Source of the DNA: Bacteroidales bacterium
GTDB lineage: Bacteria > Bacteroidota > Bacteroidia > Bacteroidales > VadinHA17
Length of the DNA stretch: 64,000 nt
Direction: 5' to 3'
NCBI GenBank assembly: GCA_011620595.1
Contig: WOYX01000037.1
Span: forward strand, 55,440 to 119,439
The notes beneath the pieces were generated by a model, which had not been told where the DNA came from, ran no database searches, and saw only the letters and a list, made by a program, of their open reading frames with translations. Positions 1-64,000 of the stretch are shown in pieces; position 1 is the first letter of the stretch; each line of letters opens with the position of its first letter. Both the position numbers and the translations under genes were made by a program.

Positions 1-1
1 G

Positions 2-427
2 ATAGGCCAGTATGCACACGGTAATGAGCCATCTCACCATATAGCTTACCTCTTCTCTATGGCCGGTGAACCGGAGAAGACTGAAACAACGGTTCGCAGG
101 ATTATGGAGGAGATGTACACCGATGGGAGAGACGGGCTCTGCGGTAACGAGGACTGCGGACAGATGTCTGCATGGTATCTCTTTTCTGCAATGGGTTTCT
201 ACCCCGTCAACCCCGCTGACGGAAGATTTATCCTCGGCAGTCCCGCGCTGGAACGGGCGCAAATCTCACTGCCCGAAGGAAAAATATTTACAGTCGTCGC
301 TGAGAACAATTCAGCAACAAGAAGAAATGTCAGTGACGTTTTCCTGAACGGAAGAAAACTTGACCGTAACTATATCACCTATGAGGAGATAATGTCGGGA
401 GGAGAGCTGAGGTTTCTTATGAAATGA
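2..427 (+). CDS. GH92 family alpha-mannosidase, C-terminal part (5' end outside window)
   Basis: Frame open from base 2: IGQYAHGNEPSHHIAYLFSMAGEPEKTE...GLCGNEDCGQMSAWYLFSAMGFYPVNP, characteristic GH92 C-terminal motifs (HGNEPSHH, GNEDCGQMSAW). Confidence 0.93.
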   Translation: MGQYAHGNEPSHHIAYLFSMAGEPEKTETTVRRIMEEMYTDGRDGLCGNEDCGQMSAWYLFSAMGFYPVNPADGRFILGSPALERAQISLPEGKIFTVVAENNSATRRNVSDVFLNGRKLDRNYITYEEIMSGGELRFLMK

Positions 428-482
428 ACAGCCCCGACATGTTTGTTGATAATTATCATCTGTCACTGATGATGTAATTCAT

Positions 483-490
483 TACCTTTG
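483..490 (+). promoter_or_regulatory. Bacteroidota -7 promoter element TACCTTTG upstream of the riboswitch
   Basis: TACCTTTG matches TAnnTTTG and lies directly before the riboswitch P1 stem; no clear -33 TTTG at ideal spacing. Confidence 0.5.
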
Positions 491-493
491 TTT

Positions 494-682
494 CATTCTG
501 GTGCTGCCGGTTTTTTCCGGCAGTGAAAAGGGAACCCTGTTTGAATCAGGGACAGTACCCGCTGCTGTGAAGCCTGTTCCGCCGTTTGCGGATCATTACA
601 GCCGGAATTCCCGCCACTGTCTGCCAGCTGGCGGACGGGAAGGCCCGGTGAGTAGGGATAAGTCAGAAGACCTGCCAGAATG
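494..682 (+). promoter_or_regulatory. Cobalamin riboswitch
   Basis: P1 closing stem CATTCTGG (494-501)/CCAGAATG (675-682); conserved blocks AAAGGGAA, AATCAGGGACAG, CCCGCTGCTGTGA, CCACTG, GGGAAGGC, GATAAGTCAGAAGACCTGCC. Confidence 0.96.
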
Positions 683-717
683 TGTCCTGTAACAGGGAGC
701 TTTCGGGAATAAAAGTT

Positions 718-2712
718 ATGTTCAAAAGGTCATCTGCCTATATTATCCCATTTAAGGTGAGCCGCAATGCTCTGCATGCTGCACTGCTGTCACTGTTAAT
801 TTTCGTGTCACCGCAGACCGGAGCGCAGGATATGTTCAACGAAGATACCGTTACCATCACTGCTGTAACTGTGACTGCCACTGCCTCGGAAAGGCAGACA
901 CCCTACACCGTTTTTGTGATTGATTCTGCCATTATGGCCGGCCATATGGAAAGTGATCTTGCATCACTGCTGATGTATGCCACTCCCCTGGCAGTAAAGC
1001 GTTACGGAAATCATGGTCTTGCTTCAGTATCGGTAAGAGGATTGCCCGGCAGTCATACAACGGTGAAATGGCATGGACTGACAGTCAATGCTGCAGGCAA
1101 CGGATACACTGACTTTGCTCTCATCCCGCTACATGCAGCTTCATCGGTGAAGATCACCCAGGGTGGCTATGACCTGAGCGATATCTCGGGATCCATCGGA
1201 GGTAAGGTGGAACTCTCCTCAGAGCCTCTCTTTCAGACAGGGCAATATGGCTCAGTTGCGGCAGGTACAGGCAGCTACAGTGACTACACTGCTTCGGCAG
1301 TCACAGGCTCAGGCAGTGAGTCCGTCTCTGCAAGGATGAGCCTGTGGGGCGAAAAGGCGAGGAATGATTTTCTCTTTATAAACGGTAATGCCCCGGAAGG
1401 CGCAACGGAGGAGAGAAGGGTCAACTCATCTTGTGTCTCGGGAGGCGCAGCAACAGACCTGGCATACAGATCCGGCAGCTCCACCGTCGCTGCACACCTC
1501 TGGTACAGCAACTCGGAGCGTGAACTTCCGGGCCCGGTGACCACGGTTCAGCAGAATTTTGGCGAGCGGCAAAGTGACAGGTCACTGCGCAGTGTGATCA
1601 GCTACTCCCTGGAGAAGGAAAAGATCACGGCGAGGGTAACTGCCGGAGGAACCTCTGATGTAAATCTCTATTATCATGAGAATCCGGAATACAACGGCGA
1701 CAACAGGTCGTCACTCCTCATGCTCAGGGCCGGTATTGCATATCGCCTGAACGGAAAAGCCGAATTCGGAATCAATGCCGGAAATGAGTACCAGAGTGCA
1801 CGGTCACTTAGCTACTCAGACACCGAACGAAGGAATGTATTTTCAACTTCTCTCTCCGCCAGGTTCAATCCGGGTACAAGAGTTAGACTGCTGCTCCAGG
1901 CACGGCAGATGATAGTCACAGGCATGGTCATAAAGCCCGAGTTTACGGCCGGAGCTGCAGTGACGCTCTCACCGGACGGCGCCCACCTGCTGAAAGCCAG
2001 CATAAGCCGCACGGCCAGGCTGCCATGCCTCAACGACCTCTATTGGGTGCCCGGCGGCAACAGCAGCCTGAGACATGAAAATGCTACAGGAGGTGAGGCA
2101 TCATACTCTTATGTAAGTGTGACTTCGTCAGGATTGAAGAACAGTATTGATCTTGCACTCCACGCCAAACGGGTAAATGATATGATACAATGGATCCCGG
2201 GAGTGACCGGAATATGGAGCGCCGAAAACGTTCGCAGTGTAAATGTGTACGGACTGGAGGGAAGACTGGGCTCTGAAATGCCTTTTAATGAGCTGGTAAT
2301 ATCTTCTTATCTGAACTATGGCTTCACCCGCAGTGTGATCGCCGCCTCTGAGATACCCAATGACAGGGCTGTGGGAAGCCAGCTGATATATGTGCCCGGT
2401 AATCTGCTTAACCTGAATCTCGGCCTGCGCTGGAAGATGATGAGGGCAGGAGTGACAGCACTGTATCAGGACAGGAGGTATACCACATCGGACAACAGTG
2501 AATGGCTTCCCCCGTCATTTATTGCTGATGCAAAGGTGGGAGCAGTGCTGCCCGCCGGAAAGACAAAAATCGGAATAGAGCTTGATACAAAAAATATCTT
2601 CAACAGCTCTGCGGAAAGCGTTCGCAATTACCCGATGCCGCTCCGTACCTTCAACCTCAGACTAACCATAAATTTTACCAGTAAAAACAAGAAAAATGAA
2701 GAACAAGATTAA
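718..2712 (+). CDS. btuB: TonB-dependent receptor, BtuB-like cobalamin receptor
   Basis: Immediately downstream of cobalamin riboswitch; signal peptide, plug domain (VSVRGLPGSHTTVKWHGLTVN), C-terminal beta-barrel strands ending RTFNLRLTINF. Start at 718 preferred because the ORF-track start at 682 lies in the riboswitch. Confidence 0.88.
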   Translation: MFKRSSAYIIPFKVSRNALHAALLSLLIFVSPQTGAQDMFNEDTVTITAVTVTATASERQTPYTVFVIDSAIMAGHMESDLASLLMYATPLAVKRYGNHGLASVSVRGLPGSHTTVKWHGLTVNAAGNGYTDFALIPLHAASSVKITQGGYDLSDISGSIGGKVELSSEPLFQTGQYGSVAAGTGSYSDYTASAVTGSGSESVSARMSLWGEKARNDFLFINGNAPEGATEERRVNSSCVSGGAATDLAYRSGSSTVAAHLWYSNSERELPGPVTTVQQNFGERQSDRSLRSVISYSLEKEKITARVTAGGTSDVNLYYHENPEYNGDNRSSLLMLRAGIAYRLNGKAEFGINAGNEYQSARSLSYSDTERRNVFSTSLSARFNPGTRVRLLLQARQMIVTGMVIKPEFTAGAAVTLSPDGAHLLKASISRTARLPCLNDLYWVPGGNSSLRHENATGGEASYSYVSVTSSGLKNSIDLALHAKRVNDMIQWIPGVTGIWSAENVRSVNVYGLEGRLGSEMPFNELVISSYLNYGFTRSVIAASEIPNDRAVGSQLIYVPGNLLNLNLGLRWKMMRAGVTALYQDRRYTTSDNSEWLPPSFIADAKVGAVLPAGKTKIGIELDTKNIFNSSAESVRNYPMPLRTFNLRLTINFTSKNKKNEEQD

Positions 2713-3724
2713 GTTACTGGCCTTCCTGGTGCCGATAATGTTCATCTCCTGTGAGAGAAACAATGCTGAGCCAGATCTCTTCCCGCAGGGAGAAGGAATG
2801 TTTATTCTTAATGAGGGCAATTTCATGGCCGGTAACGGAACGGTCTCCTTTTACAGCCTGGAGACGGGAGAGATATACAACGAGCTCTTCAAAACAAGGA
2901 ACAGCAGGCCCCTGGGTGATGTTCCCACCTTCATTGCAACAGACGGCACCATAGGATACATCATCGTTAATTATTCAGGTACACTGGAGGCGGTTGACAT
3001 GCTTACCATGGAGAGTCTCGGGACGGTTACCGGGCTCAGCTCTCCCCGGCAGATGGCAATCAGCGGGCGCAGAGCCTATGTCACCTCCATTGCCTCCGAA
3101 GAGCTGACCGTCATTGATCTTGATCTTCTTGAGGTGACTGGTTATATTGATATCGGCTGCACCAGCGAGGCAATAGTTATCTCTGACGGAGTACTTTTCG
3201 TGTCAAACTGGGTTGCCGGTGACCGGATTGTGGTTGTCGATCTCGAAACCGAAGATATCATTGGCTCCGTAACGGCAGGAACCGAGCCGGAGAGCATGGT
3301 GCTGGACAAAAACGGCAAGCTCTGGGTACTCTGCACCGGCGGATATATGCAGGATCTTCCAAAATTAGTGAGGATAAACAGCGTTACCTATGAGAAGGAG
3401 AGTGAAATGATCTTTGGTTCCGTGTCCGATTATCCTGCGTCGCTGACCATAAACAGTACCGGTGATACCCTCTACTGGCTCCATGAAGGCATCAGGAGGA
3501 TGCCGGTCAGCGCGGTCTCACTGCCCGGTGAAGCTTTCATAGAGCCGGGGGAGAGGCTGTTCTATGATCTTGGGACTGGACCCGGAGGGCGGGTTTTTGT
3601 CACAGATGCTATTGATTACCAGCAGAAGGGCGACCTGCTGATTTACAACAGACGAGGGGAACTTGAAGATATTGAAAGGGCCGGAATCATTCCCGGTTTC
3701 ATGCTCTTCATGACGGAGTGGTAA
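2696..3724 (+). CDS. YncE/DUF5074-type beta-propeller lipoprotein, BtuG-like
   Basis: Lipobox FISCERN; repeated propeller blades (GTVSFYSLETGEIYNELF; VTVIDLDLLEVTGYIDIG; IVVVDLETEDIIGSVTAGTEPESMVLD); second gene of B12 operon, overlapping the receptor stop. Confidence 0.8.
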   Translation: MKNKIKLLAFLVPIMFISCERNNAEPDLFPQGEGMFILNEGNFMAGNGTVSFYSLETGEIYNELFKTRNSRPLGDVPTFIATDGTIGYIIVNYSGTLEAVDMLTMESLGTVTGLSSPRQMAISGRRAYVTSIASEELTVIDLDLLEVTGYIDIGCTSEAIVISDGVLFVSNWVAGDRIVVVDLETEDIIGSVTAGTEPESMVLDKNGKLWVLCTGGYMQDLPKLVRINSVTYEKESEMIFGSVSDYPASLTINSTGDTLYWLHEGIRRMPVSAVSLPGEAFIEPGERLFYDLGTGPGGRVFVTDAIDYQQKGDLLIYNRRGELEDIERAGIIPGFMLFMTEW

Positions 3725-3759
3725 GTTTTTGACTATTTTTGGTGGCACAATAGAACAGA

Positions 3760-5934
3760 TTGAAGGAAAGAGTATTCATAGCAGCGTTGTTACTATTCTC
3801 CTCTTTTGCGCTGAAGGGTCAGATGGAATTCCCTGTTGGCAGTGCACTCTTTCCCGACATACCTGACTGGCATGAAATATCTGTTGATCCCCTGGAGGTG
3901 GAGATATTGCGGTCACTTGACCAGCCAAAGGACCAGCCCTACAGGTTTGCCATTCCGGTACCTGTGGAGTTGACTCCGGAGAATGCGGGTTTTATTGTTC
4001 ATAGGGGCAACGAGACTGTCTGGGTTATGCCTCTCTCATCAAAGGGAGCCCTGTCGCTCAATCTTATCCTGTCACCTTATAGACTTCCCGGGGGATCATA
4101 TATCTATATTTATGACCGTGAACGGCGGGTGGTCAGGGGGGCATTTACGGCAGAGAGTGGTGCGGGCAGGCTTAGTATGCCGGTGATGCCTCTTCCGGGT
4201 GACAGCATGGTTATGGAGTGTCATTTCCCCGGCAGGTCAATTCCTGCCGGTGCCATAGGAATTAAGCAGGTGGCGCATGACTTTGCGGGCTTCTTTGAGC
4301 TGGATGATGCCAAGGATGTCTATTTCGGTCGGTCAGGAAGCTGCGAGACGGATCTCAACTGTTCCACGAATACCACATACCTGACCGCCTCACGGTCGGT
4401 AGTGCGCCTCCTGGTAGGTGGTGCGGAGCTCTGTACGGGTGTGATGGTCAACAACACGGGAAGTGAGTACAAAGCCTATGTGCTCACCGCCAACCACTGT
4501 ATAGACACCCCCACCCTGGCAGATGAAACGGTATTCGTTTTCAACTATATCAGCCCCTGGTGTGACGGTCCTGACGTGACAGGTGCACACTCCCTGACGG
4601 GTTCTATACTGCGTGCCACGAATCCTGATGTTGACTTCACCCTGGTGGAGCTGCTGCAGTTTCCTCCGCTGGTTTACAGGCCCTGGCTTGCCGGCTGGGA
4701 CATAACCACCTCGGTCCCCTCAAGCACCTTTACCCTTCACCACCCTGAGGGTGATGTCATGAAGATTACCATTGATGACAACAGTCCGATAACTGACTCT
4801 TATCCTGCCCCAGGATATGCCATCAACAGTTTCTGGCGCATTCTCAGATGGGAGCTGGGAGCAACGGAGCCCGGCTCATCGGGCGGGCCCCTCTTTGACG
4901 AGAACGCCAGGGTGCGGGGGACTCTCACCGGCGGAAGTGCCACATGTGCAGAACCGACAAATGACTTTTATGTCAAGATCAGCCGCATGTTCAATATCAC
5001 CACCATCACCTCCACCCATCTCAGGCCCTGGCTCGATCCCGTCTCATCAGGTGCCACCGTAGCCGGGGGACGCGATCCCTATGCCTACAACCTGTCTCTT
5101 GCTGACACGCTCACTAATATGCCTCTCTCTGACCCCGGAACTGCCGATGCATTTGTCTCACCCGGTTGGGGATACTCAACCGGCAACAACTCTGACGGCC
5201 TGAGGAGATATGCTGAATATTTCCCCTTTATCGGAACAGGTGAGATAGCATGGGTACAGATGAAGGTGGCTGCGGTTTCCTATCTGTCGTCCATTGACTC
5301 GCTACGTGTTTTTGTCTGGAACGGCGGTGTCATTCCCGGAGCACTTCTGGCCTCACGCATGATCCGCTTGAAAGAGGTGAAGGCCAATGCAGAGCTGCAG
5401 ATCGATTTCGGGCGGACGGTAAAGGTCACCGGACCCTATTACATAGGTTATGAAGTATACTACAGGAGCAGCATGATGCTGCCGCAGCCTCAGTTCGCCG
5501 TGAAACATTCAGATCCGTGGCCTCTCGACTCAGGCAACACGGCGTGGTTCAACAACGGAACCTCCTGGCTGCCATTCACACAGCATCCCACATTCCCGAA
5601 GTCAGTATCACTGGGCATCAGGGTTGTAATGGTTGACAATACAATCCTTAACGATATTGGGAATCCCGAACAGGAGATATCCCCTCTGAAAGTCTTTCCA
5701 AACCCGTTCACCTCCGACATCTGTTTCGAGCTTGAGGGGAGAGGCGTGACTGAGACCTCGCTAAGCCTGTGGGACAACTCGGGGAGGGTTGTCTACGCCG
5801 GAGAATACCGTAATATCTTCCCGGGGCTCCTTCCCGTGGAGCTGCCCTGGCTCGCCGCCGGCATATATCACTATAGTCTCAGGAATGATACGGTTCTTCA
5901 TACCGGCACACTGATAAAGGCCGATTCCAGGTAA
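3760..5934 (+). CDS. Secreted trypsin-like serine protease (lysyl endopeptidase-like) with T9SS type A C-terminal sorting domain
   Basis: TTG start with signal peptide KERVFIAALLLFSSFALKGQ; catalytic motifs TANHC (His), NPDVDFTLVEL (Asp), EPGSSGGPLF (Ser); C-terminal PLKVFPNPFTSD...LPWLAAGIYHYSL. Confidence 0.87.
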   Translation: MKERVFIAALLLFSSFALKGQMEFPVGSALFPDIPDWHEISVDPLEVEILRSLDQPKDQPYRFAIPVPVELTPENAGFIVHRGNETVWVMPLSSKGALSLNLILSPYRLPGGSYIYIYDRERRVVRGAFTAESGAGRLSMPVMPLPGDSMVMECHFPGRSIPAGAIGIKQVAHDFAGFFELDDAKDVYFGRSGSCETDLNCSTNTTYLTASRSVVRLLVGGAELCTGVMVNNTGSEYKAYVLTANHCIDTPTLADETVFVFNYISPWCDGPDVTGAHSLTGSILRATNPDVDFTLVELLQFPPLVYRPWLAGWDITTSVPSSTFTLHHPEGDVMKITIDDNSPITDSYPAPGYAINSFWRILRWELGATEPGSSGGPLFDENARVRGTLTGGSATCAEPTNDFYVKISRMFNITTITSTHLRPWLDPVSSGATVAGGRDPYAYNLSLADTLTNMPLSDPGTADAFVSPGWGYSTGNNSDGLRRYAEYFPFIGTGEIAWVQMKVAAVSYLSSIDSLRVFVWNGGVIPGALLASRMIRLKEVKANAELQIDFGRTVKVTGPYYIGYEVYYRSSMMLPQPQFAVKHSDPWPLDSGNTAWFNNGTSWLPFTQHPTFPKSVSLGIRVVMVDNTILNDIGNPEQEISPLKVFPNPFTSDICFELEGRGVTETSLSLWDNSGRVVYAGEYRNIFPGLLPVELPWLAAGIYHYSLRNDTVLHTGTLIKADSR

Positions 5935-7067
5935 TGAAAGTTTTTTATTTCATCACAATATTGGCACTGATCCTCTGTTCATGCCGCAACGGCAGTGAAA
6001 ACAGGGAAAAGCAGAACGTCGGTCTCACTCCTGCCTCTTCCAGGCTTATAATTGAAGAGAAGGATAATTATTACAGGGTGGTGATCAGGGATCCGTGGCA
6101 GAATACCCGGGGGACTGAGCTTGAATATTTTCTCCTGCCACGCGGAGAGACCAATCCCGGCACTCTTGATGAGAGCAGGGTGATTCATGTGCCAGTTGAG
6201 AGGATGATCTGCATGTCAACCACTCATGTTGCCATGCTCTCGGCGCTTGGTGCCACTGATCTGCTGGCAGGTGTTTCCGGTCCCAACCTGCTGTATGATA
6301 CTCTGATCCGTAAAGCTGTCGCCAGCGGGTCAGTCCGTGATGTCGGATACGAGGGAAACCTCAACAATGAACTGATTGTTGCCCTTAAACCGGACCTGGT
6401 GATGGCCTATGGTGTTGCGGATCCCTCGTCGGGTCAGCTGGGCAAGCTCTCATCGCTTGGTATCAGGGTGATCTACAATGCAGATTACCTGGAGGAGCAT
6501 CCGCTTTCACGTGCCGCCTGGATAAGGCTCTTTGGCTTGCTGACAGGCCGGAAGGAGAAGGCTGACAGTCTCTTTGCCGAAGTGTCGTTGCGATACAGCG
6601 ATCTCGCAGCAAGGGTCAGGAAGAGTGCAGGTCAACGGCCTGCCGTGCTCCTGGGCGCACCGTGGGAAGATGTATGGTATGTGTCACCTGCCAACTCATA
6701 CACCGGAAGGCTGATTGAAGATGCCGGAGGTGACTATCTCTTCTCTGACCTGACTGAAGCCAATTCGGTTCCCTTTTCAGTGGAAGCTGTGTTCAGGCGT
6801 GCCGCTGATGCTGATGTCTGGATAAATCCCGGTACCGCGGAGAGCCTTGAGGAGATCAGCGTTGCTGACCATCGTCTCAGCCGCCTGCCGGTATGCCGCG
6901 AAGGGGGGGTATGGAACAACAGGAAAAGGATAACACCTGCAGGAGGTAATGACTACTGGGAGACGGCCGTGGTGCGTCCTGATATCCTGCTAATGGATAT
7001 GGTCGCTATCCTGCATCCTGAGATGCTTCCCGGCTACACGCACTATTTCTACAGGAGGCTGGAATGA
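5934..7067 (+). CDS. btuF: ABC transporter substrate-binding lipoprotein, BtuF-like
   Basis: Lipobox LILCSCRN; periplasmic binding protein fold motifs (ERMICMSTTHVAMLSALGATDLLAGVSGP, LKPDLVMAYG); 1-nt overlap with upstream stop. Confidence 0.85.
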   Translation: MKVFYFITILALILCSCRNGSENREKQNVGLTPASSRLIIEEKDNYYRVVIRDPWQNTRGTELEYFLLPRGETNPGTLDESRVIHVPVERMICMSTTHVAMLSALGATDLLAGVSGPNLLYDTLIRKAVASGSVRDVGYEGNLNNELIVALKPDLVMAYGVADPSSGQLGKLSSLGIRVIYNADYLEEHPLSRAAWIRLFGLLTGRKEKADSLFAEVSLRYSDLAARVRKSAGQRPAVLLGAPWEDVWYVSPANSYTGRLIEDAGGDYLFSDLTEANSVPFSVEAVFRRAADADVWINPGTAESLEEISVADHRLSRLPVCREGGVWNNRKRITPAGGNDYWETAVVRPDILLMDMVAILHPEMLPGYTHYFYRRLE

Positions 7068-8104
7068 GAGATCGGTTACCATCCCTGAAGCTTTCACTGA
7101 CGATGACCGGGTTGTTGCTGGTCACCCTGCTGCTCTTCTGTGCCGATATTCTGTTTGGAGGAACACCAATTGAGGCTGCGGATGTTGTGAGGGCTCTTTT
7201 TGGAGCCGGGTCACCGGAGAGCGAGATAATAGTAATGGAGTTTCGCCTTCCCAGGGCCCTCACGGCAGTCATCGCCGGGGCAGCACTCTCTGTCAGCGGG
7301 CTGCTAATGCAGACTCTCTTCCGCAATCCTCTTGCCGGTCCCGATGTGCTGGGCATAAGCTCCGGCGCCGGCCTCGGCGTAGCACTCACAGTACTTACTC
7401 TCTCACCTCTGTTTGCCTTCTCTGCCGACAGCCCTCTGCAGGGATGGAGCATGATCCTTGCAGCCTGGGCCGGCGCCGGGATGGTGATGGTGATCATCAT
7501 GGCGGTCTCTTCCCGCATGCGTGACATAATGACAGTGCTGATCGTTGGTCTGATGCTTGCCAGTGCCATCTCTGCCGTGGTGAGCCTGATGCAGTATTTC
7601 AGCAATGAGGCGATGCTAAGGACATACGTGATATGGACTATGGGCAACCTGGGCAATATTTCATGGCAGCAGCTCAGGGCCCTGACCATTGCTGCGCTGG
7701 CAGGCATGATGCTGGCCTTTGTGATGGTTAAGTCTCTGAATGCAATGCTGATGGGAGACACCTTCTCGCGCACCGTTGGCGTACCTATGCGAAGCACGAG
7801 GCTGATACTTCTTGCTGCAGCAAGCATTCTGGCCGGCAGCGTAACAGCATTCTGCGGTCCTCTGGCCTTTATAGGGGTAGCAGTGCCTCATGTGGCACGA
7901 CTGTTTTTCAGAACCACCGATCACCGCACTCTCATGCCCGGTACGGCAATCTGCGGTGCTGCGATACTGCTGGCGAGCGACCTCATCTCCACGGTGCCAG
8001 GTGGCGGACACATCATTCCGGTAAACACTGTCACATCACTGATCGGGATACCTGTGGTGCTGTGGATAATACTCGGCAAAAACGCAATGGGAGGGAGGAG
8101 ATGA
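7064..8104 (+). CDS. btuC: FecCD/BtuC family ABC transporter permease
   Basis: EFRLPRALTAVIAGAALSVSGLLMQTLFRNPLAGPDVLGISSGAGLGV and CGPLAFIGVAVPHVARL signatures; ATGA overlap with btuF. Confidence 0.92.
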   Translation: MRDRLPSLKLSLTMTGLLLVTLLLFCADILFGGTPIEAADVVRALFGAGSPESEIIVMEFRLPRALTAVIAGAALSVSGLLMQTLFRNPLAGPDVLGISSGAGLGVALTVLTLSPLFAFSADSPLQGWSMILAAWAGAGMVMVIIMAVSSRMRDIMTVLIVGLMLASAISAVVSLMQYFSNEAMLRTYVIWTMGNLGNISWQQLRALTIAALAGMMLAFVMVKSLNAMLMGDTFSRTVGVPMRSTRLILLAAASILAGSVTAFCGPLAFIGVAVPHVARLFFRTTDHRTLMPGTAICGAAILLASDLISTVPGGGHIIPVNTVTSLIGIPVVLWIILGKNAMGGRR

Positions 8105-9108
8105 GGGAAAAAGGCGCCGCGCTTGCAGAGACAGCAGATCTGACGATAGGCTACTCGTCGCGCCGCCGGTGCGTCAGGGTCATGGAGCATCTCTCCGTCA
8201 GTGCAGGGGCAGGAGAACTCGTGGCACTCATAGGCCGTAACGGTGCCGGCAAGAGCACACTTCTGAGGACCCTGGTATCACTCCAGCCTCCGATTGAGGG
8301 AACCATCCGGCTGAACGGAAGAGACCTGCAGACCATCGGCAGCACCCTACTGCCAAGGATAGTCAGCTTCACCTCCACGGAGCCGGTGGCTGAACGGAAT
8401 ATTACTGTACGCGAGGCTGTGTCACTGGGACGGTTCCCCTATACCAACTGGATAGGTACCATGACGGCCGCTGACAGAAGGGCGGTTGACCTTGCTCTTG
8501 AAGATACCGGCATGCTGGCGTTTGCCGGTCGCAGGCTCGACAGCATTTCCGACGGCGAGAGACAGAGAACACTCATAGCACGGTCGCTGGCACAGGATAC
8601 AGATTTGCTGGTCATGGATGAGCCGACCGCATTTCTTGATCTGCCTTCGCGATATAGCATCGTAAGCCTGCTGAGAAAACTGACCAGGGAGAAGGGAAAA
8701 TGCGTTGTCTATTCTACCCATGACCTCGATACAGCACTCAACGAGGCTGACAGGATATGGCTTATGCACGGTGACGGTATCACCGAAGGCGCCCCGGAGG
8801 ACCTGATACTGTCGGGCACCATAGCTCATGCCTTTGAGAGCCCCCTGCTCTCCTTCAGCAGCAAGGAAGGCACCTTCAGCTTTGTAAGAGGAAAGAGGAG
8901 CGGCATAGCACTCGAGGGCGACCCTCCCGCCCTCAGCCTGACTGAAAAAGCTCTGGGCAGATGCGGATACACCGTCGATCAGAAGGCTTCTGTGAAGATT
9001 ATGGTGAAGAGAGAGAAGGAAGGATGGCAATGGACACTTACAGAAGGCTCAGAAATAAGATGTTATTATACATTATATGATCTGATGGTTCACCTGTCTG
9101 AAGAGTGA
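8101..9108 (+). CDS. btuD: ABC transporter ATP-binding protein, BtuD/FecE-like
   Basis: Walker A GRNGAGKSTLL, signature ISDGERQR, Walker B LLVMDEP; ATGA overlap with btuC stop. Confidence 0.9.
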   Translation: MREKGAALAETADLTIGYSSRRRCVRVMEHLSVSAGAGELVALIGRNGAGKSTLLRTLVSLQPPIEGTIRLNGRDLQTIGSTLLPRIVSFTSTEPVAERNITVREAVSLGRFPYTNWIGTMTAADRRAVDLALEDTGMLAFAGRRLDSISDGERQRTLIARSLAQDTDLLVMDEPTAFLDLPSRYSIVSLLRKLTREKGKCVVYSTHDLDTALNEADRIWLMHGDGITEGAPEDLILSGTIAHAFESPLLSFSSKEGTFSFVRGKRSGIALEGDPPALSLTEKALGRCGYTVDQKASVKIMVKREKEGWQWTLTEGSEIRCYYTLYDLMVHLSEE

Positions 9109-9151
9109 TGCACTTATCATTTCCGATGACTCACCTGCCTGAAAATCGGTC

Positions 9152-10579
9152 TTACTGACCGCTGTACTTTCTGTATGCCTCAATGAATGATGACACATCT
9201 TCGGCAGCCAGCCGTTTGGCTATGATCTTCTTCTCCCTGTCGAGAATATAGATGAGAGGAGTGGAATCGACATTGTAAAAATGGTCAAACCGGCTCATCC
9301 GTTCCGGATCCCAGCCGTTTATCCAGCTGAGCCCGTTGTCAACAATGTATTTCTCCCATTTTTCCCTGTCGTGATGGGTACATACGGCAAAGACCTCTAT
9401 ACCCTTGCTCCTGTTTGCCTTGTAATAATCGTGCAGCAGGGGTGTGGCAACCTTGCAGTGTCCGCAGTCCGGCTCCCAGAAATAGACTATTGTATAGTCA
9501 GCCTCAACGTCATAAAGAGAGACGTAGTGGCCGGCAAAGGAGTTCATAAGCAGTTCCGGCGCCTTTTGTCCTATCAGGTTGGACCTCAGCCTGCTGACTC
9601 TCTTTTCCAGTTCTGCCAGGTACTCTTTCGTTGCCCATGGGGCCTTTCCGGCCAGGTATACTTTATCTGCCAGATGCACAACAACAGCGTCATGACCCAT
9701 GATCTCACTCGAAGCATACCTGTTCATGATCCAGACGGCCACGTACTGGAAGACATCGTCATTCACGGCGCTCTTCCCGAGGAGCCTGTCGGCCTCCCTG
9801 ATGATGGAGTCGGGCATCTGGATGACTACCTGCCTGAAAAACTGTTCGAGCCTGCTGCCAAGTATCGGACTTCTTATAAGTCCGGGTTGAGAGAAGTCGA
9901 CGTTATCAAAGAAATGATCCTTATAATGGATGTATGAAAGCAGCTTGCTTACCGAGTCGCGGTTGGAGGTGCCGGGGGGGAGTATCGGAACATAAGGCTC
10001 GGGAGGAATGATTGACCTGGCGATTGCACCGAGAAGGGTGCCCTTGTTGCTTTCCGCAGTCTGATGAAGATACTCTTTCATCCTCTTCTCCCGGGCGGCA
10101 AGTTTTTCCTTAAGGAGAGCAGCCTCCTTCCCGGTAAGGCTCGAATCCCTTAGTCCGGCTGAGAGATTCAATGCCTCTTCCTGAAGTACCTTCCAATTTT
10201 TCTGATATTCAAGGAACCTCTGGTTTTCTTCTGAGCCCCTGAAGGAGAGTGTCGCTCCCGGGTTTTTTATGTCACAGCTGATATCAAAATGCTGGTCATC
10301 TCCCACGAGGAATTCAAAGAAAGTGTTTCCCGGAAGGACGATCATATAGACGCCGGGAGGGAGCCGGTCAGCACCTTTGAAGCTGCATCGGCCCTCACTG
10401 TCGGCAACCAGGCTGTCTCTGACATACTGTTGGGCTCCGACATGATATGCCAGTCTGAGGGTGGACTGGGGAGCACCGTCGACCGTGACGCTGATTGAGT
10501 GGCCGGGCTGCCCGTTCAGGACTCCGGTAAAAGACATAAAAGCAATGACATAGGTTGCCGCAAGGTGTCTGACGTTCAT
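9152..10579 (-). CDS. TlpA-like thioredoxin family protein with DUF4369/DUF5106-type N-terminal region
   Basis: Signal peptide; YFWEPDCGHCKVATPLLHDYY redox CxxC; KIIAKRLAAEDVSSFI C-terminal. Confidence 0.82.
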   Translation of the reverse strand: MNVRHLAATYVIAFMSFTGVLNGQPGHSISVTVDGAPQSTLRLAYHVGAQQYVRDSLVADSEGRCSFKGADRLPPGVYMIVLPGNTFFEFLVGDDQHFDISCDIKNPGATLSFRGSEENQRFLEYQKNWKVLQEEALNLSAGLRDSSLTGKEAALLKEKLAAREKRMKEYLHQTAESNKGTLLGAIARSIIPPEPYVPILPPGTSNRDSVSKLLSYIHYKDHFFDNVDFSQPGLIRSPILGSRLEQFFRQVVIQMPDSIIREADRLLGKSAVNDDVFQYVAVWIMNRYASSEIMGHDAVVVHLADKVYLAGKAPWATKEYLAELEKRVSRLRSNLIGQKAPELLMNSFAGHYVSLYDVEADYTIVYFWEPDCGHCKVATPLLHDYYKANRSKGIEVFAVCTHHDREKWEKYIVDNGLSWINGWDPERMSRFDHFYNVDSTPLIYILDREKKIIAKRLAAEDVSSFIEAYRKYSGQ

Positions 10580-10640
10580 TTGTTGAGTGGTTGATCCTTT
10601 TCAGTTGTACAATTTTCCTGCCATAACCGGCTGATGCAGA

Positions 10641-11342
10641 TCAGTGGTTGATGTCCATACGTAATATCTCTGCCTGACCGGGGCTTGTCATTACAGCCCT
10701 GAGCACGAAGTTAAAACGGTTCAGGTCGGTACAGAGAAAGAAATCGGTTGGCGGACTGAAATTGATGTTGGCAGGGTCAAAGAACCTTCTTCCCGAATCC
10801 TTTCTTAGTGCCTCAATCTCTGGTGAGATATCTCTCTCGTGACCCATGAGCAGGTCTCTGATATAACTGGCGCATAACAGGTCTTCTGCCGCTGACTCAA
10901 CTGCCCTGTAACCCATGGCCACCAGGGTCACTTTTTCAGGATTCAGCATTGAGATGTATGACGCCACAGCCCCTGCATTGACAAGTCCTGCAGCAAATAC
11001 CAGGGTGGCTCCGGATGCATGGACAATGCCATTTGTGCCGGCGGTGGTGCAGTGTATTATAGTTTTTCCCTCCAGCCGGCCGGTGAGCATCTCTGTAGGA
11101 CTGTTGCCGAGGTCAAATCCCTCAGGCTTCATTTCATTCTGTTCTCCTGCAATAATTGTGTCCGCCCCAAGTTTATCCTTTAGGGCAAAGGCTTCATCAG
11201 GTGTTGCTACGTCAATCAGTCGTTTAATTCCGCTGTCAAAAGCATAGCATGCCGTGCTGAATGCGCGGAAGACATCGATGATAACTGTCACACCCTGAGC
11301 CTCCTGAGCCCCTCTGACGAACTCTTTTATGATGATTTCCAT
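10641..11342 (-). CDS. comB: 2-phosphosulfolactate phosphatase family protein
   Basis: VIIDVFRAFSTACYAFDSG, GEQNEMKPEGFDLGNSPTEM, IHCTTAGTNGIVHA, conserved ComB motifs. Confidence 0.85.
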   Translation of the reverse strand: MEIIIKEFVRGAQEAQGVTVIIDVFRAFSTACYAFDSGIKRLIDVATPDEAFALKDKLGADTIIAGEQNEMKPEGFDLGNSPTEMLTGRLEGKTIIHCTTAGTNGIVHASGATLVFAAGLVNAGAVASYISMLNPEKVTLVAMGYRAVESAAEDLLCASYIRDLLMGHERDISPEIEALRKDSGRRFFDPANINFSPPTDFFLCTDLNRFNFVLRAVMTSPGQAEILRMDINH

Positions 11343-11428
11343 CTATAAAGTTCAAAGTGTGAAGATAACAATACTGTTTGAAGATGATTTCTTAAATTTG
11401 CCTTCCGTCAGTTACGGTTCAAAAACCG

Positions 11429-12763
11429 ATGAGATCGCTCGATAAAATAAGCCAGGCAATCCGGCAGAGATCCCGCCAGGGTTGGAATATCCTTGCAAAC
11501 AGCGTCAGTAGTTCGAAGCCTTACTGGGTGAGGCAGAGAAGGATCATCTATCTTCTTTACAAGGGCATAAAGAGAGACAACATTTACATAAAGGCTTCCG
11601 CGCTCACTTTTTTTTCCATCCTCTCTGTCATACCCCTTATCGCCCTTGCCTTCGGCATTGCCAAGGGTTTCGGACTTCAGGATGAGATGAGAGCTCAGAT
11701 CATCATGCAGTTCCATAACCAGGAGCAGGTGATGAACTGGATACTTGATTTTGCAAACAACACCCTCGAGCAGACCAGTGGCGGATGGCTCGCCGGCATC
11801 GGGGTAGCCGTTCTCTTTTATACTGTAGGCCAACTTCTGAGATACGTTGAGAGCACCTTCAACTCCATCTGGAAGTTAGAAGAGACGAGGGTATGGTACC
11901 GTCAGCTGACAGATTATCTTGCCATCATCTTCCTGGTGCCCGTGATCTTCATTGCCTCCAGCACTGTGACGGTGCTTGCAACCACCAGGCTTAACGAACT
12001 GCTGAGCAAGTCTGACATGCTTGAGGGACTGAAGCCGGTGGTCTCATTCCTGGTTAAGCTCCTTCCTTTTATACTGCTCTGTCTGGTATCGACAGCAGCG
12101 TTTCTTGTAATGCCCAACACCAGGGTCAAGGTCAGGTCGGCCATCTTTTCAGGCATAGTTGCGGGCATAGCACTGCAGATCATACAGATACTCTATGTTG
12201 AATCACAGGTTGGTCTTACAAAGCTCGGCACCCTCTATGGAAGCTTTGCGGCCATTCCGCTGCTGCTGATTTGGATACAGATGAGCTGGGTTGTGCTCCT
12301 GATGGGTGCTCAGCTTTCATACTACATGCAGAACATTACCCGCTACGAATTTGAATTTGACGTTCAAAAGGTCTCTCCAAGGCAGAAGAAGAGGCTTACG
12401 CTTCTGGTGATGCATACGCTTGTCGCCGACTTCATCAGCGGAGACAGGCCGAAGGCACCGGAAGAGATCTCGGAACAGCTGAGCCTTCCGGCACGTACAG
12501 TACATGAATGTCTTGATCTGTTGAGGGATTCGGGATTGGTGACCGAGGTTTGGGATGACAGTGAGGAGAGATATATCTATCAGCCCGGGACCGACATCAA
12601 CAAGATGACACTCTCATTTATTCTGGAGAAGCTCGAGACATCAGGCTCCATGCACAAGATTGTCATCAACAATTCCGACTACAGGAAGATAGATGCTGCC
12701 CTGACCAGGTTCGAGACACTGATTGCATCATCCGATGGCAATGTTCTGTTGCGAGACCTGTAG
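11429..12763 (+). CDS. YihY/BrkB family membrane protein with C-terminal winged-helix-like extension
   Basis: ASALTFFSILSVIPLIALAFGIAKGFG; LYGSFAAIPLLLIWIQMSWVVLLMGAQLSY. Confidence 0.88.
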   Translation: MRSLDKISQAIRQRSRQGWNILANSVSSSKPYWVRQRRIIYLLYKGIKRDNIYIKASALTFFSILSVIPLIALAFGIAKGFGLQDEMRAQIIMQFHNQEQVMNWILDFANNTLEQTSGGWLAGIGVAVLFYTVGQLLRYVESTFNSIWKLEETRVWYRQLTDYLAIIFLVPVIFIASSTVTVLATTRLNELLSKSDMLEGLKPVVSFLVKLLPFILLCLVSTAAFLVMPNTRVKVRSAIFSGIVAGIALQIIQILYVESQVGLTKLGTLYGSFAAIPLLLIWIQMSWVVLLMGAQLSYYMQNITRYEFEFDVQKVSPRQKKRLTLLVMHTLVADFISGDRPKAPEEISEQLSLPARTVHECLDLLRDSGLVTEVWDDSEERYIYQPGTDINKMTLSFILEKLETSGSMHKIVINNSDYRKIDAALTRFETLIASSDGNVLLRDL

Positions 12764-12885
12764 CCGGTTATCTGATTGAAAAAAGCATAGTCGCTTCCCC
12801 TGTCTGTGATCCGTGGTCAGAAAAACACGGTCGCTGTTTCTGCCTGTGAAGCCGGAAAAAAACTGAGGGCAGGGCACTCCGCCGG

Positions 12886-13587
12886 TTACTTGTTGCGGAA
12901 GGGAGAGAGGCGGAACCGCCTGACAAACCTTATCAGCTCCTCCAGTGAATTCCAGTTGTCAAAGAGATAATGAGGCGCATCAACTATTATCTGCCTGGTC
13001 TCGGGGTGCATTGACCAATAGCTGATAAGGTTTGACGCTCTGAAGACCCGGTCTTCAGAGCCTATCAGCGAATAGTCCCATACAAATCCAGTCTCCACCG
13101 GTTCCATCATCCTGTTGTAGAGCCATCTGAGCTCATCATGGAGCGACTTTTCCGAGCGTGACGGAATATTCTGCCTGTTCATCTCGAACCGGCTTCTTGT
13201 GCCAAAAAGCCTCAGATAGAACTTGCCCATGCTGTAATTCGATATGTTCTCGAGCATTGCTTCAAATATCCGGAGAGGTATGCCGTATTTGTCATCGGCG
13301 GCCACAGGAGTGCCGTTGATGGCAATTGTAAGGTCAGGCCTGATGCCCATCTTACGACTGTAATACTCAGCTGCCCAGACTCCCAGTGACCATCCAATGA
13401 CGGTCACCCTGCGGTAGGTTTTCATCTCCGGAAGAATAAGCGGCTCGTCGGCGGAATAGTTATAAAACAAGATGAAATCAAACCTGTCTCTACAAAGATT
13501 TGAAAAAGCTTTTTCATCTATACCCCACGTCCCGAACAGAATAACCAGGTCCCTGTTATTCTCAAATCTTCTCAGGAAAGTTTTCAT
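12886..13587 (-). CDS. DUF452 / BioG-like pimeloyl-ACP methyl ester esterase
   Basis: ILFGTWGIDEKAF, YNYSADEP, GWSLGVWAAEY nucleophile elbow, INGTPVAADDKYGIP; C-terminal DAPHYLFDNW. Confidence 0.8.
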   Translation of the reverse strand: MKTFLRRFENNRDLVILFGTWGIDEKAFSNLCRDRFDFILFYNYSADEPLILPEMKTYRRVTVIGWSLGVWAAEYYSRKMGIRPDLTIAINGTPVAADDKYGIPLRIFEAMLENISNYSMGKFYLRLFGTRSRFEMNRQNIPSRSEKSLHDELRWLYNRMMEPVETGFVWDYSLIGSEDRVFRASNLISYWSMHPETRQIIVDAPHYLFDNWNSLEELIRFVRRFRLSPFRNK

Positions 13588-13599
13588 CGGCAGGTGGAA

Positions 13600-13796
13600 A
13601 AGAAAAAAGGAGAGGGTTACCGTGGTACTTTAAGGAACGGGCTTATGAGATAATCCCGGAATCTACTGTCTGATAAAAGGAAGTAACCTATGGTAGTCAG
13701 CCTATAGGTCCTTGTGAAAGTCAATGTCTGCAATACAATCCTATTGATTCCCACAGGTAACCCTTACTCTCCTTTTTTTATTTTAAAGCATTAGCT
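13600..13796 (-). ncRNA. Candidate structured small RNA (6S-like architecture), unassigned
   Basis: Minus-strand promoter TTTG-N20-TATTTTTG (13802-13833), ~195-nt transcript, ends closed by GGAGAG(UAA)GGGUUACC(U)GUGG / CCACGGUAACCCUCUCC followed by U-tract; internal apical hairpin ACCUAUAGG-CUGACUA-CCAUAGGU. Confidence 0.55.
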
Positions 13797-13801
13797 TTCG
13801 A

Positions 13802-13833
13802 CAAAAATAACACTTTATTTTTCACAAAGCAAA
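13802..13833 (-). promoter_or_regulatory. Bacteroidota sigma-ABfr-type promoter TTTG-N20-TATTTTTG (minus strand)
   Basis: + strand CAAAAATA at 13802-13809 and CAAA at 13830-13833, 20 nt apart. Confidence 0.65.
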
Positions 13834-13951
13834 TTTTTGAATTATTTGTTAATGTATCTCCCGAAAGAGGGATTGTCATCCAATTTATTTTGCTTATTTT
13901 TATTGGGGATATCGGATCATTGGCAGGCACTGCAATAAACAGACAATTTTT

Positions 13952-14800
13952 ATGATACCTGAAATTATTGCCATCAGGCACGATGACGGCTCAGGGTTCA
14001 GGGCCGAATGGATTGACCATGAGAGCAGTTTTCTTCATGTACACCCTGAATATGAGATAGTTTTGAATATCACCGGAAACGGTACCCGTGTTGCCGGTGA
14101 CTCCGTCGAGATTTTTGATCATTATGACCTGGTCTTCTACGGTCCTGACCTCCGTCACTTCTGGAATTTTTACAGCCATGGCGGGGATGAGAGGGAGAAG
14201 CATGCCATTATGTGTCATTTCAGGCGTGAATCATTGGGAGAGGCTCTTCTCTCTCAGTTTGAGATGGCCGACCTGCGGCGTCTGCTTGATGAAGCAGGAA
14301 GAGGTATAGCATTCACTGCCGAGACCGGCAGGGCTGCCGAGGAACCGATGAGAAGGCTACTCTCCGAGACCGGAATGAAGAAGATGGTTAGCCTCTTCCG
14401 GCTCTTTGAGATACTTTCGTCGGCGGAAAAATACAAGTTTCTGGCCGGAGATGCCGCTGCCGGCACCCGTGATATGACTGACAGCAGGCTCACCGCCGTC
14501 TGTGCATTTGTGAGAGATAACTTTTTCAGGCTAATACCCCTGAAAGAGGTCGCTGCCATAGCAAAGATGAGTCCCCATTCCTTCAGTCGCTTTTTTTCGC
14601 GCAGCACGGGCAGCGGATTCGTCGATTACGTCAACCAGGTGCGAACAAACAAGGCCTGTTACTTTCTTCGCGAGACTGACCATCAGATAAACGAGATAGT
14701 GTTTGAATGCGGATTCGCTACCGTGTCAAACTTCAACAAGCAGTTCCGCAAGCATGCCGGCATGTCAGCTCGCGATTACAGGGCGCAGTACCGAAGCTGA
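13952..14800 (+). CDS. AraC family transcriptional regulator
   Basis: N-terminal cupin-like region; C-terminal double HTH (LKEVAAIAKMSPHSFSRFFSRSTGSGFVDYVNQVRTNKACYFL...ECGFATVSNFNKQFRKHAGMSARDYR). Confidence 0.92.
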   Translation: MIPEIIAIRHDDGSGFRAEWIDHESSFLHVHPEYEIVLNITGNGTRVAGDSVEIFDHYDLVFYGPDLRHFWNFYSHGGDEREKHAIMCHFRRESLGEALLSQFEMADLRRLLDEAGRGIAFTAETGRAAEEPMRRLLSETGMKKMVSLFRLFEILSSAEKYKFLAGDAAAGTRDMTDSRLTAVCAFVRDNFFRLIPLKEVAAIAKMSPHSFSRFFSRSTGSGFVDYVNQVRTNKACYFLRETDHQINEIVFECGFATVSNFNKQFRKHAGMSARDYRAQYRS

Positions 14801-14915
14801 TCCCCTGATACGGTTTGCTTGCCTGAATTGATTCCGCAGATGACTTTTTTCATGCCGGCAGTGGTTTCTTAATGCTAAATTTGCAGTTAAACAATCAAAA
14901 AACAGGAGGTTTATT

Positions 14916-16733
14916 ATGGGAATGACCATTACTGAGAAGATTATTGCATCACACTCCAAATATGACACGGTAAAACCGGGAGAGATAATAGATATAACAA
15001 TTGATGCACGCGCAGCCAGGGATTTCGGGGGTGCCAATGTAGTCAGGAATCTCAACGAATACGGTCTGACAATAGCTGACCCTGAAAAAACACTTTTCAC
15101 ATTCGACTGCAACCCTACTGGATCAGACCAGAAATATGCCGTCAATCAGCATATCTGCAGGCAATTTGCACGCAATAATGAAATACCTCTTTATGATATT
15201 GATGCCGGTATCGGGACACACCTGCTCATAGAAGAGGGATACGTATGGCCCGGAGCCACTGCCGTATCCACCGACTCGCACGCCAACATCCTGGGTGCCG
15301 TAGGTGCATTTGGTCAGGGTATGGGAGACATGGATGTCGCAGCCACCTGGAACAGCGGAAAAGTATGGTTTAAGGTACCGGCCTCGGCAAGGATCAACCT
15401 TATTGGCAAACTGCCCGACAATGTTACCGCCAAGGATGTCATCCTCAACCTCCTGGGCATATACGGAGCAAATACGCTGCTGGGATACAGCATAGAGCTG
15501 TACGGCGAGGCTGTTGATGCGATGACCCTTGATGAGCGCATCACCATTGCCTCAATGGGAACGGAGATGGGTGCCATTATAATCCTGTTCCCACCGTCAG
15601 AGGAGATCATCAACTATTGCCGTACCCGTGCCAGGTCATCCTTTGAACCGGTATATGCTGATGCTGATGCCGGTTATGAGGTCACTGCGGAGATCGACGT
15701 GTCCAGTTTCGTGCCGATGGTGTCGCGTCCGGGCAAGCCTCATGATGCAGTACCGGTAAAGGAGCTGCCTCAGACAAAGATTGACTCTGCCTTTATCGGC
15801 AGCTGTACCAACGGCCGGATGGAGGATATGAGAATTACTGCGGCTATTCTCCGTGACAGGAAGGTGGCGCCGGGGGTTGTACTGAAGATAGTGCCCTCAA
15901 CGGATGCCGTCTGGAAGCAGTGTCTTGATGAAGGTCTCTTAACCGTTTTCAAGCAGGCCGGCGCACTGGTTTCCAATGCCGGATGTGCCGGATGTGCGGC
16001 AGGACAGGTTGGACAGAACGGCAAAGGAGAGGTGACCGTCAGCACGGGCAACAGAAACTTCCCGGGCAAACAGGGCCAGGGAAGTGTCTTCCTGGCCTCC
16101 CCTGCAGTGGTGGCTGCATCGGCAGTGGCAGGTTACATTACAACCCCTGACGCCATCCCTCACGAACCGGCGAAGTTTGTAAAGACAACCTCCCGACAGG
16201 AACCTGCTGCCGGCAGTCACAGGGAGAAGAGTGATAAGAGACCGACGGTGATAAGGGGAAGGGTGTGGCTGATCGAACGAGACAACATCGACACTGACAT
16301 GATCTTCCATAACCGGTACCTGGCTATTACTGATAAAGATGAGATGGGCCAGTATGCCTTTGACAACCTGGAAGGCTACAAGGACTTTGCAAAGAGAGCA
16401 GAGCCCGGTGACATCATCGTCACCGGCAAGAACTTCGGCAGCGGAAGCTCACGTCAGCAGGCGGTAGACTGCTTCGTCTCCCTGGGTGTACAGGCAGTTT
16501 TGGCACGTTCCTACGGTGCTATTTATGAACGCAATGCCATCAATGCAGCATTCCCTGTTCTGACCTATACCTCCCTGGAAGAGATTGACCTTAAGGATCA
16601 TGACATCATCACGGTGAATCTGCTGACCGGTGATGTCGTCAATGAGCGGAACGGACTGACCACCACCGTCAATCCTTTTTATGATGCCCAGTATGAGATA
16701 TATGTCAGGGGCGGTTTATTAGGTAAAATTTAA
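14916..16733 (+). CDS. Aconitase-superfamily hydro-lyase, single-chain LeuC+LeuD-type fusion (paralogue 1)
   Basis: STDSHAN, GSCTNGRMEDM, AGCAGCAAGQVG (Fe-S Cys), swivel domain DNIDTDMIFHNRYLA...GKNFGSGSSRQQA. Confidence 0.82.
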   Translation: MGMTITEKIIASHSKYDTVKPGEIIDITIDARAARDFGGANVVRNLNEYGLTIADPEKTLFTFDCNPTGSDQKYAVNQHICRQFARNNEIPLYDIDAGIGTHLLIEEGYVWPGATAVSTDSHANILGAVGAFGQGMGDMDVAATWNSGKVWFKVPASARINLIGKLPDNVTAKDVILNLLGIYGANTLLGYSIELYGEAVDAMTLDERITIASMGTEMGAIIILFPPSEEIINYCRTRARSSFEPVYADADAGYEVTAEIDVSSFVPMVSRPGKPHDAVPVKELPQTKIDSAFIGSCTNGRMEDMRITAAILRDRKVAPGVVLKIVPSTDAVWKQCLDEGLLTVFKQAGALVSNAGCAGCAAGQVGQNGKGEVTVSTGNRNFPGKQGQGSVFLASPAVVAASAVAGYITTPDAIPHEPAKFVKTTSRQEPAAGSHREKSDKRPTVIRGRVWLIERDNIDTDMIFHNRYLAITDKDEMGQYAFDNLEGYKDFAKRAEPGDIIVTGKNFGSGSSRQQAVDCFVSLGVQAVLARSYGAIYERNAINAAFPVLTYTSLEEIDLKDHDIITVNLLTGDVVNERNGLTTTVNPFYDAQYEIYVRGGLLGKI

Positions 16734-16750
16734 CTAAAATACCATTGCAC

Positions 16751-18526
16751 ATGAAACCACGTACATTTATAGAGAAGATCCTCGGAGCACCGGAGGGAGC
16801 CGTAGTATTCAGAAAGCCTGACATTGTGCTCACCCATGACAACACTTCCAGTATCCATCAGACCTTTCGCAAGATGGGAGGCGAGAAGGTGGCTGACCCG
16901 CGACAGATGCTGGTAGTTCTCGACCACAATGCACCTCCTGCCGATGCAAAGCTGGCAACACAGTACCAGTCTATCCGGGATATAGTTGCAGAGCAGGGAA
17001 TAGGCAGCTTCTATGATTCGGGAATGGGCATCTGCCACCAGATGATGTCATATCACGCCAGGCCCGGCATGATAATCGTCGGTTCTGACAGCCACACCTG
17101 CACTGCCGGTGCCTTCAACTCGCTGGCTGTCGGTATTGACCGCACGGAGGCGGCAGGTATATGGAGGAGGGGTGAGACCTGGTTTCTTGTGCCACCGACG
17201 TTGCGGATCGACCTGAAAGGCAAACTGAATCCGGGCGTCAGTGCAAAAGACCTGTCGCTGTGGATAATAGGCATGCTGGGCTCTGACGGGGCCAACTATA
17301 TGTCAATTGAGTTCCACGGTGCCGGAGTCTCAACCCTTGGTATCAGCGAGAGGATGACGGTTGCCAATCTGGCCTCAGAGATGGGTGCCAAGAATGCCGT
17401 CTTTCCGGCAGACACCGTGCTGCAGAAATTTATCGGCTCAGACACGGAGGGTGTGTGGGCTGATGATGATGCCGTATACAACTGCCGTCTCTCCATTGAT
17501 CTCTCCTCGGTCTTCCCGCTGGTTGCTGCTCCCCACCACGTTGACAACATAAAATCAGTCGCTTCCGTAGCCGGAACGGTGGTACATGAAGGCCTCATCG
17601 GCACTTGCACAAACGGCAGGATAGAAGATCTGCGTATCGCTGCCGGCATACTCAAAGGCAAAAGGATAAAGCCGGGATTTCAGTTGCACATCATCCCTGC
17701 CTCAAGGGATATCTACCTCGAGGCCATCAGGGAAGGCATCATCACAGACCTCATTGAAGCCGGTGCAAACATATTAAGTCCCTCCTGCGGGCCGTGCCTC
17801 GGCACCGGTCAGGGAATACCCGCCAGCGGCCATACGGTGATTTCTACCGCAAACCGCAACTTCCTGGGAAGGATGGGCAACAAGGAGGCATCCATCTACC
17901 TGGCATCACCCGCAACTGTGGCCGCCTCAGCACTGACGGGCGTCATCAGTGACCCGAGGGCAAAAAGGGGAGAGGAGATATTTCCTTTTAATCCGCCACA
18001 GAGCAAAACCAACACTATTAGCGAGGGTGAAAACAGGAGAGAGGGCATTGTCTGGAACTATTCTGATGTTGATAACCTCAATACCGACCAGATGTTTGCC
18101 GGCAAGCATACCTACAGCGTCATGAGCTCTGATGCGGATGCTATTATACCTCTGCTCTTCAGCGACTTTGACCCATCGTTCAGCAAAAATGCCCGACCCG
18201 GCGATATCATCATTGCGGGTGACAACTTCGGCTGTGGCAGCTCACGTGAGCACCCCTCGGTCGGACTGGCTCACCTGGGCATCAGAGCTGTCATCATCAA
18301 GTCGGTGAACCGCATCTTCTACCGCTCCTCAATCAATCAGGGACTGCCTCTGATTGTACACCGTGAGGCCGTTGAGGCTTACACACCGGGAGACACTGTT
18401 GATATTGACTTTGACAGCGGCATAATGAAGATAGGTGAACGTGAATTCAGGTTCGAACCGCTGCCTCCTGAGCTGAAGCAGATAATCGAAAAGAAGGGTC
18501 TTGTCAACTGGATCAGGAGTGTATGA
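16751..18526 (+). CDS. Aconitase-superfamily hydro-lyase, single-chain LeuC+LeuD-type fusion (paralogue 2)
   Basis: GSDSHTCTAGAFNSLAVGIDRTE, GTCTNGRIEDL, SPSCGPCLGTGQG, swivel domain GDNFGCGSSREHP. M at 16751 (ATGAAACCACG) is the likely start rather than the track start at 16745. Confidence 0.82.
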   Translation: MKPRTFIEKILGAPEGAVVFRKPDIVLTHDNTSSIHQTFRKMGGEKVADPRQMLVVLDHNAPPADAKLATQYQSIRDIVAEQGIGSFYDSGMGICHQMMSYHARPGMIIVGSDSHTCTAGAFNSLAVGIDRTEAAGIWRRGETWFLVPPTLRIDLKGKLNPGVSAKDLSLWIIGMLGSDGANYMSIEFHGAGVSTLGISERMTVANLASEMGAKNAVFPADTVLQKFIGSDTEGVWADDDAVYNCRLSIDLSSVFPLVAAPHHVDNIKSVASVAGTVVHEGLIGTCTNGRIEDLRIAAGILKGKRIKPGFQLHIIPASRDIYLEAIREGIITDLIEAGANILSPSCGPCLGTGQGIPASGHTVISTANRNFLGRMGNKEASIYLASPATVAASALTGVISDPRAKRGEEIFPFNPPQSKTNTISEGENRREGIVWNYSDVDNLNTDQMFAGKHTYSVMSSDADAIIPLLFSDFDPSFSKNARPGDIIIAGDNFGCGSSREHPSVGLAHLGIRAVIIKSVNRIFYRSSINQGLPLIVHREAVEAYTPGDTVDIDFDSGIMKIGEREFRFEPLPPELKQIIEKKGLVNWIRSV

Positions 18527-18575
18527 CAGGCTAATGCAGCTGTTACCGCAGGGTTGGCAAACAGAAAAATGTGAT

Positions 18576-18583
18576 TATATTTG
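18576..18583 (+). promoter_or_regulatory. TATATTTG -7 box for tRNA-Arg
   Basis: TATATTTG about 25 nt upstream of the mature tRNA 5' end. Confidence 0.5.
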
Positions 18584-18608
18584 CGGCGGTTTTTTAAAAC
18601 CGCTCAAC

Positions 18609-18682
18609 GGTTCCGTAGCTCAGTTGGATAGAGCAACAGCCTTCTAAGCTGTGGGTCGAGCGTTCGAGTCGCTCCGGAATCA
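18609..18682 (+). tRNA. tRNA-Arg (anticodon TCT)
   Basis: GGTTCCG...CGGAATC acceptor, GCTC/GAGC D-stem, ACAGC-CTTCTAA-GCTGT anticodon arm, GAGCG-TTCGAGT-CGCTC T-arm. Confidence 0.95.
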
Positions 18683-18726
18683 CAACGGTTTGGGTGTCTG
18701 CTTGCTGAAGGCACCCCGGCAGGTGG

Positions 18727-20172
18727 ATGAAGACTATCAATCTCAAATCGGTACTCAGGATTATCGGGCTCACCCTGGTGATCACTGCAGCTTCCATTCT
18801 CTTCTGCATCCCTGTGGCAATTATCTATTCCGAGCCTTTGGCTCCCTTCCTGCTTGCATTTGTTACAGCCATGGCGCCAGGGGCAGCGCTTTACTTTCTT
18901 ACACCCAGCCAGATACGGGAAAAAATCACCACCCGGGAGGGCTACCTGAGTGTTACCATGGGGTGGATTGCGCTGGTGCTGGCGGGATCCCTTCCTTTCC
19001 TTTACAGCAGCACAATCGATGGGTTTACCAACAGCTTGTTTGAAAGCGTATCCGGATTTACAACTACCGGAGCTTCAATACTTACTGATATAGAAGGCAT
19101 GCCCAGGTCAATACTCTTCTGGAGGAGTATGACGCACTGGATAGGAGGGATTGGTATCATACTGCTTGTAATAATAATCCTTCCCACACTTAAAGTGGGG
19201 GGCTATAACCTTTTTTCGCTGGAGTCCTCGCTCAAGCAGAAGATCCTGCCCCGCACAAAATCAGTGGCAGGGGTGATGCTGATGATCTACGTAACACTTA
19301 CTGTTGCAGAGATAATTCTGCTCACTGCCGGAGGCATGGAGCTCTTTGACAGTATCTGCCACTCGTTCGGCACGGTGGCAACAGGAGGATTTTCAACAAA
19401 AAACGACAGCATTGCAGGATACTCGGGTTACATTCAGTATGTAATTACGATCTTCATGTTTCTGGCTGCTACCAGTTATGTGGTGTTCTACTATATTGTC
19501 AGGAGAAACTTCAGCAGGGTAACCGGCAATGAGGAGTTCTGGTTCTACCTGTTCTTCACTACAGCTTCCGTGGTGTTGGTGACCATGATACTCCTGGCAG
19601 GTTCCGAAAGATCATTTGAGCTGGCATTCCGTCATTCGCTTTTCGAGGTTGTCTCAACAATAACGACGACGGGTTATGCCACCAACGACTACACCATGTG
19701 GCCGCCGGCAGCCTACATGGTGATATTTCTGCTCATCTTTGCAGGCGGGTCTACGGGGTCAACAACCGGAGGAATAAAGATGGCCAGACATCTGATAACC
19801 ATGAAAAACCTGCGAAACACCGTCATCAGGCTGCAGCATCCCAATGCCATCACACCGGTAAAGCTTAATCACAAGGTGGTTCCGGACAGCATCAACAGCC
19901 TGATGTCTGTGTTTATTCAGCTCTATATCATTCTGTTCATTGCGGGTGCCCTGATCATGATCATCACCGGCATTCCTGCGGAAGAGGCTGCAGGGGCTTC
20001 TGCGGCTTCAATATCATGTGTGGGTCCAGGCCTGGGTGCCTCAGGTAACATGGGCAATTTCGCCCATTTCAACGTTGTATCCAAGTACACAATGATGCTG
20101 CTTATGATAATTGGCCGCCTCGAGATATTCACCTTCATAGCACTGTTCACCGGTTCTTTCTGGAAGAAATAG
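18727..20172 (+). CDS. trkH: TrkH family potassium uptake protein
   Basis: SVSGFTTTGASIL, GTVATGGFSTKNDSI, VVSTITTTGYATNDY, TGSTTGGIKMARHL, SCVGPGLGASGNMGNF, four P-loop repeats. Confidence 0.93.
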   Translation: MKTINLKSVLRIIGLTLVITAASILFCIPVAIIYSEPLAPFLLAFVTAMAPGAALYFLTPSQIREKITTREGYLSVTMGWIALVLAGSLPFLYSSTIDGFTNSLFESVSGFTTTGASILTDIEGMPRSILFWRSMTHWIGGIGIILLVIIILPTLKVGGYNLFSLESSLKQKILPRTKSVAGVMLMIYVTLTVAEIILLTAGGMELFDSICHSFGTVATGGFSTKNDSIAGYSGYIQYVITIFMFLAATSYVVFYYIVRRNFSRVTGNEEFWFYLFFTTASVVLVTMILLAGSERSFELAFRHSLFEVVSTITTTGYATNDYTMWPPAAYMVIFLLIFAGGSTGSTTGGIKMARHLITMKNLRNTVIRLQHPNAITPVKLNHKVVPDSINSLMSVFIQLYIILFIAGALIMIITGIPAEEAAGASAASISCVGPGLGASGNMGNFAHFNVVSKYTMMLLMIIGRLEIFTFIALFTGSFWKK

Positions 20173-20276
20173 GCTCACGGAAACCGGAATGCTCAATAAA
20201 TATCATAAAAATCATGAAAAAGGATGAGAAATAGAAAAAGTACCTTACCTTTGCAGCCAAATAAAAATCATCAGTA

Positions 20277-20468
20277 ATGAATAAAGGTATTGTTAAGTTT
20301 TTCAACGTATCCAAAGGTTTTGGATTCATCAAGGACGCTGACTCTGATAAGGAGTATTTTGTGCATTCCACAGGCCTGATTGACAGGATCAAGGAGGATG
20401 ACGAGGTTACTTTCGACCTTCAGGAAGGCAAAAAAGGTTTAAATGCCGTTAATGTAAAGCTAGCATAG
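20277..20468 (+). CDS. Cold-shock domain protein
   Basis: MNKGIVKFFNVSKGFGFIKDADSDKEYFVHSTGL, CSD with RNP motifs; TACCTTTG box at 20246-20253. Confidence 0.96.
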   Translation: MNKGIVKFFNVSKGFGFIKDADSDKEYFVHSTGLIDRIKEDDEVTFDLQEGKKGLNAVNVKLA

Positions 20469-20498
20469 TTAACAACAGAGTGCATTATCAATGACCTT

Positions 20499-20528
20499 AG
20501 TCCCGGCAACATGTCGGGACTTTTTTTT
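20499..20528 (+). terminator. Rho-independent terminator after cold-shock gene
   Basis: AGTCCCG-GCAACATG-TCGGGACT followed by T8. Confidence 0.85.
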
Positions 20529-20529
20529 G

Positions 20530-21165
20530 CTACCGTTTGTCCGGAATGTTGAATCTCGTCCGGGCAACATCACAGATCATCCTGACAGTTTCGTCAATGC
20601 CAAGAAGGGATGAGTTGACGCACAGATGATATGATGTGGCGTCGCCCCATTTCTTGCCGCTGAAATAATTGTAATACGATGACCTTCCCTTGTCAGTCTT
20701 CTCTATCAGGTCTCTGGCCTTAGCCTCTGTGAGGTCATGTGTTTTGGCAATTCTGGCGATGCGGTCATCAATGTCTGAGCTGATAAAGATATTCAGACAT
20801 TCAGTTCTCTCCTTCATGACATAGTCGGCGCATCTTCCCACGAAGAGGCAGGAACCCTCATCGGCAAGTCTGCGCATCACATCGCTCTGGATCTTAAAGA
20901 GTGTCTCATTGCTCAGGTAATAGCTCGAAAAAAAATCCTCGGTGATCGAATTCCGGATTCCCAGCAACCCTGGAAAAAGGCTGAAGTGTTTCTGTTCATC
21001 CACTCTTTCGAATAACTCCTCACGGAGACCGCTCTCCTTTGCAGCAAGCCTGATCAACTCCTTGTCGTAAAATGAGATACCCAGTCTGGCAGCCAGTTTC
21101 TGACCTATTTCCCTTCCGCCGCTTCCAAGCTGCCGTCCAATGGTGATTATATATTTACCTGTCAT
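20530..21165 (-). CDS. Cytidylate kinase-like family protein
   Basis: YIITIGRQLGSGGREIGQKLAARLGISFYDKELI; LFVGRCADYV; FISSDIDDRIARI. Confidence 0.88.
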   Translation of the reverse strand: MTGKYIITIGRQLGSGGREIGQKLAARLGISFYDKELIRLAAKESGLREELFERVDEQKHFSLFPGLLGIRNSITEDFFSSYYLSNETLFKIQSDVMRRLADEGSCLFVGRCADYVMKERTECLNIFISSDIDDRIARIAKTHDLTEAKARDLIEKTDKGRSSYYNYFSGKKWGDATSYHLCVNSSLLGIDETVRMICDVARTRFNIPDKR

Positions 21166-21316
21166 CTATATTAGATATTCCTTTTGTAAAATTAGTTTTT
21201 TATTCTTACATGCGGTTTAAACTCTTTACTGCTTGCATGATTGGATCAGGCTTTAAAAAGAGTTATTTTGGGGAAATCATTCAGGTGTCTATCCGGATGA
21301 TCAAAAACCTGTGACC

Positions 21317-22804
21317 ATGGATAAATATATTCTTGCGCTTGACCAGGGAACAACCAGTTCCCGGGCGATTATCTTCGACAATATGGGTTTGCCGGTATCA
21401 TCGGCCAGGAAGGAGTTCACACAGATATTTCCGCAGCCGGGGTTGGTTGAGCATGATCCGGAAGAGCTATGGTCATCACAGGCAGGCGTTGCTGCAGAGG
21501 CGATGGCCAGGGCCGGCATCGACAGCTCACGCATTGCAGCCATTGGCATCACCAACCAGCGCGAGACGACGATCGTATGGAACAGAAAGAGCGGCAAGCC
21601 GCTTTGCAACGCCATCGTGTGGCAGGACAGGCGAACATCAGAGTTTTGTGATCAGCTCAGGAGAGACGGCCTTGAAGAAGTAATAACCGGGAAGACCGGG
21701 CTCATAATTGACGCCTACTTTTCTGCCACTAAGGTAAGATGGATACTTGACCATATCCCTGGAGCCAGGAAAATGGCCGACAGGGGAGAGTTGGCCTTTG
21801 GAACTGTTGATACCTGGCTGATCTGGAACCTTACTGCAGGCAGGCTGCATGTTACGGATGTTACCAATGCCTCGCGCACCATGCTGTTTAATATCCGTAC
21901 CCTGGAATGGGACGAGGAGCTGCTTCGCATCTTCAATATACCTGCAGCAATGCTTCCTGAGGTGCGCTCTTCCAGTGAAATCCTCGGCCATACCGAAGGG
22001 ATATTCTCCTCCCCGGTACCCGTTGCCGGAACTGCGGGCGACCAGCATGCTGCTCTCTTCGGACAGATGTGCATTGAGCAGGGTATGGTCAAGAATACAT
22101 ACGGCACCGGTTGCTTTATGATGATGAATACCGGCCCTGCACCGGTAATGTCCGGCAACAGGCTTCTTACCACGGTAGCGTGGAAGATCGGAAACAGGAC
22201 TGATTATGCTCTTGAAGGCAGTATTTTTATTGCCGGTGCAGTCGTTCAGTGGCTTCGCGACGGACTGGGAATCATCAGAGGTTCCGGGGAGGTGGAAGAG
22301 CTTGCTTCAGGTGTGCATGACAGTGAGGGTGTTTATTTCGTCCCCGCCTTTGCCGGCCTTGGTGCCCCGCATTGGAACCAGGATGCAAGGGGAACGATCA
22401 CCGGACTCACCCGTGGCACCACCACTGCACATATTGCCCGCGCAGCTCTCGATAGCATTGCCTATCAGACACATGATGTGTTACTTGCTATGCAGAATGA
22501 TTCACATCTGACAATAAGTGAGTTAAGGGTTGATGGTGGCGCCACGGTAAACAACCTGCTGATGCAGTTCCAGGCTGACATTCTTCAGGCTGACGTTGTA
22601 CGTCCGAAAATCACCGAAATCACTGCTCTGGGTGCTGCCTACCTTGCGGGCCTGGCAACGGGTTACTGGAATAGCATTGATGAAATAAAGAGTCAGTGGC
22701 AGGTTGAAAGGGTATTCTCACCAATAATGAAACCACGGGAAACCAGCCTCCTTGTAAAAGGTTGGCACCATGCCGTCAGGGCAGCCATGGCAAGGGAAGA
22801 ATAG
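21317..22804 (+). CDS. glpK: Glycerol kinase
   Basis: [73 protein letters not shown]. Confidence 0.95.
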
Positions 22805-22935
22805 AAGGGAGCCTGTCCGGCAGTATTTTGGGACGAATGTACCGCCATGCGGCCTTTAGGCTGCTATTTGCAGCGTGAAAATCGCTTGCCGGAAGCTGAT
22901 TTATTTAATTACGTTTGTATTATTAATACTCGGAT

Positions 22936-24099
22936 ATGAAAAAGCTGGCTCTTTTCACCATTCTCTTTACACTGCTGCTACCCCTGCCATCAGTCGCTCA
23001 GGTGGCCGACAGCGCCGACGTATATATCATTACCTGCGCTCCGGGTACGGAGAGCTACTCGATATACGGCCATACGGCGCTGCGTATTGCCGTCCGCGGG
23101 ACCACCGTTAACAGGGTCTATAACTGGGGTATTTTTGACTTCTCAACCCCGAATTTCGTCTACCGGTTTGCCAAGGGAAGGCTTGACTACATGCTCGGAG
23201 CCTACGGATATGAGGATTTTCTGATGGAGTACATCTCCGAAGGCCGCTCAGTATGGTCTCAGAAGCTGAACCTGACCGGAGCGGAGAAGGAGAGACTCTT
23301 TGAACTTATAAATGAGAACCTGATGCCTGAGAATGTGAAGTACAGGTATGACTTCTTCTTCGACAACTGTGCTACCCGCGTGCGAGACATAGTGGCGGCT
23401 GCTGCAACCGACACTGTAATATTTCCTGAGAAGGAGAGGAAAAAACAGAAGAGTTTTCGAAGACTTGTCGATCCCAAACAAAAGGTTCTGCCGTGGCTCG
23501 ACCTGGGTGCTGACATGCTGCTGGGACTGCAGGCAGACAGAAAGGCCACCCCCTTCGATGAAATGTTCCTTCCGGACTATCTGATGAACAACATGCTGAG
23601 TACAGTCATTGTCCATGATGGGGTTGAAGAAGCTCTGACAGGTCCTGCTGAGGTTGTTGCCGATTTCCCTGAATCTGACAGGACATCAGCAAAAGCATGG
23701 GTACCGCAGACTGTTTTCTGGCTTATACTGCTGCTTGTTCTGCTCATGACATTCGTTTCTGGGAGACCGAAGCTTGTGAGGGCAGCTGATTTTGTGATTT
23801 ATTTTATCTGTTCGGTCATAGCCCTGTTGCTGGTTTTTACCAACCTGTTTTCCGAACATGATGCACTTCATTTCAACCTCCTTTTCCTTGGGATAAATAT
23901 CCTGATCCCGGTGCTGTTCGTGCTGCTCTTCACACGAAATAAAGCAGTTCTGCTGAGCAGGATAGCCTTTTTCATCTCCCTCTCATGGCTTCCGGTGTCA
24001 CTCATCGCCGGTCAGGGGATCAATCCGGCCCTGATTCCTCTGGTGCTGATTATAACTGTAAGGCTATACAGTCACTGCGGGTTTGGGAAAGAGCTTTAA
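22936..24099 (+). CDS. DUF4105 domain membrane protein (Lnb-like)
   Basis: SYSIYGHTALRI, YNWGIFDF, NLMPENVKYRYDFFFDNCATRVRD; C-terminal transmembrane segments. Confidence 0.8.
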   Translation: MKKLALFTILFTLLLPLPSVAQVADSADVYIITCAPGTESYSIYGHTALRIAVRGTTVNRVYNWGIFDFSTPNFVYRFAKGRLDYMLGAYGYEDFLMEYISEGRSVWSQKLNLTGAEKERLFELINENLMPENVKYRYDFFFDNCATRVRDIVAAAATDTVIFPEKERKKQKSFRRLVDPKQKVLPWLDLGADMLLGLQADRKATPFDEMFLPDYLMNNMLSTVIVHDGVEEALTGPAEVVADFPESDRTSAKAWVPQTVFWLILLLVLLMTFVSGRPKLVRAADFVIYFICSVIALLLVFTNLFSEHDALHFNLLFLGINILIPVLFVLLFTRNKAVLLSRIAFFISLSWLPVSLIAGQGINPALIPLVLIITVRLYSHCGFGKEL

Positions 24100-24188
24100 C
24101 ACTACTTTAACAACCTTTAACAAGGATTTTTAATATCAGAAATGATCTTTGCGGATATTTTTTACGGAGATAAACAATACTATACAAA

Positions 24189-25184
24189 ATGGAACACACA
24201 ACCGATATCAGGCTCCTGAATGAGAAGATCGAAAGGGAGAGTGCCTTTGTTGACCTTGTCAGGCAGGAGATTAACAAGGTGATCGTCGGGCAGCGTCACC
24301 TGACTGATTCATTGCTTATTGGCCTGTTATCAAACGGTCATATACTGCTTGAGGGTGTGCCCGGACTGGCAAAGACTCTTGCCATCAAGACGCTGGCATC
24401 GATCATCGACACGAAATTCAGCCGGATACAGTTCACTCCCGACCTGCTTCCTGCTGACCTCATCGGGACGATGATCTACAGCCAGAAGAAAGAGGAATTC
24501 ATTGTCCGCAAGGGACCGATCTTTGCCAATTTCATCCTTGCCGATGAGATTAACAGGTCGCCTGCCAAGGTGCAGAGCGCCCTGCTTGAGGCCATGCAGG
24601 AGCGTCAGGTCACCATCGGTGAGCACACCTATAAGCTTGATGAGCCTTTCATGGTGCTGGCAACGCAGAACCCCATAGAACAGGAGGGAACCTACCCGCT
24701 GCCCGAGGCACAGGTTGACAGGTTCATGCTCAAGGTGGTTATTACCTATCCCGACAAGGAGGAGGAGCGCATGATCATCCGTGAGAACCTCGCCAGCAAG
24801 TTCCCGACGGCAGACACCATCCTGAAGCCTGATGATATTCTTAGAGCACGAAGTGTGGTTAAGGAGGTCTACCTTGACGAGAAGATAGAGAACTACATCC
24901 TTGACATTGTTTTTGCGACACGCAACCCGGAGAAATTCGGACTGGATAAGTTCTCCCCCCTCATTTCATACGGGGCATCCCCCAGGGCAGGCATCAACCT
25001 TGCCATGACCGTCAAGGCCTACGCCTTCATAAAGAGGAGAGGCTTCGTGGTGCCTGAGGATGTGAGATTTCTTTGCGCTGATGTGCTCAGACACCGTATA
25101 GGCCTAACCTATGAGGCCGAGGCAGAGAACATTACGCAGGACAATATAATTTACGAGATCCTCAATACTGTTGAAGTGCCATAG
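24189..25184 (+). CDS. MoxR family AAA+ ATPase
   Basis: LLEGVPGLAKTLAIKTLA, ADEINRSPAKVQSALLEAMQERQVT, ATQNPIEQEGTYPLPEAQ. Confidence 0.96.
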   Translation: MEHTTDIRLLNEKIERESAFVDLVRQEINKVIVGQRHLTDSLLIGLLSNGHILLEGVPGLAKTLAIKTLASIIDTKFSRIQFTPDLLPADLIGTMIYSQKKEEFIVRKGPIFANFILADEINRSPAKVQSALLEAMQERQVTIGEHTYKLDEPFMVLATQNPIEQEGTYPLPEAQVDRFMLKVVITYPDKEEERMIIRENLASKFPTADTILKPDDILRARSVVKEVYLDEKIENYILDIVFATRNPEKFGLDKFSPLISYGASPRAGINLAMTVKAYAFIKRRGFVVPEDVRFLCADVLRHRIGLTYEAEAENITQDNIIYEILNTVEVP

Positions 25185-25189
25185 TAACT

Positions 25190-25630
25190 ATGAAAAGGAT
25201 CCTGCTGGTAACTGCCATCTTTTTCTGCATGGTGTCCCTGAAATCACAGGGATTCATAGGTCTTCATGAGCGTGATATCTTGCAGATAATGGATTGGGAA
25301 CACCCGGGGCTGGTGCTGCAGAGTGACATCAGGAACAGCAGTGTAAGGTATCTGAAGTATCTGTCGAAGGACAATCAGGAGACCTGGGTTATTTTCCTTG
25401 ATGCAAATGGGATTTGCAAAGGGGTAAGGATAACCTGCGCCAACAACCGTTACGACAGCAGGATCAGGGAGCTGAATGAGCTCTATCAGCCCGGCGAACC
25501 AAACATTTGGAGCTACACGGAGAAAAGTGAGAAGATAGATGTCAGTCTCAAGCGTGACGATTACTTTTTTACAGTCACCTGGGAGAGGGCAAAGAAGAGA
25601 GGGAAAAGTGGAAACGACAGAGCTGCTTAA
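25190..25630 (+). CDS. Small predicted secreted protein of unknown function in moxR/bat operon
   Basis: N-terminal signal peptide MKRILLVTAIFFCMVSLKSQG; 5-bp gap to moxR and overlap with the DUF58 gene start. Confidence 0.7.
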   Translation: MKRILLVTAIFFCMVSLKSQGFIGLHERDILQIMDWEHPGLVLQSDIRNSSVRYLKYLSKDNQETWVIFLDANGICKGVRITCANNRYDSRIRELNELYQPGEPNIWSYTEKSEKIDVSLKRDDYFFTVTWERAKKRGKSGNDRAA

Positions 25631-26471
25631 GAAAGTAAGAAAGATCGAGATAAGGTCGAGGGGCCTTACCAGGCAGATTTTTGCCGGCGAGTACCACAGC
25701 GCCTTTCGCGGCAGGGGAATGGCTTTCAGTGAGGTACGCGAGTACCAGTTCGGGGATGACATTCGTAATATCGACTGGAACGTCACAGCCCGGTTAGGCC
25801 ATCCCTACGTTAAGATATTTGAAGAGGAGCGTGAGCTGACCGTAATGCTCCTTGTAGATGTCAGCCGCTCCGGTGATTTCGGGACGGCAGCTTCAACGAA
25901 GAGAGAGCTGATGACAGAGATAGCAGCTGTGCTGGCATATTCGGTAATTGCCAATAATGACAAAGTGGGACTTATGCTCTTCTCCGACAGGGTTGAAAAG
26001 TACATACCCCCCAAGAAGGGCAGGGCGCACATGCTCCGAATTATCAGAGAGATGCTCAGCTATGAACCTGCCGGGTCGGGCACCTCCCTCGCAGAGCCGC
26101 TGCGATATCTTACAAATGTCATCAGGAAAAGGTGTACGGCATTCATCCTTTCCGACTTCATGGCGCCTCCCTTCACCGAGTCGCTGCGCATTGCATCGGG
26201 CAAGCATGATGTTGTAGCCCTGCGCATCAGTGACAGGAGGGAGAGGGAGATGCCCGACATCGGTTTCGTAAAGGTTGCTGACCCGGAGACAGGAAGAGAG
26301 GATTGGGTCGACACCTCTTCTGCCCGCATCAGAAGGGAGTATGCCGAACGTTGGAAGAGATATGACGAGGCAGTCAGCTCTACGTTTGTAAACTGCGGTG
26401 TAGATGTGGCCACCGTCAATACCGGTGCTGACTACATAAAGCCACTGATCTCACTCTTCAAGCACAGGTAA
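25608..26471 (+). CDS. DUF58 domain protein (vWA-like)
   Basis: SRGLTRQIFAGEYHSAFRGRGMAFSEVREYQFGDDIRNIDWNVTARLG. GTG start at 25608 preferred. Confidence 0.92.
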   Translation: METTELLKKVRKIEIRSRGLTRQIFAGEYHSAFRGRGMAFSEVREYQFGDDIRNIDWNVTARLGHPYVKIFEEERELTVMLLVDVSRSGDFGTAASTKRELMTEIAAVLAYSVIANNDKVGLMLFSDRVEKYIPPKKGRAHMLRIIREMLSYEPAGSGTSLAEPLRYLTNVIRKRCTAFILSDFMAPPFTESLRIASGKHDVVALRISDRREREMPDIGFVKVADPETGREDWVDTSSARIRREYAERWKRYDEAVSSTFVNCGVDVATVNTGADYIKPLISLFKHR

Positions 26472-26474
26472 GGC

Positions 26475-27443
26475 ATGAAAAGGATCATATCACTCATATC
26501 AGCCTTGTGTCTGTTGCTTGTTGCGGCATCTGCCCAGGAGGTGACAGTAACCTCTGCGCCTGATACCACCACTATTCTTATTGGTGATCAGACCGGGTTT
26601 ACCGTCACGGCGGTGATTCCCGCCGGCACGGTGGCAGGTCTCAGCGAAGCGCGAGACACCCTTGCCGGGAAGATCGTTATACTGCGCAGAAGCCCCAGAG
26701 ACAGTGCGGCAGGACCCGACGGGAAAATCATAATCTCCGACAGGTATCTGATAACGGCATTCGATTCCGGAACATACAACATACCCCCCTTTTATGCTGA
26801 GGTAGCCTCCGGTGATACACTTCTCAGGTACTATTCGGAAAATTCATCCCTCAGGGTCCTGCGTCCCGATGTCACACCTCCCGACAGTACCGATGTCATA
26901 TTCGACATTATCCCTCCCCGCCGGGCTCCGGTGACTTTTGCGGAGATAGTACCGTGGCTTGTAATAGCCTTTGTGGCAGCAGTGCTTCTATATCTTCTGG
27001 CCCGTTTTCTGCCAAGGAATCCTTTAAGGAGGTTTGTCAGACCTCTGCCCCCTCCTGAACCGGCACACATTATTGCTTTGCGGGAGCTGTCGGCTTTGCG
27101 TTCCGAAGAGTTGTGGCAGAAGGGAGAGGTCAAGGAATACTATTCGCGGCTGTCGGACATACTGCGCCGGTACATCGATAACCGTTACGGTATCAGTTCA
27201 CCCGAACTGACCACCGACGAAACCGTGCGGATGCTGCAGCATGCGGCAGTGACTACCGGCGCACAGATGTCAGTCGTGAAAGAGATACTTTCTCTCTCTG
27301 ACATGGTGAAATTCGCCAAATATGTTCCTGAGAACAGCTTGCATGAGAGATGTTACGAAGATGCCATGAGATTTGTAGAAGAGACAAAAGAGGCGGAAGA
27401 GACTGCCGGTGAGACGGCAGGGGAAGGAGGCAGGCATGCGTAA
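26475..27443 (+). CDS. BatD-type N-terminal / DUF4381-like membrane protein of bat operon
   Basis: Signal peptide, TM segment, VKEYYSRLSDILRRYIDNRYGISSPELTTDE; genomic context. Confidence 0.7.
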   Translation: MKRIISLISALCLLLVAASAQEVTVTSAPDTTTILIGDQTGFTVTAVIPAGTVAGLSEARDTLAGKIVILRRSPRDSAAGPDGKIIISDRYLITAFDSGTYNIPPFYAEVASGDTLLRYYSENSSLRVLRPDVTPPDSTDVIFDIIPPRRAPVTFAEIVPWLVIAFVAAVLLYLLARFLPRNPLRRFVRPLPPPEPAHIIALRELSALRSEELWQKGEVKEYYSRLSDILRRYIDNRYGISSPELTTDETVRMLQHAAVTTGAQMSVVKEILSLSDMVKFAKYVPENSLHERCYEDAMRFVEETKEAEETAGETAGEGGRHA

Positions 27444-28428
27444 CATCGTCTTTGAAAACGGGTGGTTTCTGTGGTTCCTGCTGGTTATACCGCTGCTGCT
27501 GGCATATTATATCTACCGCCAGAACAAGTCACATGCATCACTGAAGCTCTCTACTGCCGGTTTTTTTGCAGAGAGCCGCAACACCTTCCGTCACTGGCTC
27601 AGGCATATTCTTTTTGCCATGCGCCTGGCGGTCATCGCCTTGGTGATCATCGTTATTGCCAGGCCTCAGAATGTCGATAAATGGCAGAGTTCCACAACCG
27701 AGGGCATCGATATTGTGCTGGCTCTTGACGTCTCAGGCTCCATGCTGGCCCGCGACTTCAGTCCTGACAGGCTTGAGGCCTCCAAAAATGTTGCCACAGA
27801 ATTCATCAGTGGCAGGCCTTATGACCGTATAGGGCTGACTGTATTCAGCGGGGAGAGCTTTACGCAGTGCCCGCTGACCACTGATCATGCCGTGCTGATA
27901 AACCTTCTGAGGGAGATCAAAAGCGGAATGATAGAAGACGGCACCGCCATAGGTGTAGGACTGGCAACTGCCATCAACCGGATCAAGGACTCTGATGCTA
28001 TAAGCAAGGTGATAATCCTTCTTACCGACGGGGTGAACAACATGGGATCGATAGACCCGATGACGGCTGCAGAGATAGCACACACCTTCGGCATAAGGGT
28101 TTATACCATCGGCGTAGGAAGCAGGGGTTATGCCGATTACCCCGTGCAGACCCCCTTTGGCATGCGTTATCAGAAGATGCAGGTTGAGATAGATGAGGAG
28201 TTGCTGAAAGAGATAGCTGAACTTACCGGCGGCAGGTATTTCAGGGCTGTTGACAACACCAGTCTTCAGCAGGTTTACAGTGAGATAGACAAGCTTGAGA
28301 AATCGAAGATAGAGACCAGGGAGCACAGCAGGCGTGAGGAGGTATTTATGCCGTGGGCACTGGCGGCGGCAATCATCCTCACCCTCGAGTTGCTGTTCAG
28401 GTATCTGTTTCTTAAAAACATGTCATAG
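27436..28428 (+). CDS. batA: vWA domain protein BatA
   Basis: DIVLALDVSGSMLARDFSPDRL MIDAS motif; two TM segments; operon context. ATG at 27436. Confidence 0.88.
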   Translation: MRNIVFENGWFLWFLLVIPLLLAYYIYRQNKSHASLKLSTAGFFAESRNTFRHWLRHILFAMRLAVIALVIIVIARPQNVDKWQSSTTEGIDIVLALDVSGSMLARDFSPDRLEASKNVATEFISGRPYDRIGLTVFSGESFTQCPLTTDHAVLINLLREIKSGMIEDGTAIGVGLATAINRIKDSDAISKVIILLTDGVNNMGSIDPMTAAEIAHTFGIRVYTIGVGSRGYADYPVQTPFGMRYQKMQVEIDEELLKEIAELTGGRYFRAVDNTSLQQVYSEIDKLEKSKIETREHSRREEVFMPWALAAAIILTLELLFRYLFLKNMS

Positions 28429-28434
28429 CAAGCC

Positions 28435-29490
28435 ATGGATACTTTCAGATTTGCCAATCCCGATATTCTTTACCTGCTCTTACTGGTGCCGGTACTGATA
28501 CTTATATGGGCAGCAGGCAACAGGAGAAGGAGGCTGGCAAGGGATCGCTTTGGCGACCCCGAGCTTGTGAGAAGGCTTATTCCCGACTATTCGCAGGCAC
28601 GTATGACTGTGAAGTTCTTCATGAGGCTGACGGCATTTATTCTTGCACTGCTGACAGTGGCAAGGCCCCAGTTCGGTTCGAGGCTCGAGGAGGTCAAACG
28701 TGAGGGCGTGGAGGTTATTATAGCTCTGGATGTCAGTAACTCAATGCTGGCTACCGATATTAAACCTTCAAGGCTTGAACGGGCCAGACAGGCTATATCG
28801 CAGCTGGTTGATCAGCTTAGAAATGACAGAATAGGGTTGATACTCTTCGCCGGTGATGCCTATACACAGATACCTGTCACCAATGACTATCTCTCTGCCA
28901 AGATGTTCCTCGCCTCAGCCGGTCCTGATGCCGTATCAAAGCAGGGAACGGCAATAGGCGCAGCGATAGAGCTGGGGATCAGGTCATTCACTCCAGAGAG
29001 CGACAAGAGCAGGGCGCTGATCATAATAACCGACGGCGAAAACCATGAGGATGATGCGGTGGAGCAGGCCCGCCTGGCAGCCGAAAAGGGCATTACCGTT
29101 CACACCATAGGCATAGGCTCACCGGAAGGCTCTCCGATACCGATAACGGCAGGCGGCAGGACCGACTACCTCAAGGACAGGGAGGGCAACACCGTCATCT
29201 CTAAGCTCAATGAGAAAACGCTCAGGGAGATAGCATCCGTGACGGGAGGAAATTATGTCAGGGCCAGCAACAGCAGCATAGGACTGAACGAGATATATAA
29301 CGATATCGGCCGCATGAAGAAGAGTGAAACGAATACGGTGATGTATACCGAATACAATGATCAGTTTATGGTACCGGCAGTGCTTCTCTTCCTGTTGCTC
29401 CTTGCAGATCTGCTTTTTGAAGACCGCAGGAGCCATCTTCTGAGGCGGCTTGGAATTGTGGCATCAGATTTGAAAAAGGCTGAGAGATGA
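28435..29490 (+). CDS. batB: vWA domain protein BatB
   Basis: EVIIALDVSNSMLATDIKPSRLERA; IIITDGENHEDDA. Confidence 0.88.
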   Translation: MDTFRFANPDILYLLLLVPVLILIWAAGNRRRRLARDRFGDPELVRRLIPDYSQARMTVKFFMRLTAFILALLTVARPQFGSRLEEVKREGVEVIIALDVSNSMLATDIKPSRLERARQAISQLVDQLRNDRIGLILFAGDAYTQIPVTNDYLSAKMFLASAGPDAVSKQGTAIGAAIELGIRSFTPESDKSRALIIITDGENHEDDAVEQARLAAEKGITVHTIGIGSPEGSPIPITAGGRTDYLKDREGNTVISKLNEKTLREIASVTGGNYVRASNSSIGLNEIYNDIGRMKKSETNTVMYTEYNDQFMVPAVLLFLLLLADLLFEDRRSHLLRRLGIVASDLKKAER

Positions 29491-30197
29491 GAAACAGGGT
29501 AAACATAGCAAGGGTCATTGTGACAGCGCTGGGAATATTACTCACTCTCCCTTCACTCTCCGCACAGGAAGAGCGTGAATACATCAGAAAGGGGAACAGG
29601 CTGTACAAAAAGAGTGAGTTTGCAGGCAGTGAAGCTATGTATAGAAGGGCACAGGAGCAGGAGCAGTCAACAGAAGATGCCGGTTTCAACCTGGGGAATG
29701 CCCTTTACAAACAGGGCAGGTACGGCGAGGCTGCCGACGAATTTGTGAGATCAGCGGTTGCAGGTGAGACCGACACGGTCAAACAGGCACAGAGCCTCTA
29801 CAACCTTGGCAACTCGCTGATCAAGGAGCAGAAGTATGATGAGGGTATCAGGGCTTATATCAACTCGCTGAAGCTCGATCCCGGCAACATAGAGGCCAAA
29901 TATAACCTCGCCTGGGCACAGGATCAGCTGCGACAGCAACAGAAAAAGGATCAAAACCAGGATCAGCAGGAAAACAATAAGGAAAACGAAAAGAGCGATG
30001 ATCAGCAGGAGAGTGATGACCAGCAGCAGGAAGAACAGCCCCGGGAGCAGGAAGGGCAGCAGCAGGAGCAGTCAATAAGCAGGGAAGATGCAAAGCGCCT
30101 GCTTGATGCCCTGGCAGCCAACGAGAAGGAGACGCAGGAAAAGGTGCAGCGTGATAAGGCCGCAAAGGCAAGGGTAAAGGTGATTAAAAATTGGTAA
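29487..30197 (+). CDS. batC: TPR protein BatC
   Basis: TPR repeats and Q/E/D-rich C-terminal region; ATGA overlap with batB. Confidence 0.85.
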   Translation: MRNRVNIARVIVTALGILLTLPSLSAQEEREYIRKGNRLYKKSEFAGSEAMYRRAQEQEQSTEDAGFNLGNALYKQGRYGEAADEFVRSAVAGETDTVKQAQSLYNLGNSLIKEQKYDEGIRAYINSLKLDPGNIEAKYNLAWAQDQLRQQQKKDQNQDQQENNKENEKSDDQQESDDQQQEEQPREQEGQQQEQSISREDAKRLLDALAANEKETQEKVQRDKAAKARVKVIKNW

Positions 30198-30208
30198 TTT
30201 TAGCGTCG

Positions 30209-32050
30209 ATGAAAAGATATATCCTGACACTTTTTAATCTTCTGGCAGCACTTACACTCACTGCCCAGGAGGTTAATATAACTGTCGATGCCCCTGAGAG
30301 AGCCGTGACAGGAGAGCGTTTCAGGATAGTCTATACCGTAAACACAACAGGGGGTCAGTTCATTCCTCCTGCCTTTGATCCCTCCTTCAGTGTCTCCGGC
30401 CCGCAGCAGTCGACAAGTCGTAATGTGCAGTGGATCAACGGTGAGATGAGCTCTGTGTCAACAACTACACTGATTTATTATGTTGTTGCCACCAAGCCGG
30501 GAAGATATACTATCCCTGAGGCCAGTTTCCAGAGTAAAAAGGTAACGGTCACCGCTCCTGCGAGGGAGATTGAGATAGTCGCAGGTGGGGCTGCCGCTTC
30601 CCAAAGCCAGGGACAGAGTCAGGGTCAGGGTATAAGCCAGCCCGCAGGTGTGCAGGCAGCAGACGCGGGCACGGATGTCTCCCTGAAGCTCCATGTCAGC
30701 ACCCGGGAAGTATATGTAGGACAGCCTGTCTCGGCGACGCTCAAACTCTATACGCGGGTGAACCTGTCGGGGATCAATGAACTGAAGTACCCCGACTTCA
30801 AGGGTTTCCTTCGGGAAGACCTGGAGACACCAGAGCTGAGAAGCCTCGAGACTGAAGTGATCGACGGGGTACAATACGGAACAGGGGTACTTCAGCGCTT
30901 TCTCCTTTATCCGCAGATCTCAGGCGAGATTCGCATTGAACCGGTGCAGATGACTGCCATGGTGCAGCAGCGCACCAGCATTCGCGATCCCTTCTTTGAC
31001 GACCCCTTCTTTGACGACCACTTCTTTGACAGCTTCTTTTCGGGCGTCTCCACCGTGCCGCGGTCGGTCTCATCACAGCCTGTAACCATCATGGTGAAGC
31101 CGCTACCCGAGCCACGGCCTGCCGACTTTCACGGTGCTGTCGGCTCTTTCACCCTCAGCTCGGATCTGTCGAAATCAGAGGTTGAGGTAAATGATGCTAT
31201 TGATTTTACAATCAGCATCAAAGGTTCAGGTAATATCAACCTCGCGGGAGAGCCTGTGATCCACTTCCCGCAGGGAATTGAAAAGTATGATCCTGAAGTC
31301 ACTGTCAGGAGTTCCGGCACTGCCTCCGGAAGCAAAACCTTTAAATACCTCCTCATCCCGAGGAATAGCGGCACTTTTGAGATACCTCCGGTTTCATATA
31401 CGGTTTTTGACCCGCAGCAGCATAAATATGTCACCCTGAGGAGTGAAGGTTACAGCATCACCGTTACCGGCAGCGATGATCAGGCAGAGGTGGCAGCGCC
31501 AGTCTATATTCCGGGTGAAGATGTTAAATACCTGGGGCAGGATATCCGCTTCATCAGGAGCGGCAACGGCAATCTCACCCTCACCAGACAGCCTCTGGTG
31601 AAGACAACATACTACTGGCTGTGGTTCATCCTGGCGCTCTTTTTGGCATCGGTTGTGCTACTGCTCAGGCGCGAACAGCTTCGCCGGAACGCTGACATCA
31701 CAGCCCTGCGGAATCGCAAGGCTGCCAGAAATGCACACAGGAGACTGGCGAAGGCGAAGGCCCTGCTTGGCTCAGGCATGACAGAACAGGCCAACTCCGA
31801 GCTGGCAAGGGCTCTGTGGGGTTATCTTGCCGATAAACTCTCAATGCCTCAGTCGCAGATCACAAGGGAAAACTGCCACGCAGGATTGAGAGCCAGGAAT
31901 GTGGAGGAAGGGTTGATCACGGAGTTTGACAGCATAATCTCTGTTACGGAGTATTCACAGTATGCTCCCAGGACTGAGGGGGAGAGTCCTGCTGCCCTGC
32001 TTGAGAGGGCCTCCCTGCTAATCAGTAAGCTTGATAATGTGCTGGATTAA
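30209..32050 (+). CDS. batD: BatD (oxygen tolerance family) protein
   Basis: VDAPERAVTGERFRIVYTVN; PFFDDPFFDDHFFDSFF; C-terminal TM and cytoplasmic tail. Confidence 0.88.
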   Translation: MKRYILTLFNLLAALTLTAQEVNITVDAPERAVTGERFRIVYTVNTTGGQFIPPAFDPSFSVSGPQQSTSRNVQWINGEMSSVSTTTLIYYVVATKPGRYTIPEASFQSKKVTVTAPAREIEIVAGGAAASQSQGQSQGQGISQPAGVQAADAGTDVSLKLHVSTREVYVGQPVSATLKLYTRVNLSGINELKYPDFKGFLREDLETPELRSLETEVIDGVQYGTGVLQRFLLYPQISGEIRIEPVQMTAMVQQRTSIRDPFFDDPFFDDHFFDSFFSGVSTVPRSVSSQPVTIMVKPLPEPRPADFHGAVGSFTLSSDLSKSEVEVNDAIDFTISIKGSGNINLAGEPVIHFPQGIEKYDPEVTVRSSGTASGSKTFKYLLIPRNSGTFEIPPVSYTVFDPQQHKYVTLRSEGYSITVTGSDDQAEVAAPVYIPGEDVKYLGQDIRFIRSGNGNLTLTRQPLVKTTYYWLWFILALFLASVVLLLRREQLRRNADITALRNRKAARNAHRRLAKAKALLGSGMTEQANSELARALWGYLADKLSMPQSQITRENCHAGLRARNVEEGLITEFDSIISVTEYSQYAPRTEGESPAALLERASLLISKLDNVLD

Positions 32051-32062
32051 AATTGTTAACAG

Positions 32063-32821
32063 ATGCGAAGAGCAATTGCCATAATTATTATTCTGATCTG
32101 CAGCCTGCCGGGCGTTACAGCACAGTCGGCCGGGGAGAGGTATTCGCAGGCGGGTGAACTTTATAGCTCTGGAGACTACTCGGGTGCAGCTGCCATCTAC
32201 AGGCAGCTTTATGAGGAGGGTTACAGGAGCGAGGACCTTCTCTACAATGCCGGCAATGCATTTTTCAGATCGGGAGACAACGCCTCTGCCATCCTCTTTT
32301 ACGAACGTGCAAAGCTTATGGCTCCGGCTGATGAGGACATAGACTACAATCTGCAGATAGCAAGGAGCAGGGTCACTGACAGGTTTGAGACCGTCCCGCG
32401 CCTCTTCTTTTCCAGGTGGTTTGATTTTCTCTCCCTGCTTACCTCCACAAACAGCTGGGCCATGGCAGCATTAGTGATGTTTGTCGTCTCACTGCTGCTG
32501 GCACTTATATTCCTTACCAAATCAAGGGCCCGCGGCCGCCTCCTTTCTTTCTGGCTTGCACTTACTGCGCTGATACTATCGGCAGTGATGATATCACTCG
32601 CCATGCGCAATAACTCGCTTATAAACAACAACAAACGGGCCGTTATCACTTGCAGTATCGTCACCGGTCGCAGTGCCCCCGGAGAAAACGGCAGCGAGTT
32701 GTTTGTCCTCCATTCAGGAACTACAGTAACCGTTGAACAGGAGCTGGGCAAATTCTACGAGGTAAAGCTCCCCGACGGCAACAAGGGGTGGGTGCGGGGC
32801 GACTGCATGGAAAAGATATAA
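32063..32821 (+). CDS. batE: BatE (TPR + SH3) protein
   Basis: TPR region GELYSSGDYSGAAAIYRQLYEEGY, two TMs, C-terminal SH3-like LHSGTTVTVEQELGKFYEVKLPDGNKGWV. Confidence 0.85.
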   Translation: MRRAIAIIIILICSLPGVTAQSAGERYSQAGELYSSGDYSGAAAIYRQLYEEGYRSEDLLYNAGNAFFRSGDNASAILFYERAKLMAPADEDIDYNLQIARSRVTDRFETVPRLFFSRWFDFLSLLTSTNSWAMAALVMFVVSLLLALIFLTKSRARGRLLSFWLALTALILSAVMISLAMRNNSLINNNKRAVITCSIVTGRSAPGENGSELFVLHSGTTVTVEQELGKFYEVKLPDGNKGWVRGDCMEKI

Positions 32822-32923
32822 CCCGTACAGACAATTTTCGTATCTTTTCTGCCGGTTTCAGAAACCTCCAGAACCTAAGAAAAGAATTCTCCTGGCTGTC
32901 TGAGACTTCATTATATGTGACCG

Positions 32924-35041
32924 ATGAAGGAGTTTATCACTGTCTGCCCGCGTAACTGTTACAGCACCTGTACATTCAGGGTATTCACCAGTGAGGGCAG
33001 GGTGGTCCGGATCCTCCCGTATGAGGGCAATCTTGCGACACCGGAGGGACCGTGCATCAAGGGGTTATCCTATCTCGAACGCGAATACTCGCCCTTACGC
33101 ATCATCAGGCCACTCCAGCGGCAGCCCGACGGCTCATTTGTTCCGATTGGGATGGAGGAGGCCCTGGGTGTCATTGCAGGTAAGCTGCTGGCCGCCAGGG
33201 AGAGGCATGGGCCGCACTCGGTCCTTTTCTATAATGGCAGCGGATACTCAGGCCTGAGCAATGATATTGCCGGCAGCTTCTGGAGGCTCTTCGGCGGTGC
33301 CACCACCACCTACGGCAATCTCTGCTGGCCGGCAGGACTCGAGGCTGTCAGGCTGACACTGGGGGAGGTAAAGCACAATGTCCCGTGGGATATTGCAAAT
33401 GCCCGTCTCATAATACTGTGGGGCAAGAACTCCGCCGAGACCAACGTGCAGGAGATGATTCACATCGACCGCGCCAGGAAAAACGGCGCCAGGGTTGTTG
33501 TTATCGATCCGCGGCGCACCGCCACGGCTGACAAGGCTGACATACTGCTCATGCCGCGGCCCGGCACCGACGCCGCACTGGCACTGGCGATGGCAAAGGT
33601 GATTATCGACAGGGATATGGTCGATAAAGAGTATATCAGTAAGAATGTGACTGGGTTTGACGAGTTTGCAGCGTCACTTAAGATAACACCTATCAATGCA
33701 CAGGAGATTACAGGTATACCCGCCGATACCATTGAAGAGATTGCAGTGATGGCAGCCGGAGCCGGACAACTCACCGTTGTGGCCGGCTACGGTCTGCAGC
33801 GTTATACCAACGGGGGTCAGACTATCCGTGCCATCATTTCAATACCTGTCATCACCGGCATGATAGGTCGCCCCGGCTGCGGGTTCAACTTTGCCAACCT
33901 TCAGAGCTATATTTTTGATGAGGTGAAGGAGCCGCTGAGCTATTATCCTGATAAGGAATCAGATAAACCTTTCCGGCGTGCCATCTCAATGGCAAGGTTC
34001 GGTCCTGACTTTTTTGCACTCCCGGAGCCGGGCATTGAGGTGGCATGGATCGAACGGGGCAATCCTGTCACACAGCTGCCCGGAAGCAGTGAGGTAATTA
34101 CTGCATTGCAGTCGGTGCCCTTCAAGGTTGTCGTTGAGCAGTTTATGACAGACACCGCGGTAATGGCAGATATCATTCTGCCAGCAAAGGGTATCTTTGA
34201 ACAGGCTGATATCGTGGGCTCTTACTGGAACCCTTATGTGCAGTACAAACCTGCGGTTGCTGACCCTCCCGGTGAGGTGATGCCGGAGAGTGAGATCTAC
34301 TGGCGTCTGGCGCAGATGATGCGATCAACAACCGGTGGCGGAGTCGACAACTCTGTTCCGTTGAGTGAAGAGGTGCAAAAGGGTGACGCAGGTCTCCCGG
34401 TCCAGGGGGGAGGCATGGAGCAGAACAGCGCATCCGGTATTCCTGCCCCCGGTGATTACGACACATGGCTCACGGAGCGCATCAGCAGCACGCCGGGATT
34501 TGTTCGTGAGGAGCTCATGCAGCATCCTGTAATCCCTGAACAGAATGAGAATCCGGCATATGCCGACGGACATTTCACGACGCCCTCCGGTAAGATTGAG
34601 CTCTGGTCAGACAGTGCGGTGAAACTGTGGGGCGTCAACCCGCTGCCCAGCTTTGAACCACTTGAAGATTTCAGCGAGTCGCATCTTCCATTCAGGCTCA
34701 TGACACCCAATACTGCCTCTCGCATTCACTCGCAGTTCGGCAATCTTGAGGTTGTTAAAAGTGTGATTGAGGCTCCATCCTGGGAGATCTCCGTTGCCGA
34801 TGCCCGCAGGCTGAAACTGAAGAGTGGTGACACCATCAGGGTCTTCAACTCACGGGGAGAGGTGACGGGCAGAGTGAAGGTTACAGCACGCGTCAGAAGA
34901 GGGAGCATAGTCTTCCCAAATGGCATATGGTGTGCCGAGGGTGGAGGAGTAAACAGGCTCATCCATCCGGCTGAGACTGACATGGGCTATGGGGCAGCCT
35001 TTCATAATACCAGGGTAGACATCGACAAGGTAACGCCATGA
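32924..35041 (+). CDS. Molybdopterin-dependent oxidoreductase catalytic subunit (DMSO reductase family), no Tat signal
   Basis: CPRNCYSTC...C [4Fe-4S] motif at N-terminus; GNLCWPAGLEA; ILWGKNSAETN; GPCIKGLSYLEREYSPLR; C-terminal molydop-binding domain. Confidence 0.9.
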   Translation: MKEFITVCPRNCYSTCTFRVFTSEGRVVRILPYEGNLATPEGPCIKGLSYLEREYSPLRIIRPLQRQPDGSFVPIGMEEALGVIAGKLLAARERHGPHSVLFYNGSGYSGLSNDIAGSFWRLFGGATTTYGNLCWPAGLEAVRLTLGEVKHNVPWDIANARLIILWGKNSAETNVQEMIHIDRARKNGARVVVIDPRRTATADKADILLMPRPGTDAALALAMAKVIIDRDMVDKEYISKNVTGFDEFAASLKITPINAQEITGIPADTIEEIAVMAAGAGQLTVVAGYGLQRYTNGGQTIRAIISIPVITGMIGRPGCGFNFANLQSYIFDEVKEPLSYYPDKESDKPFRRAISMARFGPDFFALPEPGIEVAWIERGNPVTQLPGSSEVITALQSVPFKVVVEQFMTDTAVMADIILPAKGIFEQADIVGSYWNPYVQYKPAVADPPGEVMPESEIYWRLAQMMRSTTGGGVDNSVPLSEEVQKGDAGLPVQGGGMEQNSASGIPAPGDYDTWLTERISSTPGFVREELMQHPVIPEQNENPAYADGHFTTPSGKIELWSDSAVKLWGVNPLPSFEPLEDFSESHLPFRLMTPNTASRIHSQFGNLEVVKSVIEAPSWEISVADARRLKLKSGDTIRVFNSRGEVTGRVKVTARVRRGSIVFPNGIWCAEGGGVNRLIHPAETDMGYGAAFHNTRVDIDKVTP

Positions 35042-36345
35042 GAAGGGGATTTGCATTCGATGCTTCACTGTGTGTCGGCTGCAGGGCCTGCAGCGCCGCC
35101 TGCTTGCTGGAGAACGGACTGCAGGCCGGTACGAGAACCATATTGACCTGGAACGACAGAGCTCTGCCGCTGATGAGGGTCATCAGCCTCTCACTGGCAT
35201 GCAGCCACTGTGAAGAGCCAGCCTGCGCTGAGGGGTGTCCTGCAAAGGCATATACCGTTGAGGGGAGCGGGGTGGTGATACATCATGCAGACAGGTGCAT
35301 GGGTTGCGGTTACTGCACCTGGAGGTGCCCCTATGATGCCCCGAAGATCAATGAGGCCAAAGGTTACATTGAGAAATGCCACCTCTGTTATGAGAGAACG
35401 GAAGAAGGCATCGATCCGGCATGCGTTACAGCCTGCCCGACAGGCGCACTCAGATTTACAGAACAGGAAAAGTTTGAGCCTGTCGGCATCGGGTGGTTCC
35501 CGGAGACAGGTATAGGCCCTTCGCTGATACTTAAAGAGGCTGCAATCTTAAAAGGACCGGTAATCATCCCATCGGGGGAGGCGGATAATACAGAGGAGGA
35601 ACTGCCGCAGGTCGGACTGCCGGAAAGGATACGCAAGGAGTGGAGCCTGATCCTGTTTTCTCTCCTGCTGATATCTGCTTCCGCCATGATGATCATCACC
35701 GGCTTTACGGATACACTTATCCCGGCAATGATACCTTTACTGCTTCTCACGGCAGCAATGGCTGTATCTATGGCCCACCTGGGGGTGCCGGGCAAAGCAT
35801 GGAGGGCAGTAATAAACATCACCTCCTCACCGCTGAGCCAGGAGATAGTGCTGACTGGCCTGCTAACCCTTATCGCACTGCTCAACTGGATCTCTCCGGA
35901 CCTTATCCCACCCGGAGTGGAAGCCATTACAGCACTGCTGACACTTATATCCGTTGATCGCGTCTTCTTTGCTGCCGACAGGAGCCTGACGCTGAAGCTT
36001 CATTCCGGGCAGGCCTTCTTTGCCGGTATATATGCCGTCTCATGGTTCCTGGAGCCGGGAACACTCTTCCTGGTCTTCTCCATGCTGGCAGCAATTTCTG
36101 TCGTCATGAGATACAGGTTTGCCGAAGGACTACCCTTTGTGCGGAATCTCTATTACTTCAGGGCACTGGTGCTGCCAGGCGTCTTTATGCTGCTCTACCC
36201 GGAGAGCCCCGTAGCCGATGGTGCGGCACTTGTACTGTTCCTGGCAGGAGTAGCATCAGACAGGCTGCTTTTCTATTGCGATTTCAATCCCGTCAATATC
36301 AGAAATACAATCAAAGAACACTTTGCTAACGAACGTGAAAGATGA
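35038..36345 (+). CDS. Fused DmsB-like four-cluster ferredoxin and DmsC-like membrane anchor
   Basis: CVGCRACSAAC, CSHCEEPACAEGCP, CMGCGYCTWRCP, CHLCYERTEEGIDPACVTACP followed by ~8 TM region (AHLGVPGKAWRAVINITSSPLSQEIVLTGL); ATGA overlap with catalytic subunit. Confidence 0.9.
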   Translation: MRRGFAFDASLCVGCRACSAACLLENGLQAGTRTILTWNDRALPLMRVISLSLACSHCEEPACAEGCPAKAYTVEGSGVVIHHADRCMGCGYCTWRCPYDAPKINEAKGYIEKCHLCYERTEEGIDPACVTACPTGALRFTEQEKFEPVGIGWFPETGIGPSLILKEAAILKGPVIIPSGEADNTEEELPQVGLPERIRKEWSLILFSLLLISASAMMIITGFTDTLIPAMIPLLLLTAAMAVSMAHLGVPGKAWRAVINITSSPLSQEIVLTGLLTLIALLNWISPDLIPPGVEAITALLTLISVDRVFFAADRSLTLKLHSGQAFFAGIYAVSWFLEPGTLFLVFSMLAAISVVMRYRFAEGLPFVRNLYYFRALVLPGVFMLLYPESPVADGAALVLFLAGVASDRLLFYCDFNPVNIRNTIKEHFANERER

Positions 36346-37511
36346 AAAAGAGAGAGATAAACAGCGTCAGGACTCCGGTTTACCGTGATGCCGGATTTGA
36401 GCTGCCGACAGCCGGTGCCACCTCGGACGCCTTTTTCGCGGAGACAGCACATGAGAGGGAACCCGATCTCTACATCTATTCCCGTTACCGCAATCCTACA
36501 GTGGTAGCGGCTGAGGAGGCCGTCATGGCCGTTGAGGGCTCCCAGTGGGCCCTGCTTGTTCAGTCGGGTATGGCAGCCATTGACATTGCACTCTCAATCT
36601 TCCAGGAGGCGGGAAGTCGGAGTAACTGGCTCTTCTTCTCAGAGATCTACGGCGGCACCCTCTCGTACATCAACAGCATACTGATCAGTCGCCGGGGACA
36701 GGGAGTAAGTTTCTTCAGCCCCACAGGGAACGATTATGACTATGAGATGCTTGAAAGGATTCTGGCTGAGACGAAACCGGACATTGTCTACTTTGAAACC
36801 ATCTCCAATCCCCTTCTGATTGTTGCCGACGGAAGCCGTATCATTTCCATTGCAAAAAAACAGGGTGCCAGGGTCATTGTTGACAACACCTTTGCCACGC
36901 CCCTGTTGTGGAAGCCACTTGATGACGGCGCCGACATGGTGATCCACAGCGCCACGAAGTACCTCTCGGGCCACGGCAATCTCACTGCCGGTGTGATATG
37001 CGGCAACGACAGCAATCTTTTGCACAGTGCAGTAGAGTACCGCAAGTTCATAGGCCATATGCTCTCTCCGGATGATGCCTACCGGTTACAGACCCAGCTT
37101 GCCTCTCTTGATCTGCGCTTCATGCAGCAATGCGGCAATGCCCGGGCCGTGGCAGAGCTGCTCAGCTCATCCGGGCGGGTCGGCACGGTTCTCTATCCCG
37201 GGCTGGGAACTCACCCTACCCATACCGTATGCAGGGAGATTACAGGCGGCAAGGGTTACGGCGCGATGGTCACATTCGACATGGCTGGCGAAAGCCCGGA
37301 GGAGAAGAGGGATAGTCGTGACAGGTTCATAGCCGCTGTCTATCCCGACATCAGACTCATACCCACCCTGGGTGACTCTCACACCATACTTATGCCTGTA
37401 GAGGCTGTCTGGGGGTCTAAATACCCGGAACCCGGAATGATCAGGATGTCAGTCGGTTTTGAGTCACGCGAGGTTATCAGGCAGGTCATTGAGCGCGGTC
37501 TCCGTTCGTGA
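36342..37511 (+). CDS. PLP-dependent Cys/Met metabolism enzyme (methionine gamma-lyase / cystathionine gamma-lyase type)
   Basis: YSRYRNPTVVAAEEAVMAVEG, VDNTFATPLLWKPLDDGADMVIHSATKYLSGHGN; ATGA overlap with DmsBC-like gene. Confidence 0.88.
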   Translation: MKKREINSVRTPVYRDAGFELPTAGATSDAFFAETAHEREPDLYIYSRYRNPTVVAAEEAVMAVEGSQWALLVQSGMAAIDIALSIFQEAGSRSNWLFFSEIYGGTLSYINSILISRRGQGVSFFSPTGNDYDYEMLERILAETKPDIVYFETISNPLLIVADGSRIISIAKKQGARVIVDNTFATPLLWKPLDDGADMVIHSATKYLSGHGNLTAGVICGNDSNLLHSAVEYRKFIGHMLSPDDAYRLQTQLASLDLRFMQQCGNARAVAELLSSSGRVGTVLYPGLGTHPTHTVCREITGGKGYGAMVTFDMAGESPEEKRDSRDRFIAAVYPDIRLIPTLGDSHTILMPVEAVWGSKYPEPGMIRMSVGFESREVIRQVIERGLRS

Positions 37512-38174
37512 TCACCACTGCACCGGCTCAATGCCCCTGGAGGTGAGCCACTGATTGCACCTGCTGAAGTGCGAGCAGCCGAAGAACCCGCGTGAGGCAG
37601 AGAGGGGAGAGGGGTGTACGGTCCTGAGGATCAGATGCTTTGCCGGATCAATTGATGCACCCTTATTCTGTGCATAGTTGCCCCATAACATGAATACCAG
37701 GTTTTCACGGTCACGGTTCAGCGCGCTGATGGCGGCATCAGTGAACCGTTCCCAGCCCCTGTTCTGGTGCGATAGAGCCTGATGTGCCCTTACTGTGAGG
37801 ATAGCATTGAGCAGGAGAACCCCCTGCGCGGCCCACCGTTCCAGGTTTCCTGTCCCTGGAACTTCAACCCCCAGATCACGGTTGAGTTCCTTGAAGATAT
37901 TGACAAGGCTGGGAGGGAACTCGGTGCCGTCGGTGACAGAAAAACAGAGTCCATGCGCCTGACCAATATCGTGATATGGATCCTGACCGATTATAACAAC
38001 TTTCACCTTGTCAAAAGGACAAAGATCGAAGGCATTGAATATCTTTCCGGCAGGCGGGAAGACCTGGCGCGTACGGTACTCCTCCCTCACAAAATCGGTC
38101 AGCGCTGCAAAATAATCGCTGCTGAATTCATCCTTCAGCTTCTCCTTCCAGCCTGCTTCAATCTTTACCTGCAT
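37512..38174 (-). CDS. ung: Uracil-DNA glycosylase
   Basis: VVIIGQDPYHDIGQAHGLCFSV; VLLLNAILTVRAHQALSHQNRGWE; HPSPLSASRGFFGCSHF. Confidence 0.97.
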   Translation of the reverse strand: MQVKIEAGWKEKLKDEFSSDYFAALTDFVREEYRTRQVFPPAGKIFNAFDLCPFDKVKVVIIGQDPYHDIGQAHGLCFSVTDGTEFPPSLVNIFKELNRDLGVEVPGTGNLERWAAQGVLLLNAILTVRAHQALSHQNRGWERFTDAAISALNRDRENLVFMLWGNYAQNKGASIDPAKHLILRTVHPSPLSASRGFFGCSHFSRCNQWLTSRGIEPVQW

Positions 38175-38279
38175 AGTCTTCCGATAAACTTGTCAGAGGT
38201 TAAATATATCCATTTTTCAGAGAACTGCCTTATCTCCTGAACGAAGGATCAAAAAACAATTATATTAGAACCTTAAATT

Positions 38280-39305
38280 ATGATTGCTATGATTGACCTG
38301 AGAAGCGACACCGTAACAAAGCCTTCCCCAGGGATGCTTGAGTTCATGATGAAAGCCAGTGTAGGTGACATGATCTTCGGTGAAGACCCTATGGTGAATG
38401 AACTTGAGGAGATGTCAGCCTCAATGTTCGGCATGGAGGCAGCTCTCTACTGTCCTTCCGGAACGATGACAAATCAGATTGCAATTAAGGCTCATACCCG
38501 TCCCGGTGATGAAGTTATCTGCAGCCGGCTGGCACATATATACCAGTTTGAAGGAGGAGGAGTGGCCTTCAACTCCAGTGCTTCAGTGGCGCTTATTGAC
38601 TCTGAAAACGGCACCTTCACCACTGAAGATGTGGAGCAGTATATCAACAATCCCAACGACTGTCACAAGGCCTATACCCGGCTGGTAGAGGTAGAGAACA
38701 CTGTCAACAGGGGTGCCGGGGCCTGTTGGGACTTTGATGAATTGGCGAGGATCAGGGAGCTGTGTGACAGGTATGGTCTCGGTTATCACCTCGACGGTGC
38801 CAGGCTGTTCAATGCCATGACTGCTGACGGCAGAAAACCGGAGGAGTACGGGGCACTTTTTGATTCGATCTCGATATGCCTCTCCAAGGGACTGGGTGCA
38901 CCGGTAGGTTCCGTGCTGCTGGGAAACAGGGATTTCATCAGGCAGGGGCAACGGATCAGGAAGGTGCTGGGTGGAGCCATGAGGCAGGCCGGATATATTG
39001 CCGCGGCGGGAATCTATGCGCTCCGTAACAACGTGGAGCGTCTTTCAGAAGACCACCGCAACGCTGCAGATATCGCTAAAGCTTTGGAAAAGTGTAGCCT
39101 GGTAGAACATGTCAGTTATGGCGGAACCAATATGATCATCTTTACACTGGTGCCCGGAATGAAAGCCTCGGAGTTCCTGGATAAGATGAAAGATCACGGT
39201 ATTCTGGCACTGAAGACAGGGGAGAGGAGCATAAGGTTCGTTACCCACCTGGACCTGAGTGAGGCGGATATCCGAAAGAGCTGCGAGGTGCTGGCTACCC
39301 TCTGA
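38280..39305 (+). CDS. Low-specificity L-threonine aldolase
   Basis: MIDLRSDTVTKPSPGMLEFMM; GDMIFGEDPMVNELE; HLDGARLFNA; SICLSKGLGAPVGSVLLGN. Confidence 0.94.
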   Translation: MIAMIDLRSDTVTKPSPGMLEFMMKASVGDMIFGEDPMVNELEEMSASMFGMEAALYCPSGTMTNQIAIKAHTRPGDEVICSRLAHIYQFEGGGVAFNSSASVALIDSENGTFTTEDVEQYINNPNDCHKAYTRLVEVENTVNRGAGACWDFDELARIRELCDRYGLGYHLDGARLFNAMTADGRKPEEYGALFDSISICLSKGLGAPVGSVLLGNRDFIRQGQRIRKVLGGAMRQAGYIAAAGIYALRNNVERLSEDHRNAADIAKALEKCSLVEHVSYGGTNMIIFTLVPGMKASEFLDKMKDHGILALKTGERSIRFVTHLDLSEADIRKSCEVLATL

Positions 39306-39332
39306 AGGTGATGCAGAACTGCCGGAGACCTT

Positions 39333-39812
39333 TCATAATACTTTGCGGTAGACAAGTTTATCGTCGCCGGGGCCGTAGAACTCACGCAGCGTGGCCTCAA
39401 GCTCATAACCGTTTTTGAGATAAAAGTGCCTTGTCGGTTCATACAGAGGCCTCCCTGAGGTCTCGATCCAGACAATTTTTCCTTTCATTGAGCTGATTCG
39501 CTCTTCGGCGTTCTTCAGTATAACAGACCCGTAATGCTTCTGTCTCTGTTCCTCCCGGATGGCTATCCAGTAGAGATCCCATGAGTGCACTGACGACGGA
39601 TTGGGCCCAAAGCATGCAAAACCTACAACCTCACCGTTTTCACGAAGGCGCACCCAGTAGTAACCGCTGCTCTCCTGGCCTTTTTCAGTTGTTTCATCAG
39701 CCAGAGAAAGAGCTACTTCTATCTCAAAGTCATAGAAGTATCCGGATGATGAGAGTATCTTTTCAAGAGCTGGCCTGTCGGCGCGGGTTATCTCAAAGGA
39801 AATTTCAGCCAT
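39333..39812 (-). CDS. GNAT family N-acetyltransferase
   Basis: VGFACFGPNPSSVHSWDLYWIAIREEQRQKHYGSVILKNAEERI GNAT core; 4-bp gap from ATP-grasp gene. Confidence 0.9.
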   Translation of the reverse strand: MAEISFEITRADRPALEKILSSSGYFYDFEIEVALSLADETTEKGQESSGYYWVRLRENGEVVGFACFGPNPSSVHSWDLYWIAIREEQRQKHYGSVILKNAEERISSMKGKIVWIETSGRPLYEPTRHFYLKNGYELEATLREFYGPGDDKLVYRKVL

Positions 39813-39816
39813 GGCT

Positions 39817-40785
39817 TTAACGGTTCAGGTCGCGGATTATATCACCAATTATCTCCTCATGGGTCTGACCGGCATGAAGAGCTGCCGCTATAAATCCGCC
39901 ATCGGGAGAGATACAGGGGTTTGCATTGATCTCCAGCACGTAAATGTTTTCATCGCCGTCAACACGCATGTCCACACGGGCATAACCCCTGAGCCCGAAT
40001 GTATTCCAGCATGCCGTTACGATTTCCTTCAGCCTGTTCATCATGTTGCTGCTCAGGTCATCAGGAAAGCACCTCCTGCTACTTTGGTACTGAAACGTAT
40101 CCTCCTCCCATTTTGCCCTATAGCTGACTATCCGAGGCAGATCATCAGGGTAATCGTGAAAGACCATCTCAGCGGGAGGCAGCATCACGGGACCGTCAGG
40201 GCTCGATTTGACACTTACATTAAACTCTCTTCCCTCGATGAACTCTTCGATGAACCAGTGGCTGTCATCTTTACCCTTCAGGATATCAGGCATGGAGCCG
40301 TCAAATGTAAAGACCGACTCTTCCGTGATACCAAGTGAGCCGTCTTCCCAGACAGGTTTGAGGATATATTTTCTTCCCGGTTTCATACCTGCAGCTTCGG
40401 AAATTTTGTATCCGTCTGCAACAGGTATTCCGTGGGCCTTCATTATCTGCCGTGCGAGCACCTTGCTGCCTGAGAGAAAAGCGGCTTCCACCGAGCATCC
40501 CGTATAGGGTATGTGATGCATGTTGAGCAGGGCGGGGATGAAATAGAGTATTTCCGCCCTATTTCCTACCGCCTCCGCCAGGTTGAAGACAAAGTCAAAA
40601 TCCTCTTCAGCTATCCGGGCCATCTCGCTGAAGAAATTCTCAGTGATACCTCTGCGCTGGGCATTAATGCCAATTTTTTTCAGCGTGGTCTCAATAAAAT
40701 TGACCTGATCGATGACGTCAAGCTCGTCAGGCAGGGCGTCCGGTGCAGGTTCATTGTAGATAATCAGGCATTTCCCATCCATCAT
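39817..40785 (-). CDS. D-Ala-D-Ala ligase-like ATP-grasp protein (A)
   Basis: FNLAEAVGNRAEILYFIPALLNMHHIPYTGCSVEAAFLSGSKVLARQIMKAHGIPV; KYILKPVWEDGSLGI; YVLEINANPCISP. Confidence 0.9.
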   Translation of the reverse strand: MMDGKCLIIYNEPAPDALPDELDVIDQVNFIETTLKKIGINAQRRGITENFFSEMARIAEEDFDFVFNLAEAVGNRAEILYFIPALLNMHHIPYTGCSVEAAFLSGSKVLARQIMKAHGIPVADGYKISEAAGMKPGRKYILKPVWEDGSLGITEESVFTFDGSMPDILKGKDDSHWFIEEFIEGREFNVSVKSSPDGPVMLPPAEMVFHDYPDDLPRIVSYRAKWEEDTFQYQSSRRCFPDDLSSNMMNRLKEIVTACWNTFGLRGYARVDMRVDGDENIYVLEINANPCISPDGGFIAAALHAGQTHEEIIGDIIRDLNR

Positions 40786-41756
40786 GCAAGTCCGTAACGT
40801 TTTTTTGCAGAGTTCATTATCAACTCAATAAGAGTTTCAAAGCCCATGCCGTTCATACGTGAGAGCATGGGAAGGTCGGAATGTACCGGGTTTAGTCCTG
40901 CCAGAGGGTTCGCCTCTATGAAGCATATCCTGCCGTTACGGTCAGCCTTCATGTCAACGCGGCCGGCATCCACGGCGCCGAGGGCACTCCACGCACCGAG
41001 GGCCACCGCATCGCACTCACCCCGTACTGCCTCGTCATAGACTTCGTACTTTACATAATCTTCGTAGTTTTCCTTCACCTCGACGGAATAGGGGAGATCA
41101 TCCATGCATATCACCTCCATTCCGCCCGTCACCCTCGCTTCACTGCCTGTGCCGGTGACACCGACGGTGAACTCCCTTCCGGGCAGGTATTCTTCAATCA
41201 GTACCGGCTGATGATAGGTCTCCAGCAATCCGGTGACAACTGTCACCAGGGAATCACGGTTCCGAACCACACTATTTGAGTTGATACCCTTGCCCGTTCC
41301 CTCTGCCACAGGTTTGACAAAGAGGGGGAAAGCCAGGGAGGAGGCCTGGTCAAGGTCAGCGACAGAGGCAGCAATGATGCCCGGACATACCGGTACACCG
41401 GCAGCTTCAACCACAAGGCGTGCCAGGTATTTGTTGAGTGAGACTCCCATCACCACCGGCCCGCTGAAGACATAGGGTATACGGTACTGGTCGAGCAGCG
41501 CCGGCACGGCCGACTCACGTCCGTCGCCGTAGAGTCCTTCGGCAATGTTGAATACCATATCCCATCTCCGGCCGGCGGCGAGCTGCGTCACAAGCTCAAA
41601 GAGATTTCCGATGCGTTCCGTCTCATAGCCGAGGGTGCTTAGTGCCACCTCGAGGGCGGCCACCGTCTCCTCCTTGTCAAACTCGGCAGTCTCATCCATG
41701 GTGTAACCCCGTTCAAGGTACCACGAACGGAGATCATAGGTAAGGCCTATCCTCAT
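40782..41756 (-). CDS. D-Ala-D-Ala ligase-like ATP-grasp protein (B)
   Basis: FNIAEGLYGDGRESAVPALLDQYRIPYVFSGPVVMGVSLNKYLARLVVEAAGVPV; PLFVKPVAEGTGKGI; CFIEANPLAGLNP; 4-nt overlap with ATP-grasp A. Confidence 0.9.
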   Translation of the reverse strand: MRIGLTYDLRSWYLERGYTMDETAEFDKEETVAALEVALSTLGYETERIGNLFELVTQLAAGRRWDMVFNIAEGLYGDGRESAVPALLDQYRIPYVFSGPVVMGVSLNKYLARLVVEAAGVPVCPGIIAASVADLDQASSLAFPLFVKPVAEGTGKGINSNSVVRNRDSLVTVVTGLLETYHQPVLIEEYLPGREFTVGVTGTGSEARVTGGMEVICMDDLPYSVEVKENYEDYVKYEVYDEAVRGECDAVALGAWSALGAVDAGRVDMKADRNGRICFIEANPLAGLNPVHSDLPMLSRMNGMGFETLIELIMNSAKKRYGLA

Positions 41757-41763
41757 CCTTCAG

Positions 41764-43008
41764 TTACTTTTTGTTGGGATAAGTATACCGGTTGTTCTTG
41801 TAGTTCCTGAGCACCCACTTTTCGGGGCCGCTCTCGACGACGTATGATGGCAGGATGGGTATCTTGCCGCCCCCGCCGGGAGCATCAATCACAAATTGGG
41901 GCACTGCATAACCGCTGGTGTGACCCCGCATGTTCTCTATTATGTCTATCCCTGTTTCCACGGTGGTACGGAAGTGGCTGGATCCGGGAATGAGGTCGCA
42001 CTGGTAGATATAGTAAGGCCTCACGCGCACTGTCAGCAGCTTGTGCATCAGATCCTTCATCGTTGCGGGATAGTCGTTTATTCCCTTCAGGAGCACCGTC
42101 TGGCTCCCCAGGGGTATACCTGCATCGGCAAGCATCTCACATGCCCTGCGCGTCTCTTTTGTCAACTCGTCGGGGTGGGTGAAGTGCAGACTGAGAAAGA
42201 GCGGATGATATCTCCGGAGCATTGACACCAGCTGAGGCGTTATCCTCTGCGGGAGCACGGCCGGTATTTTGGTTCCTATTCTCAGGATCTCAATATGTTT
42301 TATGGACCTCAGTCGCGAGAGCAGGTACTCCAGCTTTTTGTTGTTCATCGTCAGGGGATCCCCTCCGCTGATAATGACATCACGTATTTCGGTATGTTCT
42401 TCAAGATACCTGAAGGCTATCTCCCATTCGTCTTTCGTCAGGTGTCCGAGCTTGCCGACCGAATGCGACCGTGTGCAGTACCTGCAGTATGATGAGCAGA
42501 ACTGGGTGACGGTGAAAAGCGCCCTGTCAGGATACCGGTGAATGATGCCGGGAACGGGGCTGCTGCCTGTCTCGTCGAGCGGGTCAGCCTTCTCAGCCTC
42601 GGTGATTATCATCTCCCCCGAGGTGGGAATCATGGTACGGCGCAGCGGGGCGCCGGGCTCCGAATCATAGATGAGAGACAGATAGTATGGAGTGACGCGC
42701 AACGGCAACCTGTTCTTCAGCCTGTGAAGAGTATTCTTCTCGTCATCGGTGAGCGTCATGACACGCGACAGAGCCTCGGCGGTGGTAAAGGAATTGCGAA
42801 GCTGCCAGCGCCAGTCATTCCAGGAAGTAACATTTGTTAGTGGGAAGTAGCGGCGTATGAATTCCGAACTCCGGTTGCTAACTGCTTGATCGTGGGATCC
42901 GATCTGCGGGAAGATCATGGTACCCGCGCCAGGTTCTTCGTCAGAAGAACAGCCCATGAGGCGGTGCTCATTATGAGTCATCGTAGCCTCTTTTCTGTTA
43001 GCGTTCAT
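41764..43008 (-). CDS. kamA: KamA family radical SAM enzyme (lysine 2,3-aminomutase-like)
   Basis: FCSSYCRYCTRSHSVG (Cx3Cx2C), ISGGDPL, VRPYYIYQCDLIPGSSHFRT, FVIDAPGGGGKIPI (PLP lysine motif). True start may be the internal MTHNEH. Confidence 0.93.
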   Translation of the reverse strand: MNANRKEATMTHNEHRLMGCSSDEEPGAGTMIFPQIGSHDQAVSNRSSEFIRRYFPLTNVTSWNDWRWQLRNSFTTAEALSRVMTLTDDEKNTLHRLKNRLPLRVTPYYLSLIYDSEPGAPLRRTMIPTSGEMIITEAEKADPLDETGSSPVPGIIHRYPDRALFTVTQFCSSYCRYCTRSHSVGKLGHLTKDEWEIAFRYLEEHTEIRDVIISGGDPLTMNNKKLEYLLSRLRSIKHIEILRIGTKIPAVLPQRITPQLVSMLRRYHPLFLSLHFTHPDELTKETRRACEMLADAGIPLGSQTVLLKGINDYPATMKDLMHKLLTVRVRPYYIYQCDLIPGSSHFRTTVETGIDIIENMRGHTSGYAVPQFVIDAPGGGGKIPILPSYVVESGPEKWVLRNYKNNRYTYPNKK

Positions 43009-43264
43009 ACTTCGGTAAAATAAATTACCTTCTTTGTCCGGTTGTTGTTTCTAATTGTTTTTAGTGAATATTTTGTTTCAGAAATTTCCGCTAAGATATC
43101 AAATGGAACAGGTGCGAAAATTATGGCCGGGGAAAGATATCAACAAGGATTATCCGTCTGTTATTGCCTGACAGTCAACTTAATAACTATTATGGCGGGA
43201 AGTTATTCACTGTTCCTTTCTGGTCCTTTCAAATGATGATCTTCAATTGAGGCGCAAACATATA

Positions 43265-43682
43265 TTAAATTTTAATATCCGGATACTTTTGAGCAATTAT
43301 TTTCAGGTTATTTTTTACCATTTCATCTCGCCGGGCAGCACACACTTGAGTGCGTCCTGCATCTTCCGGTGTATTCATCACATAATCCGTCAGTTTATCC
43401 ATTGTTGTTGTTGCCGCATGCATCCCGGTATCTGAGCTTGCATAGTAGACAAAGACCGTGCCATCTTCATCAGCTATCCAGACGTGTCATCAGGTGTGGG
43501 TTGGTCCTGTAGTTGAGATCATACCTCCGGAAGACGGGAGTATGATCGCGAGTGATAATGGGATACAGATACCTGTCGTAGATGCCGTTGCCGTCTGTTC
43601 TTATGATGTTCCGCCGACTGACAAGCGCAGAGTGCTCTTCAAAGAGCTGCCTGACCCTGCTGTCAAAATCCTTTTCTGTCAT
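43265..43682 (-). pseudogene. GH130 family glycoside phosphorylase remnant (N- and C-termini joined, middle deleted, frameshift)
   Basis: N-terminal MTEKDFDSRVRQLFEEHSALVSRRN...NGIYDRYLYPIITRDHTPVFRRYDLNYRTNPHLMTRLDS* then frameshifted DEDGTVFVYYASSDTGMHAATTTMDKLTDYVMNTPEDAGRTQVCAARRDEMVKNNLKIIAQKYPDIKI*. Confidence 0.8.
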
Positions 43683-43814
43683 GGTTTCCAGTTATGTTTC
43701 CTGAACAAATATAACGGATAACGCAAAGCCTGTTCAGTGATTGTATGGCCAGTGCCATAATTCATGCTCCTGGATTCTCTTCCTGAAGGGCTCCGGGGCA
43801 TGTGAGTTTGAGGC

Positions 43815-44720
43815 CTAGAAAAAGAACATTGCCACCCCGGCGACGCTGATTACAGCACCCAGAATCTCGGCAGGTGTCAGTTTCTCCTTGTAGATCCACA
43901 CTGCCGGCGCTATTATCAGAATAGGTACTATTGCCATGATGGTAGAGGCAATGCCTGTCTCGGTATGCCTCACGGACAGCAGCGAGAAGGAGATCCCCAG
44001 GAAGGGGCCAAAGAATGCACCCAGTGCGAGAGCTTTCATTGCCGGCACGTCCCTGAGCGATCCCAGTGTCTGTCTCCACCTTCCCATTACTGTAATTATG
44101 AATGTGAAGCCGGCAATTCCGGCAATTATTCTGATGTGAGTGGATGCAAACGGATCATAGGAGCCCATGCCATACTTACTCAGCACAATACCAAGACCCT
44201 GTCCAAAGGCTCCGATAAAAGCGAACAGCAGGCCTTTGGGAGATAGCTTGAAGGAGAGCCTTTCACCTTTGACAGGCCTGTTAAAGATAGCCAGTGCAAT
44301 GCCGGTGAGAACAATGATCATGCCGCCAAATTGCAGGATCGTTAGCCTCTCATCAAGCATCAGGTAACCAAAGAAGGCAGCTATTGGTGGTGCCAGTGTC
44401 ATGATAAGCATGGCGAACCTCGAACCTATAAGGGCATAGCTTTTAAACAGGTAATAATCGCCCAAAATAAGTCCTACCAGTCCGGAGAGTGCCAGCCATA
44501 TCCAGTTATGGGTTGTGGCGTCTACCGGAAAGAAATGCCCCCGGCTGATCAGGGTGAAGACGCCTATGAAGATGAAGGCAAGCGATAGCCTGAAGATATT
44601 CACCGTGAGCGAGCCCACCTTTTTGCTTGCCGACTCGAAGGCCAGGGCAGTGATGGTCCAGAACAGTGCCACGGCAAGGGCGGCAAATTCTCCTGTATGA
44701 GCAACAATATAATCAGCCAC
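43815..44720 (-). CDS. EamA/DMT family transporter
   Basis: Ten hydrophobic segments; LGDYYLFKSYALIGSRFAMLIMTLAPPIAAFFGYLMLDERL; PVLIIAPAVWIYKEKLTPAEILGAVISVAGVA. Confidence 0.9.
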   Translation of the reverse strand: MADYIVAHTGEFAALAVALFWTITALAFESASKKVGSLTVNIFRLSLAFIFIGVFTLISRGHFFPVDATTHNWIWLALSGLVGLILGDYYLFKSYALIGSRFAMLIMTLAPPIAAFFGYLMLDERLTILQFGGMIIVLTGIALAIFNRPVKGERLSFKLSPKGLLFAFIGAFGQGLGIVLSKYGMGSYDPFASTHIRIIAGIAGFTFIITVMGRWRQTLGSLRDVPAMKALALGAFFGPFLGISFSLLSVRHTETGIASTIMAIVPILIIAPAVWIYKEKLTPAEILGAVISVAGVAMFFF

Positions 44721-44864
44721 GGTAAGAAAGATCTCAGGGCACAAAAATATGTAAAGCACGGGACTCTGATCACTGAGTTAATTATCTTTAACTTTCTTCC
44801 ATTAAAAAATTTCACCGGCGCGGGCATTATTTATAAATTTGAATGAACCTTAAAAACTGGAACC

Positions 44865-45176
44865 ATGAATGCGAAGACAAAGGCTATCATATCACACCTT
44901 TTCGGAATAGGATGGATCATCGCCCTCATTGTCAACATGAACAACAAGGAGGAGTATGCCAGCTATTATATAAGACAGAATCTGGGTCTGATAATCATAA
45001 GCATAGCACTATCGGTACTTAATGCCATTCCGGTCCTGGGCCAGGCTATCTGGTTTATAGGAAGCCTCCTTGTGTTTATTCTCTGGCTCATGAGTCTTAT
45101 ATGGTCGGTTCAGGATATCATGAAGCCCATTCCCTGGGTGGGCGAGCAGTTTCAAAGCTGGTTCAGGGGTTTCTGA
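44865..45176 (+). CDS. DUF4870-like small membrane protein
   Basis: HLFGIGWIIALIVNMNNKEEYASYYIRQNLGLIIISIALSVLNAIPVLG; hydrophobic helices. Confidence 0.7.
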   Translation: MNAKTKAIISHLFGIGWIIALIVNMNNKEEYASYYIRQNLGLIIISIALSVLNAIPVLGQAIWFIGSLLVFILWLMSLIWSVQDIMKPIPWVGEQFQSWFRGF

Positions 45177-45180
45177 TTCA

Positions 45181-45940
45181 ATGAAGGCAAAGCTCCTTTT
45201 TGCACTCTTTGTTGCCGCGGTTGACCTGACGGCATCAGCTTCCTGCCTGAACTGAAGGGCAGGACTTCAAAGACAAGGGAGGAGAAGGATAAGGCGATGG
45301 ATGAGATGGGCCACCTGGAGGAATCTCATGAGTTCCTTGAAGAGCTGATATCATCTGATGCCGCCTCATTAAAGCCGGTGCTGAATACCGGTTTCACACG
45401 CATAACACTGGTGAACCTGCAGCATGCCGGGAGGATCACGGTTGACTACAGTATCACATGGAACAACCTGAAGGGCGAATGCCTCGAGATGCCCTACCTG
45501 GCAATAGCAGAGATTAAGAGTGAAAAGTCGACCGCCCTTTCACCCTTCTTTATGCAGCTCAAGAGCCATGGCATACGCAGTACGGCATTCAGTAAGTATG
45601 TTACTGGGATGGCACTGTTGAACGGTGCTCCGAAGCAGAACAACATCAAACCAGAGTTTTTACTTCTAAACAGGTTCCGGGATGGTATCACAGGCTGAGG
45701 TTTGAACTTGACTATGATATCAGGGGATTGCCTCTTAAGCCTTACGTCAACGTGGAGATGCACACTATGCTGTTCAGTCCCAATGAATATACTGCAGACA
45801 AATGGCGTTCGATGATAGGGGCCGAATATACTTTCAACAAGAGACACACCTTCGGGCTGGAGTATATCTACAATGACAGCAGGGTAACCAAGCCTGCTTA
45901 CGAAAACATACTGGGAGTAACTTATTCCGTGAAACTGTAG
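45181..45940 (+). pseudogene. Composite remnant: VTC-domain polyphosphate polymerase-like C-terminal part joined to DUF2490-like outer-membrane C-terminal part
   Basis: FTRITLVNLQHAGRITVDYSITWNNLKGECLEMPYLAIAEIKSEK...HGIRSTAFSKYVTGMALLNG (VTC-like), then frame switch to VPGWYHRLRFELDYDIRGLPLKPYVNVEMH...DKWRSMIGAEYTFNKRHTFGLEYIYN (DUF2490-like). Confidence 0.55.
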
Positions 45941-46054
45941 CTCCGGTGCGTGATTCTCAGCCCTGCGGTCCGCCGGGATACTTCGGCCAAATCTTTTATA
46001 TTTGCCGAACTTTTGCAGACAGATGTTGTTATCTGCTAAAGCATAAATAAAAGA

Positions 46055-46969
46055 ATGACTGACTGGAGTGTTGACAGCATAGGTGATCTTAAGGGAAAAA
46101 TTGTAATTGTTACCGGTGGTGCCAGTGGCATAGGAATGGAAGCTGCGCAGGTACTTGCTTCAAAACGGGCCGGACTGGTGCTGGCAGTGAGGAATATGGC
46201 AAAAGGGGAGAGGGCAGCTGAAAATATCAGAGCACAGCACCCCGCTGCTGAGGTGGCTGTAATGCATCTTGACCTTGGCGACCTTGCCTCTGTCAGGCAG
46301 TTTGCCTCGGAGTTCACCGGGCGTTTTGACAGGCTTGACATACTCATCAACAATGCAGGTGTGATGGTGCCGCCCTACTCAAAGACGAAGGACGGTTTTG
46401 AGCTTCAGTTCGGTACGAACCATCTGGGGCACTTTGCTCTTACAGCCCATCTGCTTCCAATATTTATGGCCACGCCTCTTTCCAGGGTGGTCTCTGTCAG
46501 CAGTATCGCTGCACGTAAAGGCAGGATTAACTTCAAAAATCTTGACGGGTCGCACGGATACAACCCGATGACCTTCTACCGGCAGAGCAAGCTGGCCAAC
46601 CTACTCTTTGCCATTGAGCTTCAGCACCGTCTTGAGCGTGCCGGATCAACCAGTATAAGTGTCCTGTGCCATCCGGGCATCAGTGTCACCAACCTTTTGT
46701 CACGCGGATCTGGCAAGGAGACAGGCAAGGTAATGAAGGCTCTCATGAGTATAGTCGCCCAGCCGGCTGAAAAGGGGGCACTGCCAATGCTTTATGCTGC
46801 CACACATCGTGAACTGCGCGGAGGCGAGTATATAGGCCCTGACGGCTTTGGTAACCACAAGGGGCATCCTGCACTTACCGATGAGGCCGGCAAGATGTTC
46901 AAGGCTGATCTATCCGCCAGGCTGTGGGAGGTCTCCGAATCTCTCACCGGCGTAAAGTACCCGATCTGA
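46055..46969 (+). CDS. Short-chain dehydrogenase/reductase (retinol dehydrogenase-like)
   Basis: IVIVTGGASGIGMEAAQVLA; LDILINNAGVMVPP; YRQSKLANLLFA. Confidence 0.93.
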   Translation: MTDWSVDSIGDLKGKIVIVTGGASGIGMEAAQVLASKRAGLVLAVRNMAKGERAAENIRAQHPAAEVAVMHLDLGDLASVRQFASEFTGRFDRLDILINNAGVMVPPYSKTKDGFELQFGTNHLGHFALTAHLLPIFMATPLSRVVSVSSIAARKGRINFKNLDGSHGYNPMTFYRQSKLANLLFAIELQHRLERAGSTSISVLCHPGISVTNLLSRGSGKETGKVMKALMSIVAQPAEKGALPMLYAATHRELRGGEYIGPDGFGNHKGHPALTDEAGKMFKADLSARLWEVSESLTGVKYPI

Positions 46970-47388
46970 TTCCAGTCTTCAGTCTTCAGTCTGCCACCTT
47001 CGCCACATCCGACGTTTAAACTACGGATGTTGAAAAAGGCTGGGGTGGCTAATGGCAGTCGGCAGTTTCTCCAGTCCACGGTCCATTTACTGCTGCCTAC
47101 TGCCTGTTCCCTGGCGGCATGCCGCTTTGTGCAATATCCGTTGAACAATCCGGGTAAAATGAAGTTTTCCTGCGAGGTACTGTACGCAAAGCAGTCCTGA
47201 AGCAGGCACACGCCAGAAACTATATTTTTTCAGGTTTTAGAGATTACATAGATTTTACACCGGGGGCTCGCAGGGCCTCCGTTTTTTTTGCTTATCCCAT
47301 ATTAATCCATGATCATTTCGTAATTTTATGCTGACGCAACCAAAATGACACAAGAATCATCAACCTTATAGTTCTAAATGGCGTAACG

Positions 47389-48213
47389 ATGAACAAACGG
47401 ACTTCTCTTTCATGGCCAGTCTTAACTGCAGCAATAATTTCCGCCCTTTCCGGCTGCTCCAAAGATGTTTACCAGTCAGACTCAAACGGACTGTTGCAGA
47501 AGATTATGCATAACGGCTACGTAGTAGAAGAGATCTCATATAACCAGAATAAACTTGTCAATGAAGTACACAGCACCTCCTTTTATAGGAAATTCCATTA
47601 TAATCAGAGTCTTAAGCTGATCAGGGAAGAGGTGGCTGTCTCCCCGGACCTCTTCAGTTCGTCAGTTATACCGGGTTCAACGCATGAATTTGTCAATCCT
47701 GACAAGACGGGTATTTCAATGTACCATTTATATGAATATGATGGAAGTGGCAGACTTTCAGAACAACTTAACTATATTCCAAAAGTCGGCAACGATGAAT
47801 TCCGATCAAAAAGATTGTTTGAATACAATGACAACAATCTGATTTCTAAAATACTTCTTTATAACAGCGATAATGAAGTCACCCAGTTCAGAACCTATTT
47901 GTATGATTCCAATAACAATGTGATTGAGGAAGATTATTACACTTACCCGAATACGGCTGGTACAGGTCCTGAGCACTTGTCCAAAATCACCTTTGAGTAT
48001 GATTCATTCCACAATCCATATAAGATATTTGAACAGGGAGGCAATCCCGGCATCAATACAAATACCAATAACATAGTCAAAACGAAAACTATTCACTATG
48101 AACCTGCTCCCGGGGTTCCGGCCTATTCAGAGTCAACAACCTCCTACGAGTACAATTATGATACCGGTTTCCCTGTCAGAGTGATAAACGGAGAAGAATT
48201 TATTTACGAATAA
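47389..48213 (+). CDS. Lipoprotein with YD/RHS-like or DUF4595-like repeats
   Basis: Lipobox ALSGCSKD; repeated YEYDGSGRLSEQL / FEYNDNNLISKIL / YLYDSNNNVIEED / FEYDSFHNPYKI. Confidence 0.7.
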   Translation: MNKRTSLSWPVLTAAIISALSGCSKDVYQSDSNGLLQKIMHNGYVVEEISYNQNKLVNEVHSTSFYRKFHYNQSLKLIREEVAVSPDLFSSSVIPGSTHEFVNPDKTGISMYHLYEYDGSGRLSEQLNYIPKVGNDEFRSKRLFEYNDNNLISKILLYNSDNEVTQFRTYLYDSNNNVIEEDYYTYPNTAGTGPEHLSKITFEYDSFHNPYKIFEQGGNPGINTNTNNIVKTKTIHYEPAPGVPAYSESTTSYEYNYDTGFPVRVINGEEFIYE

Positions 48214-48445
48214 ACCCGGTCGCCTATTAATGGGACAGTATAGTTAAGTTGTCTCTCATTATCTTAAACATGTTGTTACCCTCTTTGCTGACCGCCGCTA
48301 CGGTACAGTCTTCGTGTATCACAATGGAGCCTTCTCTTACTGTGCTGCCAGAGGATTCCGCGGATCGGTGAGAGTTTGAATTCAGCTCCGGGATATTAGT
48401 ACTTAAGTCCCGGATATGCCTGCCGGGTTATTCCTCACGTCCTCT

Positions 48446-48976
48446 CTAGAAGATCAGGGTCAGGGCGAGGTACTTTACCAGCAATCCCTGAACAGTGCAG
48501 ATTATTGTGTCTCCGATCCTGTGCCGTAGCATCCCTGCGGCAAGAGAGATAACCGGTGAGGAGAGCGGCAGGGCATTGAAGACAAAAATTGTCAGGTTAC
48601 CGTACTTTTCTATGCGAGCCCCGGCATTTTCATAACGCTTCCGGCCAATAAACTTATCAATAAACCTGTTGCTCACCAGCAGGCCAATGGAATAGTCGAT
48701 CGACTGTGAGAAGAGAGCAGTACCGATGGCCACTGCATTCAGTGCCAAAACACTGATTTCGCCCTGAAGATAATAAATGAACGCCACCTCAACAGGCATG
48801 AAGAGAAAGAAGAGATAACCGCAGGCGTTTACAATGGCAAATGACAGCATCCCCTCGTCGCGCGAACCATTGTAGATGTCGCGCCCCACGGTCATTGATG
48901 CGATCACAATAGCTGCTATAACCAGCAGTGCTGCAATTATGATCCGTGATATTTCCTCAGGGCTTTTTTTAACCAT
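48446..48976 (-). CDS. VTT/DedA-like small membrane protein
   Basis: Several TM segments with LPLSSPVISLAAGMLRH motif. Confidence 0.65.
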   Translation of the reverse strand: MVKKSPEEISRIIIAALLVIAAIVIASMTVGRDIYNGSRDEGMLSFAIVNACGYLFFLFMPVEVAFIYYLQGEISVLALNAVAIGTALFSQSIDYSIGLLVSNRFIDKFIGRKRYENAGARIEKYGNLTIFVFNALPLSSPVISLAAGMLRHRIGDTIICTVQGLLVKYLALTLIF

Positions 48977-49443
48977 TACCAGCGGCTGTAGGGTTTGACT
49001 GAGAGGGCAGAGTTGTAGTACCTCGGGTCACCGGAGACCTCGTCTCCCAGCCACGGTGGTTTCTCAAAGGCCTCATCCGCCGAGCCCAGCTCTATCTCCG
49101 CCATCACAAGTCCGCTGTTCGCCCCGTGAAAAACATCAACCTCAATGATATGACCTCCGTGAGGAACCAGGTAACGTGTCTTCTCGACCGGCCATGGTTC
49201 GCATAGCTTAAGAAGCTCCAGGGCGTCTTCAACGGGTATCTCCTTCTCCCACTCATACCTGGCAACTCCCGACTCATCTGCAAGACCCTTGACCGTAATA
49301 TAACCCTTCTCTCCACGGACGCGCACCCTCACTGTTCTGCCAGGCAAAGAAGAGAGGTACCCCTGAATGATATCCGTCGCTTCTATGGCCTGATCCATGA
49401 ATTCGCCACAGACAAGAAATTTTCTTTCAATCTCGATTGACAT
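48976..49443 (-). CDS. CYTH domain protein
   Basis: MSIEIERKFLV start (49443) with EIERKFL motif, IQGYLSS, RVRVRGEKGYITVK, YEWEKEIP, EVDVFHG, MAEIEL; N-terminal extension in ORF track rejected. Confidence 0.92.
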   Translation of the reverse strand: MSIEIERKFLVCGEFMDQAIEATDIIQGYLSSLPGRTVRVRVRGEKGYITVKGLADESGVARYEWEKEIPVEDALELLKLCEPWPVEKTRYLVPHGGHIIEVDVFHGANSGLVMAEIELGSADEAFEKPPWLGDEVSGDPRYYNSALSVKPYSRW

Positions 49444-49544
49444 AATATTGAAATAAAGATAAGCCTTAAGATTAAGAAAGAAAGGATCATGATTTTTTTT
49501 CTTTTCTGTTTTTATTCTGATTTTTGTGTACTTTAGCGTCCGAA

Positions 49545-49619
49545 ATGATGAGAACATACGCAGCATACAGTCTTTCTTTTTACTTTTTCTATTACCATCC
49601 GGAAAGAGGGGCTGAATAG
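49545..49619 (+). CDS. Aromatic leader peptide MMRTYAAYSLSFYFFYYHPERGAE
   Basis: 24-codon ORF with 5 Tyr and 3 Phe including six consecutive aromatic codons (FYFFYY), upstream of an intrinsic terminator and the aromatic amino-acid operon. Confidence 0.75.
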   Translation: MMRTYAAYSLSFYFFYYHPERGAE

Positions 49620-49659
49620 TTGTATATCTGTGTAAGAGAACAAGAAATATAATGAAGGC

Positions 49660-49686
49660 AGTCCCGCTAAAGCGGGACTTTTTTTT
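49660..49686 (+). terminator. Attenuator terminator hairpin upstream of aromatic amino-acid operon
   Basis: AGTCCCGCT-AA-AGCGGGACT followed by T-tract, ending only ~9 bp before the aminotransferase ATG. Confidence 0.85.
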
Positions 49687-49694
49687 ATATAAAG

Positions 49695-50888
49695 ATGAAG
49701 AGTGAACTTATTCACCCTGCGAGACGCCTTAAACATGTTGAGGAGTACTACTTCTCGACCAAGTTGGACGAGATAGCGCGCATGAGGCAGCAGGGCATCG
49801 ATGTCATCAACCTCGGGATCGGCAGTCCTGATATGCCCCCGGCGGCCGATGTAATTGAGGAACTTGGGCGAAGTGCGTCTGACAGCTGCAACCACGGCTA
49901 CCAGGCTTACAGGGGCATAGCCGCACTGAGAAACGCTTTTGCATCGTGGTACATGCGATATTTCAAAGTGGAACTTGATCCCGGGACCGAGATACTTCCG
50001 CTGATGGGCTCCAAGGAAGGAATAATGCACATCAGCATGGCCTTTCTCGATCCGGGTGATGAGGTGCTGGTGCCTGACCCCGGCTACCCTGCCTATGGCG
50101 CCGCAGCAAAGCTGGCAGGTGGCACTGTCAGGCCTTACGATCTCACTGAAGATAACAGATGGATGCCTGACATTAATGCCATTGAGGCCGCAGGGGTGGA
50201 GAGGGTGAAGATGATGTGGATCAACTATCCCCACATGCCAACCGGGGCCCGAGCCACACCTGAACTCTTTGAACGACTGGTCTCCTTTGCCCGCAGGAAC
50301 GGCATACTGTTATGCCACGATAATCCGTACACCTTCATTCTGAACAGTGATCACCTCAGCCTGCTCTCAGTGCCTGGAGCCTTCGACGTATCGCTGGAGC
50401 TGAACTCTCTCAGCAAGTCGCATAACATGGCAGGCTGGAGGATGGGCATGGTTGCCGGCAACAGTTCGTTCCTAAATGATATTCTGAAGTTCAAAAGCAA
50501 CATGGACTCCGGCATGTTCCTTCCATTGCAGGCTGCAGCCGCCAGGGCTTTGGCTGCCCCTGACGGGTGGTATGAAGATCTCAACGAAATCTATCGCCGG
50601 CGCCGCTCTATTGCCGCGGAGATAATGAAATCCCTCTCATGTAGTTTTGACATGGACCAATCAGGGCTCTTCCTATGGGGGAGAATCCCGCCTCTTTATT
50701 CGGATGCAGTTGAAATGACCGAAAAACTGCTCCATGAAAGCCATCTTTTTATTACGCCGGGGTTAGTTTTCGGTGAAAATGGAAAGAGATTCATCAGGAT
50801 ATCCCTCTGCGCAGATGAGAGGCTGCTCATTGCGGCACTGGAACGGGTGAAATCAAAGAAAACCATAACAGATAACCAAACAGCTTAA
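49695..50888 (+). CDS. Class I/II PLP-dependent aminotransferase
   Basis: INLGIGSPDMPPA; YPHMPTGA; NSLSKSHNMAGWRMGMVAG. Confidence 0.92.
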   Translation: MKSELIHPARRLKHVEEYYFSTKLDEIARMRQQGIDVINLGIGSPDMPPAADVIEELGRSASDSCNHGYQAYRGIAALRNAFASWYMRYFKVELDPGTEILPLMGSKEGIMHISMAFLDPGDEVLVPDPGYPAYGAAAKLAGGTVRPYDLTEDNRWMPDINAIEAAGVERVKMMWINYPHMPTGARATPELFERLVSFARRNGILLCHDNPYTFILNSDHLSLLSVPGAFDVSLELNSLSKSHNMAGWRMGMVAGNSSFLNDILKFKSNMDSGMFLPLQAAAARALAAPDGWYEDLNEIYRRRRSIAAEIMKSLSCSFDMDQSGLFLWGRIPPLYSDAVEMTEKLLHESHLFITPGLVFGENGKRFIRISLCADERLLIAALERVKSKKTITDNQTA

Positions 50889-50894
50889 ATTCAG

Positions 50895-51749
50895 ATGTCT
50901 GCAAATATATGTATAGTAGGGCTGGGTCTCATTGGAGGTTCGCTGGCACGAAGCCTGAGGCTCAACGGTTTCTCCGGAAGGATAACAGGTGTGGAGAATA
51001 ATTCGCATCACTGCACCATAGCCATGTACCGTGGTCTGGCAGATGAGTTTCTGCCACTGGACGAGGCTGTTGACAAGTCGGATATCATTATTCTCTGTGC
51101 ACCCGTGGATGTAAATTGCCAGCTCCTGCCCCATATACTTGATTTGATTCATAATACTTCTAAGGTTGTTACCGATATGGGATCGACAAAGTCGGACATT
51201 GCTGCCGTGGCGGCATCGCACCCGGCACGGGGCAGGTATGTATCGGCCCACCCCATGGCTGGCACCGAGCACTCCGGCCCGGCAGCAGCCCTTGACAGAC
51301 TTTTCTTCGACAAAGTGGCCATCATATGTGACCCGGGGAGCAGCGACACGGATGCGCTGGAGCTGATAACTGCCCTGTTCCAGTCGCTCAACATGCATAT
51401 CCTCCATATGAAGTCATCGGACCATGATGTGCACGTGGCATATGTGTCGCACATCTCGCATATAACCTCCTTTGCCCTTGCCCTGTGCGTCCTGGAAAAG
51501 GAGAAAAACGCCGAGAATATCATGGCTCTTGCTGCAGGCGGATTTGAGAGCACCGTGCGACTGTCAAAGAGCAGCGGTGATACCTGGGCTCCGATCTTTC
51601 TCGGGAATTCGGGCCCTATTCTTGAAGTAATAGATACTTATCTGGAAAAGATGCGTCTCTTCAGGGCACATATTGAAAATGGCAACGGTGATGCCCTTAA
51701 AGAGCTTATGCGCTCTGCGAACGAGATAGGCCAGATACTGAAAACCTGA
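50895..51749 (+). CDS. tyrA: Prephenate dehydrogenase
   Basis: ICIVGLGLIGGSLARSLRLNGF; VTDMGSTKSDI; AHPMAGTEHSGP; HISHITSFALA. Confidence 0.93.
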   Translation: MSANICIVGLGLIGGSLARSLRLNGFSGRITGVENNSHHCTIAMYRGLADEFLPLDEAVDKSDIIILCAPVDVNCQLLPHILDLIHNTSKVVTDMGSTKSDIAAVAASHPARGRYVSAHPMAGTEHSGPAAALDRLFFDKVAIICDPGSSDTDALELITALFQSLNMHILHMKSSDHDVHVAYVSHISHITSFALALCVLEKEKNAENIMALAAGGFESTVRLSKSSGDTWAPIFLGNSGPILEVIDTYLEKMRLFRAHIENGNGDALKELMRSANEIGQILKT

Positions 51750-51852
51750 ATGAGCAGGAGTATATTAAATGGAATTGAATATTCACTTTCACCCATGTGC
51801 CATCGGGCAAAAAAGATAAAGATATTTTGATCAATAAATAAATGACCGGAAA

Positions 51853-52968
51853 ATGAGCACGGATATCACAACATATGCCAAGAGGAGACTGAATATCATT
51901 CCGATGGAGGAGTGGCCCCTTTACAAACAGCGCCCACTGCTTATTGCCGGGCCGTGCAGTGCAGAGAGCGAGGAGCAGGTGATGAACACTGCCGCCGCAC
52001 TGGCAGCCACGGGCAGGGTTGACCTCTTCCGTGCCGGCATCTGGAAACCGCGGACGCGTCCTGACAAGTTTGAAGGCGTGGGTACCGTCGGGCTCAGGTG
52101 GCTCCGGCAGGCGAGAGAGGTTTACGGACTACCAGTCTCGGTGGAGGTTGCCACAGAGAAACACGTCTATGAGGCACTGAAGCACAGTGTCGACGCTGTA
52201 TGGATAGGAGCACGTACAAGCGTCAATCCGTTTGCACTTAACGAGATAGCATCTGCTCTAAAGGGATCCGACGTGATGGTATTCATAAAGAACCCTGTCA
52301 ACCCTGACCTGGAACTGTGGATAGGGGCTGTGGAGCGCATCAGCAAGGCCGGAATCACACGCCTGGCAGCTATCCACCGCGGTTTCTCAACATGGGAGAA
52401 GTGCGTCTTCCGCAACCAGCCCCGGTGGCAGATACCGGTGGAACTGCGCCAGCGCATACCTGATCTGCCGATGATCTGCGATCCGAGTCATATGGGCGGC
52501 GACAGATCGTTCATCGGCGATCTGTCGCAGAAAGCTATGGACCTGAACTACGACGGACTGATGATTGAGTCGCACATCGACCCGGCAAGTGCACTGAGCG
52601 ACAGGAAGCAGCAGGTCACACCGTCGGAGCTGACCGAAATTATAGGCAATCTGGTGCTGAGATCACCAACATCGGATGACCCGGAGTTCCTCGAGCCCAT
52701 CGAGGACCTGCGCAGTCAGATTGATGTATACGATAACCTGCTGCTGGACATCCTGGAGAGCCGTATGCAGGTAGCAGAGACAATAGGAAGGTACAAGAAA
52801 GAACATAATATAACCATCCTTCAGAGCACAAGATGGAAGGAGGTAAAGGACAATGCGGTGGACAAGGGAGTAAGAAAAGGGCTGACGCCCGAGTTTATTC
52901 AGATCTTCCTGGAGGCGATACACCAGGAATCGATCACACACCAGATGAAAGTGATGAAAGAAGATTAA
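51853..52968 (+). CDS. Bifunctional DAHP synthase / chorismate mutase
   Basis: LIAGPCSAESEEQV; RAGIWKPRTRPDKFEGVG; CDPSHMGGDRSFI; C-terminal CM domain DLRSQIDVYDNLLLDILESRMQVAETIGRYKKEHNI. Confidence 0.94.
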   Translation: MSTDITTYAKRRLNIIPMEEWPLYKQRPLLIAGPCSAESEEQVMNTAAALAATGRVDLFRAGIWKPRTRPDKFEGVGTVGLRWLRQAREVYGLPVSVEVATEKHVYEALKHSVDAVWIGARTSVNPFALNEIASALKGSDVMVFIKNPVNPDLELWIGAVERISKAGITRLAAIHRGFSTWEKCVFRNQPRWQIPVELRQRIPDLPMICDPSHMGGDRSFIGDLSQKAMDLNYDGLMIESHIDPASALSDRKQQVTPSELTEIIGNLVLRSPTSDDPEFLEPIEDLRSQIDVYDNLLLDILESRMQVAETIGRYKKEHNITILQSTRWKEVKDNAVDKGVRKGLTPEFIQIFLEAIHQESITHQMKVMKED

Positions 52969-53015
52969 TTTAGCATACCGGTAAACAGGAAATAATTCAC
53001 ACTATCACTCGATCC

Positions 53016-54269
53016 ATGGAGGTTACCGTTCATCCGTCGCGAATGGCGGGCAGCATTATAGCTCCACCTAGCAAAAGTCTGACGCAGAGGGCCATAGCTG
53101 CCGGCATGCTGGCCCGGGGTACCACCTTTATACGAAATCCTTCATTCTGCAACGATTCCCTGGCGGCCATCGGGATAGCCGGGAGACTGGGCGCTTCTGT
53201 ATCATGGGATAATAATTCCATTACCATCATAGGGGGTTCCGGTGCTCTCTCTCCGGTCACTCTCAATTGCGGAGAGTCAGGACTGGCACTGAGAATGTTT
53301 GCCCCTGTGGCAGCCATGCTCGCAGACCGGGTGACCCTTACCGGCGAGGGATCACTGGCAGGGAGACCGGTGACAATGATAAGCGAGGCTCTGCCGCAGT
53401 TTGGGGTGCAAATACAATCCACAGCCGGATTGTTGCCTCTCTCCATGACGGGAAGGCTCTCCGCCGGGAAAGCCGTATTGGATGGTTCCCAGGGCTCACA
53501 ACTGCTGACAGGCTTACTGATGTCACTGCCGTTGCTTGAGTCAGACAGTGAGATTACGGTTGAGAACCTGAAGAGCAGACCCTACATAATGATGACGCTT
53601 CAGCTTCTTGAGGAATTTGGAGTCAGCGTTGTAAACGACAGCTTCAGGCACTTCAATGTACCGGGCTGCCAGTCATACCGTGCCCGCGAATACACTGTTG
53701 AGGGCGACTGGAGCGGGGCATCATTCCTGCTTGTCGCGGGAGCGCTGGCAGGTGCAGTGACGGTGAAAAGCCTCAACCTCAGCAGTCTGCAGGCCGACAG
53801 TGCAATTATCAAGGCGCTGGATGATGCCGGCTGCCGGCTTTCGGAAGAGGCTGCAGGGGTGAAGGCTGAGAAGTCTGACCTTAGGGCTTTTGTATTTGAT
53901 GCCACCGATTCACCGGACCTCTTTCCGCCGCTGGCAGCGTTGGCAGCATTCTGCAGCGGCACCAGCAGGATCAGTGGCGTGAATCGGCTGCGGCATAAGG
54001 AGAGCGACAGGGCAAAAGCCATTGCCGATCTGCTTGGCGCAATGAATATAGAAGTGAAGATTGCCGGTGACGAGATGCTTATCAGCGGTGGACGGGTATT
54101 GCGTGCCAGGGTATCATCACACAACGACCATCGTATGGCAATGATGGCGGCAGTGATGGCCCTGGCAGCTGAAGGGACGGTAACGATAGCCGGAGCAGAA
54201 GCGGTGGCGAAGTCATATCCGGGCTTTTTTGATGACCTGGCCCGTCTCGGCGCAAGGATTTCCCGATGA
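53016..54269 (+). CDS. aroA: 3-phosphoshikimate 1-carboxyvinyltransferase (EPSP synthase)
   Basis: APPSKSLTQRAIAAGMLARG; LNCGESGLALRMFAPVAA; LDGSQGSQLLTGLLMSLPL; NRLRHKESDRAKAIADLL; SHNDHRMAMM. Confidence 0.94.
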   Translation: MEVTVHPSRMAGSIIAPPSKSLTQRAIAAGMLARGTTFIRNPSFCNDSLAAIGIAGRLGASVSWDNNSITIIGGSGALSPVTLNCGESGLALRMFAPVAAMLADRVTLTGEGSLAGRPVTMISEALPQFGVQIQSTAGLLPLSMTGRLSAGKAVLDGSQGSQLLTGLLMSLPLLESDSEITVENLKSRPYIMMTLQLLEEFGVSVVNDSFRHFNVPGCQSYRAREYTVEGDWSGASFLLVAGALAGAVTVKSLNLSSLQADSAIIKALDDAGCRLSEEAAGVKAEKSDLRAFVFDATDSPDLFPPLAALAAFCSGTSRISGVNRLRHKESDRAKAIADLLGAMNIEVKIAGDEMLISGGRVLRARVSSHNDHRMAMMAAVMALAAEGTVTIAGAEAVAKSYPGFFDDLARLGARISR

Positions 54270-54317
54270 ACCTCACTTTTTACAGATAAACTCCCGGAAG
54301 CTTTTTCCTGTGTGCCT

Positions 54318-55319
54318 CTACCTCGACCTTATCTCACGTCGCATAAACAAAACATACGATATGACAAAGCTGATAATAGTACCTGCAGCCAGTCCCGTCA
54401 CCTGCGGCCATACCATCAGCAGGCTCTGTCCCAGTGGCAGCGGCCCCGGAAGTGCACCTATCATCTGCTCCATGGTAAGAGGACCGAGGCTGCGTACGGA
54501 GGGCATCAGGAGGGTGGTGGTAGCTTCGCTGAAGAGCTGGTTGGGCATCACCCGCAGCAATGCCAGCCGGAACTGCTCAAAAGCTATTATGGTCTGAGGA
54601 GCAGCCATCTCCGACGGCGCGAGTGATTTCGTTATCAGGTTTACTATCAGCGGGTAGAATACCGAGAAGAACAGCCAGACCGCTATTGCCGAGAGAGCAG
54701 CCGTGGCAGGCTGACGGAACACTACTGAGAAGAGTATCGAAAGGTTAAGCCAGAATGCCACATAGAGAATACTCAGCAGGATGAAGAATACCATCCTCAT
54801 AAATTCCCCGGCAGTGGGAGGGATACCGATAAATATCAGTCCTGCCCCCATTACCAACAATCCCAGCGCTATCAGCATAACGCTTATTACTGCCAGTGCG
54901 GCCGTGAATTTGGCATTGATGATATAGTCACGGTGTATCGGCTGCGACAGCATACGTCCCATGGTTCCCCTGTTATGTTCCGAGTTAATGGCATCAAACC
55001 CCAGGGCAATGCCCAGCAGCGGCCCCAGGAAGCTGATGAAGACCGTGAATGAGGGCATGGTGCCGTCAGTGATGGTAAACAGTTTCAGGAAGAAGAAGGT
55101 GCCTTCCGGGTCATTGGGTTTGACTGCCTGGGAAAAGTTTGTCAGGGCAGTGTACAATGATCCGAGAGAGGTGAGGGCAATGATGGCAATGAGAATGATA
55201 AATCTCCAACTGCGGATATGGTCTGCCATCTCTTTCTCTACTATCACACGGAATGGGTGCCTTATCCTATCCCCGGTACGGGAAAACTTTATTTTTTTTG
55301 ATAGAACAGAATTACTCAT
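54318..55319 (-). CDS. ABC-2 type transporter permease
   Basis: Multi-TM; GIALGFDAINSEHNRGTMGRMLSQPIHRDYIINAKF; start at MSNSVLSKK. Confidence 0.9.
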   Translation of the reverse strand: MSNSVLSKKIKFSRTGDRIRHPFRVIVEKEMADHIRSWRFIILIAIIALTSLGSLYTALTNFSQAVKPNDPEGTFFFLKLFTITDGTMPSFTVFISFLGPLLGIALGFDAINSEHNRGTMGRMLSQPIHRDYIINAKFTAALAVISVMLIALGLLVMGAGLIFIGIPPTAGEFMRMVFFILLSILYVAFWLNLSILFSVVFRQPATAALSAIAVWLFFSVFYPLIVNLITKSLAPSEMAAPQTIIAFEQFRLALLRVMPNQLFSEATTTLLMPSVRSLGPLTMEQMIGALPGPLPLGQSLLMVWPQVTGLAAGTIISFVISYVLFMRREIRSR

Positions 55320-56094
55320 GATCCACTCCTCCTTCAAAATAACGGAAATAGATATCGTCAAGGCTGTAATCCTTTCTTTCTGAACCGGCAGGCCGACCCT
55401 CACCGCTGAAAAGCTGTGCCGCCAGGCTCTGAACGTCTCCGACAGCAAGAAGCTTGCCTTTCACGAATATCCCCACCCTGTCACACACCTGCTGAACCTG
55501 GTGCAGGTGATGGGAAGAGAATAGGACGGTGATCTTCTGTTCGCGACTGAGCCCGACAATCAGTTCAAGGAACTCTCTCACCCCCGCAGGGTCTATTCCC
55601 AGCGTCGGCTCATCAAGAATGATCACCTCCGGATCCTTTATCAGTACATCGGCAAGGCCGAGCCTCTGCCTCATTCCCCTGGAGTATTTTCCTGTTTTTT
55701 TACCCGCCTCACCGGTCAGTCCTACCCGTTGAATCAGCTCTTCTGCCTTCGCCCGCGCATCATTGGCTGAGAAACCGTTGAGGCGGGCTGTGTAAGTGAG
55801 GTTTTCCATCCCTGTGAGGTCATCGTAGAAACCTACCTCCTCAGGCAGATACCCGACCCTTCGCTTTACTTCAACAGGATCACTGACAGGGTCGAAACCG
55901 CAGACCCTTACCGTACCGCCGTCAGGCTCGGTAAGGCCCAGCATCATCAGTATGGTGGTCGATTTACCGGCGCCGTTAGGTCCCAGCAGCCCGAATATCT
56001 CGCCCTTTTCAATTGCAAGGTCCAGAGAGTCGACAGCGGTGAACGAACCGTATCGCCTGGTCAGTCCCTTCAGTTCAATGATATTTTCGGTCAC
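55312..56094 (-). CDS. ABC transporter ATP-binding protein
   Basis: LLGPNGAGKSTTILMMLGL; YSRGMRQRLGLADVLIKDPEVIILDEPTLGIDP. GTG start at 56094 with GAGGTAG upstream. Confidence 0.93.
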   Translation of the reverse strand: MTENIIELKGLTRRYGSFTAVDSLDLAIEKGEIFGLLGPNGAGKSTTILMMLGLTEPDGGTVRVCGFDPVSDPVEVKRRVGYLPEEVGFYDDLTGMENLTYTARLNGFSANDARAKAEELIQRVGLTGEAGKKTGKYSRGMRQRLGLADVLIKDPEVIILDEPTLGIDPAGVREFLELIVGLSREQKITVLFSSHHLHQVQQVCDRVGIFVKGKLLAVGDVQSLAAQLFSGEGRPAGSERKDYSLDDIYFRYFEGGVDHE

Positions 56095-56096
56095 GG

Positions 56097-57248
56097 CTAC
56101 CTCCTCCCATATTTCCGGAACAGATACCATACCGTGCCGATGCCTGCCACTATTACCAGGATGCCTACCCATCCCCAGAGCATCGGAGTGCGAACCGACA
56201 TCCTGAACGATGCTTTGGATGAGGTTTCAGGAGTCCTCGCCTCGAGGGTGGTCACATAATCGCCGGGTATAGCTTTCTTGTCAGCCTTGATGGTTGCTGT
56301 CACGCCGGCCTCCTTGCCAGCGAGGATGGTTTCTATCTCTTTGGGATCAAAGGTCACTTCCCAGTTGACGGGAGCCGAGCTGGTGAGTTTCACACCCTTA
56401 AGAAGGGAGCTGCCGGTGTTTTTCACAACAAGGTCGATCTGCTTCTTCTCCCCGGCCACTATGCTGGAGCTGAGCAGTCCCGTTGGTGTTGTCAGCTCTA
56501 TCTTATATGTCCCGCTGATGACTGCCTCCAGTGTGAGTTCTCCGGTTGTTGACCCTGCCACTGCTCTGACGGGAATGGAGTAATTGCCCTCCTCCGCCTG
56601 GTCTGATGGTTTGACCTCAACGGCAACACTGACGGTACCATTGGGCTCAGCCTCCACCGAGGTCACCTGCTTGCCGTTGGCACGAAATGTGACAGTCCAT
56701 CCACGGGGGACTTCAGCCTGAAGGGCATAGTTCTGCTTCTCTCCGGTGCGGTTCCGGAGGTCGGCATTATAGGTGAAAGTGGAGCCGGAGTGGCCCTCCA
56801 TATTTGCCTGCCGTGTGGTGAACTCGGTCTTGTAAGTGCCCTGCTCGGAGATGTTGATTGTCAGAGGCAGGGTGTGGTCAGCACCTGCAACAACGTATAT
56901 CCTGTAATTCCCCTTGTTTACCTGGTAGGGTATCTCAACGTGCAGCTGAAGGCTTTTCTTTTCTCCGGGCAGCACGGAGATCTGCTTTACGTTCCAGGCC
57001 CCTGACTTGAGGGTGTAGCTCCAGTTACGGGGCAGGTTGGTAACGGCAAGGTCGAGGGTGGCAAGCTTATCACCGTGATTGATGAAGTCCAGGGTGTAGT
57101 CAACCGATTCTCCCGGGGGAACACTAATCTTTGTAAACGGAGTATACAGCAGCAAGCTGTCATTTTCAGCGACGGCACTGTGGCCGTAGGAGACTATCCC
57201 GGATGAAAGGATAAAGAAAAGAGCAGTTATTTTCTTCAGTGGTGACAT
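56097..57248 (-). CDS. NEW3-domain repeat protein with C-terminal TM helix, ABC-transporter associated
   Basis: Signal peptide; repeated Ig-like units (ITLPGESVDYTLDFINHGD..., GEKQNYALQAEVPRGWTVTF..., SLLKGVKLTSSAPVNWEVTFDPKEIETILAGKEAGVTATIKADKKAIPGDY); TM GWVGILVIVAGIGTVWYLF. Confidence 0.85.
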   Translation of the reverse strand: MSPLKKITALFFILSSGIVSYGHSAVAENDSLLLYTPFTKISVPPGESVDYTLDFINHGDKLATLDLAVTNLPRNWSYTLKSGAWNVKQISVLPGEKKSLQLHVEIPYQVNKGNYRIYVVAGADHTLPLTINISEQGTYKTEFTTRQANMEGHSGSTFTYNADLRNRTGEKQNYALQAEVPRGWTVTFRANGKQVTSVEAEPNGTVSVAVEVKPSDQAEEGNYSIPVRAVAGSTTGELTLEAVISGTYKIELTTPTGLLSSSIVAGEKKQIDLVVKNTGSSLLKGVKLTSSAPVNWEVTFDPKEIETILAGKEAGVTATIKADKKAIPGDYVTTLEARTPETSSKASFRMSVRTPMLWGWVGILVIVAGIGTVWYLFRKYGRR

Positions 57249-57429
57249 AATAATATCCTCCTGTTTTTCTATGTTTTTCATACGGAATGCAAATTTAAAA
57301 AGGGGAAATTCACATTTACAAGAGGAGAGAAATTGTCGGACAGGGTTGAAGAGTGACCAGGAAGATATTTTTGGCTGAAATTGAATAAATTAAGCCCTTA
57401 ATGTGCTCATTGTTAAAGTTTCCTTAAAA

Positions 57430-57840
57430 TTGCGGTTTAACTCCTCTTACGTTCTCGGAGCAGGGGTAAGGATAGAGAATTTTGAGACCGGAGAAGAGTG
57501 CAGGACCGGAGAGGTTGGCAAGATACTGGTTAAGGGTGACTGCGTGATGAAGGGCTACTATGATGACCCGCAACAGACTGCTGAGGTTTTGGTTGACGGC
57601 TGGTATAATACAGGAGACATGGGCTTTCTTGATGAAGATGGATATCTGTGGCATGCCGGGAGGTTCAAGAGGTTTGCCAAGGTGGGAGGGGAGATGGTGT
57701 CGCTTGTGACGGCCGACCTGCCTGCCATCTATCTCCCCAGGGAGTTTATAGTAATAGGAGATCTGCCGATGATGAGCTCCGGAAAAACAGGCTTCCGGAG
57801 CGTCACCAAAATGGTGCAGGAGATAATGAAGAAGGCCTGA
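57430..57840 (+). pseudogene. Acyl-ACP/CoA synthetase (Aas-like AMP-binding) remnant, N-terminus absent and internal deletion
   Basis: VRIENFETGEECRTGEVGKILVKGDCVMKGYYDDPQQTAEVLVDGWYNTGDMGFLDEDGYLWHAGRFKRFAKVGGEMVSL then directly LPREFIVIGDLPMMSSGKTGFRSVTKMVQEIM. Confidence 0.8.
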
Positions 57841-57898
57841 CAGCGAAATCTGTAAGTATGAGTCAGGGCTTACCAGTGGCCTGCTACTTTTGCGGAGA

Positions 57899-59302
57899 CT
57901 ATTTGCCAATGCAGAATCGCGAGAAGATCTCACCGAGGATGTCATCAGGGGTGATCCTCCCCGTGATCAGCCCAAGGTAATATATCGCCTGCCGCATATC
58001 TGTGGCTATCAACACCGTTGGTATCCCGTCGCGAAAACCGTCGAGGACCCTCTGCAGGCTCTCAGAGACATTCTTCAGTGCCTCGTAGTGCCGGGCATTG
58101 GTGACGATATACTGAGGCGAGTCTATGACCCCTGTCTCTACAGATTTCAATAGCATTACCCTGAGGTCATCTATTCCCGTTGCCTCTTTCGCCGAAACGG
58201 CAACTGCCGGCAGGTCACAGATGCCTTTCAGTTCCTTCATCAGCGCCTCAGCCTGATCCTGTGCTATAAGGTCACTCTTATTAACAACCAGGATAATATT
58301 TGCTTTGCCGTTACCGGTCATCTCCGCCACTGAGGCTGCAAAAGCTGCCAGTTCCCCGGAAGTGTCGGTGGCTTCTGCCACAGCCAGAACCACCTCCGCC
58401 GCTTCAAGCTTTTTCAGCGTACGCTCCACGCCTAGCACCTCTATCTCATCATCGGAGTGCCTCAGTCCTGCCGTATCTATGAACCTGAACAGAAGGCCTT
58501 CCACGTGCAGCACCTCCTCTACAGTATCACGGGTGGTGCCGGGTTTTTCGGAGACAATGGCTCTCTCCTCCTGCAGCAGCAGGTTAAGCAGGGATGATTT
58601 GCCCACGTTGGGCCTCCCGGCTATCACCACCGGGATACCTTTTTTTATGGCATTTCCCAGCCGGAATGATGAAGCCAGCCTCTCTACCAGGCTCTTTATC
58701 TTTATTACATTCTCGCTCATGGAGAAGCGGTCAGCAAACTGCACATCCTCCTCACTGAAGTCGAGCTCCAGCTCAATGAGTGATGCAAACTGCAGCAGTT
58801 TCTGCCTCAGCTTTTCTATCTCCGACGACAGCCCGCCGCGCAGCTGTGACGATGCCAGCCGGTGTGCGGCAGCGGAATCGGCAGCAATGATGTCAGCCAC
58901 GGCTTCTGCCTGTGAGAGATCCATCCTGCCGTTCATGAAAGCCCTCATGGTAAACTCCCCGGGCATGGCGGCCGTGGCACCACGGGCCAGGAGCATCTCC
59001 ATGATCTTCTGCGCTATCCAGGGAGAGGCGTGGAAGCTTATCTCAGCAGCATCCTCTCCGCTGTAGGAGGCAGGCGACCTGTAGAGAGTGACCACCGCAT
59101 CATCAATGAATTCATCCTCTTCCTTCACCTGTCCGTAATGCACCGTGTAACCTCTGGCTTCCCGCAGGTCAGCGCCGCTGGCAGGGGAAAAGAGCTCACT
59201 TATTAGCCGGAAGGTTTCCGGACCGCTGACCCTGATAACGGCAAGGGCCCCGCCAGGGCCTGTTGCTGGAGCAGCAATGGTGGTGTCAGGCTTCAGGTTC
59301 AT
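57899..59302 (-). CDS. mnmE: tRNA modification GTPase MnmE
   Basis: TTIAAPATGPGGALAVIRVSG; GRPNVGKSSLLNLLLQEERAIVSEKPGTTRDTVEE; C-terminal DDILGEIFSRFCIGK. Start at 59302. Confidence 0.97.
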   Translation of the reverse strand: MNLKPDTTIAAPATGPGGALAVIRVSGPETFRLISELFSPASGADLREARGYTVHYGQVKEEDEFIDDAVVTLYRSPASYSGEDAAEISFHASPWIAQKIMEMLLARGATAAMPGEFTMRAFMNGRMDLSQAEAVADIIAADSAAAHRLASSQLRGGLSSEIEKLRQKLLQFASLIELELDFSEEDVQFADRFSMSENVIKIKSLVERLASSFRLGNAIKKGIPVVIAGRPNVGKSSLLNLLLQEERAIVSEKPGTTRDTVEEVLHVEGLLFRFIDTAGLRHSDDEIEVLGVERTLKKLEAAEVVLAVAEATDTSGELAAFAASVAEMTGNGKANIILVVNKSDLIAQDQAEALMKELKGICDLPAVAVSAKEATGIDDLRVMLLKSVETGVIDSPQYIVTNARHYEALKNVSESLQRVLDGFRDGIPTVLIATDMRQAIYYLGLITGRITPDDILGEIFSRFCIGK

Positions 59303-59460
59303 ATGTGGAATGCCATTTAATAACAAACTTACGGAAAAACACCTGATTTTACACGGGCAGTACAAAATCAGGGCCACATCCGGGATTTACAGATGAAAGA
59401 TAATGATTGGAGGTAAGGTATAATATGTTAATTTAGGTGCTCTAACAAACATAAACTGCT

Positions 59461-60720
59461 ATGAAGAAATCAATACTTATCATCACTGTTGCCTGCACCG
59501 TGCTTGCGGCAGGTTGTGCCGGCACAGCCAACCGGCTTACGAATGCGGAGATTGCAGAGGGATGGGAACTGCTCTTTGACGGCACCAGCCTCGACCAGTG
59601 GAGACTGTACAACAGTGAAGGCACTGGCAGCTGGGGCATTGACGACGGTTGCCTGGCGGCAGATGGTACCGGCAGCGACAGCACAGGCTATATCGTTACA
59701 AGAAAAGAATATGCCAATTTCGACCTGGTGTTCGACTGGAAGATTGCTCCGGAAGGTAACAGCGGGGTCATGTACCATGTTGTGGAGTCGGACAGGTTTC
59801 ACACACCATACCTTACTGGTCCGGAGTACCAGCTCATTGATGACATCAACTGGCCCGGTGAACTGGAGGAATGGCAGAAGACAGGAGCTGACTATGCGAT
59901 GTACCTGCCTGATCCGGAGAAGAAAAAACTGAATCCGGCAGGGGAGTGGAACAACTCCAGGATACTCTTTGACAACGGACATGTTGAATACTGGCTTAAC
60001 GGTGAAAAGATAGTTGAGTTCGAGGCCTGGACACCGGAATGGTTTGAACTCAAGAACAGCGGCAAATGGGCCGGCGCACCTGAGTACGGCCTTGCTGCCA
60101 CGGGACTTATCTCCCTGCAGGATCACGGCAGCAAGGCGTGGTTTAAAAACATGAAGATCAGGGAGCTGCCCAAAAAAGAGACGGAACCGGTAAATCTCTT
60201 CAATGGAGTCGACCTGACAGGATGGACTGCCTACGGGACCGAAAAATGGTATGTCGAGGACAGCCTCCTGGTCTGCGAGAGCGGTCCTGACAGGCAGTAC
60301 GGCTACCTGGCTACGGATAGGTACTACAAGGACTTCGACCTGTCAGTCGATTTCAGGCAGATATCCGACGGCAACAGTGGCGTTTTCTTCAGGTCAGTCA
60401 TTGAAGGAACAAGGATATCAGGATGGCAGGTTGAGGTGGCACCCAAAGACCATGACACAGGTGGTATATATGAGTCGTATGGAAGAGGCTGGCTGGTACA
60501 GATCCCCGATGAGAAGGAGAACATACTGAAGCCGGGTGAATGGAATACGCTCAGAATAAAAGCTGTCGGCCCTGATGTTACCACCTGGCTGAACGGGGAG
60601 GAGATGGTGCACCTCAACGATCCGAAGATTGGCAGGGCCAACGGGAGAATCGCCCTCCAGATCCATGACGGAGGAGGCATTAAGGTACAGTGGAAGAACC
60701 TGGTGATCCAACCGCTCTAA
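59461..60720 (+). CDS. Two-domain DUF1080 (3-keto-disaccharide hydrolase family) lipoprotein
   Basis: Lipobox VLAAGCAG; two DUF1080 repeats (WELLFDGTSLDQWRLY...GNSGVMYHV; VNLFNGVDLTGWTAYG...GNSGVFFRS). Confidence 0.92.
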   Translation: MKKSILIITVACTVLAAGCAGTANRLTNAEIAEGWELLFDGTSLDQWRLYNSEGTGSWGIDDGCLAADGTGSDSTGYIVTRKEYANFDLVFDWKIAPEGNSGVMYHVVESDRFHTPYLTGPEYQLIDDINWPGELEEWQKTGADYAMYLPDPEKKKLNPAGEWNNSRILFDNGHVEYWLNGEKIVEFEAWTPEWFELKNSGKWAGAPEYGLAATGLISLQDHGSKAWFKNMKIRELPKKETEPVNLFNGVDLTGWTAYGTEKWYVEDSLLVCESGPDRQYGYLATDRYYKDFDLSVDFRQISDGNSGVFFRSVIEGTRISGWQVEVAPKDHDTGGIYESYGRGWLVQIPDEKENILKPGEWNTLRIKAVGPDVTTWLNGEEMVHLNDPKIGRANGRIALQIHDGGGIKVQWKNLVIQPL

Positions 60721-60721
60721 T

Positions 60722-60892
60722 GAAGAAGCTGACTGTATTTTCATCACATATGAGGATACCGTATCCGTACGGCTGAAAACAGAATATACTATCCGGAACC
60801 GCCTTGGAGGTATCATGTTCCGGGAACTGGGAGGCGACGTTTCAGAGAATGGCCTTCTGGCGGCTATTCATGCCGCATTCAGGGAAAAATAA
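60722..60892 (+). pseudogene. GH18-like C-terminal fragment
   Basis: EEADCIFITYEDTVSVRLKTEYTIRNRLGGIMFRELGGDVSENGLLAAIHAAFREK*, typical of GH18 chitinase C-terminus; no start or upstream domain. Confidence 0.6.
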
Positions 60893-60978
60893 CGCGAAGG
60901 CCCCTTGATATTAAAAATTGCATAGGGCTTCGCATTTCTTGTAATACACTGATTACCTGATGTTTATTGCATTCCATG

Positions 60979-61140
60979 CTATCTTGAAAGGTTGTCTGCA
61001 ATAAATGTGTTGTCCGGGATGCTTGCCGAGGTGTTTAACTCATCAAAAAGCACCCTTGAGGTTCTTCCGTTGAGATGATTTGTGGCGTACATCCCGGTCA
61101 TTACATAACCCTCACCGGGCCTTACTACATGGTGGCGATG
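60979..61140 (-). pseudogene. C-terminal fragment resembling outer-membrane lipoprotein-sorting (LolA-like) proteins
   Basis: Minus frame RPGEGYVMTGMYATNHLNGRTSRVLFDELNTSASIPDNTFIADNLSR*. Confidence 0.4.
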
Positions 61141-61299
61141 GCACGGCTCAGCAGATCTTTCGAATGGTCTTTTAGCGGCAGGTTCTTTATGCCTGGTCTT
61201 TCACGGAGGTAGATCAGTGAAGGAATCAGCAGCATTATCTACCGATCCGCACGGTCAGGATCCGCGGAGCGATGGCAAGATGTAGTAACCGAGCGGACA

Positions 61300-61551
61300 G
61301 GATCTTTCAGGAGGCCTTTGACATCTCTTTCCGGTAGACGCTGGGGGTCTTATCCTTTTAGGCCTTGAAGATGACCGAGACAGCAAAAATACCACGTAAG
61401 GAATAAAATGGAGTGCATGCCAGGGTGAGAATCTTCGTGTGGGCACGGACATATGGCGCACATACAGAAATAGTAGCGGTCCGTATGTCAGTGAAATAAA
61501 GGGGAAGGAATAGACTTCAACCACCGTACGGTTAATCAGTGCAAATATCAT
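61300..61551 (-). pseudogene. AraC-family regulator with membrane N-terminal domain, internally deleted remnant
   Basis: FPFISLTYGPLLFLYVRHMSVPTRRFSPWHALHFIPYVVFLL followed, after frameshift, by VIFKA*KDKTPSVYRKEMSKAS* (AraC HTH C-terminus). Confidence 0.6.
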
Positions 61552-61770
61552 CTCGATGCAGAAGAGAAACAGTCATGTCGTCATGATATGGCTTGCGGTG
61601 GAGTATGGCCGCCTGGTTGCCATCAGCAGTCCTGCGAAAAACGACTGAGATATGCCTGCAAACGGAACCGGTAAAACAAAATCCACGATGCCATAATAAA
61701 GAGTATATTTAACAAAAGGAAGAAAAAATAGCTACTTTTGAGTTACATGAAACAAACATAACAGACTGAA

Positions 61771-62643
61771 ATGAGCATTTTACTAAACTCCGTGTCAAAG
61801 GTGATCGTACAGGGGTTCACGGGCAGTGAGGGTACCTTCCATGCGAGTCAGATGATAGAGTACGGGACAAAAGTTGTAGGAGGAGTTACTCCAGGCAAGG
61901 GTGGTCTGACCCATCTGGGGCTGCCGGTCTTCAACACCGTCAGGGATGCCGTGAAGGCGACAGGTGCGGATACCTCCGTCATCTTCGTACCACCGGCCTT
62001 TGCTGCCGATTCAATTCTTGAGGCTGCCGTGGCAGGCATAAGGCTGATAGTAACCATCACCGAGGGTATCCCCACCTCAGACATGGTTAAGGTCAAGAAG
62101 ATACTCGGTGAATATGACACTGTGCTCATAGGCCCCAACTGTCCGGGAGTCATCACACCGGGGGAAGCCAAGGTCGGCATCATGCCCGGCTTCATACATC
62201 AGAAGGGCAGGGTGGGGGTTATCTCCCGCTCCGGGACGCTGACATATGAGGCTGTCGATCAGCTTACCAAGCTTGGACTGGGACAGTCGACCTGCGTTGG
62301 CATTGGCGGTGATCCGGTGATAGGGTCCACCTCGCTCGACATCATCAGGAGGATGATGGCTGACAGTGATACAGATGCGATAGTACTCATAGGTGAAATA
62401 GGCGGCCAGATGGAGACAGACGTGGCATACTGGGTCAGAGAGCATGGCACCAAGCCTGTGATTGGATTCATTGCCGGGCAGACAGCCCCCAAGGGGAGAC
62501 GCATGGGACATGCCGGAGCGATAATAGGAGGGAAGAACGATACGGCTGAAGCCAAGATGAAGATCATGGAAGAATGCGGACTTCGTGTGGTAAGATCACC
62601 GGCAGATATAGGCGCCACCGTCGCCAAGGTGCTGCATAAATAA
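61771..62643 (+). CDS. sucD: Succinyl-CoA ligase alpha subunit
   Basis: [72 protein letters not shown] box at 61733-61740. Confidence 0.96.
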
Positions 62644-62674
62644 ATTTCTATCTTTGTGCCCAAAATTGTTAAAG

Positions 62675-63421
62675 ATGAAACTACTGGAAGGAAAAACAGC
62701 TGTGATTACAGGTGGATCACGAGGCATAGGCAAGGGCATCGCCCTGCGTTTTGCCGCCGAAGGAGCCAAAATTGCGCTCACCAATATCATTGACAACGAG
62801 GAGTTTACCGATGCTGTCAGGGAGATCGCCGATCTGGGAGTAAAGGCCAGGGGATATGTATCCGATGCTTCCCTATATGTTGATGCCGGGAATGTCATCG
62901 ATGAGATAGTTAATGACTTCGGCAGGGTTGACATACTGGTAAACAATGTCGGCATTACCCGTGACACTCTTCTGATGAGGATGACGGAGGAGCAGTGGGA
63001 CCAGGTGCTGACCGTGAATCTGAAGTCTGTGTTCAATCTGACCAAGGCTGCCATCAAACCGATGATTAAGCAGAAGTACGGGTCGATCATCAACATGAGC
63101 TCTGTGGTAGGTGTAAGCGGCAACGCCGGGCAGTCGAACTACTCAGCCTCCAAGGCAGGCATTCTCGGATTCACCAAGAGTGTGGCCAAGGAGCTGGGCT
63201 CACGCAGTGTGCGTTGCAACGCCATAGCCCCGGGTTTCATACTTACGGAGATGACCGGCAGGCTGTCCGAGGAGGCGAAGAGCGACTGGATATCAAAGAT
63301 ACCGCTGCGTCGCGGCGGTTTGCCGGAGGATGTGGCCAACGTGGCTCTCTTCCTGGCATCGGATCTCTCGTCTTATGTGACCGGTCAGACCATTAATGTC
63401 TGCGGCGGTATGCTGATGTAA
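62675..63421 (+). CDS. fabG: 3-oxoacyl-ACP reductase
   Basis: KTAVITGGSRGIGKGIALRFAAEGA; NNVGITRDTLLMRM; NYSASKAGILGFTKSVAKEL. ATG at 62675. Confidence 0.94.
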   Translation: MKLLEGKTAVITGGSRGIGKGIALRFAAEGAKIALTNIIDNEEFTDAVREIADLGVKARGYVSDASLYVDAGNVIDEIVNDFGRVDILVNNVGITRDTLLMRMTEEQWDQVLTVNLKSVFNLTKAAIKPMIKQKYGSIINMSSVVGVSGNAGQSNYSASKAGILGFTKSVAKELGSRSVRCNAIAPGFILTEMTGRLSEEAKSDWISKIPLRRGGLPEDVANVALFLASDLSSYVTGQTINVCGGMLM

Positions 63422-63446
63422 TATACTTTTAATTTGAATTATTTAT

Positions 63447-63454
63447 TATATTTG
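63447..63454 (+). promoter_or_regulatory. TATATTTG -7 promoter element
   Basis: TATATTTG, predicted start ~6 nt downstream coincides with 5' end of paired RNA below; no ideal -33 box. Confidence 0.5.
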
Positions 63455-63459
63455 CACCG

Positions 63460-63543
63460 GCAGGGCGCTATTCCCTCAAGCACGAGGAAATGCAGCGAGA
63501 CATAATTATTCCACACTTATTTCTTAAGCGCCCTGCTTTTTTT
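63460..63543 (+). ncRNA. Candidate ~80-nt small RNA with paired termini and intrinsic terminator
   Basis: GCAGGGCGCT (63460-63469) pairs perfectly with AGCGCCCTGC (63527-63536) followed by T7; inner hairpin TTCCCTC-AAGCAC-GAGGAA. Confidence 0.5.
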
Positions 63544-63554
63544 ATTGTATATAT

Positions 63555-63626
63555 GCCTCCTTAGCTCAGTGGTAGAGCAGCTCACTCGTAATGAGCAGGT
63601 CGTGGGTTCAACTCCCATGGGAGGCT
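63555..63626 (+). tRNA. tRNA-Thr (anticodon CGT)
   Basis: GCCTCCT/GGGAGGC acceptor, anticodon arm CTCACT-CGT-AATGAG, T-arm GTGGG-TTCAACT-CCCAT. Confidence 0.93.
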
Positions 63627-63831
63627 CTGGGGGGGCAGTTTTCAGTCGGCAGTCTGAGCCGCCGACGAAGGAGGGTTCAATTCCGCACACGAATCTGTCC
63701 CGATGAGGCAGGTAGTGTCGGGAAGGCAGTAGAGGGGCGAGCGTCAATAAATGATCCGGTGGATCATTTTAGCGAGCAACCGGATTGTAGGGGAGGGGAA
63801 TCAATAAGCTGAAGTTGTTGAAGAATTATAA

Positions 63832-63903
63832 GCGGGAGTAGCTCAGGGGTAGAGCATCAGCTTCCCAAGCTGAGGGTCGAGGGTTCGAATCCCTTTTCCC
63901 GCT
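63832..63903 (+). tRNA. tRNA-Gly (anticodon CCC)
   Basis: GCGGGAG/TTCCCGC acceptor, anticodon arm CAGCTT-CCC-AAGCTG, T-arm GAGGG-TTCGAAT-CCCTT. Confidence 0.94.
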
Positions 63904-63912
63904 CAGACAAAA

Positions 63913-63936
63913 AGGCCCCGACATCGTCGGGGCTTT
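63913..63936 (+). terminator. Intrinsic terminator after tRNA-Gly
   Basis: GCCCCGAC-ATC-GTCGGGGC followed by TTTATT. Confidence 0.75.
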
Positions 63937-64000
63937 ATTGATTTTCACAGACCGACTCAGGCTTGCCTGAAGGAGGGATGTGGAAATCAATAAAGAACGC

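Follow-up and report, generated by a model that had tools for sequence, protein, structure and literature searches.

We have analyzed an operon of four genes from a Bacteroidales bacterium, encoding an aminomutase of the KamA family, two ATP-grasp ligases (AGa and AGb) and a GNAT N-acetyltransferase. It lies in a stretch of 64,000 nucleotides, referred to here as the window. It is hardly in doubt that the four genes belong to a single functional pathway. On balance the cassette is probably a self-contained route to an acetylated β-lysine peptide, for which we infer the substrates, the order of the steps, the product and the role. The cassette is present in hundreds of species, yet its enzymes match only the generic KamA, D-alanine ligase and acetyltransferase families. 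The original prediction took the product to be likely undescribed, and this agrees with the open-access literature, in which we found no description of the pathway and no text that connects a lysine aminomutase to ATP-grasp ligases or to acetylpolyamine hydrolases in the way proposed here.

A four-gene cassette and its conservation

All four genes lie on the minus strand. KamA (41764-43008, 414 aa) is a radical SAM/PLP aminomutase, predicted to be an L-lysine 2,3-aminomutase. It is followed by AGa (40782-41756, 324 aa), an ATP-grasp ligase of the D-Ala-D-Ala ligase (Ddl) superfamily, by a second and more divergent ligase of that superfamily, AGb (39817-40785, 322 aa), and by the GNAT N-acetyltransferase (39333-39812, 159 aa), of the PDB 2r7h family. 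The ORF calls place them +7, −4 (a 4-bp overlap) and +4 bp apart, agreeing to the base with the strand and spacings originally given. On the downstream flank a PLP aldolase gene (38280-39305, plus strand) converges on the operon; upstream there is ~0.8 kb of non-coding or decayed DNA, and then an EamA permease gene. A Bacteroidota-type promoter pattern gave no match at the operon, with a match count at the level of chance. No Rfam element, including the Na+ and c-di-AMP riboswitches, was found at the window operon or at 13 sampled cassette loci.

A scan of GTDB species gave relatives of AGa in no fewer than 573 species-level genomes. The loci of the best 80 of these were surveyed, a sample weighted toward sequences close to the query alignment, and linkage was counted only where the contig reaches far enough (72 loci for KamA and AGb, 70 for GNAT). 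In this sample KamA adjoins AGa in 68/72 loci and AGb adjoins it in 71/72; the GNAT lies beside AGa in 54/70 and is missing in 16/70 with room for it. By record titles and tree labels, the phyla among the best 80 are Bacteroidota, Desulfobacterota, Myxococcota, Acidobacteriota, KSB1, Neomarinimicrobiota (Fidelibacterota) and Spirochaetes. Nearly all of these loci come from MAGs, an Ancylomarina record being among the few not so titled. The carriers are mostly anaerobic bacteria of several phyla, from sediment, groundwater, digesters and marine sites.

Within the same genus most species keep the four genes together with their flanks, KamA identity being 77-97%. Farther afield, in other families and orders, linkage of the four genes persists and the flanks differ (loci L050, L051, L052 and L054). 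An arrangement that recurs across families and phyla between differing flanks far exceeds what chance would give. Co-conservation of the neighbors had been named beforehand as a test of the prediction; it is strongly upheld, other phyla included, and supports the view that the one operon is one functional unit.

Two further samples bear on the linkage. An even draw of 393 Bacteroidota genomes was scanned for AGa and KamA; 70 have AGa, 122 have KamA and 68 have both, within 5 kb of each other in 59 of these (Fisher p 1.3e-39 for co-occurrence, not corrected for phylogeny). A second gene order, AGa-AGb-GNAT-KamA, was seen in 16 extended loci of other Bacteroidota. In the order to which a Desulfonatronovibrio genome belongs the GNAT is present in 56/247 genomes, and all 12 of the extended Desulfovibrionales loci contain the four genes. 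An NtrC-type sigma-54 activator lies near the cassette in 8 of these 12 loci, directly upstream of KamA on the same strand in 7 of the 8 cases; four of the eight activators were checked against Pfam and the other four assigned by similarity.

Across 79 loci from outside the genus, the pairwise distances of the four gene families show correlations of 0.72-0.87, against a maximum of 0.20 after shuffling. KamA from two MAGs, L104 ("Proteobacteria") and L136 (Neomarinimicrobiota), branches within the Bacteroidota sequences, and the other three genes agree, which suggests either transfer of the whole cassette as a unit or mis-binning. Spread by phage was rejected, the single IMG/VR locus having AGa alone at 43% identity. 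No transport, resistance or NRPS genes recur beside the cassette at the surveyed loci outside lineage synteny.

The aminomutase and its substrate

KamA contains the PF04055 and LAM_C domains and scores 344.7 bits against TIGR00238 (cut-off 199.2). Against the curated models for single activities it falls below the cut-off each time: 467.8 bits for AblA (TIGR03820, cut-off 525.4), 420.1 bits for glutamate 2,3-aminomutase (TIGR04368, cut-off 650) and 378.2 bits for arginine 2,3-aminomutase (TIGR04468, cut-off 600). The lysine model thus leads the glutamate model by 48 bits and the arginine model by 90. Lysine 2,3-aminomutase 2a5h is the sole PDB relative found (431.6 bits). The other KamA-family matches in the host genome are weaker, one of them exceeding the subfamily cut-off.

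The motifs CxxxCxxC, YQCD and IDAPGGGGK that were originally reported are all present. Numbering by the clostridial lysine 2,3-aminomutase, C125/C129/C132 and R134 are kept by all KamAs of the cassette (module KamAs), and D293, D330 and K337 by every one that covers those positions, the window protein among them, which therefore carries the CxxxCxxC motif, the PLP lysine, R134, D293 and D330 of a lysine 2,3-aminomutase. D293 and D330 are the ligands of the substrate amine in the clostridial enzyme; the substrate positions of glutamate 2,3-aminomutase are Lys/Asn, where the window KamA has Asp/Asp.

Cys268 and the C-terminal cysteines are the structural zinc ligands of the clostridial enzyme. 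Cys268 is absent from all module KamAs (0/92 of the A-type, 0/17 of the rearranged order) and present in 7/9 non-module KamAs. The C-terminal Cys cluster is distributed similarly (0/89, 0/17 and 7/8, respectively); the window protein has Tyr at the Cys268 equivalent and lacks the cluster. An N-terminal EPP/EPG motif occurs in 76/92 A-type module KamAs, 1/17 of the rearranged order and 0/9 non-module proteins. In the tree, all module KamAs but one form a single clade (SH-aLRT 98), separate from the clostridial enzyme and the non-module KamAs. The exception, L144, is a long-branched row outside the clade, and its placement inside is not rejected (p-AU 0.65). By these sequence characters module KamA is a distinct subfamily that has kept all the active-site residues checked and lost the structural zinc cysteines.

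From the residues and scores, L-lysine is quite likely the substrate, with β-lysine as product. The original prediction took the acid pair to favor lysine over glutamate and overstated the specificity; the pair is indeed kept, but it suggests lysine specificity rather than settling it. The D293/D330 pair would also suit arginine or ornithine. In an unlikely alternative the substrate of KamA is arginine, ornithine or some other basic amino acid, and the ligases build a peptide of the resulting β-amino acid, which might be a secreted natural product. An acid pair that binds positive charge need not select lysine, and KamA lies under the cut-offs of all three 2,3-aminomutase equivalogs. This must be set against the margin of the lysine model and the match to 2a5h alone among PDB entries; against secretion of a natural product, export and resistance genes are not recurrent at the surveyed loci. 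Lysine fermentation was rejected, since no further lysine-degradation gene was found among the recurrent neighbors of the cassette.

The ligases and the acetyltransferase

AGa and AGb match PF07478 with 80.4 and 61.3 bits, and score 107.3 and 82.8 bits against the Ddl model TIGR01205, well short of its cut-off of 245.65. The host genome has one separate Ddl on another contig (C56), which exceeds that cut-off with 259.5 bits. The AlphaFold models of AGa and AGb have pLDDT values of 93.9 and 94.1, and in both cases the best PDB folds are Ddl (TM ~0.8 and 20-26% identity for AGa, 15-22% identity for AGb). Residues were numbered by E. coli DdlB, using a reference sequence that had the expected residue at 15/15 checked positions. 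None of the 40 AGa and 44 AGb sequences departs from K97, K144, E187, K215, R255, D257 or N272, and E180 and E270 are nearly as constant. Both proteins therefore combine a Ddl-type fold with the catalytic Lys/Arg/Asp/Glu/Asn set of an ATP-grasp carboxylate-amine ligase.

The D-Ala side is altered. In AGa, S150 is replaced by Thr (36/40), L282 by Asp (39/40) and Y216 by Glu (27/40), although the loop positions around Y216 depend on the alignment, the Ddl of the same genome aligning there as Glu or Tyr. In AGb, S150 becomes Ala/Gly (44/44), Y216 Trp (44/44), G276 Cys (37/44) and L282 Gly (44/44). From their residues AGa and AGb look like active ligases whose substrates differ from those of Ddl. 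At a guess, a basic acceptor would be accommodated by Asp294, an acid conserved in AGa. Cell-wall D-Ala-D-Ala synthesis by either protein, the other outcome named beforehand as counting against the prediction, was rejected, given the scores below cut-off, the changed D-Ala contacts and the separate Ddl. AGa and AGb could form one heteromer, or serve two different products.

The GNAT matches PF00583 with 44.5 bits. Its family profile matches PDB 2r7h over nearly the full length with 185.3 bits, the next match having 30 bits. This solved structure, which we take to be a structural-genomics target from Desulfovibrio, was deposited as a "putative D-alanine N-acetyltransferase of GNAT family". Relatives of 2r7h in Desulfovibrionales sit within KamA cassettes, a gene context that contradicts the name and argues against D-alanine as the natural substrate; the name, itself marked putative, was probably taken from the "D-Ala ligase" neighborhood.

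In 18 of the best 80 loci there is in addition a protein of ~580 aa that fuses a GNAT to a histone-deacetylase (HDAC) fold, and the fusion is found in 7/12 extended Desulfovibrionales loci. Its position varies: it may separate KamA from AGa or follow either AGb or GNAT, and it is sometimes divergent; the window operon lacks it. The nearest PDB relatives of its HDAC half are acetylpolyamine amidohydrolases. The occurrence of this fusion in many cassettes points to chemistry on a small amine whose N-acetyl group is removable, i.e., to reversible N-acetylation. By record titles alone, the fusion appears linked to saline sources.

Capping by acetylation was overstated in the original prediction, for the GNAT, beside AGa in 54/70 loci, is the least constant part. 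Its absence from 16/70 loci means that acetylation may be optional, or part of another step.

These frequencies bear on a second alternative, in which KamA and the acetyltransferase are the pathway, the ATP-grasp pair being used for storage, for attachment or in a step that has nothing to do with it. KamA with an acetyltransferase is the established AblA/AblB logic (PMC9337991; PMC3543383), and with AblB absent from the genome the cassette GNAT could replace it. However, the ligases are the most constant partners and the GNAT the least, AGa and AGb both retain full catalytic sets, and module KamA forms a clade separate from the clostridial enzyme. We regard this alternative as distinctly unlikely.

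Proposed pathway, role and known systems

In the peptide pathway that we prefer, KamA would convert L-lysine, or a basic amino acid much like it, into the β-amino acid. AGa and AGb would each use ATP to activate a carboxylate as the acyl phosphate and join it to an amine, by the chemistry of D-Ala-D-Ala ligase, yielding a di- or tripeptide containing β-lysine. The GNAT would then N-acetylate a free amine of β-lysine or of the peptide, and carriers of the GNAT-HDAC fusion could remove the acetyl group again. The core of the original prediction, β-lysine formation with two amide bonds and acetylation, stands as a reading of the genes in which lysine and the product are deduced.

A free peptide is reasonably likely to be the product. 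The ligases might instead attach β-lysine or acetyl-β-lysine to a macromolecule of the cell wall, a lipid or a protein. There are precedents: RimK, LysX and Ddl are ATP-grasp ligases acting on protein or wall substrates, and an EpmB-type KamA feeds EF-P modification. Yet no carrier-protein, tRNA-synthetase-like or membrane genes recur in the cassettes across lineages, and the HDAC domain that accompanies some of them belongs to the acetylpolyamine type, which acts on small molecules, so that attachment appears most improbable.

As to role, a solute is favored by the small gene set, found in many phyla without recurrent transport or resistance genes, and by the precedent of acetyl-β-lysine (PMC9337991; PMC3543383) and the acetylated peptide N-acetylglutaminylglutamine amide (PMC1224877), both established compatible solutes. 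So wide a distribution among phyla is also more easily reconciled with a physiological solute than with an antibiotic. An osmolyte role is plausible, though we hold it at less than even confidence. The 13 sampled cassettes and the window operon showed no sign of osmotic control, whether as a riboswitch or as another Rfam element. Record titles place many cassette hosts in fresh water or digesters, which counts against this role, and a gene resembling trehalose-6-phosphate synthase/phosphatase, as read from the sequence, apparently lies beside ddl in the host genome; the solute would thus not strictly be needed as an osmolyte. Tentatively, a dedicated zinc-less aminomutase and two ligases other than Ddl may together produce undescribed acetylated β-lysine peptide solutes across phyla, and in many hosts the fusion would make the acetylation reversible. 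If an acetylated β-lysine peptide is indeed the product, a metabolite common among anaerobes would have been overlooked, β-amino acids would be added to the substrates of ATP-grasp ligases, and the aminomutase would represent a new subfamily with a simple sequence marker.

Among known systems, AblA/AblB, which makes the osmolyte N-ε-acetyl-β-lysine, likewise encodes a KamA-family lysine aminomutase with an acetyltransferase. In contrast, the cassette KamA scores below the AblA cut-off and has lost the zinc cysteines, and the cassette adds two ATP-grasp ligases as near-constant partners. AblB (TIGR03827) had no match in the host genome, whose assembly is ~96% complete. Membership of the classical AblA/AblB system was rejected on the AblA score, the absence of AblB and the loss of the zinc cysteines.

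With clostridial L-lysine 2,3-aminomutase (2a5h) module KamA shares a match over the full domain, the radical-SAM and PLP-lysine motifs, R134, D293 and D330; it differs in its N-terminal extension (with EPP/EPG in most), its truncated C-terminus and the lack of Cys268 and the C-terminal Cys cluster. AGa and AGb share the fold and ATP-grasp catalytic residues of Ddl, but at 15-26% identity and with changed D-Ala contact positions.

N-acetylglutaminylglutamine amide is made by an acetyltransferase and an ATP-grasp ligase, as a GNAT/ATP-grasp fusion, with an asparagine-synthetase-like amidotransferase. No such fusion and no asparagine-synthetase-type amidotransferase was found among the ORFs around the operon. 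The logic of an acetyltransferase and ATP-grasp enzyme directed to an acetylated peptide solute (PMC1224877 for the solute) is common to both systems, but in the cassette the GNAT and ligases are separate genes, and KamA and two ligases are found instead.

The surroundings of the cassette

Upstream of KamA, the predicted lysine 2,3-aminomutase gene of the cassette, lies the remnant of a GH130 gene of the mannooligosaccharide phosphorylase type (window 43290-43682, minus strand). In the window its reading frame is broken, such that an open reading frame of 70 aa runs to a stop and is followed by a second fragment, whereas in sister species an intact GH130 gene of 399-423 aa is present at this place (e.g., positions 4152-5423 of locus L048).

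Within the broader lineage to which the window belongs, 11 loci (L072, L073, L076-L078, L081, L086, L089 and L096-L098) encode a small membrane protein of the NTIVLLIMSNAFMTFAWYGHLK type on the same strand, downstream of the cassette. This could reflect synteny within the lineage, or the protein could be an exporter.

Elsewhere in the window there are a cobalamin riboswitch (482-693, plus strand) and three tRNA genes (18609-18682, 63555-63626 and 63832-63903).

A sigma-54 activator in Desulfovibrionales

An NtrC-type sigma-54 activator is encoded close to the cassette in 8 of the 12 Desulfovibrionales loci. It is directly upstream of KamA in seven (L260, L261, L262, L264, L266, L270 and L271), and the eighth is found at L265:254-1771; some of these proteins give a weak match to a receiver domain. 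The proximity of the activator points to regulated expression of the cassette in these bacteria.

Relatives of AGb and of the GNAT

A solitary Ddl-like open reading frame related to the ATP-grasp ligase AGb (128 bits) is present on C24 of the window's own genome (locus L150). Two sister species (L060, L063) carry a similar Ddl-like frame, divergent to a zinc-type KamA.

No GNAT of the cassette family was found within reach in some Bacteroidales cassettes that retain KamA, AGa and AGb (L071-L079, L096, L097 and others). The family includes a protein of solved structure, PDB 2r7h, deposited as a 'putative D-alanine N-acetyltransferase', a name that is probably misleading.

Follow-up and report, generated by a model that had tools for sequence, protein, structure and literature searches.

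Ribosome-mediated attenuation is known mainly from the Proteobacteria and Actinobacteria, and translation in the Bacteroidia proceeds largely without Shine–Dalgarno sequences. The sequence upstream of an aromatic amino acid operon in the 64 kb stretch of Bacteroidales DNA analysed here (hereafter the window) very probably encodes a device of the trp/phe type, a ribosome-mediated transcription attenuator that would sense charged tRNA-Tyr and tRNA-Phe. With the Escherichia coli trpL–trp attenuator (PMC1183508) it would share stall codons, mutually exclusive 2:3 and 3:4 helices and a race between ribosome and polymerase, the differences being that Tyr and Phe replace Trp, that segment 2 is situated inside or just past the ORF, and that a pause hairpin is unsupported. 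An aromatic-rich leader peptide, an intrinsic terminator and a Phe-biosynthesis operon are found also in E. coli pheL–pheA (Rfam RF01859), and the likeness extends to the position of pheA as first gene in most Bacteroidia relatives; unlike pheL–pheA, however, the Bacteroidia leaders mix Tyr and Phe codons, precede operons of different content and have no conserved 1:2 hairpin. Two short ORFs within one leader, as in several Bacteroidia, are described in the available portion of a report on the Salmonella mgtCBR leader (PMC3641672), although the window contains a single unit and both units of the Bacteroidia tandem arrangements are aromatic amino acid sensors.

Within the phylum itself the prior art is thin, and leader-peptide attenuation in the Bacteroidia has hardly been described before. 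A transcriptome study of Flavobacterium psychrophilum mentions 'strong clues' for attenuation by leader peptides ahead of amino acid operons, together with an uncharacterized conserved element upstream of pheA that gives no Rfam hits (PMC9723704). This element is of the same phylum and precedes the same pathway gene as the device considered here, but in the available portion of that report it is not tied to a given leader peptide, no pairing is shown for it and its conservation is noted in the Flavobacteriaceae only. A transcript map of Bacteroides thetaiotaomicron mentions, in general terms, sORFs that resemble leader peptides (PMC7366714), and a 2010 survey of premature terminators lists leader peptides in Proteobacteria, Actinobacteria and Firmicutes, with Bacteroidota unmentioned in its main text (PMC2965389). 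The literature searched yielded no account of how these leaders are distributed in the class, of their footprint spacing or of the Tyr/Phe tuning described below; some of the leaders may be predicted in the comparative attenuation study of Lopatovskaya et al. (2010). The present leaders would extend classic ribosome-mediated attenuation to most of the Bacteroidia, a major class of bacteria from the gut and the environment.

The leader ORF, which is unannotated in this DNA, occupies positions 49545–49619 on the forward strand, as do the other elements and genes of the locus, and encodes MMRTYAAYSLSFYFFYYHPERGAE followed by a stop codon. It is located in the gap of about 250 bp that reaches to the upstream neighbour, a divergent CYTH-domain gene starting at about 49443. 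There are in-frame ATGs at 49545 and 49548 and the stop codon is TAG (49617–49619), giving 24 codons of which eight are aromatic; six of these form the uninterrupted regulatory run FYFFYY (TTT TAC TTT TTC TAT TAC; 49578–49595), identified by direct reading and genus alignment. No other run of at least six F, Y or W residues occurs in the six frames of the 64 kb window, and a density of seven aromatics in ten residues is attained by one other short ORF, on the minus strand. The first regulated gene encodes a class I/II aminotransferase (49695–50888; PF00155, Aminotran_1_2), and is followed by tyrA, encoding prephenate dehydrogenase (50895–51749; PF02153 and PF20463), a gene for a DAHP synthase fused to a type II chorismate mutase (51853–52968; PF00793 and PF01817), and aroA, encoding EPSP synthase (53016–54269; PF00275). 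The initial annotation had named this operon aminotransferase–tyrA–aroF/CM–aroA, and the Pfam matches bear out those gene identities.

Between the leader ORF and the operon is an intrinsic terminator (49660–49686), AGTCCCGCT-AA-AGCGGGACT plus T8 with the stem AGTCCCGC/GCGGGACT, which is recognizable by direct reading, by folding and in the genus alignment. Its T-run ends about 8–9 nt before the aminotransferase ATG at 49695 and, since the upstream gene is divergent, on this strand it has no gene upstream to terminate. The 5′ arm of the antiterminator, segment 2 (GGGGCTG; 49608–49614), falls within the final part of the leader ORF, beginning 12 nt past the last aromatic codon and finishing just before the stop codon, and can pair with the 3′ arm, segment 3 (CAGTCCC; 49659–49665), which overlaps the left arm of the terminator. 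The positions that the initial annotation had given for the ORF, FYFFYY, both of these arms and the terminator are all correct on direct reading, and the pairing of GGGGCTG with the terminator left arm, also claimed there, is borne out by the slid-register, shuffle and swap controls given below. In computed folds of the window the terminator hairpin has a free energy of −14.0 kcal/mol and the antiterminator duplex one of −13.4 kcal/mol. Of these two structures the terminator is the more stable once the leader is complete, so that the choice between them would be a kinetic one, as it is in attenuators already known. Stalling at any one of the six aromatic codons would leave 49608–49614 free of the ribosome; with the stall at the last of them and the terminator right arm still unmade, the downstream RNA folds as the antiterminator (−20.5 kcal/mol, computed), whereas with the ribosome at the stop codon the terminator is the sole fold remaining.

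These features suggest the following course of events. RNA polymerase would start just upstream of 49545, and a ribosome would follow it, translating the leader. When Tyr or Phe is short the ribosome is predicted to stall within 49578–49595 and leave 49608–49614 exposed, and pairing of this segment with 49659–49665 would then block the terminator and allow the operon to be transcribed. When both amino acids are plentiful the ribosome would reach the stop codon and cover 49608–49614, the hairpin at 49660–49679 would form, and transcription would end at the T-run before the aminotransferase gene. The ORF, the terminator and the alternative pairing exist, are conserved across the Bacteroidia and are spaced for a stalled ribosome; transcription and translation of the leader, stalling, and read-through upon starvation are what this arrangement of sequence predicts.

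Within the genus, the comparison is based on 15 aligned sequences, one of which, a near-identical copy, is binned in a neighbouring genus. The six regulatory codons are aromatic in 84 of the 90 cells of this alignment, while TTT/TTC interchange with TAT/TAC, and synonymously. The terminator stem is paired in 117/120 cells, and its basal pair changes from A–T to G–C; the antiterminator is paired in 91/105 cells, against 34–63/105 when the register is slid by 1–3 nt. The C-terminal leader residues RG(T/A)E are also kept, probably because, to judge from the genus alignments, their codons form the antiterminator arm. The initial annotation had proposed an alignment of the intergenic regions of relatives, and had named beforehand a lack of conservation of the aromatic frame as a point against it; the frame is kept in the genus, family, order and class, and the alternative helices recur, with turnover of their sequence. 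Across the class, neither the stem sequences nor the position of the stop codon is kept, and the peptide changes everywhere but in its aromatic cluster.

Class-wide, segment 2 and the terminator arm pair with a mean of −13.9 kcal/mol compared with −7.4 kcal/mol for shuffled spacers (p≤0.05 in 79 % of cases), and since both duplex and terminator were chosen by optimization it is only the comparison with controls that carries weight. Own pairing partners are better than those taken from other genomes (Wilcoxon p=6.6×10−24), with 44 % of own pairings beating 95 % of swaps in a test that is softened by the CCC/GGG cores shared by many arms. The distance from the last aromatic codon to the start of segment 2 has a median of 12 nt (interquartile range 10–15, sd 3.5, against a null sd of 14), whereas that from segment 2 to the stop codon ranges from about −32 to +3; the tight spacing to the one and the loose spacing to the other indicate that the position of segment 2 is set by the stall codons and not by the end of the ORF. 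With the last aromatic codon in the ribosomal A site, a spacing of 12 nt falls just past the downstream edge of the ribosome footprint, and the placement of segment 2 fits a stalled ribosome.

The distribution of the leader was examined in the regions upstream of the orthologous operon in 152 genomes or copies, with DNA and protein searches of relatives. An aromatic-cluster leader ORF followed by a hairpin and T-run is present in 127 of these 152 regions. If seven regions truncated by contig ends are removed and twelve clear leaders that fall below the terminator or aromatic threshold are added, leaders are found in about 139 of the 145 regions that include sufficient upstream DNA; six genomes having enough upstream sequence contain none. 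Stricter thresholds give leader ORF plus terminator in 121/143 Bacteroidia upstream regions, whereas in the same search neither the minus strand nor locally shuffled DNA yields any (0/143 each), which excludes chance as the origin of the leader in the window. Among named genomes the leader is present at 58 of 80 loci, including those of Bacteroides fragilis, B. nordii, B. xylanisolvens XB1A and Phocaeicola vulgatus ATCC 8482, and it is found also in Dysgonomonas, Chitinophaga and Hymenobacter mucosus; the nearest named relatives by aminotransferase sequence are unclassified Bacteroidales and Lentimicrobium MAGs. Since attenuation works only if the ribosome keeps pace with the polymerase, these leaders offer a direct genetic test of coupling, and those of B. 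fragilis and P. vulgatus in particular could serve as a test bed for transcription–translation coupling in the Bacteroidota. Several loci (L063, L064, L072, L085, L100, L116, L131, L144 and L145, and likewise L146, L148, L149, L150, L164 and L175) contain tandem attenuators: the same operon is preceded by a series of two aromatic leader ORFs, sometimes both Tyr-rich, and each of them is followed by a separate terminator.

Other explanations of these features have to be weighed. A functional small peptide as the product of the short ORF, together with a terminator that acts constitutively, seems highly improbable: the ORF and its in-frame start are indeed kept in the genus, but F and Y swap freely there, the peptide outside the aromatic run turns over completely between genera, the position of segment 2 tracks the aromatic codons, and a constitutive terminator would have little point about 9 nt from the operon, where no upstream gene needs terminating. 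Control that is mainly translational, with the terminator-like hairpin blocking the ribosome at the aminotransferase start and the antiterminator freeing it, has in its favour that the T-run in the window finishes 8 nt before the ATG. Most relatives, however, have a strong T-run after the hairpin, and its distance from the first gene varies; this is characteristic of transcription termination, and we regard translational control as improbable, if slightly less so than the other alternatives.

The alternative pairing of terminator and antiterminator would be compatible also with a riboswitch, a T-box or an RNA-binding protein reading the leader, the ORF being incidental. This is very unlikely, since only about 40 nt of RNA separate the ORF from the terminator, no aptamer-like core is conserved across genera, no Rfam family reaches its cut-off in this region of the window or in 15 named loci, and the aromatic codons and Tyr/Phe tuning would be left without explanation. 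In the whole window the Rfam matches at gathering score are confined to tRNAs and a cobalamin riboswitch, with no T-box among them, the riboswitch being located at positions 482–693 (RF00174, 97 bits). The Rfam Phe_leader model (RF01859) gives a full-length match of 42.2 bits in the window and 30–41 bits in relatives. Membership in this family was rejected, the window score being below the gathering cut-off of 55 bits and the fit containing many non-standard pairs; no match exceeds the cut-off in the 15 named loci, and the sub-threshold match is best read as a resemblance of parts. None of the Rfam models captures the Bacteroidia aromatic leaders at cut-off. Attenuation controlled by a leader peptide, the interpretation made in the initial annotation, is strongly supported on comparative grounds, by class conservation, by the pairing controls and by the spacing of the stall codons.

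One component of the classic attenuators lacks support across the class. The window sequence permits a 1:2 hairpin, but class-wide it is not above shuffles (14 % of cases at p≤0.05), and a conserved 1:2 pause hairpin as part of the device is thus unsupported. This lack of support leaves the synchronization of ribosome and polymerase without explanation; it has to come either from early loading of the ribosome or from a pause that has escaped notice. In this context we note a putative −7 promoter element, TACTTTAG (49529–49536), which ends 8 nt before the leader ATG and in which TA and TTT are kept in 15/15 aligned genus sequences. It is close to the Bacteroidota −7 consensus TAnnTTTG (PMC7366714). 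In 87/126 genomes an exact copy of this consensus is present no more than 90 nt ahead of the first leader, and in other genera such a copy is commonly 18–32 nt upstream of the leader. An alternative −7 box, GATTTTTG, ends 18 nt before the ATG; it is less conserved in the genus than TACTTTAG and would be the poorer candidate. If TACTTTAG is used, it is conceivable, though rather doubtful, that the leader in this genus is near-leaderless, that the ribosome loads without a Shine–Dalgarno sequence, and that early loading itself synchronizes ribosome and polymerase; attenuation would then directly show transcription–translation coupling in the Bacteroidia.

The identity of the leader codons follows the product of the operon. 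The fraction Tyr/(Tyr+Phe) is 0.67 in leaders of operons that begin with the aminotransferase gene and lack pheA, and 0.43 in those of pheA-first operons (p=2.4×10−11), and the difference persists with lineage means (11 vs 47; p=3.4×10−6), which control for relatedness only partly. Such a shift in codon balance upon loss of pheA constitutes a natural experiment on sensor specificity. Tyr enrichment is not universal among genus members without pheA in the operon, G007 and G017 being mixed. In most relatives pheA is placed between terminator and aminotransferase, and most genus members have a prephenate dehydratase, usually encoded in this operon immediately past the terminator and in some cases downstream of a leuB-like gene. 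The latter is the case in G006, G007, G017 and G020, in which pheA is relocated to a site directly behind the leuB-like gene (L182–L185), outside the aromatic operon; no separate Phe leader is seen before the relocated pheA in these four genomes. In the genome of the window, which is 96.5 % complete, no prephenate dehydratase (PF00800) was found, so that the operon here should make Tyr and not Phe; the leader nevertheless retains Phe codons. HisG (PF01634) and TrpE (TIGR00564) likewise have no match in this genome (G000), and the organism is possibly auxotrophic for Phe, His and Trp, or else there are gaps in the assembly.

Comparison of window positions 49400–49700 with L010 and L011 reveals a mosaic relationship. 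The leader is nearest to that of G014, with which it is 90–94 % identical, whereas the flanking genes are nearest to those of G006, to which the flanks are mostly 86–100 % identical and the leader only 67–79 %; this discordance is a sign of leader-cassette exchange and suggests that the cassette may have been exchanged by recombination. Finally, and further in favour of the attenuator reading, trpE homologues in other Bacteroidales (L192, L193 and L194) are preceded by a like arrangement, in which short ORFs with WWW runs (NWWWHHY and NIWWWQSL, with two such ORFs in tandem in L194) are followed by terminator-like hairpins, and these are probable trp attenuators.
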